Positions 1 to 64,000 of a DNA stretch of 64,000 bases are shown piece by piece. Below the pieces are notes generated by a model that was given only the letters and a program-made list of their open reading frames with translations, was not told where the DNA came from and did not search any database. Origin of the DNA: Phycisphaerae bacterium (GTDB taxonomy: Bacteria > Planctomycetota > Phycisphaerae > UBA1845 > UTPLA1); the NCBI GenBank assembly GCA_019636475.1, contig JAHBXN010000008.1:1-64000 (forward strand), read 5' to 3'. A program made the translations under genes and the position numbers. Within the stretch, counting starts at the first letter, position 1. Each line of letters starts with the position of its first letter.

Positions 1-76
1 ATCCCTCGTGTACTTTCGACGGGCTTTCTCTCGACTCATCGGACACCTCCCGCGAAAATCATTCTCGCGTTGCTGG

Positions 77-1570
77 GTGTCCACTAACAGTGGGGAAGCT
101 CACGTTGCGTTGGCGCGGGTGTCGAGCCGGGAACAGGAACGCGAGGGCTTCTCGCTGGCGGTGCAGGAAGACGCACTCAAGCGATATGCCGCATCGACGG
201 GCGGCGAAATCATCAAGCTCTTTCGCATTGCAGAAACAGCCAGCAAACGCGACGAGCGCAAGACGTTCAAAGAACTCGTCGCTTTTGCGAAAAAGAACGC
301 GGCGACGCTCGATGCGCTGCTGTTTTACAAGGTCGATCGCGCCGCGCGAAACCTGTTCGACTATGTTGAACTGGAACGGCTAGAAAGCGAGCACGGCCTC
401 GCCTTCATCTCCGTCTCTCAGCCAACCGAGAACAATCCCGCCGGCCGCATGATGCGGCGAACTCTCGCCAACATGGCGAGCTTCTATACGGAACAACAGT
501 CGGTCGATGTCCGCGAAGGTCACGCCCGCCGCGTCCAGGAGGGCTGGTTCGTCGGGGCCGCGCCCTACGGCTACAGGAACATCCGCAAGGACGGCCGCGG
601 CATCATCGAAGTCGATCCGGTGCGGGCCAATGCTGTCAAACGAATCTTCCACCTCTACGCCTACGAGCCGCTGACCGTCGATCAGCTCATCGGCCGCCTC
701 GCCGATGAAGGGCTGAAGTACCGTCCCTCGTCTCCCCGCTTCCCGCGCAGCTCGGTGTACGCGATTCTCCGCGACCGCAGCTACCTGGGCGATGTCGAAT
801 ATGGTGGACAGTGGTATCCGGGCAAGCACGATCCGCTCGTCGATCAGACGACCTGGGACCGAGTGCAGGTCCTGCTCGGCGGCAAGACTTACCGCTCGCA
901 CGAACTAACCTACGCTGGCGGCCTCATCCGCTGCGGCCACTGCGGCAACCTCATCACCGGCGAACAGGTCGTCAAGAAGGCGACCGGCAAGCAATATGTC
1001 TATTACCGCTGCACCATGTATAAGCTTGCGCTGGGGCATCCGCAGTTGCGACTCAACGAGGCGAAGTTGGATGAGCAGGTGTTGGCCGCATTCAAGTCCA
1101 TCCAGCAGCCGGAGACGGTTCAGGCATGGTTCTCAAAGGCTCTGCGCGAGTGGTCCAAGATGGAACGTGCCGAAGCGACGACACAATCCGACGTATCGCA
1201 ACGCGAGATCGCTATTCTCCAGCAGCAACAGGACCGCCTGCTCAACCTTCGTTTGCTCGAAGAAATCGACGCCGACACCTTCGCCCGCAAGTCCACGGAA
1301 CTCCGCGACAAGATCGCGGCGGCGTCACTCCGCGTCGAAGCCGCAAACCGGGATCGAGGCGAACAGGCCGAATTGGCCATTCGTGTTTTCGAACTCTCGC
1401 AAGCCCTTGTCGATAAATGGGTTTCAGCCGATTACGCCGCCAAACGCCAACTGCTCGAAATCGTGTTTTCGAACTTCGTCCTGAACGGCGCAACTCTTTG
1501 CTATGAAGTGAATAAGCCCTTCGACGTGCTCATCGAAGGGCTTGTTTCAAGTCATACTCGGGGCGACTAG
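77..1570 (+). CDS. Large serine recombinase (resolvase/invertase family integrase)
   Basis: Site-specific DNA recombinase, probably the integrase of a mobile element that continues off the left edge. The N-terminal resolvase domain begins with A-R-V-S-S-x-E-Q, which supplies the nucleophilic serine (about residue 16 from the GTG at 77). A 'recombinase' DNA-binding domain follows (P-Y-G-Y then repeated basic motifs), then a zinc ribbon with C-G-H-C-G near residue 286 and Y-Y-R-C near 312, and a helical, probably coiled-coil C-terminal region. The usual fourth zinc cysteine is not seen; a His follows instead. The frame is open to the window start and a GTG also occurs at 8. I chose 77 because it leaves only a short leader before the catalytic motif, as in most family members. 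The stop codon falls inside the tRNA-Pro gene on the opposite strand, suggesting integration at that tRNA. Confidence 0.9.
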   Translation: MSTNSGEAHVALARVSSREQEREGFSLAVQEDALKRYAASTGGEIIKLFRIAETASKRDERKTFKELVAFAKKNAATLDALLFYKVDRAARNLFDYVELERLESEHGLAFISVSQPTENNPAGRMMRRTLANMASFYTEQQSVDVREGHARRVQEGWFVGAAPYGYRNIRKDGRGIIEVDPVRANAVKRIFHLYAYEPLTVDQLIGRLADEGLKYRPSSPRFPRSSVYAILRDRSYLGDVEYGGQWYPGKHDPLVDQTTWDRVQVLLGGKTYRSHELTYAGGLIRCGHCGNLITGEQVVKKATGKQYVYYRCTMYKLALGHPQLRLNEAKLDEQVLAAFKSIQQPETVQAWFSKALREWSKMERAEATTQSDVSQREIAILQQQQDRLLNLRLLEEIDADTFARKSTELRDKIAAASLRVEAANRDRGEQAELAIRVFELSQALVDKWVSADYAAKRQLLEIVFSNFVLNGATLCYEVNKPFDVLIEGLVSSHTRGD

Positions 1571-1581
1571 ATTCGAACTAG
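1558..1581. other. Putative attachment-site core at tRNA-Pro 3' end
   Basis: The T-arm and acceptor 3' half of tRNA-Pro are shared by the end of the recombinase gene, as expected where an element has inserted and restored the tRNA 3' end. The other att copy would lie to the left, outside the window, so this is inferred from position only. Confidence 0.35.
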
Positions 1582-1633
1582 CGACCTTCTGCACCCCATG
1601 CAGACGCTCTAGACCAGGCTGAGCTACGCCCCG
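1558..1633 (-). tRNA. tRNA-Pro (anticodon GGG)
   Basis: Reading the minus strand gives a full cloverleaf: a 7-bp acceptor stem (CGGGGCG with CGCCCCG), T8-A9, a four-base D stem GCTC/GAGC, an anticodon stem TCTGC/GCAGA around the loop ATGGGGT (anticodon GGG), and a T stem GCTAG/CTAGT around TTCGAAT. The C1-G72 pair and A73 discriminator are typical of bacterial tRNA-Pro. No CCA is encoded. The last 13 bases of the recombinase gene overlap the tRNA 3' end on the other strand. Confidence 0.95.
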
Positions 1634-1927
1634 TGAAGCCTCCATTTGAAACAGCGGGGCCGCTGTTGTCAAATCACGTCTGACGAGGCCTGTGCCGCGT
1701 GCCGCAGTGTGGCTTATGATCGCGCAACGGCAGAATTGCGTGAGTGGCCCGTGTTTCCGGCTGGGCTTCGGTATGGATCGCGGTGAGGCAGTTATATCGG
1801 CGATCTGCAACCGGTTGGCTCCTCTGTTATCGTTCTTGCGGCCCGACCGCTTTGCTGCTTCTGAGGTTTCCTGCGGAACGGCTTGCCCGACGAACGATCA
1901 GCGGCTGCTCCGGACAAGTTATGAGCT
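1634..1927. other. Intergenic region, tRNA promoter side
   Basis: Apart from the tRNA-Pro promoter at 1644-1672, nothing coding is recognisable here. Short open frames have no start signal and no recognisable protein features. Confidence 0.5.
1644..1672 (-). promoter_or_regulatory. Sigma70-type promoter of tRNA-Pro
   Basis: On the minus strand a perfect -35 TTGACA (1672-1667) is followed by exactly 17 bases and a -10-like TCAAAT (1649-1644). The predicted start lies a few bases before the tRNA 5' end at 1633. The spacer is itself palindromic (AACAGCGG/CCGCTGTT), so the same stretch also reads as a 14-bp inverted repeat with one bulged base. Position and spacing make the promoter reading likely; the palindrome could be coincidental or a binding site. 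Confidence 0.65.
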
Positions 1928-2875
1928 GTGAGTGACGATCGCGTGACGAATGCCGTAGCCAGCATGGATGCCGCCCGGGCGGCCGTCGATCCGACGCGCC
2001 GCCGTGAGACATGCAATGTCTGCGGCACCGCACACGATTCCAGACACGACGAGACGGCCGATGTGCCGTGCCATGTTCGTGTCTTTCGCGGCCACTTGTT
2101 TCGACTCTGGCGATGCTCAGTGTGCCGGACGATTCACTGTCTCGACGTGGTGGACCTCGACTATTATTACAGCAAGTATCCGTTCTCGCAGGCTCGGCTC
2201 GATCTGGTCTGGCGAATTTTCTACATGAATCTGGCCCGGCGATTTATTCGGCACGGCATGACGCCGGCGCATCGATTTCTCGATTATGGTTGTGCCAATG
2301 GATTGTTCTGCACGGCCCTGCGTGGGCGGGGCTTCCGTAACGTTTACGGCTACGATCCATACTCGGCGAATTCGGCTTTCGCGGATGAGCGGGTGCTGGA
2401 GCATGCACCGTTTGACTACATCCTGCTGCAGGATGTGCTCGAACACGTTGAGGATCCAAACGCATTGCTCGCTCGACTGGATCGCCTTCTGGCCGTCGGG
2501 GGGCATATCCTGGTCGGCACGCCGAACGCGCAAAAAGTGGATCTATCGCGGCCGGACGTGTTTCGAAACGAACTCCACGCGCCGTATCATCTGCACATCT
2601 ATACCCGTTCCGGCGTGGAGCGCATGGGGCAGACCCTCGGCTGGCACGCGGTTAAATTCTACGATCGCTCCTACCATGATCGGCCGTGGTTCGCCCTGAA
2701 TACGCGTGCGGCCAAGACCTATCAGAGTTTGAAGGACGGATCGTTTGACGCTTTTTTCGAGCCATTCGACATCAGAACGGCGCTGGGTTCACCGTCGTTC
2801 TGGTTCCACGCGGTGTTCGGCTACTGGCTCAGCTATCGATCGGACATGTCGCTCATGTTTCGCAAGGGGGATTAA
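1928..2875 (+). CDS. Class I SAM-dependent methyltransferase with N-terminal zinc-ribbon
   Basis: Predicted 315-residue methyltransferase. Two Cys pairs, C29-x-x-C32 and C63-x-x-C66, form a likely rubredoxin-like zinc knuckle. The SAM-binding motif I is L-D-Y-G-C-A-N-G at 118-125, and the motif F-D-Y-I-L-L-Q-D-V-L-E-H-V at 162-174 is characteristic of the Methyltransf_23 group. Such Cys-headed methyltransferases are often found in cell-surface polysaccharide loci. The next gene downstream is a family 2 glycosyltransferase about 100 bases away on the same strand, supporting an envelope role. The start is GTG at 1928; an in-frame ATG lies at 1964. The substrate cannot be read from the sequence. 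Confidence 0.85.
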   Translation: MSDDRVTNAVASMDAARAAVDPTRRRETCNVCGTAHDSRHDETADVPCHVRVFRGHLFRLWRCSVCRTIHCLDVVDLDYYYSKYPFSQARLDLVWRIFYMNLARRFIRHGMTPAHRFLDYGCANGLFCTALRGRGFRNVYGYDPYSANSAFADERVLEHAPFDYILLQDVLEHVEDPNALLARLDRLLAVGGHILVGTPNAQKVDLSRPDVFRNELHAPYHLHIYTRSGVERMGQTLGWHAVKFYDRSYHDRPWFALNTRAAKTYQSLKDGSFDAFFEPFDIRTALGSPSFWFHAVFGYWLSYRSDMSLMFRKGD

Positions 2876-2976
2876 TCGAAGTTCGGTCTTCTCACGCGAA
2901 GTCGAATGAATTTGACCGGCGTCATGCCGGTCGCTAGATTCACGACCGTGGATGGCCGGATTGGGGAGGTAGAGTA

Positions 2977-4176
2977 TTGAGTTTCTTGGCAAGCATCCTG
3001 CTCATCGTATATGCCATCAGCGTGGGGTCTCTGGCGGTGCACATCCGGCGGACGGCGGCGCTGACGAAGCAAGGCTCGGATGGATTTCCCGATGATGCTC
3101 CGACGTTGGATCGACTGCCGGCGATCGACGTCGTCGTTCCCGTCAAAGACGAGGAGAACAACATCGGTCGATGCCTCCGTGCGATTATCGCTGAGCGCTA
3201 CCCGAACGCCCGGATTTTCGTCGTCAATGATCGCTCGACGGACGGCACCGCGAACGTCGTTCGGGCCATCCAGGAGGAACATCCGGAGATCGAGCGCATC
3301 GACATCACGCACTTGCAGGAAGGCTATTACGGAAAACCATCGGCTCTGGAAAAGATCGCTTCACGCCTCACAGGGGACATTCTCTTCTTCATTGACAGCG
3401 ATATGTTCGTGAAGCCCGGCTGCTTCAAGACAGTTGTCCGGCGAATGGAGTCCGAAAGGCTTGATTGGCTGGCGGCTCACGGCGAAATGGAGTTGGACCA
3501 TTTTTGGGAGAAAGTCCTCGCGCCAGTTTTCGGAGCGATGGCATACTCCTGGTACGATCCGCGCAAAGTCAGCGATCCAAACTGGCCCGATGCGATGGGC
3601 AGCGGTTTCATGGTTGTGCGCCGCGAATCATACATGGCGCTCGGGGGGCATGGCGCCGTGAAGAATTGCTACGATGAGGATAGCGTGCTCCTGCGGCGCG
3701 CCAAGGCGGCGGGACAGCGGGTGGTATTTACAGCGTCCGCGCGGCTTTTCAATGTGCGCATGTACGGTTCTTTAGATCGCACCATTCGTGGCTTTCATCG
3801 CACATTGATCGGCGGATTGAAAACCACATTCCGCTTTCTCATCACGATCAACGCGTTGCAATTCGTCTCATTGATGCCGTTCGGGCTGATCATTCTGATT
3901 CCGCTGCTCGGCGGGTTCGGATATTCCGTCCCGTTCGCGAAATATTGGCTTGGATTTGCCTTGCTGCACATTCTCCTCGCGACCTGGCTTGCCGCGCTGG
4001 TTTATCGCGCGGCCAAGGTGCCGCTGAAATACGCGCTGCTCCATCCGCTGGGTTCGGCTGTGGCAATCTGGGTGTGTTGCAGAGCGGCTGCGGACCTGCG
4101 CCGTCGTGCGCCAATCACATGGCGAGGCACGTCCTACGCATCGGCGGAACATGCCGTGGCCAAGCCGGGACAGTGA
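2977..4176 (+). CDS. Family 2 glycosyltransferase, membrane-associated
   Basis: A 399-residue glycosyltransferase with an N-terminal membrane anchor (about residues 2-22), a GT2 catalytic domain starting V-V-V-P-V-K-D-E-E-N (52-61), a nucleotide/metal-binding D-S-D at 140-142, an acidic E-D at 234-235 in Y-D-E-D-S, and a Q-x-x-R-W-like R-G-F-H-R at 271-275. At least two C-terminal transmembrane helices (about 295-315 and 323-345) follow. The TTG start at 2977 is preceded by a strong ribosome site, GGGGAGGT. The layout resembles HpnI-type or processive GT2 enzymes acting on lipid-linked or polysaccharide acceptors; donor and acceptor are unknown. Confidence 0.88.
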   Translation: MSFLASILLIVYAISVGSLAVHIRRTAALTKQGSDGFPDDAPTLDRLPAIDVVVPVKDEENNIGRCLRAIIAERYPNARIFVVNDRSTDGTANVVRAIQEEHPEIERIDITHLQEGYYGKPSALEKIASRLTGDILFFIDSDMFVKPGCFKTVVRRMESERLDWLAAHGEMELDHFWEKVLAPVFGAMAYSWYDPRKVSDPNWPDAMGSGFMVVRRESYMALGGHGAVKNCYDEDSVLLRRAKAAGQRVVFTASARLFNVRMYGSLDRTIRGFHRTLIGGLKTTFRFLITINALQFVSLMPFGLIILIPLLGGFGYSVPFAKYWLGFALLHILLATWLAALVYRAAKVPLKYALLHPLGSAVAIWVCCRAAADLRRRAPITWRGTSYASAEHAVAKPGQ

Positions 4177-4256
4177 GTCACTCATTTCATCGCCTCAAAG
4201 ACAAGTTCGAGACGATCAAAGGCGAATTTGCGTACCTTACGGTCGACCGACCTCGT

Positions 4257-5357
4257 CTAGGAATCCTTTTTGATTGAAATGTTCAGCGGAATGGTTCGAT
4301 CGGTCGCGGAGGGGGGGGGATTCATATTATCCCGCGATGGCCGTGGAAATGCCGCGAGGTCCGAATCAATGGGGCAGGTGACTTCCAGCCACGCGCAGTC
4401 CGTCTGGGTGCGCAATCGTCCTTTCGGCAGCGCGGCCGGCAGGATCACGACGTCGCCTGCAATGAATTCGAATCTACCATCTCGATCGTAGAGAATCTCG
4501 CCGCGGCCCTGAGTCACAATCCAGCAAACCATCTCGGCGTAGGGAATCTCCTGTTCAAACTCGCCGATGAATCGGACTTTCTCGATGTTGAAGCTCGGGC
4601 AGCGCAACAGTCGTGTCACCGTCGTAAACAGGCTTGTGACATGCGAGCGTTTTTCGAACCGGCTGAAATCCGAGTCCGATCGAATGCACTCAATCGCTGA
4701 CGCGATGTGCAGGCCGGCGTCCGGACCCTCGCGCTGCCGATCCCAGTCATAGAGCCGATAGGTCACGTCGGAGGGTGTCTGGATTTCCGCAACGACGATT
4801 CCGGCGCCGATGGCGTGCGGCGTGCCGCTCGGCAAGTAGTAGGTCTGCCCGGCCTTCACAGGGATGCGATTTAATAAGCTCACGACCTCGGCAGGGCGTT
4901 GAAGTGCCGTCGAGCGCACGTCGTCGATTGTGACTCCCGCCGCCAATCCGCGATAAATGCACGAATCCGGCCGGGCATCAATAATGTGCCAGGCTTCGTG
5001 CTTCTCTCGCACCGCACCGCCTTGTCGCCGGGCGGTGGCCTCGTCGGGATGGACCTGGATGCTCAGATTCTCGGCCGCGTCGAGGAACTTGATCAGCAGG
5101 GGGAATCGGCCGTCGATCAGGGCAGAACGACCGAGTAGTGCTGCTCCCCACTCCGATACCAAGGCGGTCAGCGTCGCGCCTTTTGCCGGACCTCGTGCGA
5201 CGGTCGATTGGCCGACCTCGAGATCCGCCACTTCCCACGATTCACCAATTCGCTCGCCCGGGGGAAGGCGTTTTCCAAAAATACGCTCCAGATTGCGCGC
5301 ACCCCAAGGTTTGCGGCGCAAGATCGGCTCGAAGACCAGCGGACAGATATCGGGCAT
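4257..5357 (-). CDS. manA: Mannose-6-phosphate isomerase, class I
   Basis: Zinc enzyme interconverting fructose-6-phosphate and mannose-6-phosphate, feeding GDP-mannose and polysaccharide synthesis. The cupin zinc ligands are visible: Q101 and H103 in Q-V-H-P-D, E121 in K-H-E-A-W, and H181 in G-T-P-H-A-I-G. The signature E-I-Q-T-P-S-D-V-T-Y-R-L-Y-D-W follows. At 366 residues it is near the usual size for the short bacterial type I enzymes. It converges with the glycosyltransferase at 4176 and diverges from the ArfB-like gene. Its placement beside a methyltransferase and GT2 fits a sugar supply role. Confidence 0.93.
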   Translation of the reverse strand: MPDICPLVFEPILRRKPWGARNLERIFGKRLPPGERIGESWEVADLEVGQSTVARGPAKGATLTALVSEWGAALLGRSALIDGRFPLLIKFLDAAENLSIQVHPDEATARRQGGAVREKHEAWHIIDARPDSCIYRGLAAGVTIDDVRSTALQRPAEVVSLLNRIPVKAGQTYYLPSGTPHAIGAGIVVAEIQTPSDVTYRLYDWDRQREGPDAGLHIASAIECIRSDSDFSRFEKRSHVTSLFTTVTRLLRCPSFNIEKVRFIGEFEQEIPYAEMVCWIVTQGRGEILYDRDGRFEFIAGDVVILPAALPKGRLRTQTDCAWLEVTCPIDSDLAAFPRPSRDNMNPPPSATDRTIPLNISIKKDS

Positions 5358-5466
5358 GGCCTTATTCTAGGGGCTGGCGCGCGAGTCGGCGACGCGGCTT
5401 AGGACGGAGAGGACCGCCGAGCTTCGGGACGAACGACGAATAGCGACCGATTGCGGCTTGGTTGGA

Positions 5467-5889
5467 ATGCGAATCAACTCACAGACGATTATCAGTGATT
5501 CCGAGCTCTGGTTCACTTTTATCACCAGCTCGGGACCGGGCGGCCAGAATGTGAACAAGGTTGCAACACGCGCGAATCTTCATTTTGATGTCGCCAACAG
5601 CCGGTCCCTTACCGATTCGGCGAAACAGCGTGTCCTTGCCGCACTCGGAGATCGCATCGACTCTTCCGGCGTCCTGCATATCAGCGCTTCCCGGTATCGC
5701 TCCCAGTCGGCGAACAAGGAAGATGCGATCAGGCGGTTTGTCAACTTGCTGGCAGAAGCGCTGAAGCCGCGCAAATTGCGACGGCCAACCCGACCGACCA
5801 GAGCATCGCAGGAGCGTCGACTCACCCAAAAGCGCCGATCCAGCGATCGCAAATCCGCGCGCCGCCCGCCTTCCCGGAACGATGATTAG
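5467..5889 (+). CDS. arfB: ArfB/YaeJ-like peptidyl-tRNA hydrolase (ribosome rescue)
   Basis: Codon-independent release factor homologue that hydrolyses peptidyl-tRNA on stalled ribosomes. The catalytic G-G-Q is at residues 25-27 within S-S-G-P-G-G-Q-N-V-N-K, the hallmark of this family. The C-terminal third is strongly basic (runs of R, K and S from about 100 to 137), matching the tail that enters the empty mRNA channel. Its 140 residues equal the normal family length. An upstream in-frame TTG at 5458 exists; the ATG at 5467 gives the standard N-terminus. It lacks the long codon-recognition domains of RF1/RF2. Confidence 0.92.
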   Translation: MRINSQTIISDSELWFTFITSSGPGGQNVNKVATRANLHFDVANSRSLTDSAKQRVLAALGDRIDSSGVLHISASRYRSQSANKEDAIRRFVNLLAEALKPRKLRRPTRPTRASQERRLTQKRRSSDRKSARRPPSRNDD

Positions 5890-6244
5890 GAAAATATACC
5901 TGGCAAACTGTACGCTCGGTGTGGTTGTGGAAAATCGCTCGCCGATCGGCAAACAGCGGGTCGACACCGGCTTTATTTCGGATATTGGGCTCGGCGATCG
6001 CTGAAATGCGGTTTGCTGAATCGCGAGAACCCGCGTAATGGCAACGGCTGGGGTGATCGCGTATCATTAAAATGGCGCAACGTCCGAATATTGAGCTGGC
6101 GTCGGGGTGACTCCGTGCTTTCCGGACGAGTGGTCGATCTTAGTATTGAATGAAACCAAACACTCAACGTGGGCGGTCTCTTGAAGCGGTCGTCCCCGTG
6201 GATCTCGTTCCGTCGCCGCGAACGAAAATGGTTCAGCTAGTCGC
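5890..6244. other. Intergenic region
   Basis: About 355 bases between the ArfB-like gene and the lipoprotein hydrolase. It contains somewhat AT-richer patches around 6000-6080 but no convincing promoter, hairpin terminator or small gene. Confidence 0.4.
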
Positions 6245-7756
6245 ATGACAAAATTGCAGTTGACGGTTCCTGTTTCTGTTTCCTCGCTGTTATTGACCGT
6301 TCTGGTCGGGTGTGCCGTTCCGCAGCCGCGAGGCGAGGGCATGTACAAGCGTGTGGTCGAGCCGCGCACGAATGCGGTTTATCATCTGTACCTGCCCGTG
6401 GACTACGTGAAGAACAACGGTCGCCATCCGCTGGCCCCGCGGGTACAGCGATGGCCGCTCGTGATGACCTTTCACGGCATGAAACCCTATGACAACGCGA
6501 TTCCGCAGGAACGTGAGTGGGAGAAGCAGGCGGACATCTACGGCTATGTTGTTTGTGCGCCGGAACTGCATACGTCGGACTCCTTTATGGAGTATCCGCT
6601 GACGCGCGAACATGGTTATGTTCTGAAGGACCGTGAAAACACCCTCGCTATCATGGACCATGTGTTTGAGACGACCTTGGCCGATCCGAACGCGGTCTTG
6701 TCAACAAGCTGGTCCTGTGGCGGCTATCTCGCGCATTATTTCGCGAATCGATTTCCCGAGCGTTTTTCCTGCATCGCCACGCGGTTGTCCAATTTCTCAG
6801 CTGACCTGCTGGTAGAGGACACCGTCCCGAGTTATCGCGACAAAACCCCCGTCGCCATATTCATTGGCGACGGAGACCTGCCCAAATGCAAGGCCGAATC
6901 CGAAGAAGCGGTTGCTTGGTACATGGCTCGGAATTTTCGAGTCGTTCGCGGCAAGATGATCGACCAGATGGGGCATCGTCGAATTCCGCAGACCGCTGCC
7001 GCATTCTTTGCCGAACAGATCGGACTGACTCCGCTCAATCCGGTGGAGGCGGCGAAGACCGTTTCCGAAGTGCGGATGACTGAGTATTACCCGCCGGCCG
7101 AATTGATCGCCCGCATGTCTCCGCCTGCCGCGCCTTCAACGTCGCTTGCGTCAGCGGTTCGTCCCACGACGCCGCCTGTGGCCGCAAGCGGCAGTCCGGT
7201 GGCTTCACGGCGTGCCGCGCCCTCCAGCTATACCAATACGACTGCCGGTCGCGATTATCCATTCGATCAGGCCACGACCAACTCGAGCCGCGGAAACTGG
7301 CTGGAGCCGGTCACCAATTCGAGTTCCACGCCCGGTCCGGAACATTCATCCAGTGCCGGACGAACGTCACGGGGAAATCCGCCAGCAACGGATTCGCGTG
7401 CGGGGACGAACCTCAGCGCGCCGCCGCGCTCTGCGCCGGTGACGCCGGTCGTGAACCGGACGCCGCCGCGCCGCGTGGAGATTCGGCTTCGCGGTCCGGC
7501 GATCGGGTCGTCGCCGTATTACCTGTCCTACTCAGTGGAAATGCCGCCAGCTGTGACCCAGGGTGCGGACTTCCTGTGGAAGGATAACGATACCTGGATG
7601 GGGGATGAGCCGAGCGGCGTGAAAATACTTGAAACGCCAGGCGTCCACAAAATTACGGTGCTGATGGTCACGAAAGACAATGTCGAGTATCGTGGGATGA
7701 CGACGGTTCAGGTCCTCGATCGCAACGTATCGAGTGGGGGCTCCGCTGCGAGATAA
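6245..7756 (+). CDS. Lipoprotein alpha/beta hydrolase (esterase/depolymerase-like)
   Basis: A 503-residue exported protein. Residues 1-23 form a lipoprotein signal ending in L-V-G-C with the lipidated Cys at 23. Residues 40-260 resemble secreted PHB-depolymerase/feruloyl-esterase-like alpha/beta hydrolases: the nucleophile elbow is S-T-S-W-S-C-G-G with Ser157, an acidic residue is offered by G-D-G-D at 208-211, and a histidine by M-G-H-R-R at 242-246. The elbow begins with Ser rather than the usual Gly. Residues about 275-405 are a Pro/Ser/Thr/Asn-rich linker, and the last 90 residues form a beta-rich, Ig-like domain. It probably acts on an ester substrate at the cell surface; the substrate is unknown. 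Confidence 0.78.
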   Translation: MTKLQLTVPVSVSSLLLTVLVGCAVPQPRGEGMYKRVVEPRTNAVYHLYLPVDYVKNNGRHPLAPRVQRWPLVMTFHGMKPYDNAIPQEREWEKQADIYGYVVCAPELHTSDSFMEYPLTREHGYVLKDRENTLAIMDHVFETTLADPNAVLSTSWSCGGYLAHYFANRFPERFSCIATRLSNFSADLLVEDTVPSYRDKTPVAIFIGDGDLPKCKAESEEAVAWYMARNFRVVRGKMIDQMGHRRIPQTAAAFFAEQIGLTPLNPVEAAKTVSEVRMTEYYPPAELIARMSPPAAPSTSLASAVRPTTPPVAASGSPVASRRAAPSSYTNTTAGRDYPFDQATTNSSRGNWLEPVTNSSSTPGPEHSSSAGRTSRGNPPATDSRAGTNLSAPPRSAPVTPVVNRTPPRRVEIRLRGPAIGSSPYYLSYSVEMPPAVTQGADFLWKDNDTWMGDEPSGVKILETPGVHKITVLMVTKDNVEYRGMTTVQVLDRNVSSGGSAAR

Positions 7757-7795
7757 GATGGCCCTTGGTACATCAGTTTGGAAGAGGTGGCATCG

Positions 7796-8152
7796 ATGAG
7801 CGAGACACCGGCGCCGGTGGATAACTCGATTACTTTCGACGATTTCGTGAAAGTTGATTTGCGCGTCGCCCGAGTCCTGGAGGCGCGCAGCCACCCGGAC
7901 GCCGACAAGCTCCTTGTTCTAAAGGTTGACGTGGGTGACGAGCACCGCCAGATCGTCGCCGGAATCAAGGGCTATTACCAGCCGGATGATCTTGTCGGCA
8001 AGTCGATCGTGATCGTCAGGAATCTGAAGCCCAGAACAATGCGCGGTGAGGTGAGTCAGGGCATGCTGCTTGCAGCGTCGACTGACGACCGATCTCAGGT
8101 CATACTGTTGTCGCCGATGGCCGACATTCCGCCCGGCTCGAAGGTCAGTTGA
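7796..8152 (+). CDS. tRNA-binding domain protein (MetG C-terminal/CsaA-like)
   Basis: A 118-residue free-standing OB-fold tRNA-binding domain like that at the C-terminus of methionyl-tRNA synthetase and in CsaA. Diagnostic stretches are V-D-L-R-V-A-R-V-L-E-A-R-x-H-P-D-A-D-K-L, followed by V-A-G-I and N-L-K-P-R-x-M-R-G-x-x-S-x-G-M-L-L-A-A. I chose the ATG at 7796 because a good ribosome site (GAAGAGGTGG) sits just upstream; an in-frame TTG at 7778 precedes that site. It may be the separate C-terminal dimerisation/tRNA arm of a truncated MetRS encoded elsewhere, or a CsaA-type chaperone. Confidence 0.85.
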   Translation: MSETPAPVDNSITFDDFVKVDLRVARVLEARSHPDADKLLVLKVDVGDEHRQIVAGIKGYYQPDDLVGKSIVIVRNLKPRTMRGEVSQGMLLAASTDDRSQVILLSPMADIPPGSKVS

Positions 8153-8252
8153 CTCCTTCGTTTGCGATTCGCCTTTGGCCGTCGGCGAACGGCGCATTTC
8201 GGAATCGCCCCGACCGCGCGCATTGGGCAAACGTCGTACAGATCGCCCGGCC

Positions 8253-9548
8253 ATGAAAACTTCGCCCAACGACATTTCCCTCAAACCGCCTCCCGGACCG
8301 GTCGATCGGACAGTCTGCCTTCCGGGCAGCAAGAGTCTGACCAACCGCGCCCTGCTCATTGCGGCGCTTGCTCATGGCAAGTCCACCCTCGATGGAATTC
8401 TCTTGGCTGATGATACGCGATTGATGATGTCCGCGCTTGCGGAGCTGGGTGTTCACGTTGAGGTCGATGAATTGCGGCATCGTGCCTCCGTTCCCGGCTG
8501 TGCCGGGCACTTCCCCAACGGCGATGCGGAGCTATTCTGCGGTAATGCCGGAACCGTGATGAGATTTCTCGCCGCCGCCTGCTGCGCTAACTACGGCGAA
8601 TACAAACTTGACGGTGTCAGTCGAATGCGTGAACGGCCCGTCGGGAGCCTGGTCACCGCATTGCGGGAGTTGGGTGGACAAATCGGCTATCTTGAGCGGG
8701 AGGGATTCCCGCCTTTGGGAGTGCAAGGCAAGGGACTCCGCGGCGGGCGCATCACGATCGACGCTGGAATATCAAGTCAGTTTGTATCATCGATACTGAT
8801 GGCTTCACCGTTGGCGATGAACGATGTTTTCATCGAGATTCGCGGCGAGTTGGCCAGCGAGCCTTACGTCGCGATGACCTTGCAGGTCATGGACGCCTTT
8901 GGTGTACAAGCCGTCGAGGAAAAACTGCGAAAGTTCATCGTGCCGGCTCCGCAGGCCTATCAGGCCGCCGAATTCGATGTCGAGCCTGACGCGTCCGCGG
9001 CGTCATACTTTTTTGCGGCTGCCGCGGTAACCGGCGGTCGCGTGACGGTGGAGGGGCTCGGCCTTCAGAGTTGTCAGGGTGATCTGGGCTTTGTTGATCT
9101 GCTGGAGCGAATGGGTTGCCGTGTTGAGCAGGGGCCTCGACATACGACGGTATGGGGCCCGAAGGATCTTCGGCTGCGCGGAATCGACGTCGATCTGAAC
9201 CGCATGCCGGACGTCGCGCCGACGCTCGCGGTTGTCGCGGCCTTCGCGGAAGGACCGACGCACATTCGCAACGTGCCAAACATACGGCACAAAGAATCCA
9301 ATCGGCTTGCCGCCCTTGCAACGGAGCTGGGTCATCTCGGCGTCGCAACCGAACTGCGAGACGATGGGCTGTCTATACTGCCGGCGCACTTACCCAGGGC
9401 CGCCGCCATCGGCACTTACGAAGATCATCGTATGGCGATGAGCTTCGCGATTGCCGGTCTGCGCGTCGACGGCATCGTGATTCGCGAGGCGGACTGTGTC
9501 AGCAAGACCTTCCCGGAGTTCTTCGAAATCTGGGCTGATCTGGCGTAG
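8253..9548 (+). CDS. aroA: 3-phosphoshikimate 1-carboxyvinyltransferase (EPSP synthase)
   Basis: Sixth step of the shikimate pathway, transferring enolpyruvyl from PEP to shikimate-3-phosphate. Landmarks are L-P-G-S-K-S-L-T-N-R-A at 23-33, G-N-A-G-T at 97-101, R-M-R-E-R-P-V, R-H-K-E-S-N-R and Y-E-D-H-R-M-A-M-S-F near the C-terminus. The 431-residue product from the ATG at 8253 matches the usual length; the frame is open upstream to 8070 but that part has no homology-like features. The G-N-A-G-T motif is not changed to the Ala-substituted form associated with class II glyphosate tolerance. Confidence 0.96.
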   Translation: MKTSPNDISLKPPPGPVDRTVCLPGSKSLTNRALLIAALAHGKSTLDGILLADDTRLMMSALAELGVHVEVDELRHRASVPGCAGHFPNGDAELFCGNAGTVMRFLAAACCANYGEYKLDGVSRMRERPVGSLVTALRELGGQIGYLEREGFPPLGVQGKGLRGGRITIDAGISSQFVSSILMASPLAMNDVFIEIRGELASEPYVAMTLQVMDAFGVQAVEEKLRKFIVPAPQAYQAAEFDVEPDASAASYFFAAAAVTGGRVTVEGLGLQSCQGDLGFVDLLERMGCRVEQGPRHTTVWGPKDLRLRGIDVDLNRMPDVAPTLAVVAAFAEGPTHIRNVPNIRHKESNRLAALATELGHLGVATELRDDGLSILPAHLPRAAAIGTYEDHRMAMSFAIAGLRVDGIVIREADCVSKTFPEFFEIWADLA

Positions 9549-9726
9549 AAACCTGATTTCATCGTGGTCCTGCTCAGCCCGCCCAGATCAGACTTTTCAT
9601 GGCTTGCCGCCGCGGCGCCGCCCGGACGAAGTTGATGCGACGGCCTACGTCCGGCGAGCACTGTGAACGCTATTCCTGTTGCGGCATATTTGGGTCAGAC
9701 CGGCAGCATGTTCGGCTTAACTGGTG

Positions 9727-10110
9727 TCAGTCACCCAGCCCGATCGCGCTGGCTGCCGCGTAGTTCTCGGTGTGCGTGATTGAAAGCATGACGCGCGTGA
9801 TGCCGAGCCGACGCGCGACCAGCAGTGTATGACCCGACAGCGTCACGCGCGGCTGTCCGGCCTCGTCATTCACGATCTCGATGTCGGTCCACGCGATCTG
9901 GCCGCGCCATCCGGTGCCGATCATCTTCAGCACGGCCTCTTTCGCGGCGAATCTCCCCGCAATGCTGGGCACCGGGTTCTTCATTCGTTCACAATAGGCG
10001 CGCTCGACTGGTGTCAGAATGCGATCCAGAAATCGATCCGGGTGCTGCTGCCACACGCGCTCGATTCGCACGTTCTCAATCAAGTCGATGCCGTGTCCCA
10101 ACACGCTCAT
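9727..10110 (-). CDS. acpS: Holo-[acyl-carrier-protein] synthase
   Basis: Transfers 4'-phosphopantetheine from CoA to acyl carrier protein. The magnesium-binding Asp is in G-H-G-I-D-L-I-E (D9) and the second acidic residue in R-F-A-A-K-E-A-V (E58); the C-terminal S-I-T-H-T-E-N-Y-A-A-A is the third conserved block. Its 127 residues from the ATG at 10110 match family size; an in-frame start nine codons upstream would abut the RmlC-like gene. The two genes are in the same orientation with a 27-base gap and are probably co-transcribed. Confidence 0.94.
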   Translation of the reverse strand: MSVLGHGIDLIENVRIERVWQQHPDRFLDRILTPVERAYCERMKNPVPSIAGRFAAKEAVLKMIGTGWRGQIAWTDIEIVNDEAGQPRVTLSGHTLLVARRLGITRVMLSITHTENYAAASAIGLGD

Positions 10111-10137
10111 AGGTACAACCGCCCTGGTCTGCCTCAT

Positions 10138-10677
10138 TCAACCATCGCGTCTCGCCCATACATAGGGAATCTCGTTCTCGTGCGGATGCGCGCGAAACTC
10201 ATCCGGCTGCGCGTGGTGATAGCATTCGGACGTCACATTGATAACGATGGACTCCACGTCCGACACGCACATCCACCCGTGGTATACGCCGGGCGGAATC
10301 CGGGCGATCGCCGGACGATGCTCGCTCAAGTAAATCTCATTTACCTCGCCCGAGGTGGATGAGCCGTCCCGCGCATCGAAGAGGGCCAACTTGACCGCGC
10401 CGCGCACACAGTAAAAGTGGTCCGTCTGCAATCGATGAAAGTGCCATGCCTTCACTACACCCGGATAGGTCGTCGTGTAATAGACCTGTCCGAATTTCTC
10501 GAACCAGGGATCGTCCGCTCGGAGAATCTCGCCGAGCCGGCCGCGCTCGTCCGGCATCACGTTCGCAAGCCGCGCGTCAACTCCGTCGATTACCCGTGAA
10601 AAGCCGCGAATCAGAAGCGCTCCGCGTGAGAGCACGACCTTCAGCGGCGGCAATGACGATTTGTCAATTGATGGCAT
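10138..10677 (-). CDS. dTDP-4-dehydrorhamnose 3,5-epimerase-like cupin (RmlC family)
   Basis: A 179-residue protein matching the RfbC/RmlC family of nucleotide-sugar epimerases: R-G-R-L-G-E-I-L-R near residue 45, then K-A-W-H-F-H-R-L-Q-T-D-H-F-Y-C-V-R-G with the catalytic-type His, V-K-L-A-L-F-D-A-R, and I-P-P-G-V-Y-H-G-W. These blocks define the cupin barrel used to epimerise dTDP-4-keto-6-deoxyglucose at C3/C5. The partners RmlA, RmlB and RmlD are not in the window, so a WxcM-like ketoisomerase or other nucleotide-sugar cupin remains possible. It lies just upstream of acpS. Confidence 0.8.
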   Translation of the reverse strand: MPSIDKSSLPPLKVVLSRGALLIRGFSRVIDGVDARLANVMPDERGRLGEILRADDPWFEKFGQVYYTTTYPGVVKAWHFHRLQTDHFYCVRGAVKLALFDARDGSSTSGEVNEIYLSEHRPAIARIPPGVYHGWMCVSDVESIVINVTSECYHHAQPDEFRAHPHENEIPYVWARRDG

Positions 10678-10875
10678 GGCTGAATTAAACCCATTCCCGC
10701 AACATCAAAAAGGTGCGTCCGACGGTAGAAGCGCGATCAGCGCTTGTCAAGCGTGGGCGGTCGCCTCGTATCGGCTCGGTCGTCCCGAGGATATACTCTG
10801 GCTCCGGGTGATGCCTCCGCCGCGAGGCCGCTCGGGATGCAAGCAATCAGCGGCGCCATGTACGGGCAGGTTCAA

Positions 10876-11802
10876 ATGGCTCTTGAGCGTATCCAGAAAG
10901 TGCTGGCTGCCGCCGGATTGGGTTCGCGACGCGACTGCGAACAAATGGTCGCGGACGGCCGCGTACGCGTGAATGGCGAGTTGATCGAGCGCCTGCCGTT
11001 GATCATCGACCCGGACCATGATCGCGTCACGGTCGACGGACGACCGATTCGCCGGGCGAGGCTCGTCTATTTTGTCCTCCACAAGCCGGCCGGCGTTCAA
11101 TGCACGATGTCGCGAGTCGAAGGCCGAACGACCGTTGGCGGCCTCATGGCACGTCTGGACGAACCTGTCATGCCGGTGGGGCGGATGGACGCCGAGTGTG
11201 CGGGCCTGGTTCTACTTACCAACGATCGCGACATGATGGCAGCCTTGTCCGACCCGCGCTGCGGGCTTGAAAAGACCTACCGGGTTGAAACCGCCTCGCC
11301 TCCAGATGCCGGCGCGCTGGCTTCGCTGCGAGAAGGCATCCGGTTGTCTGATGGTCGAACGGCGCCGGCGCGCGTCAAGGTCATTCACTCCGACAGGCAG
11401 CGCTGCGTGTTCGAAGTGTCGATTAACGACCGTCTGCAACGCGAAGTGCCACGAATTCTCGCCCGGCACGGATTGAAGGTAAAACGAATCACGCGAATCA
11501 AATTCGGAAAACTCAGCCTGCGGGAGATTCCCGTCGCGGCTGCGCGGCCGCTGACGCGCGAGGAACTGGCCTACCTCAGGAAGGCGGCATCCGGCGAGAT
11601 GGCCGACGCGCCGGCTGCGATGCCTCGTCGTGCCTCGGCAAATCGCTCCGCGCCGACGCGGCGCATGATTGGGCGCAAGTCCACGCGCGAAATGCCGCAG
11701 GTGGGGCCGAATCAGCACGCGGAGAATCGCCAATCTCCGAAAACGGCTGCGCGCGCGGCCGGGCCGGTGCGCCGCCGCCGCATCATTCTTCCGGACGAGT
11801 GA
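10876..11802 (+). CDS. RsuA/RluB-family pseudouridine synthase
   Basis: rRNA pseudouridine synthase. The N-terminus is an S4 RNA-binding domain (L-E-R-I-Q-K-V-L-A-A-A-G-L-G-S-R-R near residues 3-19, then V-R-V-N-G). The catalytic loop V-G-R-M-D-A-E-C-A-G-L-V-L-L-T-N-D holds the nucleophilic Asp. The C-terminal catalytic block that normally reads E-G-R-N-R-E-V-R-R-L is here I-N-D-R-L-Q-R-E-V-P-R-I-L, an unusual variant. A basic, disordered tail of about 70 residues ends the protein. The start is ATG 10876 with a modest GGCAGG upstream; ATG 10858 is an alternative. Specificity for 16S or 23S rRNA cannot be decided. Confidence 0.87.
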   Translation: MALERIQKVLAAAGLGSRRDCEQMVADGRVRVNGELIERLPLIIDPDHDRVTVDGRPIRRARLVYFVLHKPAGVQCTMSRVEGRTTVGGLMARLDEPVMPVGRMDAECAGLVLLTNDRDMMAALSDPRCGLEKTYRVETASPPDAGALASLREGIRLSDGRTAPARVKVIHSDRQRCVFEVSINDRLQREVPRILARHGLKVKRITRIKFGKLSLREIPVAAARPLTREELAYLRKAASGEMADAPAAMPRRASANRSAPTRRMIGRKSTREMPQVGPNQHAENRQSPKTAARAAGPVRRRRIILPDE

Positions 11803-11832
11803 TCTTAGAGTTGGCCGTCCTTGCGCAGGTGG

Positions 11833-14781
11833 TCATGAACCGAGCAGGGCACTCACATACGGCTGAACGTCCGCTCCATCGATGACGCCGCTTGCGTCAA
11901 AGTCATAGATGCAGTTGTACGGGGCAACTTCAAGAAGAGTGTCCACGAACGGAGTTACGCCGCCTTCGAGCAGTTCGCAAATGTCGCTCGTGCCGTTGGC
12001 ATTGCAATCAACCAGGCCGGCCCGGGGAAACCGGACGAAGATGGAGATCTGCCGTCCGGAATCGCAATTCACTGCCGCCGCAACGTCCGGTGTGGCGACG
12101 AGGTTCAGCACGGCATCGCCGCTGGCGACCGCTGTGTTCCAGGTCGTGGCGGAGACGGTCAGCTTCGCGTAGTTGGGCGTGCTTGCGCAATCGCTACCGG
12201 AAGTCTCATAGATTCGCCCGATAGGCGTGCCGTTCACGTTTACGTCTGCGTATTCTGTGTCCGCGGAGAAGTCGCCGCGCACGGTGAAATAAATCGCAAC
12301 ATCGCCGCCGGCCTCGGGCGGTTCACTAAGGATATAGGCTTGCGGCAATCCGACTCCCGGCGGTTCCATCGGCGGCGACGCACTTGCATAGTCGTTCGGA
12401 AGCCCATCACCATTCGCCGCTCCGCACCCGACACATGTGAACACGCTGAAGTCGTCGAGATACCAGCCCCTTGCTCCCGTGCATCCATCCTTGCTGAGCT
12501 CGAACTGTAGCCGGAACTCGTCACCAGGAGCGACGAGCGTGGTGAGATCGATCACAGTCTCGCCCCAGCCGCCGCCTGAGCCGGACCATGCCGCCTGACC
12601 GGCATTCGGATTCGTATTGCCGGGCGCGGGCGCGAGCCGGTCGTTGTAGGGGTTTGCGACGAATGAAGTACGCGGCACCTCGATTGCGGCATTCCCATTC
12701 ACAATGATCTTCACATTGCCGCCGTCATAAGCGCCTTCGGTCCAGATCAGGTGTGTGAACGAAGCGAACAGGCTGCCACCGCCGATCGGCGCCACCATGA
12801 GCGGACTCACGAGTGAATGGACACCCGATTGATCGTTTGATCCGCAATTGCCGATGCTGGGATTCGGGCAGAACCATGCGGTGCCTGTGCGCCCGAAAAG
12901 GAACGGCCCGGGGGTGAGTTCCCAGTCAAACGGAGTCGGTCCGGTGTTGAACACCGTCCAGCCCGTGTTGCCGCTCTCGAAGTCGTCAGCGAACAGCACG
13001 TCGCGGTCGCCGCACTCGAACACCGACGACGAATCCAGAATCACCGGGCCGATCAGCCCGCATCGCCCCGGCGTATTCAACTCAACGGCCAGTAAGGCCT
13101 TGTTCAACTCCGTGACGTCCGCGGCGGTGATTGGCTCCGTGATCGGCGATCCGGTTCGAGGGTCGTTCGGGAAGGTGCCGACCAGATCGAGCGCTGCCTG
13201 ATTCAGGGCGAGGTAGGCGTCGTTGAAGTTGGATGCCTGAGTCAGGTAGATTGTCAGGGCGCGATACCAGATTGCGCCGGCCTTGATCGGACCGATGCCC
13301 TGCACTTCGTACCCGTTGAATGTCTTGCCATCCGTTACGATGGCGAATGCGTGGTTCGGCACGCCGCTTCCGCTATGAACGCCGCCGTTGTCAATTGCAG
13401 GGCACACATGGAGTGGACTTAGCGCGCGGTCGGGGTGATTCCGGCAGGGAGGATTCCACATATCCCGGAAGGCATTGGACGTGACGCTCACATCTTCCCC
13501 GAGCAGCCAGCGGACGCCATCGGGAAAGTTGTCGACCTTCGGACTGCATCCTGAGCCCCGTAGATTGTTGGGGCTATCGAGGCCGGGACCGGTCGAATGC
13601 GTCGGCCAGAACGGCGGTTGTGGATTGCCTGCAAACGCCGAATCGCCGTTGAACAGGTCCACCAACTCGCCGAATACGTCGGAGTAGGATTCGTTCAACT
13701 GTCCCGGCTGATTCTGGTAAATGAGATTTGCCGTGTATTGTGTGACACCGTGGGTCAACTCGTGCCCGACAACGTCGTCGGTCACCAGGCCCGTGCAGAA
13801 CACCATCTGGACTCCGTTCCAATATGCGTTCGGGCAGTTCGGTGAAGTCGAGTTGACCGTGGCCACCATGGTGATGCCGGCGCCGTCGATGCTGTCGCGG
13901 CCAAATGCGCGAAAATAATAATCGTAGGTGTCGCCGTAGTAGTCATATGCGCGATTCACATCCTCAGGCGATGCCACGGCCGGAGCGCCCTCGCCGCGCG
14001 CCAGTGTTCCCGGTATGCCGCTCGCGCCGTTTCCATCGTATATGGCCCGGTCCTTGGCGGCGTGGATCATCGACCATTGATCGATGATTTCGCCGTTGGC
14101 GGCGTCCACGAAGAACCCTTCGCGAATGCCCGCACTGTAGTCTGCGACCACGATGTAATAGGCCGCCCGGGCGCCCATCGGCGGGTCGCCGTACCAGCCC
14201 GGATCAACAATGACAAACTCGTTCCGCTCAATGAGCGCGCCGGCTTCGGCGATGCGATCCAATGCAACGAGATTCGCGTCGTCCGCGGTGAGTTTCGCAT
14301 TGACTGGGAGTTTGGTTGACAGTGGATAAAATCGACCGTTCACCGACATGATCTGCCCGGCCGCATTCTGGTGAACTTTGAGGTCACCGGAGAATACGGG
14401 CACCCCGGCGTGAAGTTGCTGATAGGTCGTGTGGGTCCAGCCGATGCCGTCCGTCTCCCGTTTCACTTCAACCAACTGCACATTGGGATCGCTCACGCCG
14501 AATACGGAACCATGAATCTGGAAGAAATCGATCGGCTCGGGCCGCGCGATCTGATTCGCGCCCGGTGCGCCGGCATCTAGGGAAATCGGCCCACCATTCG
14601 GACCCTGCACAAAGACGACCAGGCCGAGCGACGCATTGTGGCTGATCTCCAGATCGCTCGCATGAAGATGGGTTGTTGCGAAGCCGATCAGCGCGATGCC
14701 CAGCGCGACCGTCGTGGGACGTGGTTGATTCACCAGTTTCAATCCGCGATTTCCAATGTGTGCACTGAACTTGTTCAACAC
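11833..14781 (-). CDS. Secreted M4 (thermolysin-like) metalloprotease with dockerin-like C-terminus
   Basis: A 982-residue exported zinc protease. A signal peptide spans about 20-42, followed by an FTP/PepSY-type propeptide region. The M4 catalytic domain carries H340-E-L-T-H344 and the third ligand E364 in N-E-S-Y-S-D. Further on are G-A-I-W-Y-R-A-L and the active-site-type N-H-A-F region. A jelly-roll-like segment with D-F-E-S-G-N-T-G-W and W-Y-L-D-D-F follows near 590-790, and the last 25 residues form a dockerin-like repeat (D-F-D-A-S-G-V-I-D-G-A-D-V). Start GTG 14781 or TTG 14778 sits behind AGGAGAT. It is probably a surface or extracellular peptidase. Confidence 0.92.
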   Translation of the reverse strand: MLNKFSAHIGNRGLKLVNQPRPTTVALGIALIGFATTHLHASDLEISHNASLGLVVFVQGPNGGPISLDAGAPGANQIARPEPIDFFQIHGSVFGVSDPNVQLVEVKRETDGIGWTHTTYQQLHAGVPVFSGDLKVHQNAAGQIMSVNGRFYPLSTKLPVNAKLTADDANLVALDRIAEAGALIERNEFVIVDPGWYGDPPMGARAAYYIVVADYSAGIREGFFVDAANGEIIDQWSMIHAAKDRAIYDGNGASGIPGTLARGEGAPAVASPEDVNRAYDYYGDTYDYYFRAFGRDSIDGAGITMVATVNSTSPNCPNAYWNGVQMVFCTGLVTDDVVGHELTHGVTQYTANLIYQNQPGQLNESYSDVFGELVDLFNGDSAFAGNPQPPFWPTHSTGPGLDSPNNLRGSGCSPKVDNFPDGVRWLLGEDVSVTSNAFRDMWNPPCRNHPDRALSPLHVCPAIDNGGVHSGSGVPNHAFAIVTDGKTFNGYEVQGIGPIKAGAIWYRALTIYLTQASNFNDAYLALNQAALDLVGTFPNDPRTGSPITEPITAADVTELNKALLAVELNTPGRCGLIGPVILDSSSVFECGDRDVLFADDFESGNTGWTVFNTGPTPFDWELTPGPFLFGRTGTAWFCPNPSIGNCGSNDQSGVHSLVSPLMVAPIGGGSLFASFTHLIWTEGAYDGGNVKIIVNGNAAIEVPRTSFVANPYNDRLAPAPGNTNPNAGQAAWSGSGGGWGETVIDLTTLVAPGDEFRLQFELSKDGCTGARGWYLDDFSVFTCVGCGAANGDGLPNDYASASPPMEPPGVGLPQAYILSEPPEAGGDVAIYFTVRGDFSADTEYADVNVNGTPIGRIYETSGSDCASTPNYAKLTVSATTWNTAVASGDAVLNLVATPDVAAAVNCDSGRQISIFVRFPRAGLVDCNANGTSDICELLEGGVTPFVDTLLEVAPYNCIYDFDASGVIDGADVQPYVSALLGS

Positions 14782-15208
14782 AGATCTCCTCAGTGTCGGC
14801 GCGATCCGGTCGGCGGATCCGCTAGGTCACGAACGGTCACGTCATCAGGGGAGCATGTCTCGGCGCGATGATGAAATCACCCACGCACCGATCGGCCATT
14901 CCAGATGTGGCGGGATATCACACCGGTTTGACGCGATGCCGCAGGGATTGAACGGCCGATAAGTCCTATTCCACTCCTACCTGTGCAAGCGCGGCTCAGT
15001 GTCTGATTGTACCGGATCGGAAGGCCAAAATCAGCGCGGACTTTCCCGTGGGTGCTGCAAAATGCCGCTGATTTCGGATTTCTCCGGCGCAGGCGACCCG
15101 GATGCTGTAAAATTCGCATGTATTTTCTTTGAGACCTCAGGCGGGAACCGCGCGCGCCACGGCGCTCGAGCCCGGACCTTCCTCGGTAGACCATTTCGGA
15201 GAGGCCCA
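14782..15208. other. Divergent intergenic region
   Basis: About 430 bases between two oppositely oriented exported-protease genes. It must carry both promoters, but I could not find a convincing -35/-10 pair. The frame of the downstream gene stays open through part of it, but that segment shows no protein-like features before the GTG at 15209. Confidence 0.4.
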
Positions 15209-16642
15209 GTGCCAGTCACGATTTTGAGTTCCGCTGCGGGCCTGTTTGCCTGCCTGGCGATCGTCGGCATCAACGTCGAGCCGCCTCCGATTGATCCGGC
15301 CCCGACACACATCGTTGCTGGCCGCCGGTTTCGCATCATTTGCGATTGGAAAAATCAGAAAGCGGCTGCGGAAGCATTGCGGGTGGTTGAAGCAGTCTGG
15401 CCCATCGTCACCGAGTCATGGGATTGCGATGAAGGCTTCGCTGAGTCGAGCGAGCCGGTCACGGAATTGGACGTCTACCTCTATCAAACCATCGCCGCGT
15501 ACGAATCGGCCGACGCGGCCCGCACCGGCGGCCGCTTCCGGGAGAATCTGAGTTTCTCTCATCACCAGGATCGCAAGGCACGCGTGGCGCTCCAACCCCC
15601 GTGCTCCGATGAACTGCTGGCGCGCTCCGGGCTGCCGGTACTTACTCGAACGATGCTCGCGCATGAGGCCGCCCATCTCGCGGTCTATTCGCTCATTCCC
15701 AACCATGCCGACCATCCCGAGTGGATGACGGAAGGATTTGCCGCATGGGCCGCGACCGAGGTGTTACTCGCTGATCGCAGCATTGATTCAGTCGAAGCCG
15801 ATCCCTTCAGCGCGACGATGCTGACGCGCGCTCGCGGCCTGGCGAACGATAAGCGATGGCCTTCACTGAAATCGATCATCACAGGCGTGAGGCTGCCGTT
15901 CAAATTGCAGGATCGGTATGCCATTTACTGGCAGCTCTATCGGTTCCTGAATCAGCCGCAATACCAGATGAAGCTCAGCGAGATCCATCGCCATGCGCGA
16001 CGGTCTCCGCGTTCGAATCGCCTGACCTTGGAATTGGGCGACTTCGCCACCAGGCAATTCGGAGGATTGGGTGGGTTGAAGGCATGCGATGCGGAATTTC
16101 GTCGATTTGTGATGGAGGCGCGCCCGCGGTGGTGGGAATTGACTCGCTCGATGGAAATCCGAGGGGACGAATGGATTCAGATCGCCTTTCCGTCCACCCG
16201 GGCTTCTCTTCAATTCGACAAGCCGATACAGGCGACATCGTTTCGTGTGACGGGTTCGCTTGAGTTCCTGAGGAATCAGGTCGATCACGGAGAGTCGGCC
16301 ATTGTATTCCATGGAAACCCGGATGCCTCAATCGAAATTCGATTCTCGACCGACCGATCGGTCCAGATCGCATCCGTGGACAAACCGACCGGCCGGATTC
16401 GAATCCTGGGGCAGGGCCGGTTGGAGAATCAGGCCGCCGGGAATCACAAACCGGGTCCGCATCGCTTCTCGATCGACATCGGGGCTGGCCGCGTCGCAAT
16501 AGGGGTTGATGGTCAGCCGCCGCTGCAAGCTGACTTTCCCGCTGGTGAGGCGTCGTATTTCTGGGGACTCATTGCCGATCGCGGCACGGCTGTGATCTGG
16601 CGAAACCTTGGATGGTCGTCAGGCGCCGATGCGGGCAAGTGA
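15209..16642 (+). CDS. Secreted gluzincin-like peptidase (HExxH, MA-like)
   Basis: A 477-residue exported protein. GTG 15209 has an excellent ribosome site GGAGAGG (15198-15204) and is followed by a signal peptide (about residues 1-21). The motif H152-E-A-A-H156 with a downstream Glu in E-W-M-T-E175-G-F-A-A-W matches peptidase MA/gluzincin proteins. The C-terminal 200 residues are beta-rich and resemble a concanavalin/laminin-G-like fold (for instance K-P-G-P-H-R-F-S-I-D-I-G). The substrate is unknown. It diverges from the M4 protease gene. Whether it is an active peptidase is inferred from the zinc motif only. Confidence 0.75.
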   Translation: MPVTILSSAAGLFACLAIVGINVEPPPIDPAPTHIVAGRRFRIICDWKNQKAAAEALRVVEAVWPIVTESWDCDEGFAESSEPVTELDVYLYQTIAAYESADAARTGGRFRENLSFSHHQDRKARVALQPPCSDELLARSGLPVLTRTMLAHEAAHLAVYSLIPNHADHPEWMTEGFAAWAATEVLLADRSIDSVEADPFSATMLTRARGLANDKRWPSLKSIITGVRLPFKLQDRYAIYWQLYRFLNQPQYQMKLSEIHRHARRSPRSNRLTLELGDFATRQFGGLGGLKACDAEFRRFVMEARPRWWELTRSMEIRGDEWIQIAFPSTRASLQFDKPIQATSFRVTGSLEFLRNQVDHGESAIVFHGNPDASIEIRFSTDRSVQIASVDKPTGRIRILGQGRLENQAAGNHKPGPHRFSIDIGAGRVAIGVDGQPPLQADFPAGEASYFWGLIADRGTAVIWRNLGWSSGADAGK

Positions 16643-17015
16643 AATGAGTTGAGAGGTTTGTACGCCACGGTTCATTCACACCGTCGGCCATGTCTGACCC
16701 GTTTGAAAGGTCGATACAATCGCGAGCCAACCAATCGGTGAATGACCCCAATGCGCCGATTCGGCTGTACCGCGGCGCGATTTCTGCCCGATATTCACAC
16801 AATGAGCATTCTTGATGCGCAACTGCGAGCCATCATTCAGCGATTACTCACCGCTCTTGAGGTCGGTGAGCTGAACGATCTGTGTTCCGGCAACGAATGC
16901 AGTCGATCTCCCACGCAATCCAGGCAGGGTGTCGATCTGCCACGGCGTGTTAACAGTTTTGATGTGCCGGATCGTCGCAGGCACATCCCATGGACCTGGA
17001 GCCAGCGCGGTGGCC
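16643..17015. other. Intergenic region
   Basis: About 370 bases. A TACAAT hexamer occurs at 16715-16720 without a good -35 partner. The ATP-grasp frame is open from 16929, but that leader does not look like protein. Nothing else recognised. Confidence 0.4.
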
Positions 17016-18347
17016 ATGCATGAACCTGCCGGCGCAGTTGTAGAAGCCCGGTCACCGCTTCGACCGCGGCCGAATATCGCTCGAAATCGCGATCATTCGG
17101 TCGATTTTCCGCGATCAAAATCACCACTGGTCCAATCGACGGTCGACCGCACGCCATTGACCGGCGCCGTCGTACTTGAAACGGATGTAAATGGACTGGG
17201 CGCGATTCGCAGCCTGGCCGGCTTAAGGCCTTCTCCGCGCATTGTCGGCGTGGACTTTACCAGCTCGATCGGATTTCGTTCGCGGCTGTGCGAGTGTTAC
17301 AAGGCGCCGCGGCCCGATCTCGCGGATGGTCGCGCCCTGCGTGATTTCCTGCTGAATCTCTCAGGCACCTTTGAAGGACGGCCGGCGCTGTTCCCGAGCG
17401 GCGACCGAACGGTGCGGCTGATCTGCAAATATCGTCGTGATTTTGATCGCGCGTATCGCCTGTTGCTGGTGGATTCGGAGCAAGTCGAACTCCTGATTAA
17501 CAAGGCGAAATTTGCCGATTTGGCCCGCTCCGTCGGCGCAAGAACACCGAGAACGGAGATCGTGACGGCGGCAGTCGGCGCGGCTGCGTCCTCGGATCTG
17601 CGATTTCCAATCATTGCGAAGCCATTGAATCAGCCGGGTGAAGACCCGGTCCGCCGCGCCTTCAAGGCGAAGTGCTTCGAGAGCGCCTCCGAATGGGACA
17701 ATTATTTCCGCGACTGGCACGGGGCTTCCGAACATCGTGTGCTGATTCAGGAGCGAATTCCGGGAGAAGATAGCGACATTTACTTCTATGGGGGCGTCTG
17801 GCGCGACGGTGAACCGGTGTGCGGATTCACAGGGCGCAAAATTCGCCAGCATCCCAAGGGCCTTGGCTCGACCGTTATGGCATTATGCGAAAGGCACGAT
17901 GAAGTGCGTCGCCTGGCGGAACAATTCCTCAAACGCATTCGATTCAGCGGATTGTGTGACGTCGAGTTCAAGCGCGATTCGCGCGACGGGCAGTTCTATT
18001 TGATTGAGGTGAACCCGCGCCAAGGCCAATGGCACCGCATCGGCCGGCTCTGCGGCGTGGACCTGGTTCAGGCAGCTTTCTACTCGCTGGCCAATCTGCC
18101 GCACCGGTGGCCGGAGCAGAAAGAGGGCCCCAGCGGCTATTGGTCGTACCAGTTTCAGGATCTGGGCCGGCTGGTGGATGACTGGCGTCGCGGGAGTTTC
18201 CGGCTGGGGGACTGGCTTCGACCTTATCTGCTCAGGCCGGCGGACGGCGTCTTCAGTTGGCGCGACCCGTTGCCGTGGGTCATGGAGTTCGTTGACTGCC
18301 TGCGAAATCGATTTACTGCCGCTTCCAGTGCTCGAATCATTCCTTGA
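17016..18347 (+). CDS. ATP-grasp superfamily enzyme
   Basis: A 443-residue protein of the ATP-grasp fold, which ligates a carboxylate to an amine or thiol using ATP. An N-terminal Rossmann-like pre-ATP-grasp domain (V-V-L-E-T-D-V-N-G-L-G-A-I-R-S-L) precedes a central segment with K-A-K-F-A-D-L-A and F-P-I-I-A-K-P (ATP lysines). The metal-binding end is C-D-V-E-F-K-R-D and I-E-V-N-P-R-Q-G-Q-W-H. The same arrangement occurs in predicted ATP-grasp enzymes in capsule/exopolysaccharide loci. The next gene, on the same strand, is a polysaccharide deacetylase, which supports such a role. I chose ATG 17016; a longer frame begins at 16929. Confidence 0.82.
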   Translation: MHEPAGAVVEARSPLRPRPNIARNRDHSVDFPRSKSPLVQSTVDRTPLTGAVVLETDVNGLGAIRSLAGLRPSPRIVGVDFTSSIGFRSRLCECYKAPRPDLADGRALRDFLLNLSGTFEGRPALFPSGDRTVRLICKYRRDFDRAYRLLLVDSEQVELLINKAKFADLARSVGARTPRTEIVTAAVGAAASSDLRFPIIAKPLNQPGEDPVRRAFKAKCFESASEWDNYFRDWHGASEHRVLIQERIPGEDSDIYFYGGVWRDGEPVCGFTGRKIRQHPKGLGSTVMALCERHDEVRRLAEQFLKRIRFSGLCDVEFKRDSRDGQFYLIEVNPRQGQWHRIGRLCGVDLVQAAFYSLANLPHRWPEQKEGPSGYWSYQFQDLGRLVDDWRRGSFRLGDWLRPYLLRPADGVFSWRDPLPWVMEFVDCLRNRFTAASSARIIP

Positions 18348-18593
18348 TTTTCATCCGCCGGTCCCCCGGACGCCAATTTTGCGCGGTCCATCGGAACAGG
18401 GGTGATGATGCCGCACAGTCGTGGCCGCATGACAACCTTGCAGCGTCTAATCTGTGGCAAGGAAATTCCTGCACTTCCGGCCGATGCGGACGGCGCAGGA
18501 TTCCGATAGGGTGAAAGGCGTAATCGCGGTATTCCGGCGGCGTTCGCCCTGGCGGCGTTGGTGCGGCAGATAGCACCGCAAGTGGAGATCTTC

Positions 18594-19613
18594 GTGAGCA
18601 TACTCGACAAGGTCATCACGCATTCCGTGAATCGGATCGCGGCACTCACCGGCCGGGCGGAAGCTCGCTTTGCCGACCAGATCGACGCGGCTCACGTGCT
18701 CTGCTATCACACGATTGTCCCCAATGACTTGGCAAAACGCGGCTGGGTCGCATCCCATGCCGTCACAGTGTCCCAATTCGAATCTCAGATGGCGATGCTT
18801 GCCCAGACCGGTCGCGTTCGCCGCCTATCGGAAATTTCCCGATGCCTGCAGTGCGATGAAATGAACGACGGACCGCATGTGGCGATCACCTTTGACGACG
18901 GCCTGGCCGACAATGTGCTGCTCGCGCTACCGATCCTGCAACGATACGGTTTGCCGGCCTCGTTCTTTCTGTCCACCGGGGTCATGGATCGCGGCGACCT
19001 GTTCGTGGGCGACAAGATTCGGATTCTCCGCGATGCCAAGGCCCGCGGGCGGCTTCGGATGACGATTCATCCGGTCTGCGAAAGACTTCTTGAGCAGCCT
19101 GGCTATTACAAGATTGTCGCCGTATCAGATTATCGTGAAGCACTCGACGAACTCTGGGCGGTCGCGCGGCATCGGGTCGATCCGGCGGCGGTGGAAGCCT
19201 GCCGCGTGATGCGGTGGGACGAAGCGCGTCTTCTGCGTGATGCGGGCATGGAGATCGGCGCGCATACGGTCAACCATGTGATCCTGTCTCGAGAATCAAG
19301 TGACGTTCGGCAGTTTGAAATTGTCGAGTCGATCCGGCGTGTCGGATCAGAAATGCGGCGCACCGGCGTTCCGTTTGCCTATCCGAATGGTCAGTCCGCG
19401 GATTTCGACGAATCGGATTCCGCGGTTCTTCGGGAACTGAAAACACCCTACGCGGTCACGACGATTCCGGGCGCCAATCGAGCGGGCACCGACCCGATGA
19501 CACTACGACGGCACTGCATCGGCATTCGCCATACGGCGGTCGACCTCTGGACCGCATTCGACGGTGACCATGCCGCCGTCAGGGTTCGCGAAACAGTATC
19601 AGGCTGCTTGTGA
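18594..19613 (+). CDS. Polysaccharide deacetylase (NodB/CE4 family)
   Basis: A 339-residue CE4-type deacetylase. Motif 1 is T-F-D-D-G at 99-103 (catalytic base and metal Asp), motif 2 is H224-T-V-N-H228, and the later R-x-x-x-x-P block appears as F-A-Y-P-N-G. An insertion (about 130-200) separates motifs 1 and 2. There is no signal peptide, so it may act on cytoplasmic or inner-membrane-linked glycans, as in exosortase-associated polysaccharide clusters. GTG 18594 follows GGAGAT with good spacing; earlier TTG/GTG codons exist at 18558 and 18561. Its 3' end overlaps the convergent FIST gene by 35 bases. Confidence 0.88.
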   Translation: MSILDKVITHSVNRIAALTGRAEARFADQIDAAHVLCYHTIVPNDLAKRGWVASHAVTVSQFESQMAMLAQTGRVRRLSEISRCLQCDEMNDGPHVAITFDDGLADNVLLALPILQRYGLPASFFLSTGVMDRGDLFVGDKIRILRDAKARGRLRMTIHPVCERLLEQPGYYKIVAVSDYREALDELWAVARHRVDPAAVEACRVMRWDEARLLRDAGMEIGAHTVNHVILSRESSDVRQFEIVESIRRVGSEMRRTGVPFAYPNGQSADFDESDSAVLRELKTPYAVTTIPGANRAGTDPMTLRRHCIGIRHTAVDLWTAFDGDHAAVRVRETVSGCL

Positions 19614-20748
19614 ATCCGTGAATGAATGTCCGGTCGCCGACCGGGCCGATCTCCCCCGCTGCAAAGAAGCCCGCAATTTCACAATTCGGAGCGGCTTCGT
19701 TCACCACGTTGATGTCATGATTTGGTACGCCGAACATGCGCGAACCGCGACCGTTGCAGGTGAAGAGCAGGCCTCCCCGCGGAGGTGTTTTCATCTGTTC
19801 GACGCGCTGCCGGATGAGTGACTTCATCTCCGAATCAGCGCTTTTCGAGTCACGCACATGGAACTGAATCATCTGTCCGGGGCGCACGAGCGTTGCGACG
19901 GCGATCCCGGTGTTTTCGACAACGCCCATCAAGTTGCGAATCAGGAATTCGTGGGCCTCGTTGCCACGTTCCGCGTCGATCGCACTGCCGATGTGAATGC
20001 CGCCGGCCTGCATCAGCGCCTGATCTTCGGGATTCGCAGTCCGGAAGATACTCTGAAGCACCTCCATCGCCGGGCGTCCGCGCAGCTCCTGGATCACGTT
20101 TTGTTCCGCGCGCGTTATGACCAGCGGCTCCCCGATCGGTCGACAGCCTTGTGAGACAATCGATTCGATCACGACCGGTCCGGAAATTGAGACGCCGGCC
20201 AGTCCCTGGCGCAGGACCTGATCGTTGAGAAAGAGCCTGTTCTCTCCCGGCTTCTGCCCGGCGCTCGCCAGGCCGCCGACGACCGGCGAACCGGGGAAGA
20301 TTCGATCGATCTGCTGGAGCGCGTATTCTATTCTTGCTCCGATCGTGAACGGCTCCGGCAGAATCACGAACCCCGGCTTTTCATCGGGCACGGCGCAAAC
20401 GCGATCGGTCCAGTGTTCATCCTCGTCGAACTGATTCAGATCGTCGGCATCCAGAACGAACGGCATGATGCGCGTATGTGAAAGCTCTGCCGTCCATAAT
20501 GCGATGGCGGGCGCCTGCTCCACCTCGCGACCGTTCCCAATGATTCCATCCCCGGTGCAGCCGATGAGATTGCGTGCATTTGTCCGTTCGAGGACGCCGG
20601 ACAGTATCTCGTCGCATTCATCCTCGAAGTGCGGAGACACGAAGAGCAGGGCCAGATCGGGCTTCACGCCCGTCACGGCGTCGCAGACCTCTGACACCGC
20701 ATCGGCGAAATTCGAATTCGTGCTCAGTGAAGACTTGAACTTCATCAT
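19579..20748 (-). CDS. FIST-domain sensory protein
   Basis: A 389-residue soluble protein with FIST_N (about 20-210) and FIST_C (about 215-375) domains. Family hallmarks include L-I-G-C-T-G-D-G-I-I-G-N-G-R-E-V-E, P-V-V-G-G-L-A-S-A-G, I-V-S-Q-G-C-R-P-I-G-E-P and the C-terminal C-N-G-R-G-x-x-M-F-G with A-G-F-F-A-A-G-E-I-G-P-V-G. FIST proteins are thought to sense small ligands, probably amino acids, and often pair with histidine kinases or GGDEF proteins. No such partner adjoins it. The ATG at 20748 (followed by a second ATG) has GGGGGA upstream. Confidence 0.93.
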   Translation of the reverse strand: MMKFKSSLSTNSNFADAVSEVCDAVTGVKPDLALLFVSPHFEDECDEILSGVLERTNARNLIGCTGDGIIGNGREVEQAPAIALWTAELSHTRIMPFVLDADDLNQFDEDEHWTDRVCAVPDEKPGFVILPEPFTIGARIEYALQQIDRIFPGSPVVGGLASAGQKPGENRLFLNDQVLRQGLAGVSISGPVVIESIVSQGCRPIGEPLVITRAEQNVIQELRGRPAMEVLQSIFRTANPEDQALMQAGGIHIGSAIDAERGNEAHEFLIRNLMGVVENTGIAVATLVRPGQMIQFHVRDSKSADSEMKSLIRQRVEQMKTPPRGGLLFTCNGRGSRMFGVPNHDINVVNEAAPNCEIAGFFAAGEIGPVGDRTFIHGFTSSLILFREP

Positions 20749-20928
20749 GTTTCCCCCGGCCGAATCCAGTGTCAGTTCGCCGCTGGTCCGCACGTCGCGG
20801 ACGTTTAATCCATCTTATCAGGCCCGGCTACCAACGCGAAAGGGCGGTTTGAATCGTTGGCGCGCTTCGGGACGCGATGCGCGGGGCCGTTGTACTCCAA
20901 ATGAAGCTCAAACCGGCTCCCTGACCGC

Positions 20929-22368
20929 CTATTCCGGGCGTTCTCCGATTCGATTGAGCACGAGCAGACGCATTTCGGTCATGTGTTCGATGGCGAATCT
21001 GACGCCTTCGCGGCCCAGTCCGCTGTCCTTCACGCCGCCGTACGGCATCGCATCCGCCCGAAACGACGGCACATCATTAATCACGACACCGCCGACTTCG
21101 AGCTCGTCGAATGCGTAGAATGCGGACTGGAGGTTGTTGGTGAAGACGCCGGCCTGCAATCCGAAATCGCTCGCATTGACGCGCCGACATGCGTGTTCGA
21201 ACGTCGCAAACGGCTCGATGATCGCGACTGGACCGAACACCTCGCGGCAACCCAGTTCGCACGAATCCGGGACGCGCTCCAGCAGCGTCGCATCAAAAAA
21301 GGAACCGCGCCGCGCACCGCCGCAGAGCACCTCAGCGCCCTGGGCGACTGCATTCCGCACCCACTCTTCCACCCGCATGGCGTCCTGCTCCGTAATGAGC
21401 GGTCCCAGGAAAGTCTCTTCCGACAGCGGATCTCCCGATTTCAGCACGTTGGCCGCCGCAACGAGGCGAGCTTTGAAGTCATCGTATATCGACTCATGGA
21501 CAAGGATGCGCTGAACGCTGATGCATGATTGGCCGCTCTGATAGAACGCTCCGATGATGATCCGCGCTGTCGCATGCGTCAGATCGGCGTCTCGATCGAC
21601 AATGCACGCCGCATTTCCGCCCAGTTCGAGGATCACCGACTTCTTTCCGGCTCTGGCCTTCAGGGCCCAGCCGACCTGAGGGGAGCCTGTGAACGACAGC
21701 AGCTTGAACCGCTGATCCGTTGCCATGAGATCGGCACTCTCGCGCCGGCAGGGAAGCATGCTGAAGCCTGCGTGGGGCCACTCGGTCTCGGCGAGGATTT
21801 CGCCGAGCAGGATCGCGCTGATTGGCGTGAGTGACGCGGGTTTGAGTATGAAAGGGCAGCCCGCCGCGATTGCCGGGGCGATCTTATGCGCGGCGAGATT
21901 AATCGGAAAGTTGAATGGAGCAATGAACGAGCAAAGCCCGATGGGCACGCGCTTCCAGATACCCTGATAGCCTTCGGTCCGCCGCGACAGATCCAGTGGC
22001 AGGTATTCACCGCGAATGCGAAGAGCTTCCTCCGCGCCGAGCTGAAAGGTCTCGATTGCACGAACAATCTCGCCCCGTGCGTCACGGATCGGCTTGCCTG
22101 CCTCAATCGCGAGGACGCGAGCGAACTCATCCTGTTTCAGTTGAAGGCGCGACGCGACATGATTCAGCACGTCCGATCGAGCAAAGGACGACAACTTGCG
22201 ACACGCCCGCTCCGCGCCTTGGCCAGCGGCAATGGCCTGGTCAAGGATATGCTCATGAGCGAGCGAGACGCGCGCGATCGATTCTCCGGTGAATTTGTTG
22301 ACCACCGGAATCGTGGAGTCGGTGAACATCGCCCGACCGGCCAGATAGAGCGGATATGATTCGCGCAT
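20929..22368 (-). CDS. NAD(P)-dependent aldehyde dehydrogenase
   Basis: A 479-residue ALDH-superfamily enzyme oxidising an aldehyde to the acid. Catalytic Glu248 is in L-E-L-G-G-N-A and nucleophile Cys282 in G-Q-S-C-I-S. Cofactor-binding landmarks are P-F-N-F-P-I-N at 151-157, L-K-P-A-S with K176, and F-T-G-S-P-Q-V-G. The C-terminal P-Y-G-G-V-K-D-S-G-L-G-R-E-G is typical. It resembles the GAPN/lactaldehyde-dehydrogenase branch, but the substrate cannot be assigned. It is in the same orientation as the FIST gene, 180 bases upstream of it, and may share its transcript. Confidence 0.92.
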   Translation of the reverse strand: MRESYPLYLAGRAMFTDSTIPVVNKFTGESIARVSLAHEHILDQAIAAGQGAERACRKLSSFARSDVLNHVASRLQLKQDEFARVLAIEAGKPIRDARGEIVRAIETFQLGAEEALRIRGEYLPLDLSRRTEGYQGIWKRVPIGLCSFIAPFNFPINLAAHKIAPAIAAGCPFILKPASLTPISAILLGEILAETEWPHAGFSMLPCRRESADLMATDQRFKLLSFTGSPQVGWALKARAGKKSVILELGGNAACIVDRDADLTHATARIIIGAFYQSGQSCISVQRILVHESIYDDFKARLVAAANVLKSGDPLSEETFLGPLITEQDAMRVEEWVRNAVAQGAEVLCGGARRGSFFDATLLERVPDSCELGCREVFGPVAIIEPFATFEHACRRVNASDFGLQAGVFTNNLQSAFYAFDELEVGGVVINDVPSFRADAMPYGGVKDSGLGREGVRFAIEHMTEMRLLVLNRIGERPE

Positions 22369-22544
22369 TGCAACTATCGTAACCTTAGTCCTTCAAAACG
22401 CGAGACGATCGTTTGGTTCGGGTGGATGGGCCGCTGCCTGTTTTACCTTCTTCAGGGCGATTCTTGACCGATTGGCCAAACACTTTTGTTCAATTTGATC
22501 ATGCGAAGTGGTTGAGCCAGTGATCGAATCAGATGGGCCCATCG

Positions 22545-22691
22545 ATGTCGCTGATCGTGAAATGCTCGGTTTGCGGCAGGAAGCTGCGCGCGCCGGCGAT
22601 CCTCGCCGGAAAGCGCGTTCGATGTAAGTGCGGTGAGAGTCTGTCGATTCCGCAACTCGCGTCCGGCACTTGCGCTACGTCCCCCGCATGA
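22545..22691 (+). CDS. Small zinc-ribbon protein (48 aa)
   Basis: A very short gene in the gap between the aldehyde dehydrogenase and the Flp pilin. It encodes M-S-L-I-V-K-C-S-V-C-G-R-K-L-R-A-P, then V-R-C-K-C-G-E: a C-x-x-C and a C-x-C pair about 17 residues apart, with Arg/Lys-rich surroundings. The same zinc-ribbon pattern occurs at the start of many planctomycete proteins. An in-frame ATG at 22533 is an alternative start. The ribosome site is weak. It may be a complete small protein or a remnant of a longer one. Confidence 0.6.
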   Translation: MSLIVKCSVCGRKLRAPAILAGKRVRCKCGESLSIPQLASGTCATSPA

Positions 22692-22723
22692 GGTGGACAT
22701 CACATCGCCGGGCCGGGCCGCCT

Positions 22724-22909
22724 TTACGGGTAATAGGTGCTCCACTCGGACTCAGCGTTCGCGAATGAGCCGGAGACCTTCTCCCCGAGGGCGTCGACAG
22801 CCGTGATGCAAACGAGAATGATCAGCCCCAGCATGACGGCATATTCCGTTGCTGTGGCGCCTTCGTCGGAGTCCCAGAATTCTCTGACGCATCGCAGAAA
22901 GGATCGCAT
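22724..22909 (-). CDS. flp: Flp/Fap-type pilin (type IVb, Tad system)
   Basis: A 61-residue prepilin. The signature D-E-G-A-T-A-T-E-Y-A-V-M-L-G-L-I-I-L-V follows a short basic/aromatic leader; prepilin peptidase would be expected to cut within D-E-G-A, leaving the E-Y pair near the mature N-terminus, followed by one long hydrophobic helix. The C-terminus ends in W-S-T-Y-Y-P. The ribosome site AGGGAGAGATG lies 5 bases before the ATG. Tad secretion genes are not in the window, so it depends on a machine encoded elsewhere. Flp pilins form adhesive fibres. Confidence 0.9.
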   Translation of the reverse strand: MRSFLRCVREFWDSDEGATATEYAVMLGLIILVCITAVDALGEKVSGSFANAESEWSTYYP

Positions 22910-23277
22910 GACATCTCTCCCTATTGTTGGTCAGGCGATCCGTCCGCCGACGCATCGTCCAACCCACTTCGAATCGACTGCTCCATTCCGCGCCGCGGCC
23001 TTTTGTCCCTCAAAAGCCGCATCGGCGTCGGACTAGTCAATTCGACTTCCCATACCTGTTTATCATTGTCCAATTCATTTGGAAGTGGGGCGAACGGAAA
23101 TCATGACGATCTCCGCAGGATGGCGTGACCAGCCTCGATAGCGGACGCGAGGAACGCGCTTCGGGAGTTATTGACCCCGTCCGGAGCGGCGAGGCCGACG
23201 ACCGTTCAATGAAAATGAGCCTGCGCTGAGACCGGCTGGGCGGCGGTTGGTGACTCCGCGAAAATTGTCGGCCGGTT
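22910..23277. other. Intergenic region upstream of flp
   Basis: About 370 bases between the conserved zinc-site protein and flp, both on the minus strand. No clear promoter hexamers, hairpins or small genes were found. Confidence 0.4.
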
Positions 23278-23661
23278 TCAGGTCACCCTTGCGCGCACGA
23301 ACGATGTACTCACTCCGTCCGGTGAAACGCGAACCGTCAGCGAGATGCCGCACTTCGGACAGCGGCCGTCGTACCGATCGGCGGACCGCTCTCGATAGAC
23401 GCGCGAATAGACGCCGCAGCATTCGAAATGGACGCCGATCCATGGTCGTCCTTCCTCGCTGGATGGCTTCGAGGATCGAACACTGCTCGCATCAATGGTC
23501 CCGTCCGCAGTCAGCAGAATGTCCAGCCGGCGCGGCGCGGCTTGAACGTTCGGATCTCCGATCGAGGCGGGGACGAATCGTTCGGTTGATTCCGGCTTAG
23601 CGGCGTTGTTTTGAGGTCTTTCGGGCACGCCAGCTTTATCGGATGAATCCGGCCATGCCAT
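23278..23661 (-). CDS. Hypothetical protein with C-terminal zinc-ribbon motif
   Basis: A 127-residue protein of unknown function. The first 70 residues are polar and probably disordered. The conserved part is G-V-H-F-E-C-C-G-V-Y-S-R-V-Y-R at 76-90, then G-R-C-P-K-C-G at 99-105 and V-R-V-S-P-D-G. C81/C82 with C101 and C104 make a probable zinc site. From memory, similar short C-C-G...C-P-x-C-G proteins occur in planctomycetes; I cannot assign a role. No good ribosome site precedes the ATG. It is upstream of flp on the same strand. Confidence 0.6.
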   Translation of the reverse strand: MAWPDSSDKAGVPERPQNNAAKPESTERFVPASIGDPNVQAAPRRLDILLTADGTIDASSVRSSKPSSEEGRPWIGVHFECCGVYSRVYRERSADRYDGRCPKCGISLTVRVSPDGVSTSFVRARVT

Positions 23662-23760
23662 TTAGTCGCTGTTCGAACCGGTTCCAAACTCGACAACCGC
23701 GATAAGGACACTAACATTCAGCCCTGGTCCGTTTCCCGAGTCAGTGAGGACACTTCCGCC

Positions 23761-24435
23761 ATGCCCGCGCCTCGACCCTTCCAGATAGCCGGTTCCATTC
23801 TTGCCGGCGATCTGCTTCATCTTGCCGAAGCCGTCACGATCTGCGAGCGCGCCGGCGCTGACATCGTGTCACTCGACATATGCGACGGCCACTTTGTTCC
23901 GACCATCAGCTTTGGCGAAGAAGTCGTTCGCCGGACTTGCCAGGTTACGAACTTGCCCGTCGAGGTTCACCTGATGGTCAGTCGACCTGACGATTGGGTC
24001 GTCCGCATGGCGGGCATGGGGCAGTTTCGAATGTTGTTTCATATCGAAGCCAGCCAGCGGGCGATGGGAGTCATCCAATCAATCGCTCGCCAGGGCGTCA
24101 AGCCGGGCGTTGCTCTTAATCCGGAAACGCCGGCCGTCGCGATGGCACCGTTATTGCCTTATGTTGATAACGTCTGCGTCATGGGCATCGCCCCCGGATT
24201 CGCAGGCCAGCCCTTGCTTGATTACACCTACCGGAAGATCGCTGACCTTCGCGAGATGATCGAGAACCAGGGTTCGAAGGCGACGATCACCATCGATGGC
24301 GGCGTGAAAGCTCACAACGCGAAGCAACTCGTCGAAGCCGGTGCGGACATACTTGTCGTCTCATCGGCGATGTACGGGCACGCGCGTCCCGAGGAGAGTC
24401 TGCGGGAGATCCGAGGACTGGTTTCCGGGACGTAG
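23761..24435 (+). CDS. Ribulose-phosphate 3-epimerase family protein (Rpe/AlsE-like) with altered metal site
   Basis: A 224-residue TIM-barrel protein of the ribulose-phosphate 3-epimerase family. Family blocks are S-I-L-A-G-D-L at 12-18, L-D-I-C-D-G-H-F-V-P at 38-47, V-E-V-H-L-M-V at 67-73, A-L-N-P-E-T-P, G-F-A-G-Q-P and I-T-I-D-G-G-V. Catalytic Asp39 and Asp179 and metal ligand His70 are present. The first metal-ligand His, normally two residues before the catalytic Asp, is Ser37 here, and the following Met is Cys. The 'L-N-P-E-T-P' and 'G-F-A-G-Q-P' wording recalls allulose-6-phosphate epimerase (AlsE) more than Rpe. Activity and substrate are therefore uncertain. GAGGA precedes the ATG. 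Confidence 0.8.
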   Translation: MPAPRPFQIAGSILAGDLLHLAEAVTICERAGADIVSLDICDGHFVPTISFGEEVVRRTCQVTNLPVEVHLMVSRPDDWVVRMAGMGQFRMLFHIEASQRAMGVIQSIARQGVKPGVALNPETPAVAMAPLLPYVDNVCVMGIAPGFAGQPLLDYTYRKIADLREMIENQGSKATITIDGGVKAHNAKQLVEAGADILVVSSAMYGHARPEESLREIRGLVSGT

Positions 24436-24518
24436 CCAGCAAACCGCACTGAGCGACCGATGAATCGCCGGCGGGGTGTTACGACGGAATTTCTCAAGCC
24501 GGGGCGGATTGCGTGTCG

Positions 24519-26507
24519 TCATCGCCCGGCAGTTGTCTGAACCGCGGCAACTTTCGGCTGGGACACACGGCCGTTTCCGACAGTTGAAGCCGCGACCTGG
24601 GCGGGCAATCGGGTTGCGCTTGCGAGTTCCAGATTCGTCACGACGACCCAATCATCTTCGTCGTCGCCCGCGGGGCCGCGGTCGATGCTGAACAGTTCTC
24701 GCATCGGCGGGTCGGGCTCCAAATATCGGCGCAGTGCGTGGACCTGGCCGCGCTGCAGCACGATGTAAACATGATGGTCGCTCGAAAGCAGATTCGCGAT
24801 TTCCGTGCCGACGTAAATCAGCAGGTCCATCTCGTCGTGGGCTTTGTCGTGGGTGCTGACCAGCTTGTACGGATCGACGATTTGGCGAATGGGTTGATTC
24901 TCGTAGAAGGCGACGCGACCATCCGGTCGGTTGCCCGCCCAGTAGATCTCCGCATCTCTCGGAATTCTTGCCTCGCGAAGCTTTTGGACCAACATCTTCG
25001 GATCTTCGGTGTTATCGACGGCTGGTCCGATTGTCGCCCATGCCGCGACGAAGCAGAAGACTGACATACATCCGAGACTGATCATGCTCGCGAGTCGTCG
25101 CCCGCGCAGATAGAGCGCTCCGACCCATGCAAGAAGCCCGACCATGCCGAGGACAATCAGCGGTGAGTAGGTGGCGACATTTCCATGCCATATTTCCGGG
25201 TACATGTCTCGTGCGACAAACCACATGACACCAAGGCCGATTGTCCACGCCGCGAGAATGATCCCGAAGAGCAACCGCGCAAGGCCGGGTCGCACGTTCC
25301 GTACGCGAAAGAAGAAGTCCTGCAGGACCGGTGTGAGGAGGATCGCACAGGCGGGAAGAACGGGGATAATGTAGTACGGCTTCTTGAAGCTCATCAGTGA
25401 CATGATTACGACACCCGTGATCAGCCAGAACCATGCGAACAACAGCGGCCGTCGGTTCGCGCGGTACTTCCGGAGAAACGGGGAGACGATCGCCTCGGGC
25501 ATCGATAGCATCCACGGCACCGTCAGGCCGATCACGATGGGTATGTAGTAGTGATATCTTCCGGACTTGCAGCCGGGGTATTCGCCTTTGAACCGGTCGA
25601 GGTACTCATAGTTCCAGAGTTCCCACGCATAGGGCACCTTGCGGGCCACAAGAATCAACCACGGCACGAAGGCCGCCAGGAAGACCGGAACACCCCACCA
25701 GAGCCCCAGCCGGCTCAGCGCGGTGCGCAACTTCGGCCAGAGGTCCATGAATCCCAGTCGCAACGCGCCAGGTATCGCGCGCGGGCCGACGGCCGCCAGC
25801 AGCCGCGCCGGTCGTTCGCACCACCACCAGATCGCGATCGCCGGGCCGACGAGCATCAGCGGCATCGGGCCCTTCGCCATCATCGCCAGGCCGAATGCGA
25901 GGTAGAAACGTAGAAGGCGCCATGTTCGCTGCGCAGCCGTTTCAGCTTTGCGTGACCACCAGAACTCCGCAAATGCCCACGTACAGAAAAGCGTCAGCAG
26001 GGCCTCGGCGGTCGCATTGATTGCGAACAACATTGTCCCGAGCGACGTTGCGAAGACAAATGCCGTGATGAAACCCGCTTGCGACCCGAACATCGACGAT
26101 CCAAGCCTGTGGAGGATCAGAATGGTGAGCAACATGGCGATGATTGAAGGCAACCGAGCCGTCGCCGCGGAAACGGGCGGCAAGTCGGATGAGCCGCCGA
26201 ACAGCATCTTCGCGGCCTCCGTGACGGCAATCACCGCCCAGGGCGCCATCGGCGGCTTCACGAGAAAGGGCGTATCCAGATAATGGGGCACGAGGTACTG
26301 ATTGTCTTCGATCGACTGCCGGGCGATTTGGGCAACGATGACCTCGTGATCTCCCATGGCGGGCCCGCGCATCAGTGCAACAGCGAACGCGCCGATCCAG
26401 ATCGCGCACATCAAGGCAAGTTGCTTCGTCGTCGGTCGGCGAAAGTCCGCTACGAAATTTCCAGGAAGAGCCGCCGGGTCTGGGGTGCGATTCGGTGTTT
26501 GCATCAT
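24519..26507 (-). CDS. Glycosyltransferase family 39 / ArnT-like membrane protein
   Basis: A 662-residue polytopic membrane glycosyltransferase of the PMT/ArnT superfamily, which uses lipid-linked sugars at the outer face of the membrane. The first periplasmic loop has the acidic motif G-D-H-E near residue 52 and L-D-T-P-F-L-V-K-P-P-M-A-P-W near 78-91, corresponding to the catalytic loop of ArnT-like enzymes. About a dozen hydrophobic helices follow, and a soluble C-terminal domain of about 160 residues ends the protein. It converges with the Rpe-family gene. The acceptor (lipid A, protein or polysaccharide) is not evident. Confidence 0.88.
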   Translation of the reverse strand: MMQTPNRTPDPAALPGNFVADFRRPTTKQLALMCAIWIGAFAVALMRGPAMGDHEVIVAQIARQSIEDNQYLVPHYLDTPFLVKPPMAPWAVIAVTEAAKMLFGGSSDLPPVSAATARLPSIIAMLLTILILHRLGSSMFGSQAGFITAFVFATSLGTMLFAINATAEALLTLFCTWAFAEFWWSRKAETAAQRTWRLLRFYLAFGLAMMAKGPMPLMLVGPAIAIWWWCERPARLLAAVGPRAIPGALRLGFMDLWPKLRTALSRLGLWWGVPVFLAAFVPWLILVARKVPYAWELWNYEYLDRFKGEYPGCKSGRYHYYIPIVIGLTVPWMLSMPEAIVSPFLRKYRANRRPLLFAWFWLITGVVIMSLMSFKKPYYIIPVLPACAILLTPVLQDFFFRVRNVRPGLARLLFGIILAAWTIGLGVMWFVARDMYPEIWHGNVATYSPLIVLGMVGLLAWVGALYLRGRRLASMISLGCMSVFCFVAAWATIGPAVDNTEDPKMLVQKLREARIPRDAEIYWAGNRPDGRVAFYENQPIRQIVDPYKLVSTHDKAHDEMDLLIYVGTEIANLLSSDHHVYIVLQRGQVHALRRYLEPDPPMRELFSIDRGPAGDDEDDWVVVTNLELASATRLPAQVAASTVGNGRVSQPKVAAVQTTAGR

Positions 26508-26629
26508 GCGCTTGCCCTTGTCGGTCGATATCAGCTCCGCTCAGGAGTCGGCGACGCCGGTATCTCTCAGGCTGGATATGATAGCGAACGCCGCTGCGGG
26601 AGTCAGCTTCGTGATCTGAGTGGCCGGAT

Positions 26630-26887
26630 TCACTCTCGCAGGTTCGACAACTGCGATTTTGCATGGGCGGCAATGTGCTCGTAGACCGTGGCGAACAAGC
26701 CCATCAACGGAAATGTGCTGCGTGCAACGGGTGGCGGTCCCATCCGCTTGAGTGCAGGTTCGCATTCGACGATGAGCGGGGGTGTCAGAATCGTTGCATC
26801 GATGCGACGGAATTCGACGGAATCCGTCGGAAGGTCGACGGGCACAGCGTGCCGCGATTGTGAGAGCCTGTCCATTGATTCGTTCAT
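26630..26887 (-). CDS. Small hypothetical protein downstream of SNF2 helicase
   Basis: A possible 85-residue protein (M-N-E-S-M-D-R-L... ending A-K-S-Q-L-S-N-L-R-E). It begins 9 bases after the helicase stop codon on the same strand, with GAGG just before the ATG, so it could be translationally coupled. Codon use looks similar to its neighbours. No domain is recognised. It fills most of an otherwise empty 390-base gap. It may be a chance frame. Confidence 0.45.
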   Translation of the reverse strand: MNESMDRLSQSRHAVPVDLPTDSVEFRRIDATILTPPLIVECEPALKRMGPPPVARSTFPLMGLFATVYEHIAAHAKSQLSNLRE

Positions 26888-26895
26888 TCGCCGCC

Positions 26896-29800
26896 TCAGG
26901 ATTCCGCCACCGCTTCGGACGAGAGGGCGAGGTACTCCCGGAGTTCGCTCGTCGTCAGGCCCGTCAACCATTCGTCGCCGCTGCCGACGATGTGATCGGC
27001 CAGCGCCGATTTCTCCGTCAGCAGTTTGTCAATACGATCCTCGATCGTGCCGATGCAGACAAACTTGTGGACCTGCACGCGGCGCGACTGGCCGATTCGA
27101 TGCGCTCGATCGGTCGCCTGCTGTTCGACCGCCGGATTCCACCATCGGTCGAAATGGAACACGTGATTCGCGCGGGTAAGATTCAGGCCGAAGCCGCCTG
27201 CTTTCAATGAAATCAGGAATAGCCGTACATCTCCGTTTGGATTCTGAAATTCCTCAACGAGCGCGTCTCGCTGCTTCGCGGGCGTGCCGCCATGCATGAA
27301 GAAGGTTCGAGCGCGCAGCCGCTCCTCGAACATCTGCCGAAGCAGTTCACCCATCACGCGATACTGGGTGAAGATCAGCGCCGCATCACCTTCTTCAAGC
27401 ACCTCCTCAAGCATTTCGACAATACGTTCGCACTTGCCGCTGCGTCCCTCCAGTTGCGGCGAGTTGTCCTTGAGGAAATGAGCGGGATGATTGCAGATCT
27501 GCTTCAATCGTGTGAGCGTGGCGAGAATCAGGCCGCGCCGCCGAATACCGGCGGCCTGGTCGATCTCGGTCAGCATCTGCTGGACGGTTTCACGATAAAG
27601 GGCCGCCTGCTCGGGCGTGAGATTGCAGAAGACGCGCATCTCCATCTTTTCCGGCAGATCGCACTCGATCGTCGGGTCGTTCTTGAGCCGTCGCAGAATA
27701 AAGGGACGAATCATCCGCCGGAGCTGCTCGGCGCGCTGCTGGTCGCCGAGGCGTTCAATGGGAATGGCGAACTGTTTCCGGAATTGCGCCGCCGATCCGA
27801 GCAAGCCGGGGTTCAGCGTCTCCATGATTGACCACAACTCGGAGAGATGATTTTCCAGCGGTGTACCGGTCAATGCGAGGCGGTGCGCCGCGGGCAGGGA
27901 CCGGATCGCGATGGTCTGGTGCGCGCTGGGATTCTTGATTTTCTGCGCTTCGTCCAATGCAATGCGATGCCATTGAACACGCGAGAGAATCCTTGAATCT
28001 CTGTGGGCCAGTCCGTATGTGGTGATGATGACATCGTGTTTCCGAGCGGCATCGACGAAGCTGTCCCCCGTCAACCGCTCGGGACCGTGATGAACGAGCG
28101 TTCGAATTCGCCGGGCGAATCTCTGAATCTCCCGCTGCCAGTTTCCCACCACCGACATCGGCACAAAAAGCAGTGTCGGCCCGACATCGGGCTGAAGCCG
28201 GCGCTCATGCAGCAGCAGAGCGATAAGCTGAATCGTTTTCCCCAGGCCCATGTCATCGGCGAGGCACGCACCCAGTCCGAGCCGGTTCAGAAAGGTCAGC
28301 CATTCCAGGCCGCGAACCTGGTAGGGACGCATAGTGCCGTTGAATTCGGTCGGCTGGGACAGCCGATCCAGACGCGTTTCGGGCAGCCGATTCAGCAATT
28401 GCTCGAGCCATGATGCGCCCGTAAGGCCGACGATGGGCAGGCCCGTCTCCGCTTCGTCAAGCCCGGCCGACAGCCGAAGCGCCTGTGCGAGCGTCACGTG
28501 GCCCGAGCCGCGTTGTTGCAGGAAGTTTCGAGCCTTCTCGGCCGCGATCTGATCCATATCGATCCACTGGCCGCGCAAACGGACGAGGGGCGAGCCGCGA
28601 GCCGCCAGCAGTTCAAATTCAGCCGGGCTGATGCGTTCATCTCCGATGGCGATACGCCAATCGAATTCGATCATACTTGTGAGGCCGAACGTGCCGAGTG
28701 AAAGCTCCTCGTCGATGGATCGGTTTGCCTGGGGGCGGACAACCAATTCAAGGCCGAACCGGTGATTCCGTGTCTGAGCCCATTCAGGCAGATCCACGTT
28801 GAATCCGTCGGCCAGCAGCATCGGCGCCTGATCGCGAATGAAGCGATGCGCCTCGCCGGTATTGAGCGTAAGTTCGTCGGTAATCCGGCCTTCCAGCAGG
28901 CCGCGCAGATCAGGAAGAATTCGCGACGCGCGGGCAAGTTCCGCACGAAGGTGCGCGCCGCGGCTGCTCAAGCGAGCGGAGAGAATTGATCGCTCCTGAA
29001 TCGGCTCGCGGAGGATTTTCTCGACGTCGAACGATTCGTCCTGGTCTGCCGCGCGATAATCAATCCGGATGCGCCAACGTTCATCCAGGTCTTCCGTCGG
29101 TACCGGGCCTGTTTGATCTGATTCCAGCGGCGAGGCAATGCTTTCGGATCGGGATTCGTCCGTTTCATCGCCCGCGGCGCCGGAAGGGACATCGATGAGC
29201 GAGTCGGCCGGGTCGGCACTGACCGGCTCGATCAGCGTGAAGCCCAGTTCGTGCCGGGTATGAGGAAATTCAGAGACCCGCAACGCCGCCCAGTCGCGAA
29301 TCTGTGATGCAATCTCGTCGGCGTCTTCGACCGGCCAGGAAAGCGTGCGACGATCGCCGACCAGGCTGGCAATCCATGCCACTTCCCACTTGCGCTCGGA
29401 CGCAGCGCGCTCATGGAACTCGCGGTAGAACTCGTCTCCATCGAGGCTTCGGCGAATGACGGCTTCGCAGATCGACATGAGAAAATCATCGATCAGCCGG
29501 ACCGGGTCGCGCTCCCAGCGGTCTGTGGTGTCAAGACATCGGCACATCGCCGGCATTACGGAGGCAAAACGATCAAGCCACTCCAATTCGCCGGGATCGA
29601 CCACCTGCGCGATCCATCGCCCCTGGTATCGATCGGGGCCGACTCGCTCGACGCTCGGCGCGAACTGCTGACGGGCCAGAAGCGACAGGGCGTAATGCGC
29701 CAGTGTTCGCCAGTAGTCGAATGTCGTCGGCGCGGCCCCGGCCGCCGGTCGTTTCATTCCAATCAGCAGATCCATCGCGTCGGCCGCTCCGACGGACAAG

Positions 29801-30168
29801 GCCGGAACCCGGCACAGAGCCAGTGCCGCGCCTGATCGTTCACCACGAGAATGACATTCAACGCTCCCGGGCGGTGCGGGCGAATCGCCTTGCATGGGAA
29901 GCCAGAGAGACAGGTCGGATTCGGTCGCGATGGATGCCAGCAGGCCGTCGGGCGTCAGGTCGCCCAGGGCTTCCTGTAGTTCACTCGGCCCGAGGGCGCG
30001 TATCGGGGTGTGGATACGCGCCGGAGGATCGAGCATCAGGGCCGCGCCGCCGCGCGTGACCTGGGGTGCCATTGACACGACATCATTCGTCGGATGGACC
30101 TTTTCCGCGTGCTCGCCCCAGACGTGCAGCTTCGACGAAAACCAGATTGCGTGAAGGTTATATTGCAT
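26896..30168 (-). CDS. SNF2-family DNA-dependent ATPase/helicase
   Basis: A 1090-residue SNF2/Rad54-type translocase. The N-terminal half is the bacterial SNF2-associated region. The ATPase core starts near 600: motif I D-D-M-G-L-G-K-T-I-Q near 638, motif II D-E-A-Q (near 738), motif III L-T-G-T-P-L-E-N. The helicase C-terminal half has G-F-G-L-N-L-T-R-A-N-H-V and D-R-A-H-R-I-G-Q. Such proteins remodel protein-DNA or RNA polymerase-DNA complexes. No methylase, nuclease or other defence partner adjoins it, so I see no reason to call it a defence gene. The start at 30168 is supported by a family-like H-A-I-W-F...W-G-E opening. Confidence 0.93.
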   Translation of the reverse strand: MQYNLHAIWFSSKLHVWGEHAEKVHPTNDVVSMAPQVTRGGAALMLDPPARIHTPIRALGPSELQEALGDLTPDGLLASIATESDLSLWLPMQGDSPAPPGSVECHSRGERSGAALALCRVPALSVGAADAMDLLIGMKRPAAGAAPTTFDYWRTLAHYALSLLARQQFAPSVERVGPDRYQGRWIAQVVDPGELEWLDRFASVMPAMCRCLDTTDRWERDPVRLIDDFLMSICEAVIRRSLDGDEFYREFHERAASERKWEVAWIASLVGDRRTLSWPVEDADEIASQIRDWAALRVSEFPHTRHELGFTLIEPVSADPADSLIDVPSGAAGDETDESRSESIASPLESDQTGPVPTEDLDERWRIRIDYRAADQDESFDVEKILREPIQERSILSARLSSRGAHLRAELARASRILPDLRGLLEGRITDELTLNTGEAHRFIRDQAPMLLADGFNVDLPEWAQTRNHRFGLELVVRPQANRSIDEELSLGTFGLTSMIEFDWRIAIGDERISPAEFELLAARGSPLVRLRGQWIDMDQIAAEKARNFLQQRGSGHVTLAQALRLSAGLDEAETGLPIVGLTGASWLEQLLNRLPETRLDRLSQPTEFNGTMRPYQVRGLEWLTFLNRLGLGACLADDMGLGKTIQLIALLLHERRLQPDVGPTLLFVPMSVVGNWQREIQRFARRIRTLVHHGPERLTGDSFVDAARKHDVIITTYGLAHRDSRILSRVQWHRIALDEAQKIKNPSAHQTIAIRSLPAAHRLALTGTPLENHLSELWSIMETLNPGLLGSAAQFRKQFAIPIERLGDQQRAEQLRRMIRPFILRRLKNDPTIECDLPEKMEMRVFCNLTPEQAALYRETVQQMLTEIDQAAGIRRRGLILATLTRLKQICNHPAHFLKDNSPQLEGRSGKCERIVEMLEEVLEEGDAALIFTQYRVMGELLRQMFEERLRARTFFMHGGTPAKQRDALVEEFQNPNGDVRLFLISLKAGGFGLNLTRANHVFHFDRWWNPAVEQQATDRAHRIGQSRRVQVHKFVCIGTIEDRIDKLLTEKSALADHIVGSGDEWLTGLTTSELREYLALSSEAVAES

Positions 30169-30410
30169 TCAGCGGTAGACGAAGCCCCTGGGCGACGAGA
30201 TTCCCTGGCCGTGTGTGCCCGCGGCCGTTCCGTGAAATCGAACGGGGTATTGTATGCCCGCGGATCGATTGTTGCACGTTCAGGATTGCAGTGGCGTTTT
30301 TTGACGGCGAAATGCATGGAAATGGCGATGGCATCGCATGCCCGGCTGTCGTCCGCGGGAGCGACAGCCGGCCTCGGCTCGACATCAATGTTGCGACAGG
30401 TGCGACGCCG

Positions 30411-33400
30411 TCAAGGCGGGCAGGATTGCACATTCAGCACGGCCGACATGAATGCGCTGATATCGCGACCATCAACAGTTCCGTCGATATTGGCGTCCGC
30501 TCGGCAAACCGCCGGTCCGGAGTCGGGCGGTGTCAGGACGGCATTCACAAAGGGGGCCACATCGCCCAAATCGACCTGGCCGTTTGACGTGAAATCGCCG
30601 ACGCAGCAACCTGGCGCCTGCCCGCACAATTGGGATGCGCACTGAACTCCGACACCCTGGAAGGTTCCGCCTGCCGCGGCGCAGTCTGCCGCAAGCAACA
30701 TACTGCAGGATCCGCCGATGCAGCATGCGCCGTTGCACGCGAGGTCAAAGATGTGGACCGTGCCGGTATTCGTCGCGCTCACTTCGCCGAACTCGGCCCC
30801 GGCGATCAGCGTGGTCCCGTTCCAATCCACACTGCTGCCGAGCCGGTCTCCAGTTTCAGCGCCTGGCGACGTGATTCGCTCGCGCTGCTGCCAGGAGCCG
30901 TCCTGTCTTACAAACAGGTACACTGCGTTCTCGCCTCGGGCGCCGATGGCAATCGAGCTTCCGATCATCCGAACGGCCGATCCGAAGTTCGCGCCGCCGA
31001 CTGGCGTGGCCGGTGCGAGCTTCTGCGATTGCTGCCACGTTCCGCCGCTGCGTTCGAAGACATAGGCCGCACCAGACTGAAATCCGCCGCTGAAGGTCTG
31101 ATACGCGCCGACGACAATGGTCTCACCGCTGATGTCGACGCTCCAGCCGAAGAACGAATTATTGACCTGGTCCGAAGCCGTCAGCTTCTGGGAAAAGGTC
31201 CAGACGCCTCCGACCCGCTCATAAATATAGGCTGCGCCGTGCAGCACGAGTCCAGTGCGAGCGAGTCTGGCGCCGACCACCGCCAGATCACCGCGTACGA
31301 CGACCGAAGAACCGAACAGGGCCGAGGGTGACGGATCGCTCGGGGTGAGTTTTTGTGTCTCATGCCAGGTTGCGCCGTCATACTCGAAGACGTAGGCGGC
31401 ACCGGCGCCGGTCGCGCCGGTGTTATCCTGCATGGCGCCGACAAAGAGCGTGTTCCCGTCGAGCGACACGGACTGGCCGAACAATTGGCTTGCCTGGGAT
31501 GTTGATGCAAGGTACTTCGCGCCTGGGATCCAGACGCCTCCGACGCGGGTGAACTCGTAGACGGCGCCGACCGGCGTACCGCTTGCCTGGGCGACCGGCG
31601 CGCCAACGATGATACGATCGCCATCGATGGCGACGGATTTTCCGAAGCTGGCCCCATCGGTGGCGTCAAAGGCGGTCAACTCGCTTTCTTGCGTCCACAC
31701 GCCGCCATTGTCACGGAAGACAAACGCCGAGCCGGAGGTGCTATTGCGCGTTCGGGCGCCGGCGACGAACGCCGAGCCACTCAGTGATGCGCTCTCGCCC
31801 ATTGCATCGAAGTTCGGATCGGTCGCTTCGACTTCCGCCACGAATTCGAAATCACAGGTGACCGGCGGCGGGGGCGGCGTGCAGGTGGCTGGAGTGCAAA
31901 CAGAGCCGTCGCCCTGGAAATCTCCTCCCTGCGCGGTGCAGGTTCCGAGCGTAAACTCCGTGCAGACTTCGTTCGGCAGGCAGCAGGCGCCGAATGCGAG
32001 CGTCGAACATGCGCCTGAGGCGCATTCGGTAAGGTTGCCCTGATATTCTCCGCCCGAGGCGATGCAGGCCAATTGCGACGTTTCGATGCACGATGGACCG
32101 TTGCAGCAGGCGCCTTGTGCAAGAATCTCGCAGGATTCTCCACTCAGCAGAACGTCAATGAAAGTCTGAATATCCCGGCCATCGATCGCGGCGTCGCCGT
32201 TGACGTTGGCGGCGCAGTAAGCCGGATCGGACGGCGGAATCGGATCAAGGAGGATTCCGACGAAGATGGGCACGTCGATCAGGTCCACGACACTGTTTAA
32301 ATTGACATCGCCGGGACAGCATTGGGTGTTCGGCCCGCAGTTGATCGAGAGGACGCCGGTTCCCGACGCGCCTGCAACACCGCCGATGCGAATCAGGTAG
32401 CACTGGGCTTCGTTGACCGACAGGAAAAGATCGCTGGCTCCGTTCGGTCCGCACCCGTTGTTGTCGCAGTCCGCCAGCGTCTGACCGTCACCACATGCTT
32501 CGCAGTCGTCATAGACGGCGATGACAGTGTCGAATGCCACGGAGCCGCAGACGGTGATATGCGCGACACCGGTGCAGGGCGCCACATACCGATACCACAG
32601 GTCTTTTGTGGGCTGCTCGCATGTCGGCGCAGGCGGAATCGGCGCGGGGCTGTCCGATGCCGTCGTCGTGTCAAACGGAGTCTGACCGTCGGTGATCGTG
32701 ATGGCGCCGTCGCATTCGTCGTTCGGCGGGAAGGACGGGCAGATCGCCTCACTGCACGTTTCGCCCGAGAAGAACTGATCGCCCTGGGCGAGGCAGTCAT
32801 CGATCAGCACGGTGTCATCGCAGGTTCGATCCGCATGACAGCATGCGCCGATGGTATCAGTCGTGCACACGATGTTGAGCACGCCGCTGCCGAATGAATC
32901 GTCACCGCTCAGCGCGTTGCCGCCGACTCGAATCAAAAAGCAATCGCCCTGCGTGGCACTGACGAGGACGCGCGAGAGCGAGCCGATCCCGACGCCGTCA
33001 TTGCTGCATACCCGCTCGCTGGAATCTCCGTCGGGCGAACTGAGCGGACACTCTGCCGGGCACACGCCGTTCTGACCATAGACCGCGATTGACGTGTCGA
33101 AGCTGCTGCCGAGGGTGTCGATGATGAGAGTTCCGGTGCACGGGGCGACATATTGATACCAGAGGTCCTGGACAATCGCGCCACAGTCGGTGATGGGGGC
33201 ATTCGGGTCGGTCGTCGCGAGCGTCGTCTCGAATGCCTCGGAGACGGGGCTGCCGCTCAGCGCGATTGCGCCGAGACACAGGTCGTTCTCCGGCGTCGTC
33301 GGACACGTATCGATCTCGCAGATCTGTCCGAGACGGAAGGTGTTCGGGGCCAGACAATCCACGTCTTCGACCAAATTGCAGGTTGAGCCGTCCGCCGAGC

Positions 33401-35678
33401 AGCATGCTCCTTCGTTGGGACGGATGCAGTAGATATTCAGGACGCCGGGGCCGCCGCTGTTGTCAAATCCGTCGTCATGTCCGCCGACACGGATGATCAG
33501 ACAATCGCCGGCGCTGACGCCGTTAAGGTGGACGCGTGCAAGGTTGTCGTCAGGTGCGAAATCATCGTTGCAGGCGATCTCCCGATTTGTCAGGTCATTG
33601 CAGAGTGTGGGGTCGGGGCAGACGATGCCGTCGCTGAAGTCGTACACAGCGAGGAATGTGTCGTAGCTGCTGCCTGTGGTGGTGATTTTCAGATCACCGG
33701 TGCAGGGTACGACGAAGGCGTACCAGATGTCCTGCTCAATTGAACCGCAATCGGTCGGCTGGCCTCCCGGTGTGCGGGTGGCGCGCGCCGTGTTGAAGGT
33801 TTGGGTGAGCGGTGTGATGCTCGGCAGCGGGGCCGGATTGGTGCAGGCATCGTTGTGCAGACATGTCAGCGGCGATTCGCAGGGCTGACCCTCGAACCAG
33901 CGCGCAGGCGGGGTGCAATTGGCTTCAAATTCGATCGTGCAGGCACCGGTGACGGCGTTGCAGCAAGCGCCCTGGCCCTGCGGCACGCAGAAGACGCGAA
34001 GAATGCCCGGGCCGCCGTCGGGACTGCCGTCGGGCTTGCCGCCGACTCGAATCTTGATGCACTCTCCCACGACAACGGGGCGAACGATGATGGCGTAGTC
34101 TTCACCGGGGTCAAACGGGTTATCGTCGTTGCACTCCAGGAAGTCCGTATTCGAGGTGGGGCAGGGTGGGCAGGTCGAACTGCCGTTTCCGTAAAGTGCG
34201 ATCACGGTGTCAAATGAGCTGCCGATGGTGGTGACAACCAGTGTGCCGTCGCAGCCCGCTGAGTAGTTGAACCAGATATCGCGAGCAATCTGTCCACAGC
34301 CGGGAGGCGCCGGTGTGGCGGGATCGGTTGTGGCGTTCGCGGAGTTGAAAGGCTGCACTACGACACTTCCGCCTATCGGAAGGCTCTGCGCGCAGTTGTT
34401 GTTTACAGGGGGGCGGGTGCAGTCAATCGCGGGCGAGCAGACTTCGCCAAGTCGAAACGCGTGCGAATTGAGACTGTTGCACTGCGCCTGGGTGGCGAGA
34501 ATGCACTGATCCACGTTGAAGGCGTCGGTATAGCAGCAGGCGCCTTGATCGCAGCGCGGCACCAGAAAATCACAAAGCGTTCCGGGGTTGAATGATTCGT
34601 CGACCCCCGTGCACGCCACCGGGTCAATCACGCGATCGACATCAACGCATGCGCCGGTGAGCGTGTTGCAGCATGCGCCAATGTCGGTACTGACCTCAGC
34701 GCCGAAGAGTTGGAATGACAGCTCCTTGTATGCGCCGGGAGTGCCGCCGACGGAGCAACTGGCGGTTGCCGAATTGCCCTCGACCACGGTCCAGAACGGC
34801 AGATCAAAGGTCGCACCGCGATGACCGGGAAGGGTGCTGCCCGATGTTCGATTCGCGAAGCACCACGCAGATTGGGGCGGCGCCGGATACCGTGGCATGA
34901 CCGAGATCCAGTATGTCGTCTCGGCGGAGAGCACGAAATCGACCGGAATGTCAATCTGATGGACGATTCGGCAACCGGTGTTCACTTCGATCTGGTTCGT
35001 GAGCGACAGCTGTGGAACGAGCAAGCTATGTACCACCGTGCCGGTGAAGACGACATTGCCGCCGGAAAGCGCGGGTGCCCCAGATGGCTGATTCAGCGGA
35101 GAATTTGCATAAATCGTAACATAGACCCCCTGGGTCCAGTTCGCCTGTGGATTCGCCGTCGCTGATCCTGAGCCGAAGAAATCGAACGCAACGCGGACCG
35201 TAGTGATGCGATAATTGACGCCCGGATTCGAAACGGAATCCGGCAATCGAAAATCATCGGCTGCCGCGGCAATGAAACGCCAGAACGTCGTGGCGCCGTC
35301 GATCTGGAGGCTGGCTTGTGAAGACGGGTCGTTAAAATCATCAAGCGGGGCGCCGTTGTCGTACAGGGGGGTCGTGGGCGAACCGCCTCGAGGGTCGGCC
35401 ATCGATGGGAAGTGCCAGGCAGTCGCGGCATCAATGGCGTTCGTCGTCGGCGCATCGATCGCCGATTCGGCTGACGAGGTGCCTTTGGGGCCCGGCTGCT
35501 CGACCGACGATGCTTCGCCAGTCGCTTGCAGCGCCGGCTCGGAGTTGCCGGGCGGGGCCGGATCCGCAAGGACGACGGTGGCTGTGCGCTGCGTGAACAC
35601 TCCGACAGCCAGCGCGGCCAACATGAGCATGAGAACTGCATATTTCCGCGCGTCCGCGCACGGTTGCCCTTCGGCCAT
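30411..35678 (-). CDS. Giant secreted modular protein (tandem repeats, dockerin-like, FG-GAP propeller)
   Basis: A 1755-residue exported protein. A signal peptide occupies about 12-38. After an N-terminal beta-rich region, four tandem modules begin near residues 425, 609, 800 and 986 (spacing about 187); each has N-D-x-C, D-[IL]-W-[YF], G-S-S-F-D-T and C-x-x-I-R-V-G-G blocks and is separated by Cys-rich G-A-C-C spacers. A first dockerin-like pair follows near 1122-1180 (G-D-V-N-L-N-S-V-V-D, then D-G-R-D-I). Residues about 1276-1642 hold FG-GAP/integrin-like propeller repeats (F-G-x-S-V-x-x-x-G-x-x-x-x-V-G-A). A second dockerin-like pair closes the protein. No catalytic motif was seen; a surface adhesion or scaffold role is inferred. 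Confidence 0.85.
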   Translation of the reverse strand: MAEGQPCADARKYAVLMLMLAALAVGVFTQRTATVVLADPAPPGNSEPALQATGEASSVEQPGPKGTSSAESAIDAPTTNAIDAATAWHFPSMADPRGGSPTTPLYDNGAPLDDFNDPSSQASLQIDGATTFWRFIAAAADDFRLPDSVSNPGVNYRITTVRVAFDFFGSGSATANPQANWTQGVYVTIYANSPLNQPSGAPALSGGNVVFTGTVVHSLLVPQLSLTNQIEVNTGCRIVHQIDIPVDFVLSAETTYWISVMPRYPAPPQSAWCFANRTSGSTLPGHRGATFDLPFWTVVEGNSATASCSVGGTPGAYKELSFQLFGAEVSTDIGACCNTLTGACVDVDRVIDPVACTGVDESFNPGTLCDFLVPRCDQGACCYTDAFNVDQCILATQAQCNSLNSHAFRLGEVCSPAIDCTRPPVNNNCAQSLPIGGSVVVQPFNSANATTDPATPAPPGCGQIARDIWFNYSAGCDGTLVVTTIGSSFDTVIALYGNGSSTCPPCPTSNTDFLECNDDNPFDPGEDYAIIVRPVVVGECIKIRVGGKPDGSPDGGPGILRVFCVPQGQGACCNAVTGACTIEFEANCTPPARWFEGQPCESPLTCLHNDACTNPAPLPSITPLTQTFNTARATRTPGGQPTDCGSIEQDIWYAFVVPCTGDLKITTTGSSYDTFLAVYDFSDGIVCPDPTLCNDLTNREIACNDDFAPDDNLARVHLNGVSAGDCLIIRVGGHDDGFDNSGGPGVLNIYCIRPNEGACCSADGSTCNLVEDVDCLAPNTFRLGQICEIDTCPTTPENDLCLGAIALSGSPVSEAFETTLATTDPNAPITDCGAIVQDLWYQYVAPCTGTLIIDTLGSSFDTSIAVYGQNGVCPAECPLSSPDGDSSERVCSNDGVGIGSLSRVLVSATQGDCFLIRVGGNALSGDDSFGSGVLNIVCTTDTIGACCHADRTCDDTVLIDDCLAQGDQFFSGETCSEAICPSFPPNDECDGAITITDGQTPFDTTTASDSPAPIPPAPTCEQPTKDLWYRYVAPCTGVAHITVCGSVAFDTVIAVYDDCEACGDGQTLADCDNNGCGPNGASDLFLSVNEAQCYLIRIGGVAGASGTGVLSINCGPNTQCCPGDVNLNSVVDLIDVPIFVGILLDPIPPSDPAYCAANVNGDAAIDGRDIQTFIDVLLSGESCEILAQGACCNGPSCIETSQLACIASGGEYQGNLTECASGACSTLAFGACCLPNEVCTEFTLGTCTAQGGDFQGDGSVCTPATCTPPPPPVTCDFEFVAEVEATDPNFDAMGESASLSGSAFVAGARTRNSTSGSAFVFRDNGGVWTQESELTAFDATDGASFGKSVAIDGDRIIVGAPVAQASGTPVGAVYEFTRVGGVWIPGAKYLASTSQASQLFGQSVSLDGNTLFVGAMQDNTGATGAGAAYVFEYDGATWHETQKLTPSDPSPSALFGSSVVVRGDLAVVGARLARTGLVLHGAAYIYERVGGVWTFSQKLTASDQVNNSFFGWSVDISGETIVVGAYQTFSGGFQSGAAYVFERSGGTWQQSQKLAPATPVGGANFGSAVRMIGSSIAIGARGENAVYLFVRQDGSWQQRERITSPGAETGDRLGSSVDWNGTTLIAGAEFGEVSATNTGTVHIFDLACNGACCIGGSCSMLLAADCAAAGGTFQGVGVQCASQLCGQAPGCCVGDFTSNGQVDLGDVAPFVNAVLTPPDSGPAVCRADANIDGTVDGRDISAFMSAVLNVQSCPP

Positions 35679-36131
35679 GCGGATGACTCCTTCCGATCCT
35701 GGGTTCGATCAAGTACCAGCGGGGCTCGCGTCGGACGCAGCCTCGTGATGCCCCCATCCATACATACTGTGTCTCATGCCTCGCCCAACCGTCGCTCCCC
35801 GGTGAATTCGGCGTGCCCACTCTGTGCCGGCCAGTCGCAAGATTGATCCTCGGGACGACCGCTCGATGAATCCCCCTGGGTGCGGACGAAGGCTCGGTAA
35901 TTCCCCGCGCCGGCGAATCTTCGGTGAGGGTCCCGTCGACCTTTCGGCGGGCGCATTCGGCATGAGATATAAAGACTATACCCGCTCCGACCCCGCAATC
36001 CTAGCCTGCCGCAAACAGAAACGCCGTCACGCGGGCCGAATTTCCATCGCTCCATTATCGGCCTGCACCCAGTGTCCCTTGATTTCCTGCATCGTCTCGA
36101 TTTCCGAGGCCGTCGAAACTTCCACGCGCGC
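35679..36131. other. Intergenic region upstream of the giant protein gene
   Basis: About 450 bases between the mfd stop and the giant gene start, both on the minus strand. A TATAGT hexamer occurs near 35980 on the minus strand without a good -35. No small gene or terminator is convincing. Confidence 0.35.
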
Positions 36132-39100
36132 TCATTCCCGTCGTTTGCGCCGCTTCTTGTGGATCGGGGCGTCCGATGGATAAGCATTGGGCGTTGCACG
36201 AACCGGACCCGCGCCGCGCCTGGCGGCAGCTACCGGATCCGGGGTAGCGTTCGGAAGGCTGGTTACGTTTGAAGGAATCGGCCCTTCCCGGTCGGAATGG
36301 GTTGCCGAACGCGCCGGTTTGCGGGGGTGAGTCGTGTTCGGACCTGCCTTGGGGTCGATGGCGGTCGAGGCAGTTTCCGTCTGCTGACGGCGGAGCAGAT
36401 TCCGAAGCACCGCAATCAGCGTCTCACCGTGGAAATAGTGTTCTGGCAGACGCCAATGGAGCGTTTTTCCATCCGGAAAGCTGACTCGACCAGCGGCGCC
36501 TGTGAAATAGGGATCGAGTCTGCGGACCTCGCCCGAGAGTCTGAAAATCAAATCCGGCTCGCGCTTGATGATCGACTCGATGCCCGCTTCACTCGCGCGG
36601 ACCCGGATTTCGGCGAGCGCGATCAATGTGCTCACGGTCTGCGGGTACGGTCCGTAGGCGTCGCGCAGGTCGCGTTCAAGCTGGTCCACATCCTCGGGCG
36701 TGCGGCAGGCCGAGAATCGGCGATAACAGTCCATGCGCTGGCGGTCTGACGCGACGTAACCTCGTGGGATATACGCTTCCAGGTCCAGTTCGAGGTGAAC
36801 CGCAACGCGCTCATTCGGCGGCTCGCCGCGCATTTGCCTCACTTGTTTCTCCAGAAGCTGGCAATAAAGCTCATATCCCACCGCGGCGATGTTCCCGCTT
36901 TGCTCAGGTCCGAGGATGTTTCCGGCGCCGCGAATCTCCAGGTCGCGCATGGCGATCCGAAAGCCGGCGCCAAGATCGCTGAATTCTTCAATCGCCTTCA
37001 ACCGGCGGGCGGCAGTATCGGTGAGCGGTCGATTCGGACTGAGCAGGAGATAGCAATAGGCGCGGTGCTTGTAGCGACCGACACGGCCGCGAAGCTGATG
37101 CAGGTCCGCGAGGCCGAACATGTCGGCGCGATCGATGAACATGGTGTTCGCATTGGGAATATCAAGTCCCGCTTCAATTATCGTGGTGCTGACGAGAATG
37201 TCCGCCTCGTGACGAATGAATTTCATCATCACGGCCTCCAGTTCGTCACCATCCATTTGTCCATGTCCGACGATGATTCGTGCATCCGGCGCGAGCGTGG
37301 CGATACGTGCTGCGACGGCCTGGATGGATTGAACTCGATTATGCACGAAATAGACCTGCCCATCGCGATTCAGCTCGCGCGCGATGGCTTCCCGGATCAT
37401 TTCGTCATTCCAGTGTGTCACGCGCGTCGCGATCGATCGGCGATCCATCGGCGGGGTCGCCAGGCTGCTGATGTCGCGCAAGCCCACCATGGACATATGC
37501 AGCGTTCGTGGAATCGGCGTTGCCGAAAGTGTCAGGACATCGACAGTCGTGCGCAAACGCTTGAGGCGTTCCTTGTGTTCGACGCCGAAGCGTTGTTCTT
37601 CGTCAACGATGGCGAGCCCCAGGTCGGCGAATTGAACGTCTTTTGACAGGATCCGGTGTGTTCCGATGAGGACGTCCACCTGCCCCTTCCTGGCGGATTC
37701 AATGATGTTCCGCTGCTCCTTCGGAGATCGAAAGCGATTCAGGCATTCCACACGAAATGGATAGTCGGCAAATCGCTCGCAAAACGTGCGATGGTGCTGG
37801 TCGGCCAGAACGGTGGTCGGCACGAGCACGGCAACCTGCCTGCCGTACTCAACGACCTTGAAGGCGGCGCGCATCGCAAGTTCCGTCTTGCCGAATCCGA
37901 CATCACCGCAGAGCAGCCGGTCCATCGGCCGGCTGCGTCGCTGATCCTGTTTGATTTCACTCAACGCAGTGAGTTGATCCGGAGTTTCGGCGTAGAGGAA
38001 TGAGTCCTCGAACTCGCGCTGCCAATGCGTGTCGTCCGGGTAGGACACGCCGGGCTGCGATTGTCGCTCGGCCTGAATTCGCAGGAGATCGGATGCAAGA
38101 TCGTTTAGCGATTCCTCGACTTTCGCCTTTGTCGATTGCCAGCGTGTACCCCCGAGCTTCGACAACGTTGGGCGCATGCCCCGGGCGCCGATGTACTTCT
38201 GCACGAGGTCGATCTGCGTGACCGGAACATGGATCGTCGAGTCCTCGGCAAATCGCAGTGTGAGAAACTCCTCGCTCTTCTTCGAGTCGGCTTTGCGCAT
38301 CGTCTTCATGCCGACAAATTTCGCGATGCCATGGACGATGTGAACGACGTAGTCGCCCTCGTTCAGATCGAGAAACGACTCGATCGCGCGGCCGGCTGTC
38401 GCCTTGCGGATGCGCCGAACCTGCGAATAGCGTCTGAACAACTGATGGTGCGGAACCACCGCGACGCGTTTTCCGTATTCTCCTTCGCCGTGCCAGATGA
38501 ATCCCTCGTGAACAAGCCCGATTGCCGTCTCCATCCGGAGTGCGGTCGACGGATCGACATTCGCATCAGCGGTGACCTGCTCAATAAGTTCGCGGAGCCG
38601 CTGTTCCTCGCCCCGGTTGTCGCAATAAACGACCGTCGGCATTTCCTCCGCCAGCAGCAGCAATTGGCGCACGGCGTCGGTGGATTTGGACTCAAATTGC
38701 GGCAGGGGCTCGCAGGCGATTCGGGCTGTGTCCCCATCCGGTACTCCGGCAGTCGGAAAGCGGCTGAGTTGAAGCTGTCGCAGGGGCTGGAGTCCTCGGA
38801 GGATGGCTTCGAACGGGTAATGCCCGATGGGAGAACCGAGGCGGTCGAACACGGTCTTGGCGATTTCGGCAACCTCGAGCGGTTCATTGATGACGACGAG
38901 GCATTCGTTCGAGAAATAGCTCCACAGGCTCGTCGTTTCTTCGTGCATGGACGTCGAGAGGGCCGGCGATCGCGTAATCCGCGTCATCGGCAGCTCGCGG
39001 ATTGATCGTTGCGTTGCGGACTCGAATTGTCGGATGGATTCAATCTCGTCCCCGAAGAAATCAAGACGCACCGGATCGGCATCGGCCGAAATGAAGATGT

Positions 39101-39635
39101 CGAGAATGCCGCCGCGCAACGCGAAATCGCCCGGCTGTTCGACCTGGTCCAGTCGGACAAACCCGCGCTCCACGAGCCACTGCGCAATCGATTCGGGATC
39201 TCGCTGCTCGCCTTTGACGAGTGTCAGCGTATTCGCGTCGAGATTGCCTGGTGCGGGCACGGGTTGCATCAGCGCCTGAATCGGCGCGATGAGGATGGAT
39301 ATGGTTCCGTGGCGCAGCAGATCGCATAGCCGGGCACGTTCGACGCCAATTTCGCCCGCACCGCTTCCCTCGTTTGGCAGCGTCTCCCATGCGGGAAACA
39401 GCTCGATTCCGCGGCCGCCGGCGGCTTCCATGTCGTCCAGGGCGTGGTCGGCCTGTTCAGCGTGAGCGCACACGTAAAGCACGGGCGCGTTTCGCTGCGC
39501 GGCGATCAACGTAGCCAGGATGGGCGCGGAACTTCCCCACAACCCGTTTGCAGCCGCCGGGGTCTTCGATGAAGACAGATGGCTGTTTAGGGCTTTGAAT
39601 GCAGGATCGTGGACGATCAGATCGCCCCAATTCAC
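36132..39635 (-). CDS. mfd: Transcription-repair coupling factor
   Basis: Superfamily 2 translocase that removes stalled RNA polymerase and recruits UvrA. The UvrB-like N-terminal module (F-P-A-W-E-T-L-P), the RNA-polymerase-interacting CarD-like domain (G-D-Y-V-V-H-I-V-H-G-I-A-K-F), Walker A G-D-V-G-F-G-K-T-E, D-E-E-Q-R-F-G-V, the Q-L-R-G-R-V-G-R block and the C-terminal TRCF domain are all present. A basic tail ends the protein. I chose GTG 39635, giving 1167 residues, close to the E. coli length (about 1150). The frame is open to GTG 39827, but the extra 64 residues do not look like protein. Confidence 0.95.
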   Translation of the reverse strand: MNWGDLIVHDPAFKALNSHLSSSKTPAAANGLWGSSAPILATLIAAQRNAPVLYVCAHAEQADHALDDMEAAGGRGIELFPAWETLPNEGSGAGEIGVERARLCDLLRHGTISILIAPIQALMQPVPAPGNLDANTLTLVKGEQRDPESIAQWLVERGFVRLDQVEQPGDFALRGGILDIFISADADPVRLDFFGDEIESIRQFESATQRSIRELPMTRITRSPALSTSMHEETTSLWSYFSNECLVVINEPLEVAEIAKTVFDRLGSPIGHYPFEAILRGLQPLRQLQLSRFPTAGVPDGDTARIACEPLPQFESKSTDAVRQLLLLAEEMPTVVYCDNRGEEQRLRELIEQVTADANVDPSTALRMETAIGLVHEGFIWHGEGEYGKRVAVVPHHQLFRRYSQVRRIRKATAGRAIESFLDLNEGDYVVHIVHGIAKFVGMKTMRKADSKKSEEFLTLRFAEDSTIHVPVTQIDLVQKYIGARGMRPTLSKLGGTRWQSTKAKVEESLNDLASDLLRIQAERQSQPGVSYPDDTHWQREFEDSFLYAETPDQLTALSEIKQDQRRSRPMDRLLCGDVGFGKTELAMRAAFKVVEYGRQVAVLVPTTVLADQHHRTFCERFADYPFRVECLNRFRSPKEQRNIIESARKGQVDVLIGTHRILSKDVQFADLGLAIVDEEQRFGVEHKERLKRLRTTVDVLTLSATPIPRTLHMSMVGLRDISSLATPPMDRRSIATRVTHWNDEMIREAIARELNRDGQVYFVHNRVQSIQAVAARIATLAPDARIIVGHGQMDGDELEAVMMKFIRHEADILVSTTIIEAGLDIPNANTMFIDRADMFGLADLHQLRGRVGRYKHRAYCYLLLSPNRPLTDTAARRLKAIEEFSDLGAGFRIAMRDLEIRGAGNILGPEQSGNIAAVGYELYCQLLEKQVRQMRGEPPNERVAVHLELDLEAYIPRGYVASDRQRMDCYRRFSACRTPEDVDQLERDLRDAYGPYPQTVSTLIALAEIRVRASEAGIESIIKREPDLIFRLSGEVRRLDPYFTGAAGRVSFPDGKTLHWRLPEHYFHGETLIAVLRNLLRRQQTETASTAIDPKAGPNTTHPRKPARSATHSDREGPIPSNVTSLPNATPDPVAAARRGAGPVRATPNAYPSDAPIHKKRRKRRE

Positions 39636-39950
39636 ATCGCGGATTATCGGCGTTTGCCCGTGCGAAGACAACAAAAGTCGGACCGGTTGAGCGACCGTCC
39701 AGAAAAAATCAGCATGGCGGCAAGAAAAATCGCGCCAAAAGCGCCGACTTGAACATTGGAATACGCTATTATCGAGCAAGGCTCTGTTCGTCCTTCGGGC
39801 GAATCCAGGTCGAAGTGCGTCGGCCACGACGCATGATCAGGGTGTGGGTTGAGTGGGTCGCCGAGCAGCACAGCCGGCGAAAACACGCGTCTGTTGCAAC
39901 GGACCGGATGGTCCGGACATGGCGGCGGCGGACGCTCATCGGGAGACATC
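39636..39950. other. Divergent intergenic region with AT-rich patch
   Basis: Between mfd and the metzincin gene. The stretch 39700-39775 is clearly richer in A/T than its surroundings and includes TATTAT at 39767-39772. No -35 with normal spacing was found, but promoters for both genes probably lie here. Confidence 0.4.
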
Positions 39951-42900
39951 ATGGCGGTTTCAAGTCGGTCGTACGGCCGAGCATTCGGCGCGTTGTCGGT
40001 ATTTGCCATTGCGGTGGCCGGACTTGTGCTGGCGTTGCCCAAGCACGCAGAACCGGTTGCGCTGTCAGCACAATGCCAAGTCAACAGCACATTGGCTGCA
40101 TCGGATTCTTCATGGGAAAGGGAGCGGGCCGCCCATGTTGAGAAAATGGAAAGCATCATTTTCCCGCATCTGATCGATTCCTTGACGCCCGTGCAGCAGG
40201 ACCTGCTGATGACCCGCATTCGAGATCTTTACTATTCCGAACCGCCGGCCATGACGCCGGCCATGCTGTGTTTCGCTCCCGGAACGCCGGACGAGGTCGT
40301 CGAGGCTTTTGCGGCCGTTGATGAGTTTGAGGGGCGTTACAACCAGACCAACCGATGGTCAACGACGGCATCCGGATCGACCGGTTCCCAAGGCAATCCG
40401 ATCACGCTTACATACGGCTTTCCCGCGGATGGCGTGAACATTCCCGTCGTGTCCGGAGTCGGTTTCGCCGCCGGACCAAACCAACTCAATGCGTGGCTGA
40501 ATGGCCGGTACGGAAGTCAGGCGGTCTGGAAGCCGATCTTCGACTCCGTCTTCAATCGGTGGTCACAGCTATCCGGCGTCACCTATGTGTACGAACCCAA
40601 CGACGATGGCGTCGCCATGCATCAGAATCCCGGCGTCCTTGGCGTTCGCGCGGATGTGCGCATCGGAGCCAAGCAGTTTGTCTCAAGTTCGAGCGGCCTG
40701 CCTGACGGAAACGGCAACGTTCTGGCATACAACAACTTCCCGAACGACGGCGACATGGTCTTGGATGCGTTCGACACTTTCTATAACGATACATCGGGAA
40801 ACTCGCTCAAACTGCGAAACGTCGTCTCGCACGAGCACGGACACGGCACCGGCCAACTGCATGTGTGTCCGATCAATCAGTCCAAGCTGATGGAGCCGTT
40901 CATCTCGACCGCGTATGACGGACCTCGTCACGATGACGTTCGCAATATGCAGCGTCATTACGGTGATCCCTTCGAACCGGACAACAATCCCGCTCAGGCT
41001 ACCGATCTCGGAGACTTCACGATCGGCAACGGCTTGACGGTCGGAACGGTTCCGCTTCCGTCCATGCCGTTCGGTTCGTTGCTCAGCATTGACGCCAATA
41101 GTGAGCAGGACTACTTCTTCTTTGAGGTTAATGCCGCATGTTCCGTCACGGTGACCGTCACTCCGATCGGCACGACCTACGACGACAGCGATCAGGCCTG
41201 CCCGGGACAGAGCGGCTCCTGCTGCAGCGGAAACAACTTCGATTCGCTTTCGGTCGCCGATCTGAATGTCGATGTGATCGGGCAGAATGGTGTCACGGTT
41301 CTTGCAACCGGAAACTCATCGCCGATCGGACAGCCTGAGACATTGACGAATGTTCAGTTGACGTCGCCGGGCGGCTACTTCTTCCGCGTCTATGAAGGCA
41401 ACACACCCACGTCCACCCAGCTCTATCGCCTGAATTTTTCGATCAGCGCTCCGGTATTTCAACCGCCGTCGATCACGCTGCCCAATGGGGCGCCGACGCT
41501 GCTGATCGGAGGGGAGCCGAAGTCGTTCAATGTTCAAATCGATCCGGGCAACGACTCGGTGGTCGCCGGCTCGAGGTTGCTTTTCTATCGATATGACGGC
41601 GGTGCGTATCAGTCGGTTCCGCTGGGTTCGCTCGGCGGAAATCTCTACTCTGCCACGCTGCCCGCACCGACTTGCAGCGCGACCCCCCAGTTTTATCTTT
41701 CCGCGACTGGCGTCACCGCCGGACAGGTGACGAATCCGGCCGGCGGCGCTTCCGCTCCGTACACCGCGACGATCGGGCCGATTCCTCTGATTGACAACTT
41801 CGAGTCCGATCAAGGCTGGACCGCGGTGCTCGACGGCGGAGACGGGCTGTGGCAGCGCGGCGTGCCCGTGAATTGCAATCGAGGAGATCCACCGTCGGAT
41901 TTCGATGGCTCCGGCCAGTGCTACCTGACAGACAACGATCCCAACAACTGCAATTCCGACGTCGATGACGGATCCACCACGCTTACGTCGCCACCGTTCA
42001 GTATGGGCGAGGGTGATGTCATCTCCTATGCTTACTGGCTCAACGATTTCACCGGCGGTTTGCTCCAGGGCGGCGATTCGCTCCGAGTCGAGATCGCGAC
42101 GGACAGTGCCGGCACCAACTGGGCCACGGTCCGCAACTACACCACTGCGCTCAACGCATGGCGTACCGACACCATCACGGTCGGCGTCGATGTCAGCCCT
42201 TCGCAGACGATGCGGATCAGGTTCACCGCGAACGATATTGGCACGCAGAACGTGGTGGAGGCGGCGATTGATGCCTTCGTCGCCGACGGTCCGATTTGTG
42301 AAGATCCGATTGAAACGCCGGATGTGCCGACAGGCGTGACCGCTGAAGACGGCGCCGCCTGCACCGAAATCACGCTGGGTTGGAATGCTTCAGCCGGTGC
42401 CGTCGATTACCAGGTCTATCGAGGTACCGTCGATGACCCCAATTTGGCCACTCAGCTTGCATCAGGTGTGGTGGGCACGGGTTTTGTCGACTCCACTGCC
42501 CCGGTAGGCCAGATCCTGTATTACTGGGTCAAGGCGTGCAATACGTCGGGGTGTTCCGACTTCAGTGCGTCCGATACGGGATCGACGCTGTCGCCGCCGG
42601 GAGTTGTGTCAGGCCTCAACGCCACCAACGATACGATATGCGGCGCGATTGAAGTCACGTGGAACGCCATGATCGACGCGGATTCATATGTCGTTCGCCG
42701 CAATACGCTTGACGACTTTGACGGCGCGGACGTCATCGCCAACATCGCTGAAACAAGTTTCCGCGACGGGCAGACTGATCATCAACTGGACTACTACTAC
42801 TGGGTGACGGCATCGAACGGCTGCGGCGAAGGTGAGCCTGGCTCTGCAGCCGTCGGCAGCGCATCGCCGAAAGGTGATTTCAATTTCGACGGCTTCATCG

Positions 42901-43043
42901 ATGGCGCGGATATTCAAGGTTTTGTCGAGGCTATGTTGGGTGAGCCTTCGACCTTCGAATGTGCCGACCTCGATGCACCGCTTGGCGTCCTCAATGATGA
43001 CGACATCGCTGCGATGATCGCCCTGCTGCTTGCGGGTGCGTAA
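39951..43043 (+). CDS. Secreted metzincin-type metalloprotease with FN3 and dockerin-like domains
   Basis: A 1030-residue exported protein; the ATG at 39951 follows GGGAGA and opens a signal peptide (about 8-28). The catalytic motif is H294-E-H-G-H298-G-T-G-Q-L-H304, an exact HExxHxxGxxH metzincin zinc site, with a plausible Met-turn methionine at 314 (K-L-M-E-P). The fold resembles matrixin M10 proteases. Then come beta-sandwich domains, including one with F-E-S-D-Q-G-W, two FN3-like domains (near 790 and 880), and a C-terminal dockerin-like motif (D-F-N-F-D-G-F-I-D-G-A-D-I). It probably acts outside the cell or on the surface. Confidence 0.87.
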   Translation: MAVSSRSYGRAFGALSVFAIAVAGLVLALPKHAEPVALSAQCQVNSTLAASDSSWERERAAHVEKMESIIFPHLIDSLTPVQQDLLMTRIRDLYYSEPPAMTPAMLCFAPGTPDEVVEAFAAVDEFEGRYNQTNRWSTTASGSTGSQGNPITLTYGFPADGVNIPVVSGVGFAAGPNQLNAWLNGRYGSQAVWKPIFDSVFNRWSQLSGVTYVYEPNDDGVAMHQNPGVLGVRADVRIGAKQFVSSSSGLPDGNGNVLAYNNFPNDGDMVLDAFDTFYNDTSGNSLKLRNVVSHEHGHGTGQLHVCPINQSKLMEPFISTAYDGPRHDDVRNMQRHYGDPFEPDNNPAQATDLGDFTIGNGLTVGTVPLPSMPFGSLLSIDANSEQDYFFFEVNAACSVTVTVTPIGTTYDDSDQACPGQSGSCCSGNNFDSLSVADLNVDVIGQNGVTVLATGNSSPIGQPETLTNVQLTSPGGYFFRVYEGNTPTSTQLYRLNFSISAPVFQPPSITLPNGAPTLLIGGEPKSFNVQIDPGNDSVVAGSRLLFYRYDGGAYQSVPLGSLGGNLYSATLPAPTCSATPQFYLSATGVTAGQVTNPAGGASAPYTATIGPIPLIDNFESDQGWTAVLDGGDGLWQRGVPVNCNRGDPPSDFDGSGQCYLTDNDPNNCNSDVDDGSTTLTSPPFSMGEGDVISYAYWLNDFTGGLLQGGDSLRVEIATDSAGTNWATVRNYTTALNAWRTDTITVGVDVSPSQTMRIRFTANDIGTQNVVEAAIDAFVADGPICEDPIETPDVPTGVTAEDGAACTEITLGWNASAGAVDYQVYRGTVDDPNLATQLASGVVGTGFVDSTAPVGQILYYWVKACNTSGCSDFSASDTGSTLSPPGVVSGLNATNDTICGAIEVTWNAMIDADSYVVRRNTLDDFDGADVIANIAETSFRDGQTDHQLDYYYWVTASNGCGEGEPGSAAVGSASPKGDFNFDGFIDGADIQGFVEAMLGEPSTFECADLDAPLGVLNDDDIAAMIALLLAGA

Positions 43044-43134
43044 AATCCCGCGATGGAGGCACTGGTTCAATGCGGCGGCCGACGAGCGAGGACCGGCCGT
43101 CGCATGTGGCCGCGCGTGCGATCTGCGAGATTGA

Positions 43135-43185
43135 TTGATTCTGAATTCAGCGTGAAGGCTGATTCCGCACAGTTCCCAGAATCAA
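43135..43185 (+). terminator. Weak inverted repeat after the metzincin gene
   Basis: TTGATTCTG at 43135-43143 is mirrored by CAGAATCAA at 43177-43185. It is AT-rich, with a long loop and no U tract, so it is at best a weak terminator or an mRNA 3'-end structure. Confidence 0.2.
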
Positions 43186-43236
43186 GAAACGATTGCAGTA
43201 GGGAATTTTCTTAGCATCGCGAAGGCAGTCGTTGAC

Positions 43237-43242
43237 TATAAT
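43237..43242 (+). promoter_or_regulatory. -10 element of the structured RNA candidate
   Basis: A perfect TATAAT placed to start transcription near 43249, just before the long hairpin at 43258. The -35 region is poor (best candidate TTAGCA at 43211-43216, spacing 20), so the promoter may need an activator or an alternative contact. Confidence 0.5.
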
Positions 43243-43248
43243 CTGCCG

Positions 43249-43357
43249 AGGACAGACAGAGCGATGGGCGTGCCAGCCCACGTTTGACCACGATCCTTCC
43301 TCTCTCCGGCCCGAACACTCGTGGTTGAACTTGGCACGCCTGTCGCTCTTTTTGTTT
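43249..43357 (+). ncRNA. Candidate rod-like small RNA with CU-rich anti-SD loop
   Basis: An intergenic stretch that folds into one long hairpin: an 18-bp helix without mismatches (43258-43275 with 43332-43349, two G-U pairs), a 6-by-1 internal loop, a second 12-bp helix (43282-43293 with 43319-43330, two G-U pairs) and a 25-base apical loop. The helix is directly followed by TTTTTGTTT, so the whole RNA ends like an intrinsic terminator. TATAAT lies upstream. The apical loop begins with UCCUUCCUCUCUCC, complementary to GGAG/GAGG ribosome sites. It does not match 4.5S SRP RNA, tmRNA or RNase P features. The folding was done by eye. Confidence 0.55.
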
Positions 43358-43491
43358 CCCCCCCCGGGGCTCTTCCGGTCCGTTAAAGTTTTCACACGGT
43401 TCTCTCCTAACTCCCCTTCAGTTCAGGAAAAACATCCGGGCTTGAGCCGCGCGTTGCCGGCTTACCTCACGTGATTTGCTTTGCTTGACGG

Positions 43492-44286
43492 TTAACCTTC
43501 CGCGCAAAGCAGCGACTCAAACCTGCGTTTCGCCAGGGCGATGTCATGGATGCGCTGGTCCCCTGTCGTCCGCGAGAGAATGAGCGGGCCGCGTGCGCCG
43601 GCCTCGTGGAGCGCTGCCAGAAATGCAGCCGGATCGAGTTGTCCTTCTCCGGGCGCGGTCTCATGGCCAGGCGCGCCGGCATCGCCGGCGACGGCGTCGC
43701 GCGCCCGCGCAATGCGAATGCGACCGGCAAGCACGTCCGCGACGCGGTGCGGATTCTCGCCTCGCAGGAGCATGCCGCCGCTATCGCAGCAGGCAGTCAG
43801 ATTCGGACAGTTTACCGTCTGCAGCATTGATCGCAGATCGGCCGCACTGATGCCTGCGGTGTCGATTGCGACCGTGACGCCGCAGCGATCCGCCATGTCC
43901 GCCATTTGAACAATCGCCTCAAGAAGGCGATCTTTTTCCCGGCCGTCGGCATCGGTCGTGACGCTTCCCACTGTCGTCGAGACCGTCGACACGCGAAGTG
44001 AGGATGCCAGGTTGATGATACGCTTCAGCGAAGCAAGACGCCGGTCGCCAGCGCTGCGGTCTGCGTAACCGGCGCCGCCCGTCGGTCCGCGAAGGCAGTG
44101 CAGATTCAAACCGATGTCGGCCAGGTGCCGTGAGAAGTGTCGTTCTCCGCTCCTGCTCAATTCCTCGGGCGATATGGGCCCGTGCATCGCGCCGACCTCA
44201 ACGAAGTGAACGCCGATCTGACGCACGACATCCAGTGCCGGTCGAAGTTCCATCCTGAGATCATCAACGCTGATTGAGAGTTCCAT
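43492..44286 (-). CDS. Sugar-phosphate isomerase/epimerase-like TIM-barrel protein
   Basis: A 264-residue protein resembling the xylose-isomerase-like TIM-barrel (AP endonuclease 2) family: D-D-L-R-M-E-L at the first strand, G-V-H-F-V-E-V-G-A, S-T-V-S-T-T-V-G-S, T-V-A-I-D-T-A and L-T-A-C-C-D-S-G-G. The usual metal ligands (Glu, Asp, His, Glu) are not clearly conserved: the canonical Glu after the fifth strand reads Asp in V-A-I-D-T, and the later His/Asp cluster is hard to place. It may be a degenerate or non-catalytic member. The ATG at 44286 lies after GGAGG; a GTG at 44304 is in frame but overlaps that site. Confidence 0.65.
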   Translation of the reverse strand: MELSISVDDLRMELRPALDVVRQIGVHFVEVGAMHGPISPEELSRSGERHFSRHLADIGLNLHCLRGPTGGAGYADRSAGDRRLASLKRIINLASSLRVSTVSTTVGSVTTDADGREKDRLLEAIVQMADMADRCGVTVAIDTAGISAADLRSMLQTVNCPNLTACCDSGGMLLRGENPHRVADVLAGRIRIARARDAVAGDAGAPGHETAPGEGQLDPAAFLAALHEAGARGPLILSRTTGDQRIHDIALAKRRFESLLCAEG

Positions 44287-44518
44287 GGATGTGAGATCCT
44301 CCACGTCGCTTCAGTGATTCTCCGTCGAGGCTCGTTGCGCCCGGACGGGTCACAATTCCCCGAATATTTCAGCTCAGCCCCCGGTTTGCCTGGAGGCTGG
44401 AACAAATGGCCGCGAAACCGCATAATGCGAATTTTCAAGAACAGAGTGAACGGTCTAACGGCCGTCGTATGGACGCCAGGCCTCGTCACCTCCGAGTCAA
44501 GCAAAAGGGGATTGGAAC

Positions 44519-44938
44519 ATGTATCGGGATCATATCAAGTCTTTTGCGTTCGTTTTGGTGGGAGTCGGTATTCTCAGTGCGGGATTGGCGGTGGTGGCTG
44601 AACCGAAATCCGACGACAAACCAGCGACTTTCAAACCTGCGATGGAACTGGAGCAATTGATGGAATGCCAGAACCGGCTCTTCAAGGAAGTCAAGGATGG
44701 CTTGCTGGACAAGAAGTGGAAACAGGCGTCGGAATCCGCCTGGGTGCTTGCCGAACTGGCGAACGTGAATCAATACCACAATGAGAATTCCGACTATCGC
44801 GGGCACGCCAAAAAGATGATGGACGAGTGCGTCACGCTTGCCAAAGCGCTGAAGAATCGCGACGAAGCGGCTTCGAAAGAAGCAGTTAAGGCCGTCGGTA
44901 ACGCCTGCGGTGCCTGCCACGACCAGTTCAAAAAGTAA
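44519..44938 (+). CDS. Cytochrome c'-like small c-type cytochrome
   Basis: A 139-residue exported haem protein. A signal peptide spans about 8-27. The rest is helical, with a C-terminal haem attachment site C130-G-A-C133-H134-D-Q-F-K-K, the arrangement of cytochrome c' and related four-helix cytochromes where the C-x-x-C-H sits in the last helix. It likely works in the periplasm as an electron carrier or gas (NO/O2) binder. A possible promoter (TGGAAC, 17 bases, CATAAT at 44421-44426) lies upstream, and an intrinsic terminator lies immediately downstream, indicating a monocistronic transcript. Confidence 0.88.
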   Translation: MYRDHIKSFAFVLVGVGILSAGLAVVAEPKSDDKPATFKPAMELEQLMECQNRLFKEVKDGLLDKKWKQASESAWVLAELANVNQYHNENSDYRGHAKKMMDECVTLAKALKNRDEAASKEAVKAVGNACGACHDQFKK

Positions 44939-44939
44939 C

Positions 44940-44964
44940 GCCGCAAGCAGAATGCGGCCTTTTT
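44940..44964 (+). terminator. Intrinsic terminator of the cytochrome gene
   Basis: Stem GCCGCA (44940-44945) with TGCGGC (44953-44958), a 7-base loop, then CTTTTT. It starts two bases after the stop codon of the cytochrome c'-like gene. Confidence 0.8.
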
Positions 44965-45276
44965 CGCATCTTGAAGAGCTGCTGATTGATTCGGCTCCGA
45001 CCGCATGACGTCGAGGGTGACGCCTGCTCGATCCCATGTGCGAATTGGCGCGCCTTTTCTTCACGCCTGTGCGTAGGCAACGCGCCGAGTTCGCGCTCAG
45101 CGGACTGTGCTTCAGTGGAACCGTCGATTGGAGTATCTGAACACGGTCCGATTTCGCGAACGATTCATTGGCATGGCAATTGCCAAATCGAACCGCCGTT
45201 CGATCGCCCCATGGCCGATCGACCGTGCTCTCTCCAACCACGGACATCCGAGTTTTTTCGCAAAGGAGTATATTTG
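44965..45276. other. Intergenic region upstream of the Asn/Asp lipoprotein
   Basis: About 310 bases. The only notable element is a perfect 12-bp palindrome TGGCAATTGCCA at 45174-45185, about 90 bases before the lipoprotein start; it may be an operator. No convincing sigma70 promoter was seen. Confidence 0.35.
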
Positions 45277-45594
45277 ATGAAGATTCGACGCCGATTGACG
45301 CCAGTTCTTGCCGCCGCACTGATGTTCATCGCAGCCTGCACCAGCGAGCAGTTGGATCAAATACAGCAGATTCTAAGCGATCTCGGCATCACGATCATCG
45401 TGAATCAGAACGGCAATTCGAACAACAACGGGAATAACAACGCCAACGACAACAACGACGACGACAACAACAACGACGACGACAACAACAACGACGACAA
45501 CAACAACGACAACGATAACAACGACAACGATAACGATAACTCGAACGACAACAATGACGACAACGCCAACAGCAACGATAACACCGGAGGTTGA
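45277..45594 (+). CDS. Lipoprotein with long Asn/Asp repeat tail
   Basis: A 105-residue predicted lipoprotein. The signal M-K-I-R-R-R-L-T-P-V-L-A-A-A-L-M-F-I-A-A-C places the lipid Cys at 21. A short amphipathic helix (S-E-Q-L-D-Q-I-Q-Q-I-L-S-D-L-G) follows. From residue 46 almost everything is Asn, Asp and a few Gly/Ser/Ala, about 58 residues long, ending in a double Gly. The DNA of this tail is a run of AAC and GAC codons, so the length may vary between strains by slippage. AAAGGAG precedes the ATG. Function unknown; the tail may be a hydrophilic spacer or bind cations. Confidence 0.75.
   Translation: MKIRRRLTPVLAAALMFIAACTSEQLDQIQQILSDLGITIIVNQNGNSNNNGNNNANDNNDDDNNNDDDNNNDDNNNDNDNNDNDNDNSNDNNDDNANSNDNTGG
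45411..45592 (+). repeat. AAC/GAC codon repeat tract
   Basis: Imperfect trinucleotide repeats (mostly AAC, GAC, AAT, GAT codons) encoding the Asn/Asp tail of the lipoprotein. The opposite strand gives spurious poly-Val and Leu/Ser-rich frames. Confidence 0.85.
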
Positions 45595-45654
45595 CGGCTG
45601 AAGATGTGAAGGCCGCAAGCGCCTCGGACAGCGCGTTGTTGACGACCGCGGCGG

Positions 45655-46614
45655 CTACACCGGTGATTCCGCCAGCGCACGCCGGAAGTACTCGACTGTC
45701 CGACGAATTCCCTCTTCCAACGTGACGCGCGGCTCGAAGCCGAGCAGGCTTCTTGCCCGCGTCAGATCCGGCTTTCGCTGCCGGGGGTCGTCTTGCGGCA
45801 GGGGTTTGTGCTCCACGGCGAGTTTCCTGCCAAGTGCCATTCCTATGGCATTGACCAGTTCGAGCATGGTCATCTCGCGATCGTTGCCCAGATTGATCGG
45901 GCCGGTCGTGGCGCCGTCCATCAGCCGCACCAGGCCGTCAACCAGGTCGGATACGTAGCAGAAGCTTCGCGTCTGGGAGCCGTCTCCGTACACGGTCAAT
46001 GCCTCGCCGCGAAGCGCCTGGCAGATGAAGTTGCTCATGACGCGGCCGTCATCCACCGACATATTCGGCCCGTACGTGTTGAAGATTCGGGCGACGCGAA
46101 TTTCCAGTTTGTGCTGCCGAAAATAGTCGAACACCAGCGTCTCGGCGACGCGCTTGCCCTCGTCATAGCAACTCCGCACGCCGATGGGATTGACATTGCC
46201 CCAATATTCCTCGGTCTGTGGATGGACAGTCGGGTCGCCATAAACCTCGCTCGTGCTGGCTTGCAGGATGCGCGCTCGAACGCGCTTCGCCAGGCCCAGC
46301 ATGTTGTACGTCCCCATCACGTTCGTCTTGATTGTCTTGACCGGATTGTGCTGGTAATGCACGGGACTGGCCGGGCAGGCCAGGTGATAAATCTGGTCAA
46401 CTTCCAGTTTGATCGGTTCGACGACATCGTGCCGAATGAACTCAAAGCGACCGCTCAGCACCATGTCGCGGTATCGCTCGCCGAAGTTGGCGATGCTCCC
46501 GGTGAAGCAGTTGTCGAGACAGATGACGTGGTGCCCCTCGTCGAAAAGGCGCAAACACAGATTCGACCCGATGAACCCGGCGCCGCCAGTGACGAGAATG
46601 GTCTTCCGTGACAT
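45655..46614 (-). CDS. UDP-glucuronate decarboxylase (UXS-type SDR epimerase)
   Basis: NAD-dependent short-chain dehydrogenase of the extended type, most like UDP-xylose synthase, converting UDP-glucuronate to UDP-xylose. The Rossmann motif T-G-G-A-G-F-I-G-S is at 9-17, the catalytic Tyr150/Lys154 in S-C-Y-D-E-G-K with the typical preceding I-G-V-R, and A-S-T-S-E-V-Y-G-D at 119-127. [10 protein letters not shown] is the family's later signature. It has 319 residues, a normal length. The ATG at 46614 has AGAGGAC seven bases before it. It follows phoD on the same strand with a 71-base gap. Confidence 0.92.
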
Positions 46615-46685
46615 ATCGAAGTCCTCTAAATCGCGGCAACCACGCCGATATCGAGCCGTCAGGCTACGTTCGAGACGCCAGGGCG

Positions 46686-48650
46686 TCAATTGTTCCGGCG
46701 AGACCGCCTGCGAGGCCGTCGGTCCGGCCGCCGGGCAGCGCCTGCACCGCCCACCGAGAGCGCGATCAACGTGGAAAAGCAGAAGTGAATTCCGCATCCA
46801 CAGGCGCCGAAGAGCGTGTCCGACGAAGCGGATGGAATCGGGCAGACAGGTTGATCGGATCCGTCGGTCCGAACGACAAACTGACTCACGATCTCGGGGC
46901 GACGTGCCAGCACCGAGGCACGCCGGCTGGTTCCGCCGCTGGAAACGGGCCAGAACAGGAGCGAATCATCGGCGATCGCGTCGCGATCGTACCAGTCTAT
47001 GCCCCATGTCGTGACGGCGAGGCACTGCGTCTGCGCGTCGATCTCGAATTCCGTCCAGCCGAAGCTGTTGACCGCCACATAGCCGCCCGAAGTCAGTCTT
47101 GCGTCGATCGGAGATTGTTCGAGGCCGATTGGATCAAGGCCGTAGCTGGACAGCAGCAATTGGCCGGCGAGTGTCACAATATTGTCGCGTCCGCGACGAT
47201 CGTTCAGTGCGAATGTCAGTTGAAACAGGCCCGCCAGGGGGCCCAGTGAGTCCGCGTTCACGAACGATGCGACCGTCGGGCCGAAGGGCGGCGCATAGGC
47301 CACGGAGCCCGTGGAAATCTCCCACGAACGCGTCTCAAGCTGTGGGCCATTGTACTCGGTCTGATAGGTCAGGTTGTTGACGATTGTGCCGTGAATATCG
47401 GCGGTCACGAACACGACATTGGCCAGACTGTGATCGACGATGAACCGAAGGATTTCCGCGCGCTCGGCCGCGTAGCCTTCAAAGCGGTCGGAGGCCTGCG
47501 ACGGACCGAGGTTCTGAATTGGTTCCGGGACGATTACGATTTTCCATGTCACACCCGCGGCATCAGCGGAAAGCAGGTCATCCTTCAGTTGGTCGATCTG
47601 TGCCCGGCCGAGCATCGTGCGGTCGGGGTCAAACGACTGCATGAGAAAGGCGTCGATGTTTGCCTGCGGTGCGACGGCGCCGATTGCCTCAAGCGGCTCA
47701 TCACGAAACGATCGGGTATCGAGCAGAAAGAATGCGGCGTCGCGCCCGTATGTCCGCTGGCGATAAAGCCTTCGCTTGTTGGCTGTACGCCGGTCGTTTG
47801 TCTCGCCGTAATACTCCTCGCGCACGGGATTGAATTCGTGAAATGCCTGTAGACCTCGGTTGAAGAAGTCCGTCTCGTTGATGAACTCGCCGGTCTCTCC
47901 GGCGAATCGGGCGTCCGAGTCCGGCGAAGCGCCGCCCGCGAAATCATTGGTCACCTCATGATCGTCGATCATCGCCAGAATGGCTGTCGAGCCGCGCAGC
48001 GCCGCCAGCGTGTTCAGGCCATATCGCGAGGAATAGACCTCGTTGTGTTTCATCCGGAATTCCCCGAGCGTCCTCGCCTGCGGCGCAGGGACATCGGGTG
48101 ACGAGACGTCGGCATAGATGGTGTCGCCCAGTGCGACGAAGAGATCCAGGTCACGATCGGGAACATTGCGCACGGAAGGGTACGGCGCCAAATCGCCGCG
48201 CCAGTCGCCCGAGACGCCGAAGCGCAGCCCGTGGTGTCCATCGGCCGCTGGTGTGCGAAACCGACCGGCGGAGGTTGCTTCGCTCGCATCCGTGACACGA
48301 TAGTAATAGAGCGTGCCCGGCAAAAGGTCCGTGATCTCCACTTTCACGGGGACGGCCGGATCAACAGCCATCGCAAGTCGTGTGCCCGCGATGGGGGCGA
48401 ATTGCTCATTCAGGCTGTACTCGAAACGCACGTCCCCAGCGGTCGTGGCGCGCGCCCAGAGAATCGCCGTCGTGCCCGTGACATCGCCTGCGGCGACGCC
48501 ATTTGGCAACGCGTCCGCCGACACATTCGCCGGCAAGAGTGCCACGGCCGCACCGGCCAGCAGGAGCGCGGCGCCGACCGTGAAGCGCCGGGCGTTGCGC
48601 CGCGACGACGAGTTCCGTCGAGTAATTGCCGCCTCAGAGTGTTTCGACAT
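46686..48650 (-). CDS. phoD: Tat-exported alkaline phosphatase D (PhoD-like)
   Basis: A 654-residue PhoD-family phosphodiesterase/phosphatase. A twin-arginine signal ([10 protein letters not shown] then hydrophobic, residues 17-40) fits Tat export, usual for PhoD. The N-terminal Fn3-like domain (G-V-A-A-G-D-V-T) precedes the metallophosphatase domain with [24 protein letters not shown] and V-T-A-D-I-H-G. The C-terminus is unusual: a Cys-rich C-G-C-G segment, a hydrophobic stretch and a very Arg-rich end, like a sorting tail. The start at 48650 overlaps the end of hslV by 17 bases, suggesting coupling. Confidence 0.88.
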
Positions 48651-49176
48651 GGATGTTCTCGTTGGAGTAAATGTTAATCTGGCCGGCGATTCGCAGGCCG
48701 GCTTCCACAATGTCGCGGGCAGGCAGCTTCGTATGTGAAATGAGGGCGCGCGTCGCGGCAAGTGCGCAGGTGCCGCCACTGCCGATGGCGAGGATCCCGT
48801 CTGTCGGCTCGATGACATCTCCATTGCCTCCGATGATTAGGCTGCACTCGGCGTCGGCAACAGCCAGCAGGCTTTCGAGGCGGCGCAAGGCCCGATCGGT
48901 TCGCCAGTCCTTGGCCAGCTCGATCGCCGCGCGGCGCGTATTGCCCTTGAATTGATCCAGTTTCCCTTCAAAGCGTTCGAGCAGCGCGAATGCGTCTGCC
49001 GCCGAACCGGCGAAGCCGGTGAGCACGCTGCCCTTGTAGAGTCGGCGTATCTTTACGGCATCGGCTTTGAGAACCGCGTCGCCGAGAGTGACTTGACCGT
49101 CGCCGCCGATCGCGACTTGGCCGTCGCGCCGCACGGAGAGGATGGTCGTGGAACGGATTCGTGGGTGTCGAGGCAT
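48634..49176 (-). CDS. hslV: ATP-dependent protease proteolytic subunit HslV
   Basis: Threonine protease subunit of the HslUV complex. The mature N-terminus would begin at T10-T-I-L-S-V-R-R-D-G, after removal of a 9-residue propeptide. Conserved blocks are [33 protein letters not shown] and A-I-G-S-G-G. At 180 residues it matches the family. The ATPase partner HslU is not adjacent (PhoD follows instead), unlike the common hslVU pair. It diverges from the lipoprotein gene at 49346. Confidence 0.95.
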
Positions 49177-49345
49177 GGGGCGGAACCTTTGATGTCCTGG
49201 CGTGTATCATGAGGCGTGGACCGCTTTCGGATTCCACGCCGTTACGAAAGAAAAAAGTACACGCAATCGCGCTGCATCGCTAGAATGCCGATTCGGCGGA
49301 CAACGACGCGTCGCGCGCCCTGTCGATCGGCGGGAGGCATATGAT

Positions 49346-50002
49346 ATGCTGCGGGTTTCAGTTGTGCGCGTTCGAAACTGGTTTGCGATCGATTCACGTC
49401 GATCGGCGCTGCCTGTCCTGTTGTCCGTTGTCACGTGGGCCTGCGGCTGCGCTTCGCCTGATGAGCCGCGCGTCGCCCAGCAGGCGAAACCGGAACCGCC
49501 GCCAATCGCTATCCCGGACGCGCACGAAGATGAATCCGAACCAGTCCGCCCGCAAACCGCCGACGAGGCTAATTCAGAAAATGGCGGCGATCCGAATGCG
49601 CGGTCCCGATCTACCGAGCCGTCCGAAAGCGGGAGCCGCGAATCGGTGCCGAACGCCTCCGAGGCCGAATCGCCTCGGCCGCTCCGTCCGATTGACGATT
49701 GGGTGATCTTCCGCGAGGCGTACCGTCCGAGCGAGGACGCGACATGTGAGACGCACTGGGTCGGACGAAATCAGTTTGAGGTCCGAACCGAAAACGTGCA
49801 GCGCGTGACCGTCGACATGTCGAAGGTTCCGGAAGGTGCCCCAAGGAAAGGACCGTGGATCATCCGAATGGATGGACAGGCCATCGAGCTGACAGGGTTC
49901 AACCCGAAGCCGGGGTACACCGGCCTGAAGCGCGATCTGATTCGATCGAAAAACGGACAATGGAGTGTCGACAGGACCAGACTCTACCGATCAGGGACGT
50001 AA
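49346..50002 (+). CDS. Predicted lipoprotein/secreted protein of unknown function
   Basis: A 218-residue protein with an N-terminal export signal (residues 1-33) ending T-W-A-C-G-C-A, so Cys33 or Cys35 could be lipidated. Residues 40-110 are a Pro/Glu/Ser-rich disordered linker. The C-terminal 100 residues (from W-V-I-F-R-E-A-Y-R) form a beta-rich domain with V-D-M-S-K-V-P and W-I-I-R-M-D-G. GGGAGG (49332-49337) sets the ATG at 49346. The next gene begins 2 bases after the stop, so the two are very likely co-translated. I do not recognise the family. Confidence 0.7.
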   Translation: MLRVSVVRVRNWFAIDSRRSALPVLLSVVTWACGCASPDEPRVAQQAKPEPPPIAIPDAHEDESEPVRPQTADEANSENGGDPNARSRSTEPSESGSRESVPNASEAESPRPLRPIDDWVIFREAYRPSEDATCETHWVGRNQFEVRTENVQRVTVDMSKVPEGAPRKGPWIIRMDGQAIELTGFNPKPGYTGLKRDLIRSKNGQWSVDRTRLYRSGT

Positions 50003-50004
50003 GG

Positions 50005-50988
50005 ATGCCGGCCCGCCGAGTTTCACGTCATGAACTGATCTTATTTGCTGCTGTCATACTTATGGCACAGACTGTGTTCGCCGGCCTGTGCTTTGCAGAC
50101 CCGCCCTCATGTGAACCGAGGGCTTTGCCGATGCAGTCGTCGGATGCCACGTCAGTCGATTCGACCGGCCCGGCGGATCGTGGCGCGACACCGAAAAACA
50201 GGAAACAGAAGGCCGCTTCAGGGAATCAGAAGAGTAAAGGCAGTGCACAGGATGAATCCGAACAGTCGCCCGTCCGTCGTCGGCGCGCGCCTTCCGGATC
50301 CATTCCGGTCGAAGGCGTTAAGCCGGCTCCGGCTCGCTTCGAAGAGAATCTTGCCGTTCGCGGTCTGAATTTGATCATCGAGGATGCAACGCTTAAGGAA
50401 ATGCCATTCGATGAGTTCACCGAATGGCTGGGACGAACGACCGAGGCCAACGTCGTCGTTCGATGGAAAACGCTCGAGGCGGTCGGCATCGAACGCGATT
50501 TCCCACTGAACATCGAGGCCCGGAATATCCGTCTGCGCGATTTGATCGCGCGGGTCTTCGAGCGGCTGACCGACGAGCGGCCGTCGGCGGTGCTTGCGCT
50601 GAAGGCCGACGGCAACACCCTTTGGATTTCGACGCGCCAGGACATCAATACCAGTCTCGTCACGCGGGTCTACGACGTTCAGGATCTGCTGGTTGCCGCT
50701 CCAAACTTCCTAGGCATGGACAACCTTGGCGACAATGCCGAACGCGGGGCCCGTTTGGCCGGCGGGGACAGGAACCGTGAGTCGAAGGAATCGGCCGATC
50801 AACCGGCCGCCGAACTCGTGCAAGTCATCATGGCCCATGTCCAGCCACGATCGTGGAAAGCAGCGGGGGGCCGGGGCACGATTGTCATTCACCGTGGCCG
50901 GCTCATTATCTACAACAACCTCGAAGTCCATCAGACAATTGCCGGCGCGATTCGACAGGTCAGGGAAGTGGCACGCGAAAATCGTTGA
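50005..50988 (+). CDS. Secreted protein with secretin/STN-like domain
   Basis: A 327-residue exported protein. Signal peptide about 8-31. Residues 45-105 are polar and basic (K, R, Q, S rich). The folded part from about 112 contains L-N-L-I-I-E-D-A-T-L-K-E-M-P-F-D-E-F, then N-V-V-V-R-W-K-T-L-E and L-R-D-L-I-A-R-V-F, reminiscent of the short N-terminal (STN/secretin N) domains, and a later part with Y-D-V-Q-D-L-L as seen in secretin-like planctomycete proteins. There is no secretin pore domain. It probably works at the envelope with the preceding lipoprotein. Confidence 0.65.
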   Translation: MPARRVSRHELILFAAVILMAQTVFAGLCFADPPSCEPRALPMQSSDATSVDSTGPADRGATPKNRKQKAASGNQKSKGSAQDESEQSPVRRRRAPSGSIPVEGVKPAPARFEENLAVRGLNLIIEDATLKEMPFDEFTEWLGRTTEANVVVRWKTLEAVGIERDFPLNIEARNIRLRDLIARVFERLTDERPSAVLALKADGNTLWISTRQDINTSLVTRVYDVQDLLVAAPNFLGMDNLGDNAERGARLAGGDRNRESKESADQPAAELVQVIMAHVQPRSWKAAGGRGTIVIHRGRLIIYNNLEVHQTIAGAIRQVREVARENR

Positions 50989-51055
50989 GATCTGAAAGCC
51001 CCGTCTCGCAATCGATGGTTGTACCGATTGTTCTCATCGACGTTGTTGAGGCGGG

Positions 51056-51092
51056 AAAAAAACGGGTTCTTTCCGGTCTCGAAAAGAACCCG
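51056..51092 (-). terminator. Strong intrinsic terminator
   Basis: On the minus strand, a perfect 10-bp stem (51063-51072 with 51083-51092: CGGGTTCTTT against AAAGAACCCG) and a 10-base loop are directly followed by seven T residues (51062-51056). It lies 34 bases past the stop codon of the B12-domain-like gene. Confidence 0.9.
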
Positions 51093-51125
51093 CAGGGGGC
51101 AATGCGTCATGGCGGACCGATGAGA

Positions 51126-51860
51126 TCATGCGTGTCCTTCGAGCTGTGCCAGAAGCGGCGGTCGGCGGCGTCGGCGTCGCTTTTTCGGAGCGCCGGGCGC
51201 CCGTTCTTCGGTTTCGCGCGGCTCGGCGCTGCTGCCGATTTCGAGCGCTTCCGCGGCCGTCTCCGCGAAGTAGTCGGCCTTGACTTCCTTCCACAGTTCG
51301 TCCGCTCGATTGAAGATACCGCCAGAGACGAGGATGTTCATTGCGGGGCATGCACCGATGTCGCGGATGTAGTCGATCAACTGCCGAACCAGTGGCACAT
51401 CCGACGGCTTGCTCCCAACAACCATCAGCATGTCGGGTTGAAGTTGACCCACGAGTGACCCGATCTCATCCTGCGGAATGCCTCCACCGAGGTAATAGAC
51501 GTCCCATCCATCCGCTTCGAACAGGTCGGCGCACATCTGCGCGCTGAGTTCTTCAGCCTCGCCGGCCGCACAGGTCACGACGATTTTTCGGCCGTGCCGG
51601 GCTGCGCGGGGCAGGCGCGTTTGAAGATGATCGGCGATCGTCCGCGTGATGCGCGTCGCCATGTGTTCCTCAATCAGATTGATGCGGTCCTGTCGGTAGA
51701 GCGTGTCGACCCGCTCGAGCGCCGGCCAGACCAATTCGCGGTAGAGTTGCCGCGGTTCGTGACCGGAGTCGAGTGCTTTCAGGACCAACTCTCGGCAGAC
51801 GTGCCGCTGTCCGGTGAGCAGGGGTTCCATGTAGCGTTCGAGGAGTTCTGACGTTCCCAT
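51126..51860 (-). CDS. B12-binding-domain-like regulatory protein without the DxHxxG histidine
   Basis: A 244-residue soluble protein with a helical B12-binding-2 cap (about 1-85) and a Rossmann B12-binding-type domain (about 90-205), similar to the C-terminal part of CarH/LitR-type regulators and corrinoid proteins. The cap has E-L-V-W-P-A-L-E-R-V and I-E-E-H-M-A-T. The segment that normally carries the cobalt-ligating His (E-x-H-x-x-G) reads G-E-A-E-E-L, with no His; G-G-G-I-P follows as in the family. A basic tail K-K-R-R-R-R-R-R is near the end. It may bind cobalamin differently or another ligand. The ATG at 51860 follows GGAG. Confidence 0.75.
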   Translation of the reverse strand: MGTSELLERYMEPLLTGQRHVCRELVLKALDSGHEPRQLYRELVWPALERVDTLYRQDRINLIEEHMATRITRTIADHLQTRLPRAARHGRKIVVTCAAGEAEELSAQMCADLFEADGWDVYYLGGGIPQDEIGSLVGQLQPDMLMVVGSKPSDVPLVRQLIDYIRDIGACPAMNILVSGGIFNRADELWKEVKADYFAETAAEALEIGSSAEPRETEERAPGAPKKRRRRRRPPLLAQLEGHA

Positions 51861-52317
51861 TCGATTGAGGCTCCGGTTGGTTGCGGCCGACGTCAGCATT
51901 CATGCTGCGTGGCGCGACGGCTTCCATTTCGTCGCGTGGCCATTGGTTCTGTTGGGCTCGTTCGTGCACCGATCCTCGGGCACGTCGTGTCGTTTGGCTG
52001 ACTGAAGGGAACTACGACACGCTCATTCGCTGGTGCTCTAGGTTACTTGGGAAGAGCAGATAGTTTAGATAACTTAGGTAAGATAGATAATCGGCGCAGA
52101 GGCGCAGATTTCTTTAGGTTACGCGCGATAATTGCGCCCCGAACAGAAGATGTTCATTGTATATCGTATAAGTCTGTTATATTAAATAAGTTATGAGAGT
52201 TTTGGCATGGATGCTACGCAGTTTCCGAGGTAGGACGACGGCGGGCCCGCGCGAAATCCGCATCGGGACCATCGATTTTGCCGAATCGAATAGCGTTCCT
52301 ACGGTTGGTTTGGGCGA
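51861..52317. other. AT-rich intergenic region upstream of the B12-like gene
   Basis: About 460 bases. The part 52037-52205 is strikingly AT-rich for this genome, with several TATA-like hexamers on the minus strand (TATAAC, TATACG and TATACA between about 52160 and 52185) and repeated TAGATA/TAGGTTAC words. No -35 with proper spacing was found. It probably holds the promoter and operators of the minus-strand gene at 51860. Confidence 0.4.
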
Positions 52318-53226
52318 TCAGGCGCGCACAGCCGACGAGAGCACTTCGTCCATGACCGTCACGAGGCCGGGAAGTTCCGGCTTCGTCAACTGTCGATCGG
52401 CGCCGACAGCCTTGCACTTCTTGAGGTTATCGTCGCTGACAAGTGAGCTGAAGACGATCACCGGGACATGCTTAAGTTGCGGATGTTCCTTGATGTTCTT
52501 GGTCAGACACAGTCCGTCCATGCGCGGCATCTCGATATCAGTTACGATGATGTCCGGCAATTCGCCGGTGTCGGCCGCGGCTCGAAGGCTGTTCCAGGCT
52601 TCTTCGCCATCGTGAGCAAGATTGATCTTCGTAAATCCGGCGTTTTGCAGTGAGTTCGTCAACATGCGGCGCATCGTGGCGGAGTCATCAGCCAGGAGCA
52701 CGCGCGCATCCTGCCGCTGAACGCCCAGGGTGGTCGGCGCAGCATCTGCCAGTTGATCGATACCGGCGATTTTGAACGATATGCGCTCAAAATCGAGCAT
52801 GAGAATCATCTGATTGTTGATCTTGAGCACGCTGGTCATGGCGGTGTCGCCTTCGGCTCCGGTCCAGGGCACCTCGCTCATATCCTTCCAGCTAACCCGG
52901 TGAATTCGGTCGATGTGATCGACAAGGAACCCCATTCGATCCTTGTTAAATTCCATGACGATGACGCGGGCGTTCTCTTCCGCGTCGGCCCGCGGCATGC
53001 CGAAATACTTGCGAAGATCGATCAGCGGGTGCACATGATCGCGCAATTTGAAGACGCCGCGGACCGCTTCGTGGCTATAAGGCAGCGTCGTGAGCGTGGG
53101 CATCGTCACAATCTCGCGCACCTTCGCCACGTTGACGCCGTAATAGCCTTCGTCGAGCAGGAATACGAGCACTTCCAGTTCGTTGGTGCCTGCCTCGGTC
53201 AGAATATTCGTGAGTTGGGTAGCCAT
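52318..53226 (-). CDS. cheV: Chemotaxis coupling-receiver protein CheV
   Basis: A 302-residue fusion of a CheW-like coupling domain (about 15-165; G-V-N-V-A-K-V-R-E-I-V, G-V-F-K-L-R-D) and a response-regulator receiver domain (about 175-298). The receiver has acidic D180-D181, phosphoacceptor D230 in T-D-I-E-M-P, and K282. CheV couples chemoreceptors to the CheA kinase and helps adaptation. No other chemotaxis gene is in the window. AAAGGACT precedes the ATG with good spacing. Confidence 0.94.
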   Translation of the reverse strand: MATQLTNILTEAGTNELEVLVFLLDEGYYGVNVAKVREIVTMPTLTTLPYSHEAVRGVFKLRDHVHPLIDLRKYFGMPRADAEENARVIVMEFNKDRMGFLVDHIDRIHRVSWKDMSEVPWTGAEGDTAMTSVLKINNQMILMLDFERISFKIAGIDQLADAAPTTLGVQRQDARVLLADDSATMRRMLTNSLQNAGFTKINLAHDGEEAWNSLRAAADTGELPDIIVTDIEMPRMDGLCLTKNIKEHPQLKHVPVIVFSSLVSDDNLKKCKAVGADRQLTKPELPGLVTVMDEVLSSAVRA

Positions 53227-53462
53227 TTCGGGAGTCCTTTGCTCATGTTCGATTCGGCTCGCGGGCCGAGTTTGTGAGTCGATCGGCTATCGGACGGATC
53301 CAGTCAAGCAAAAAGACGGCTGATCGGCGTCCTGGCTCGAGATAACGGACGGTGGCGGCGACGCATCATTCACGAAATAATGCGCGGCATTTTGCGGCGT
53401 CGGGGTGCGGCAATTGTTCACCGGCCTTGGCCCGATACCGCGCCGCGATTCGGGAGCCTGGC

Positions 53463-54119
53463 ATGACATACGATCTGCGACCGGACGAGATTCGGGTGCT
53501 CGGCGTACTGATTGAAAAATCACTGGCCTTGCCCGCGTACTATCCGATGACGACGAATGCAATCACTGCGGCGTGCAATCAGAAGAACAATCGGGAGCCG
53601 GTGACACAGTACACGGAAAGCGAGGTCAGCGCGGCCATCTCGTCACTGCGCCGGCGGCAGCTCGTCGATCAGGCTCCGCCGGAGCGAAATTCGCGAGCGA
53701 TCCGGTTTCAGCATCTGGTCGAGCAGCGGTATCAATGGAACGCGGCGACAAGGGCGATCATGTGCGAATTGATGATTCGCGGGCCGCAGACATCAGGCGA
53801 GCTCAAAGCCCATGCCGGACGCATGACACACCTGGAGTCAACCGAATACGCCCGCGAAATACTCTCCGAGTTGGAGCGATGCGATCCGCCGATGGTGGTG
53901 GAGATGCCTCTTGAAGCCGGCAAACGCGAACGACGTTTCGCGCAACTACTCGGAGGTCCGCCGGCTCCGGTTCCGAACTCCGCGGTCGCGGTTCCGATCG
54001 GAATGTCTACCGCCCGCTCCGCTTCCGGCGCTGTGGATTCGGCACGGCTTGAGGAGATGGAGGCTCGGCTGTCCAAGGTGGAACAGCAGCTGGCGGAACT
54101 GATGAAGTGTGTCATGTAG
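53463..54119 (+). CDS. yceH: DUF480 family protein (YceH)
   Basis: A 218-residue protein with two winged-helix domains. The family opening L-R-P-D-E-I-R-V-L-G-V-L-I-E-K-S is followed by Y-P-M-T-T-N-A-I-T-A-A-C-N-Q-K-N-N-R-E-P and the second winged-helix R-A-I-M-C-E-L-M-I-R-G-P-Q-T-S-G-E-L. A C-terminal coiled coil (E-E-M-E-A-R-L-S-K-V-E-Q-Q-L) ends it. The biochemical role of YceH is not established. The frame is open from 53352, but the ATG at 53463 gives the family N-terminus. It converges with the DUF1844 gene, 16 bases apart. Confidence 0.93.
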   Translation: MTYDLRPDEIRVLGVLIEKSLALPAYYPMTTNAITAACNQKNNREPVTQYTESEVSAAISSLRRRQLVDQAPPERNSRAIRFQHLVEQRYQWNAATRAIMCELMIRGPQTSGELKAHAGRMTHLESTEYAREILSELERCDPPMVVEMPLEAGKRERRFAQLLGGPPAPVPNSAVAVPIGMSTARSASGAVDSARLEEMEARLSKVEQQLAELMKCVM

Positions 54120-54135
54120 ATGACACCTGATCAGG

Positions 54136-54519
54136 TTATCGCCCGCCGCCCGTCGCCATCCTGACGGTTTCGACGTAGGCCATGCGAAGCTGGTAGAGTG
54201 TGGTGTTAAGGGCTTGCTTTTCCTGGGGCTCCAGCCGGCCCTCGGTTTTCTGCTCAAGGATCGTCAGCAGGTCGATGTGATGCTTGGCGACGTCGAGGTT
54301 CGGCGGAATCGGCTGGCCGCCCGGACCGCGCATCCCGCCCAGGCCGACCATCACCTGCATCGCCAGAATCTGGACGATTTCGAGAAAGCTGGGTTCTGGA
54401 AAAGCGCCGGCATCGGCGGGATGGTCCGCGTCAACTTCCGCCGCGAGTTTCTCCTTTTCGGCGGCTGCCGCTGATTTCCAGTCGTCGTCGATGTGCAACT
54501 TCTTGCTGTCATCTGACAT
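54136..54519 (-). CDS. DUF1844 family protein
   Basis: A 127-residue protein matching DUF1844: a polar N-terminus, then F-L-E-I-V-Q-I-L-A-M-Q-V-M-V-G-L-G and D-V-A-K-H-H-I-D-L-L-T-I-L-E-Q-K-T-E-G-R-L with T-T-L-Y-Q-L-R-M-A-Y-V. Function unknown; the family is widespread in planctomycetes and some other phyla. GGGAGA sits 7 bases before the ATG. Confidence 0.88.
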   Translation of the reverse strand: MSDDSKKLHIDDDWKSAAAAEKEKLAAEVDADHPADAGAFPEPSFLEIVQILAMQVMVGLGGMRGPGGQPIPPNLDVAKHHIDLLTILEQKTEGRLEPQEKQALNTTLYQLRMAYVETVRMATGGGR

Positions 54520-54689
54520 CAGGTTTTCTCCCTACTCGCGGTCAGGATCCGACAATAAAGCGGCCAGGGTCCGGTGCGCGAATGGGGGGGATCGCGTGGA
54601 GTCCGGAGCTCCTGGCCAATTACCTATCTTAACGTCTGAAAACACACAGACAAGGCTTTCTCGGCGCGGAACTGTAGGTAATCACAAGA

Positions 54690-55922
54690 TTAACGGAATT
54701 CCTGAGAGATCAGTTTGCCCCCGATGGCAACCGCGGTCACTCGGCAATTCGGATTTGCGACTGCGGTTATCGGCTCATCGCCGGGCATTTCAGCAAGGTC
54801 AATCGCGACGAAATCGGCGCGTTTTCCGGGCTCGATGGTGCCAATTTCATCAGACCATCGTAAGGCCTGCGCGCCGTTGATCGTGGCCATTCGAAGCAGG
54901 TCATCGGGGTCTGTGCCGGACAAAGTCGCGAGTTCGTCGCGGATTGATAGCGTGGGGACGCATGCTGCGCTGTCGGTGCCTATGCAGACGTTGATGCCGG
55001 CTGAAAACAGTTTTCGCCAGGGATGGTTTGTATGACCATAAAACCTGTGGGCACGGGGGCAGAAGACGACAGATGCTCCAACATTGGCGATCCGGCTCAT
55101 GTCGTCCGAGGTGGGGTAGTTGACATGCGCCAGGAGCGGTCGCGCGGCTTCGAATGCCGGACCCCAAAGCGCGCCGGACGCCTGCATCGCGGCATCGCTC
55201 TGGGCGTTCGGCGATCCGACACCTGACAAGAAGGCTTGTATGCCGCTTGGACGACCAGCAAGCCAATCGGCTTCGTCGCGTGTTTCAAGGCAGTGGATGG
55301 TCGCCGGCATTTGCTGTTCAGCGGCGAATTCGAGGGTGTGCATCATGTCGATCGGCGTCACTGTATAGGGGGCGTGGGGCGAGACACCGACTCGAAGACG
55401 GTCGGACTGGTGCATTTTCTTCGCCGTTTCGACTGCTCGAATCAGCGAGGCGCAGTCGCACGGCTCCTCGCGAGCCCCGCTGATCAACTCGATAAATGCG
55501 ACGGCACGAATCGGAGACGCGGCCAGCGCGGCCGTGGCGGCTCCCGTGCGTGAGATGTCGCCGATACAGGTCACACCGGCCGCAATGGATTCATCGATGC
55601 CGGCGCCAATTCCCTCCTGTTCCAAACGGGCGGCGTGAGGGCGCCTGCGAAGTTCAATCAGCTTCTCGATCCACGTCCATAAGGGCTCGGCCGGGATCAT
55701 GTCGCGGTAGGCGGTCAGTTCGAGGTGTGCGTGTGCGTTGATGAATCCAGGTGTCACGATCACGTCGCCGAGATCGATCAGCGGCGTGCCTGACGGCCGA
55801 TGGTCGCGGATGTCAGCAGTGGGGCCGACGGCCGTGATGCGCGTGCCATCGACGGCAATGCAGCCGTCGTCAATCGGCGGCGTGGCGACCGGGGCGATGC
55901 ATCTCGCGCGATAGATGGTCAT
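54690..55922 (-). CDS. Amidohydrolase, MTA/SAH or guanine deaminase-like
   Basis: A 410-residue metal-dependent amidohydrolase of the ATZ/TRZ/MtaD group, which deaminates purine or s-triazine-type compounds. First metal ligands H64-A-H66 in F-I-N-A-H-A-H-L-E; then G-V-S-P-H-A-P-Y-T-V, I-H-C-L-E-T-R-D-E, and G-T-D-S-A-A-C near the C-terminus with the final metal Asp. The substrate is not certain. The ATG at 55922 leaves 16 bases to the hydantoinase gene on the same strand, so both are likely one transcript. Confidence 0.85.
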   Translation of the reverse strand: MTIYRARCIAPVATPPIDDGCIAVDGTRITAVGPTADIRDHRPSGTPLIDLGDVIVTPGFINAHAHLELTAYRDMIPAEPLWTWIEKLIELRRRPHAARLEQEGIGAGIDESIAAGVTCIGDISRTGAATAALAASPIRAVAFIELISGAREEPCDCASLIRAVETAKKMHQSDRLRVGVSPHAPYTVTPIDMMHTLEFAAEQQMPATIHCLETRDEADWLAGRPSGIQAFLSGVGSPNAQSDAAMQASGALWGPAFEAARPLLAHVNYPTSDDMSRIANVGASVVFCPRAHRFYGHTNHPWRKLFSAGINVCIGTDSAACVPTLSIRDELATLSGTDPDDLLRMATINGAQALRWSDEIGTIEPGKRADFVAIDLAEMPGDEPITAVANPNCRVTAVAIGGKLISQEFR

Positions 55923-55938
55923 TCGATACCGGCACACA

Positions 55939-57339
55939 TCAGATGGCGCCGGGAACGCCGCGAGCGAGGAACCTGCCCCAGCCGTTTTCGCCGCAGAACT
56001 TGTAATCATCGACAATGACGCGCCCGCGGGAGAGGGTCGTTCTTGCAAAGCCGGCCAGGTTCCAGCCCTCGTAAGGCGACCAGTCGGCGTTGGTTTCCAT
56101 CTCCGCGGGATTGACCTTGATCTTGTGCCTGGGATGAATGATGGCGATGTCGGCGTCGAAGCCCTTCTTGATTTGTCCTTTTCGATCGCCGAGTCCCATC
56201 ATCCGAGCCGGCACCGTTGAACACTTCTTCACCAACTCACTGATTGAGAGTCTGCCCTTCGTCACGCCGTAGGTATAGACAAGCGGAACGAGCGTTTCGA
56301 GTCCCGGCAGGCCCATTGGAATACGGGTCCAATCGCCGCTCCACATTGCCTTCTGTTCGCGGTTGAAGGTGCAGGTGTCAGTCGAGATGACGCTGACCGT
56401 GTCTTTCTTCAGGCCCTTCCATATGCGGGCCTGGTCCGGTTTTTTCTTGATCTGGGGGCAGCATGCGTAGAGGTGGCCGTCTTCGCCCTTGAAGATGGAG
56501 TCGTCCAGCACGAGGTATTGCACGCAGGTTTCGGCGAAGACGTTCTTAAGTCCGCGCTTCTGCGCCTCGGCGATGATGTCCGTGCCTTCGGCCGTGGACA
56601 TGTGGACGATATAGAGTCGGCCGCCGGTGACCTCAGCCCATTTCACGGCTCGCTGGATCGCCTCGGCTTCGATGAAGTTCGGTCGCGTGATGGCGTGCAA
56701 CTGGGCGCCGAGCTGCTTCATTTCCTCTTCGTTGTGGTGGCGGGCGATCAACTCATCAAGCACGCGGCTGCTCTCCGCGTGAATCAGCAGCATCGCGTTC
56801 AATTCGCGGCATTTTTCAAGGGCGCCGAAGATGGCGGCGTCGTCAGCCTGCCAGCCTTCCTTCTCGTAGATCATGAACTGCTTGAACGTGGTCAAGCCCT
56901 GTTTGACCATGTCCGCCATTTCGTGCTTGTGGCGTTCCCATTTGGTGACCGCGACGTGGAAGCTGTAGTCGACACAGGCCTTCTGAGCGCGAGACATCCA
57001 GTTATCGACGGCATCCTGGAGTGATTCGTCTCCATAAGGAATCGCGAAGTCGATGACCGTCGTTACGCCGCCTCGAGCGGCCGCCCGGGTTCCCGTGTTG
57101 TAATCGTCGGCCGATGTGGTTCCGCAGAATGGGAGTTCGAGATGGACGTGGACGTCGATCGCGCCGGGCATGACATAGCAGCCAGTGGCGTCGATGACGC
57201 GCGTGCCGTTGCCGCCCGCCTTTTTGGCGAGGCCCTTGCCGACCTTGACGATCTTCTCGCCGGCGATCGCAACGTCGGCCTTCTCGGTACCCTTGGCGTG
57301 AACGACGGTTCCATTTGCAATGATGGTATCTGCGGACAT
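55939..57339 (-). CDS. Dihydropyrimidinase / D-hydantoinase family
   Basis: A 466-residue cyclic amidohydrolase hydrolysing dihydropyrimidines or hydantoins. Zinc ligands H64-V-H66 in G-A-I-D-V-H-V-H-L-E, the carboxylated lysine K153 in G-L-T-T-F-K-Q-F-M-I-Y-E, and I-H-A-E-S plus Y-I-V-H-M-S are visible. The C-terminus has D-A-D-I-A-I-I-H-P. GGGAGAGG lies just before the ATG at 57339. It precedes the second amidohydrolase, suggesting a purine/pyrimidine salvage or degradation unit. Confidence 0.9.
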   Translation of the reverse strand: MSADTIIANGTVVHAKGTEKADVAIAGEKIVKVGKGLAKKAGGNGTRVIDATGCYVMPGAIDVHVHLELPFCGTTSADDYNTGTRAAARGGVTTVIDFAIPYGDESLQDAVDNWMSRAQKACVDYSFHVAVTKWERHKHEMADMVKQGLTTFKQFMIYEKEGWQADDAAIFGALEKCRELNAMLLIHAESSRVLDELIARHHNEEEMKQLGAQLHAITRPNFIEAEAIQRAVKWAEVTGGRLYIVHMSTAEGTDIIAEAQKRGLKNVFAETCVQYLVLDDSIFKGEDGHLYACCPQIKKKPDQARIWKGLKKDTVSVISTDTCTFNREQKAMWSGDWTRIPMGLPGLETLVPLVYTYGVTKGRLSISELVKKCSTVPARMMGLGDRKGQIKKGFDADIAIIHPRHKIKVNPAEMETNADWSPYEGWNLAGFARTTLSRGRVIVDDYKFCGENGWGRFLARGVPGAI

Positions 57340-57604
57340 GATGGCCTCTCCCTGAGTGTTCGAATCCATTTCGGGATGCCCTGCTATTGTGCGTTGCGCG
57401 CGCGGGCGGGTCAATGGAAGTGGGGGCGACGCGTGACGGTACTTCGGCTGTGTGAGCGGTATGCCGCGCGTTGAAGAAGGATGCGCATGGGTCTAAGATT
57501 ACGCTTCTCGCGGGATTCCGGTTCCCGCAGACACGACCTGCGCAACTAGTTTCGCCGACTCGCATTAACTGAGCTGCGATCGTGCGGAGGTGCCTCTTCC
57601 CACC

Positions 57605-58765
57605 ATGCCCAAACGGGTCATCATTCTCGGCTCCACGGGTTCCATAGGTCGCAGTGCACTTTCGGTCGCGGAGTCCCTTCCTGGTGAATTTGAGATCGTG
57701 GGCCTGGCGGCCGACTCCAGTTGGGAGCGGCTGGTTGAGCAGATCACGCGATTTCGACCGTGTGTGGCGGTGCTATCGGATCCCGTCGCGGGAGAAAAGG
57801 CTCGAGCGGCGCTTCGGGCAGCTAAAATTTCGACCGAGCTTCTGGTGGGAACGGATTCGCTGGTCCGCCTCGTGAAAGAATACGACACCGACTTCGTTCT
57901 CGCAGGTATCGTCGGCGTGGCGGGATTGCCCGCGACCTTGGCCGCCGTTGAGCGTGGACTGACGGTCGGACTGGCAAACAAGGAATCTCTGGTTGTCGCG
58001 GGTCGCTTGATGGTGGAGGCCGCGACGCGGTCCGGCGCCCAACTGATTCCGGTCGACAGCGAGCATTCGGCGATTTATCAATCGCTGCATTCCGGTCGAC
58101 ACGAGGAGATCGAGCGAATCATCCTGACGGCATCAGGCGGACCGTTTCGGACGTGGCCGCTCGAGCGGATGCGCGAGGCGACGCTGTCGGATGCGTTGAA
58201 ACATCCGACATGGGATATGGGACCGAAGATCACGATCGACAGCGCCACGATGATGAACAAAGCACTGGAGATCATCGAGGCCAAATGGTTGTTCGATCTG
58301 GATCCGAATCGTATTGAAGTTGTGATCCACCCCGAGTCGATCATCCATTCGATGGTGGCGTTTCGCGATGGATCGGTCGTGGCGCAACTGGGCAGCCCGG
58401 ATATGCGAACGCCGATTCAATATGCGCTGACCTATCCGCGCCGTCTGGCCGGAGATTGCCCCCGGGTTGATTTCTCGAAGCTCGGGCGGATGCACTTCGA
58501 ACCACCGGATGAGGCGAGGTTTCCGGCGCTTCGGATCGGGCACGAGGTGGCTCGCCGCGGGGGAACGGCGGGTGCGGCGATGAATGCCGCGAATGAGGCG
58601 GCGGTTGAAGGGTTTCGGGCGGGCCGGTTTCCATTCCTGGAGATCGCCGAACTGGTTGGCGACGTCACGCGACGTCACTGCTTTGACGACAATCCGACCA
58701 TCGAGACGCTCTTTTGCGTCGATCGGTGGGCACGGAATGAGGTTTTGCGATGCTGCATTGCTTAG
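57605..58765 (+). CDS. dxr: 1-deoxy-D-xylulose-5-phosphate reductoisomerase
   Basis: Second step of the MEP isoprenoid pathway (DXP to MEP, NADPH-dependent). The N-terminus is I-L-G-S-T-G-S-I-G (NADPH binding). Metal-binding D and E are in P-V-D-S-E-H-S-A-I-Y, and substrate-loop motifs S-G-G-P-F-R, T-M-M-N-K-A-L-E-I-I-E-A-K-W-L and H-P-E-S-I-I-H-S follow. At 386 residues it is normal. GGAGG at 57586-57590 is 14 bases before the ATG, so GTG 57590 (overlapping that site) is unlikely but cannot be excluded. rseP follows directly, a common order. Confidence 0.96.
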   Translation: MPKRVIILGSTGSIGRSALSVAESLPGEFEIVGLAADSSWERLVEQITRFRPCVAVLSDPVAGEKARAALRAAKISTELLVGTDSLVRLVKEYDTDFVLAGIVGVAGLPATLAAVERGLTVGLANKESLVVAGRLMVEAATRSGAQLIPVDSEHSAIYQSLHSGRHEEIERIILTASGGPFRTWPLERMREATLSDALKHPTWDMGPKITIDSATMMNKALEIIEAKWLFDLDPNRIEVVIHPESIIHSMVAFRDGSVVAQLGSPDMRTPIQYALTYPRRLAGDCPRVDFSKLGRMHFEPPDEARFPALRIGHEVARRGGTAGAAMNAANEAAVEGFRAGRFPFLEIAELVGDVTRRHCFDDNPTIETLFCVDRWARNEVLRCCIA

Positions 58766-58797
58766 GCGCCACGGACACATCGATCTTCGGGGAATTC

Positions 58798-61410
58798 ATG
58801 TCGGCGATGTCCACGGTGTATTCCTACCTGCTGGTTATCTTCGGCTTCTCGGTGGTTGTGTTCATTCACGAGCTGGGGCATTTCGCTGCCGCGAAGTGGG
58901 CGGGTGTGCGCGTTCAGGCCTTTGCCATTGGATTCGGTCGGCGGCTGATGTCGTTTCGCCAGGGCATCGGCTTTCGCTTCGGCTCGACCGAGGCGGAGTA
59001 TCGGCGCCGCGTTGACGAGGTGCTGATCGCTCGCGGTGTCGCAACACGCGATGAATTGAACAATCCGGAAGGACCGGCGTTCGAGGCTGAGCGGGTGGCG
59101 GCCGGCCGGGAGATGGGTCTGAGCGAGACCGAATATCGCTTCAATGTGCTGCCACTCGGCGGCTATGTTCAAATGCTGGGGCAGGAGGATTTCGTCGTTG
59201 ACAAGACCGGCGAATTGAAAGTGAAGGCCGATCCTGACAGCTTCACGAACAAACCGGTCGGCAAGCGAATGGTGATTGTCAGTGCCGGCGTCATCATGAA
59301 TCTCATTTTTGCCGCGATCCTCTTCACCATCGTCAACATGGTCGGCATGCCGCAGCTTTCGCCCGTGCTCGGTTACGTCGTTGAAAACACCCCGGCGGGC
59401 CGGGCGGGTCTGCTGCCGGGCGACCGCATACTTGATATTAACGGCGATGAAATCGCCAACTTCAATGATCTGATGATGCGGATCACGCTTTCCGATCCGG
59501 ATGAGACGCTGACGATGCGCGTGGAGCGCGACGGAAAGATCGTCTCGCCTTCGCCGGAGATTCGGCCGGAATTCGTGGAGGAGCGGGAGGTTCGCCAGAT
59601 CGGCGTCGCACCAGGAGAGACGCGCCGCGTCTGGGGCGTCACGTTTGGTGACATATCAGCGGCACGTCCTGATGAACTTCACGAGAAGGACGAGATTCAC
59701 TCGATCGTTGTGGACGGCAAAGAAATGGAATGCCGCGACGCCGGCGTGGTTCGCCGGGAAATGATGCGCGCCGAAGGGCGTCCGATTGAGTTGATTGTCA
59801 AACGGCCGAAACATCCCGAGACGCTGACCGACGAGGATCTCAAACAGTTTGATCCGCCGATCGAAACCGAGACCCGACGTGTCAACGTCAGCGCGATGTG
59901 GCTGCCTCTGCCGTACGATTCGAACGATCGCGGCGGAGCTTCGCTGCTGGGCCTGGTGCCTCGCCTGACCGTCATCCAGGCGACTCCGGGTAAATCGCTC
60001 GACAAGGCCGGCGTGAAGGCGGGCGATGTGATCGTGAAAATCGGCGACTATGAATACCCGACCTACTCCGAATTCGTAAATGCAATCCGAAAGGCAGGTC
60101 CCGGCGCCCTGTCGATCCAGGTGCGTCGCAAGGGATTGTCGCGCGATGGCCTTTCCGCCGCGGTTGTCAGCTTCTGCGTCGCTCAGCGCGAACGTTTGAT
60201 CCGCGCGGGCATCGAGGATCTGAAGGAAGCCCGTGACGTGCTGGCAGATCTGGCTCGGAACGCCGGCATTGATGAAGCCGGCGTGGCCGCGCTGAACAAG
60301 GAATTGGCGGAGGCGCGTACGGTCGATGCATGGCGAAAGTGGTTCGAGAAAGTCGATGTCCTCACGCTGGGGCCGATCAAGCCGGAGGCGCCGTTCGCGT
60401 TATTCAGCCGCCCTGCGGCGACCATCGACGCCGATGTCCGGAATATTGATGAAGACCATTTGTTCGTGGCGGATGTCATCTCGAAATTCGGCGAACGTGT
60501 GACACCCGCACAGCAGTCGGGTCTCAAGCGTGGCGCAGTGATTCTCTCGGTGAACGACAGACCTGTGCGCCGTTGGTACGAACTGTCGCACGCGCTTGCG
60601 GCCAATGCCGGCAAGACCGTGCAGATTGAGTATCGACTCGTCAACGAAATCACGCGGACGTCGTTTATCGTGCCTGCTTCAGTGCAGACTTCCCTCGGGA
60701 TTGGCGCGGAAGATCGTATCGTGAAGGTTGCGGACAAAACCCAGTGCGTGGTCCGTGTGGCGGATACGCTGGGGGGCGGGTTCAAGGAGGTTTCGCTGTC
60801 GCTGCCCGATTGGCGGGCGATCGAGGCGCTGCTCAAGGAAAATATCGGCAAAACCGTAGCGGTCGAGTATGTCACGCCGTCCGGCGAACGGAAAAATGGC
60901 GAATATGCGGTGACGGCGGAAAACACCGATCCCTGGCCGAGCCGCGTGCAGTACTACGCGATGACGTTTTTCTGCTATCCCCTCGTTGAGTGGCAGTCGA
61001 CTCCGAATCCATTGAAGGCATTCGTGGCCGGCGTCGAGCAGGCGCATCACGCGACGATGTCCACGATCAAGACGATTCGTCACATGCTCTTCACCCGCAC
61101 GGTGGGTGTCTCCAATGTGAGCGGCCCACTCGGAATCGCCCACAAGGGTTCGGAAGTGGCACAAGGCGGGATTATCGCCTTGTTCTGGTTTCTCGGCCTG
61201 ATCTCGGCGAATCTCGCGGTGATTAACTTCCTGCCGCTACCCATCGTGGACGGCGGATTGTTCCTGTTTCTGATCCTCGAGAAAATTCGCGGAGAGCCGG
61301 TGAGCATCAAGACGCAGGTGGCGACGCAACTTCTGGGCATCGCCTTGATCGCGACCGTGTTCATCCTGGTGACCTATCAGGATATTCTGCGACTGGTGAC
61401 CGGGGCGTAA
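58798..61410 (+). CDS. rseP: RseP-family site-2 zinc metalloprotease, enlarged
   Basis: Intramembrane protease of the M50/S2P family, cleaving anti-sigma factors and signal-peptide remnants. H24-E-L-G-H28 lies in the first transmembrane segment, and the second catalytic motif N-F-L-P-L-P-I-V-D-G-G is near 814-820. The 870-residue product is almost twice the E. coli size: about 55 extra charged residues (57-115) sit between H-E-L-G-H and P-L-G-G-Y, and the periplasmic part has at least three PDZ-like segments. ATG 58798 follows GGGGA; an in-frame ATG at 58750 would overlap dxr. Confidence 0.93.
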   Translation: MSAMSTVYSYLLVIFGFSVVVFIHELGHFAAAKWAGVRVQAFAIGFGRRLMSFRQGIGFRFGSTEAEYRRRVDEVLIARGVATRDELNNPEGPAFEAERVAAGREMGLSETEYRFNVLPLGGYVQMLGQEDFVVDKTGELKVKADPDSFTNKPVGKRMVIVSAGVIMNLIFAAILFTIVNMVGMPQLSPVLGYVVENTPAGRAGLLPGDRILDINGDEIANFNDLMMRITLSDPDETLTMRVERDGKIVSPSPEIRPEFVEEREVRQIGVAPGETRRVWGVTFGDISAARPDELHEKDEIHSIVVDGKEMECRDAGVVRREMMRAEGRPIELIVKRPKHPETLTDEDLKQFDPPIETETRRVNVSAMWLPLPYDSNDRGGASLLGLVPRLTVIQATPGKSLDKAGVKAGDVIVKIGDYEYPTYSEFVNAIRKAGPGALSIQVRRKGLSRDGLSAAVVSFCVAQRERLIRAGIEDLKEARDVLADLARNAGIDEAGVAALNKELAEARTVDAWRKWFEKVDVLTLGPIKPEAPFALFSRPAATIDADVRNIDEDHLFVADVISKFGERVTPAQQSGLKRGAVILSVNDRPVRRWYELSHALAANAGKTVQIEYRLVNEITRTSFIVPASVQTSLGIGAEDRIVKVADKTQCVVRVADTLGGGFKEVSLSLPDWRAIEALLKENIGKTVAVEYVTPSGERKNGEYAVTAENTDPWPSRVQYYAMTFFCYPLVEWQSTPNPLKAFVAGVEQAHHATMSTIKTIRHMLFTRTVGVSNVSGPLGIAHKGSEVAQGGIIALFWFLGLISANLAVINFLPLPIVDGGLFLFLILEKIRGEPVSIKTQVATQLLGIALIATVFILVTYQDILRLVTGA

Positions 61411-61453
61411 AAGGCGTCTTGCGCCCGGTTCCATGCGGCTGTTGCGCCGGGGC

Positions 61454-61801
61454 TCACTGCCGGCCGCGCTCCGTGATCCGCCAGACGGCGGCTTGATCCG
61501 GATTCAGCGTTCGCACCACGGGCCCCCATGTGTCGCAGAGCGATCGCGCCAGGAGCACGACTTCGCCCACGCGATGAACCCGAATCTTCAGCGTGCCGAA
61601 CGATTCGCAGGTTCCGACGAAATCATCATCCAGATAAATGTGCACAGGGCAGTTTGTCTCATTGATGATGGACAGCGTCGATACAACGATTTCGCCCGGT
61701 TCGCTGCAAATGCGCCCGTGACTCGGCGGAATCTCCGCCTGCAATCCCAATGCGACGACCTGCGGGAGCATGAAAAACGCGGTTATTGCGGTAGTCCACA
61801 T
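61454..61801 (-). CDS. Small secreted protein of unknown function
   Basis: A 115-residue protein with a signal peptide (about 1-22) and a beta-rich mature part: G-E-I-V-V-S-T-L-S-I-I-N-E-T-N-C-P-V-H-I-Y-L-D-D-D-F-V-G-T-C, then L-K-I-R-V-H-R-V-G-E-V-V-L-L-A-R. Four Cys (32, 51, 64, 89) may form disulfides. AAAGGT precedes the ATG. The family is not recognised. It converges with rseP. Confidence 0.65.
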   Translation of the reverse strand: MWTTAITAFFMLPQVVALGLQAEIPPSHGRICSEPGEIVVSTLSIINETNCPVHIYLDDDFVGTCESFGTLKIRVHRVGEVVLLARSLCDTWGPVVRTLNPDQAAVWRITERGRQ

Positions 61802-61959
61802 GGCCGGACCTTTCGATGGCTCTCTCTGAGCGACATCGGCGGTGCGGTCCGCGGGCCAGTAGAAAATTCCGAATTGAATCGGTCTTCGCGCCTCTTGATA
61901 CCCGGCCGAAGCCCACGTGCGTTAAAGGTCAGTGGTGAATCGAGTTCGCAACCGAGACG

Positions 61960-62535
61960 TCAATAGAAGACCGTCACCAGGAGATGCGGCTCCTTGGATT
62001 TTCCTTCGAATATTCCGACCGTCGACGACGAGGCCTTGATGAACAGCTCGGAGTTGCTGTCGAGCCAGTCGTTAATCTGCTCGTCCATGTGGGCCAGACC
62101 GGCCGCCGTCAGCTTTCCGTGGAAGGTGCGACAGCGCGTGGCGGGCAGGTCGGCGGCGGCGAGGGGTCGCTTGAAATGCTCTTCGTGGTGCACGCCGGCG
62201 AGCGTGCTGCCCTCGGCAAAGCTGCGAATCTTGTGCGTGACACGACCGACTTCCTCCTCCGAGACGAGAGTCAGTGACGCGTCTTCGGCACCTTCTCCCT
62301 CGTGGACGGGTGGAAAATAGACGCGACCCTGGTTGGTGTCTTTTTCCGCTCCGTTGTCCTCCGCTGTCGTCGCTTGATGAACGGCTCGAGCGCGCATCAG
62401 CTCTTCGCGTTTTTTTGCGATGCACTGCGGGCAAAGTAGTACGCCGTTCACCAGCCCCGCCTGTCGAGCGATGATCTGATTCGGTGTGATTTCGCCGTGA
62501 CAGCCTTCACATACTCGATTCGAGCCTTCTGGCAT
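61960..62535 (-). CDS. Zinc-ribbon protein of unknown function
   Basis: A 191-residue protein. An N-terminal zinc ribbon, C9-E-G-C12 and C35-P-Q-C38, opens it; a polar middle region follows, and the C-terminal half has I-N-D-W-L-D-S-N-S-E-L-F-I-K-A-S-S-S-T-V-G and H-L-L-V-T-V-F-Y. That pattern suggests a DNA- or metal-binding head with a small folded domain. The ATG at 62535 has GGAGG ahead of it. Function unknown. Confidence 0.7.
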   Translation of the reverse strand: MPEGSNRVCEGCHGEITPNQIIARQAGLVNGVLLCPQCIAKKREELMRARAVHQATTAEDNGAEKDTNQGRVYFPPVHEGEGAEDASLTLVSEEEVGRVTHKIRSFAEGSTLAGVHHEEHFKRPLAAADLPATRCRTFHGKLTAAGLAHMDEQINDWLDSNSELFIKASSSTVGIFEGKSKEPHLLVTVFY

Positions 62536-62720
62536 GATACCGCCTCCGTCTGGGACCGAACGATCGGGCCTGAATTCGGCGCATCGAACTCGCTCGAACG
62601 CCAAAGGCCGTGATCCGACATCGCGCCGGTCCGGGTCTGGATGTCAACGCCACCACGAGCGACGGTGAACAGCGAGATGGATCGAATGAAGTGAATGCCC
62701 GCCGCGCCGTGACGGAAATG

Positions 62721-62760
62721 TACTGAATTCAGTATAACCATCGGCGGGCTGTCGTATCAA
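62721..62760 (-). promoter_or_regulatory. Sigma70-type promoter overlapped by a 14-bp palindrome
   Basis: On the minus strand, TTGATA (62760-62755) and TATACT (62736-62731) are separated by 18 bases; each matches consensus at five of six positions. A perfect palindrome TACTGAATTCAGTA (62721-62734) covers the downstream half of the -10, a classic place for a repressor site. It would drive the zinc-ribbon gene at 62535 with a leader of about 190 bases. Confidence 0.55.
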
Positions 62761-62867
62761 TCGGATAACAGGGGTAATCGAGTCAATTCCGTTGCCGGTT
62801 CCGGGTGACAAAGCGCCGGGACACCCGGATTCGCCGCGGCGCGAAATTCCGTTCCACGAATCACACG

Positions 62868-63824
62868 TCAGAATAGCAACAACGCTGCCCGCAGCGCGAT
62901 GATGGCCGAGTAGACGATCGCCAGTCCCGCGAGAATGGCGCCCGCGGTCGCTCGACCGGGTGACGGCGTCTGGACAGTCAGCAGTGGGAGCGATGCTGCA
63001 AAAACCAGCGCGCCGATCGCCGGCAACGGGTCCGCCCAGGCGGCTGCGTCGTTGATGACGATCGCGATCAGTACGCCGATCACAGCGAATTTGAAGTAAT
63101 GATGAACAAGGGCGACCTTCCGCCCCGCGGCATTCAATGCCGCCAGCATGAGCACGGACGGCATTAATGCTTCATACCATTGCCAGTTCCTCGGAGCGGC
63201 GCGAAGCGCGAACAAGTGATAGGCCGCGATCAGCCAGGAGAAGTGAACGATCATCTCGCGGGCTACGCCAAAGCGATTTGTGACGAGCCGCCCGATGATC
63301 GACTTCGATGACTCGACGGGGCGGAGCTCCGGCAGGATGTACGATTCATCGAGATTGAGAATCTGCCTGGAGACAATTTCGCCACCGATGGCTGCCTGAA
63401 AATCAAGGCGAAGGCGATACTCCCCGATCCTGAAGGATTCGGTCGGATGGAGCTTCCCGCGCGCGATTCGCAGTGATCCGATCCAGGTCCCCGCCACGCT
63501 GTCCATATCCTCGATTTGTACGGCTCCCCGGGGCGTCACTTTGATGCGGCAGTGTCGATCGGCGATCTCGTCACTTTCAAGGGACAGCCAGTTTCCCTCA
63601 CCTTTGCCGATGAACAGGTCCTGCCCGATCGGCATGACGAATTGCTCTCCCACCCAGAACGGCCCTTCCATGACGGTGAGGATCGCGCGATTTCGGCCTT
63701 TGTGGCCGTCATCCAGCTCGATCTGCAGGGCGCGCCCGCAGGCCGGACATGTGGCGTGGACGAGCAGATCAACTCGTTCGCATTCGAGCGGGGCGCCGCA
63801 GGGGCAGCAGACTGTCAAAGCCAT
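62868..63824 (-). CDS. Zinc-ribbon, FHA-like and membrane protein
   Basis: A 318-residue protein. An N-terminal zinc ribbon (C-C-P-C-G at 6-10 and C-P-A-C-G at 26-30) is followed by an FHA-like phosphothreonine-recognition domain (about 60-140) with I-G-K-x-E-G-N-W-L-S-L and D-R-H-C-R-I plus D-S-V-A-G-T-W-I. The usual FHA motif G-R...S-x-x-H is altered (G-K; no Ser two before the His), so phosphopeptide binding is doubtful. Four to five transmembrane helices follow from about 200. It may link a kinase signal to the membrane; no kinase is nearby. Confidence 0.72.
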   Translation of the reverse strand: MALTVCCPCGAPLECERVDLLVHATCPACGRALQIELDDGHKGRNRAILTVMEGPFWVGEQFVMPIGQDLFIGKGEGNWLSLESDEIADRHCRIKVTPRGAVQIEDMDSVAGTWIGSLRIARGKLHPTESFRIGEYRLRLDFQAAIGGEIVSRQILNLDESYILPELRPVESSKSIIGRLVTNRFGVAREMIVHFSWLIAAYHLFALRAAPRNWQWYEALMPSVLMLAALNAAGRKVALVHHYFKFAVIGVLIAIVINDAAAWADPLPAIGALVFAASLPLLTVQTPSPGRATAGAILAGLAIVYSAIIALRAALLLF

Positions 63825-64000
63825 GAGCGTTCCAGGAGAACCTGCGGCGGATCCAATCAGCACGACACGGCTTGGTCCGCGGCCAATGATCTTCGGCCCG
63901 ATCTTACAGACTCATTCGCCGAGATTATACACGCCACGGTCGAAGGGGCATGAAATCGCGCCGTTCCGCACGCGGGAGAATCGGCGGGCTGGCGAAAATC

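Follow-up and report, generated by a model that had tools for sequence, protein, structure and literature searches.

Two convergent genes in the window (the whole 64,000-nucleotide stretch of DNA that was analysed), one for a Peptidase_M10-containing protein (39849-43043, + strand) and one for a xylose-isomerase-like TIM-barrel protein (43492-44304, − strand), flank a sequence that folds into a single long hairpin. The locus raises the question of whether this hairpin is the body of a functional RNA and, if so, what switches it on and what its loop acts upon. A preliminary description had read it as an independent small RNA that ends at an intrinsic terminator and whose anti-Shine-Dalgarno loop would act on flp and other envelope genes. 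We put at about three in four the probability that the locus encodes a stand-alone regulatory small RNA of ~95 to 110 nt that, in many relatives, is transcribed by the sigma-54 polymerase with the help of an NtrC-type activator paired with a protoglobin kinase, and whose loop works in trans.

The hairpin body spans positions 43258 to 43349 of the + strand. Its outer stem of 18 pairs, two of them G-U, joins 43258-43275 to 43332-43349; an asymmetric 5′ bulge, or 6x1 internal loop, sets six nucleotides (43276-43281) against one (43331); and an inner stem of 12 pairs, again with two G-U, joins 43282-43293 to 43319-43330. These stems close an apical loop of 25 nt (43294-43318) that starts UCCUUCCUCUCUCC and holds the loop core CCTCTCTCCGGCCCGAACA (43299-43317), made up of a pyrimidine tract and the near-invariant CGGCCCGAA. 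A candidate −10 box, TATAAT, lies at 43237-43242, and the U-run TTTTTGTTT of an intrinsic terminator at 43349-43357. This geometry agrees base by base with the preliminary description, including the placement of TATAAT and TTTTTGTTT; the genes on either side converge, with ends at 43043 (+) and 43492 (−). The minimum free energy of the rod is −56.7 kcal/mol, compared with a mean of −32.3 (standard deviation, 3.3) for 200 dinucleotide-preserving shuffles, none of which was equally stable (z = −7.36); in this computed fold the internal loop is slightly different (5x0). The rod occurs once in its own 4.4-Mb genome.

The matches obtained by blastn against 60 relatives were centred on the apical loop, and the sequences around them showed the same rod fold with different letters in the stems. 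A first model (R1) was built from an alignment of eight copies (A1) and a second (R2) from 45 sequences. In 91 distinct copies, in an alignment that was fitted to the model and has some built-in bias towards structure, two-sided changes were seen in all 28 stem pairs, and 91.4% of the cells were paired, versus 37 to 47% in slid controls. The outer stem contributed 16 of 16 modelled pairs with such changes (92.4% of cells paired) and the inner stem 12 of 12 (95.6%). Cells with two-sided changes numbered 883 versus 256 in shuffles, and none of 500 shuffles was as high. The 45-copy alignment, fitted in the same way and with the same bias, also gave changes in 28 of 28 pairs (93.5% of cells paired versus 36 to 46% in slid controls). 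The slid controls lead in the same direction as RNAalifold on the unfitted A1, where 13 pairs have compensatory changes among the eight sequences. Most relatives share a common anatomy of outer stem, 5′ bulge of 4 to 8 nt facing 0 to 2 nt, inner stem and loop; a few copies form one unbroken stem. The hairpin is a real small RNA family, not previously catalogued, in which the letters of the rod are free and the pairing is kept.

The covariance-model search proposed in the preliminary description, which named a lack of conservation in relatives as a refuting outcome, instead found the rod, with helices and loop kept, in 74 of the 114 genomes of its order, probably GTDB UBA1845. Each of these genomes has one to three copies, in tandem in several; loci L047, L076, L079, L088, L163, L166, L167 and L170 hold two or three tandem copies ~90 to 230 nt apart. 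Of 294 genomes sampled across the phylum, R2 matched the own genome alone (0 of 293 others), and among 397 genomes of the class it gave one match outside the order (G407, E = 2e-4), which was rejected as spurious. Both this match and one at G083:C455 were discarded for having no pyrimidine tract before GGCCCGAAC. When one genome per GTDB species was searched for CCYCYCYYCGGCCCGAACA, the pattern of the loop, 72 stretches were obtained, whose record names lead to Phycisphaerae. Under R1, every stretch from Planctomycetota forms the rod and none of about two dozen from other phyla does; the same loop letters, occurring there by chance, come without the rod and thus provide an internal negative control, and these exact-pattern matches were set aside.

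The window copy (G000:C8:43259-43351) has the rod, 5′ bulge, pyrimidine tract and CGGCCCGAA loop and scores 86.5 bits (E = 1.5e-17) against R2, a score that it has by construction as one of the model's 45 sequences; the matches in genomes outside the model are independent. With Rfam 15, the whole window gave only a tRNA elsewhere and no family at the rod at the gathering threshold, and at a relaxed E value the locus drew two eukaryotic microRNA models, both well short of their thresholds (23 versus 60 bits and 17 versus 150 bits). The rod RNA is a new bacterial small RNA family, with a well-supported structure and a partly supported control circuit. Planctomycete small RNAs have hardly been described, and no study of a small RNA in this class was found in an open-access full-text library. 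The family, with unusually clear covariation through a whole order, offers a concrete hypothesis for a control circuit and a nine-base loop element that could be used as bait for the partner, and would open a way into RNA-based oxygen and redox control in a deep-branching phylum.

Transcription of the rod was explored through the sequences at its two ends. A run of at least four T stands at the 3′ end in 62 of the 91 copies, versus 5.5% of random positions, which indicates that the rod also serves as an intrinsic terminator. Exact TATAAT occurs within 50 nt before the rod in 11 of 91 copies, with 0.7 expected. The kept U-run and the over-represented TATAAT, together with the helices and loop preserved in relatives, bear out the earlier view of an independent small RNA that ends at an intrinsic terminator. 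About a quarter of the copies (25 of 91) are preceded by a sigma-54 box (TGGCAC-N5-TTGCW, score of at least 13 of 15), compared with 0.5 by shuffling and 1 of 90 far upstream, and in 23 of these 25 the −12 element lies 9 to 26 nt before the rod. The other three quarters or so, the window's among them, have no consensus box. In the window, a degenerate AAGGCAGTCGTTGAC (43221-43236, + strand), scoring below that cut-off, stands where these relatives have their −24/−12 promoter; GG-N10-GC is absent, with AAGGCAGTCGTTGACTATAAT there and TATAAT instead. In copies without a sigma-54 box (L045, L049, L055, L037, L042, L068, L075 and L078), the rod is immediately preceded, on the 5′ side, by a small hairpin whose stem letters differ; this may be a further structural part of the RNA.

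Expectation maximization on the regions upstream of the sigma-54-type copies revealed a 16-bp palindrome, TGnGgnAATTncCnCA, mostly 87 to 100 nt before the −24 element, with a log-likelihood of 119 versus 32 to 43 for shuffles; exact palindrome and k-mer counts had missed it. In five genomes (G034, G052, G104, G105 and G107) the RNA gene adjoins that of an activator, from which it is 5 to 7 kb away in G109 and G086. According to the Pfam domains of the G034 homologues, the activator is an NtrC-type response regulator (Response_reg, Sigma54_activat, HTH_8) and the kinase upstream of it is of Protoglobin-HisKA-HATPase architecture. In NCBIfam, the activator falls below every named equivalog, the nearest being AtoC. 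Its orthologues (at least 55% identity; paralogues at most 43%) are present in ~88 of the 114 genomes of the order, the own genome included, and in almost none of the class outside the order, where three matches of 49 to 53% were obtained. The own genome has the combination that marks an NmpR-type regulon, a protoglobin kinase with an NtrC-type regulator: its activator (G000:C4:447395-448759, 60% identical) adjoins a kinase that shares 44% identity with the protoglobin kinase.

The palindrome also precedes the kinase-activator operon itself, in sequences outside the training set, in 8 of 26 genomes versus 3.4% (p = 1.5e-6, an optimistic value because some of the 26 genomes are related). In G008 and G006, paired palindromes 20 to 21 bp apart lie between divergent sigma-54 promoters, one for a CBS-domain protein and the other for the kinase operon. 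The palindrome is thus a putative binding site of the activator. The pattern of palindrome plus promoter gave 14 matches versus 1 for the control; the 14 include a gene that resembles 2-oxoacid:ferredoxin oxidoreductase, present in two genomes, and one that resembles HypF, both named from reading the proteins. The loci concerned (L279, L280 and L282), where the palindrome and a sigma-54 promoter stand before these genes, point to an anaerobic regulon. Two loci also have large open reading frames that separate the RNA from the kinase-regulator pair or lie next to them (L261, 844-4438; L262, 7933-11728), one of which reads as pyruvate:ferredoxin oxidoreductase.

In many relatives, sigma-54 RNA polymerase would thus read the gene once the NtrC-type regulator, paired with the protoglobin-coupled histidine kinase, activates it. 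The preliminary description had not anticipated this context of sigma-54 and a globin-coupled two-component system. Given activation through such a pair, oxygen, or else a different heme ligand or a redox cue, should drive the level of the RNA up or down. The natural reading of the regulon that includes the RNA would be an oxygen- or redox-responsive one, with oxygen as the probable signal. Within the order, the co-occurrence of RNA and activator is moderate (61 of 88 versus 11 of 26, p = 0.02, with noise added by incomplete genomes), and the sigma-54-type copies are not significantly more strongly tied to activator-positive genomes than the others (p = 0.48). The window copy may be under the same control as its relatives. 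It is linked to the circuit only in that its genome encodes the regulator and in that it has a palindrome, TGCGTAAAATCCCGCG (43037-43052, + strand; score of 14.3 with a position weight matrix trained on other copies), which is a weak candidate for an activator-binding site: its distance upstream of the rod, ~220 nt, exceeds that in relatives, and four sites of such strength occur in the 64 kb.

As for the action of the RNA, the long rod would serve as a structural handle, the lower end of which, with the U-run, would form the transcription terminator. The loop, with CGGCCCGAA and the pyrimidine tract, would be the working part, offered in trans to a partner, either RNA or protein. With the 91 copies aligned on the loop core, each of the nine CGGCCCGAA positions is identical in 89 to 91 of them, and the tract before it keeps mainly its pyrimidine character, which makes the CU tract the less constrained half of the loop. 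The preliminary description had assigned the action to this half, through pairing with GGAG-type ribosome sites of envelope or other mRNAs that blocks translation. Published RNAs do act in this manner (RsaE/RoxS, PMC4409812), and the C/U swaps by which the tract stays pyrimidine preserve pairing with purine sites via G-U. However, the invariant CGGCCCGAA is no complement of a Shine-Dalgarno sequence, and none of three pairing tests gave a positive result. The window contains fewer copies of GGAGAG than chance predicts (22 versus 31.5); the duplex energies of the loop core at 202 start sites, judged against shuffled loops, show no preference for ribosome-site regions over intragenic or coding ones; and GGGCCGGAG-N{4,11}-ATG is rarer than a scrambled (anagram) control that keeps the Shine-Dalgarno sequence. 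These tests take away the grounds given for an anti-Shine-Dalgarno role at envelope genes, which is not supported, while particular targets may still exist; we consider ribosome-site masking in general unlikely. As a target signature, the extended loop complement GTTCGGGCCGGRG was abandoned, its many matches being scattered and in part the RNA's own antisense strand. A partner other than mRNAs fits the near-identity of the nine loop positions against a rod in which every stem pair varies, and also the conserved complement not being enriched before start codons. The loop would then bind a protein, as a sponge or cofactor RNA, with CGGCCCGAA as the recognition element that the rod presents and stabilises. 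Pairing with one highly conserved RNA would, however, give near-invariance too, and we regard protein binding as possible but doubtful. Loop-loop dimerisation through CCGG/GGCC was rejected, as it would involve just 4 bp. Tentatively, we suggest that the loop with CGGCCCGAA acts otherwise than by Shine-Dalgarno masking, for example by engaging a dedicated protein or else a single RNA that is universally conserved, in an oxygen-responsive RNA of a single order with a sequence-free rod.

Two further explanations would dispense with action in trans. The rod and U-run could form a cis-acting leader or attenuator that ends transcription before the next gene on the same strand, and there are neighbours to suit this: nadE (glutamine-dependent NAD+ synthetase) lies downstream on the same strand at 19 loci (among them L114, L117, L119, L120, L122, L125, L127, L142-L144, L147 and L149; median distance of 143 nt), and an amidohydrolase (Amidohydro_3) at nine (L118, L126, L129, L130, L133, L145, L156, L161 and L162; median of 75 nt). 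Yet downstream genes vary between families, the next gene is on the opposite strand in 27 of 88 loci, as it is in the window, tandem copies occur without a common downstream gene, and the loop is constant whatever gene follows, all of which makes attenuation quite improbable. The adjacency to nadE may reflect either synteny or a functional link; no conserved complement of the neighbouring RNA was found in the nadE leader. A mobile or repetitive palindrome devoid of RNA function is suggested by the long inverted repeat, palindromes of this size being often mobile, but its probability is negligible. The own genome has a single copy and relatives have one to three each, the core is absent from 2.9 million viral contigs, every stem pair has compensatory changes across divergent loci, and synteny follows lineages; copy number and covariation rule this reading out. 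A different sequence, GGGCCGGAGGCCCATG, which resembles a small repeated hairpin, occurs about a dozen times each in G041 and G065, on many contigs.

The reading as a trans-acting small RNA under sigma-54 control has partial counterparts among known systems. By analogy, the rod RNA would be a functional analogue of RoxS/RsaE and GlmY and a homologue of neither; the likeness seems greatest to RoxS/RsaE in signal logic and to GlmY in promoter and neighbourhood logic, with membership in neither family. In Firmicutes, RoxS/RsaE is activated by the O2/NO-responsive two-component system ResDE/SrrAB, has pyrimidine-rich unpaired segments and counts the NAD kinase mRNA (ppnKB) among its targets (PMC4409812), which recalls the nadE gene that adjoins the rod RNA in many relatives. 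In contrast, the rod RNA has sigma-54 and a globin-coupled kinase, and a single long rod and loop where RoxS/RsaE has several C-rich regions; Shine-Dalgarno pairing is not supported for it. No sequence or structural relation to RoxS/RsaE was found, and the rod RNA has no Rfam match.

GlmY of Enterobacteriaceae is a sigma-54-dependent small RNA activated by the NtrC-type regulator of QseE/QseF via upstream sites, encoded beside this two-component system, and acting as a decoy for RapZ in glucosamine-6-phosphate control (PMC6075780, PMC8745638). Some relatives of the rod RNA share the sigma-54 promoter, the NtrC-type activator and the adjacency to a two-component system, and differ in sensor, structure and lineage, with no match of the rod RNA to the Rfam GlmY family. 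NfeR1 and related rhizobial trans-acting RNAs with anti-Shine-Dalgarno loops are also order-restricted, with a conserved pyrimidine-rich loop motif (PMC3927594, PMC10746234). Their motif is CCUCCUCCC, whereas the rod RNA has CGGCCCGAA, a longer rod and a 5′ bulge, and no homology was found in this comparison. The signalling part of the proposed circuit has its published counterpart in NmpU/NmpR and AfGcHK of myxobacteria, where O2 binding to a protoglobin histidine kinase controls the kinase and an NtrC-like sigma-54-dependent regulator belongs to the pathway; NmpU and NmpR are linked by the hybrid kinase NmpS, pilR is controlled, and the accessible text describes no regulatory RNA output (PMC6211767, PMC8697598). 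The rod RNA has no Rfam match to 6S RNA (RF00013), and its open region is the apical loop versus a central bubble in 6S RNA.

Two minor observations concern the part of the window beyond the hairpin. At 45037-45184, a sigma-54-like TGGCATGGCAATTGCC (45169) has a palindrome, TGTGCGAATTGGCGCG, 132 nt upstream; both precede the gene of a putative lipoprotein whose tail is rich in Asn/Asp, within the open reading frame 44986-45594, and this gene may be another regulon member in the own genome. Adjoining the downstream neighbour of the RNA, a gene at 44519-44938 (+ strand) encodes a small protein with a CGACH heme-binding motif, which by eye is cytochrome-c-like.
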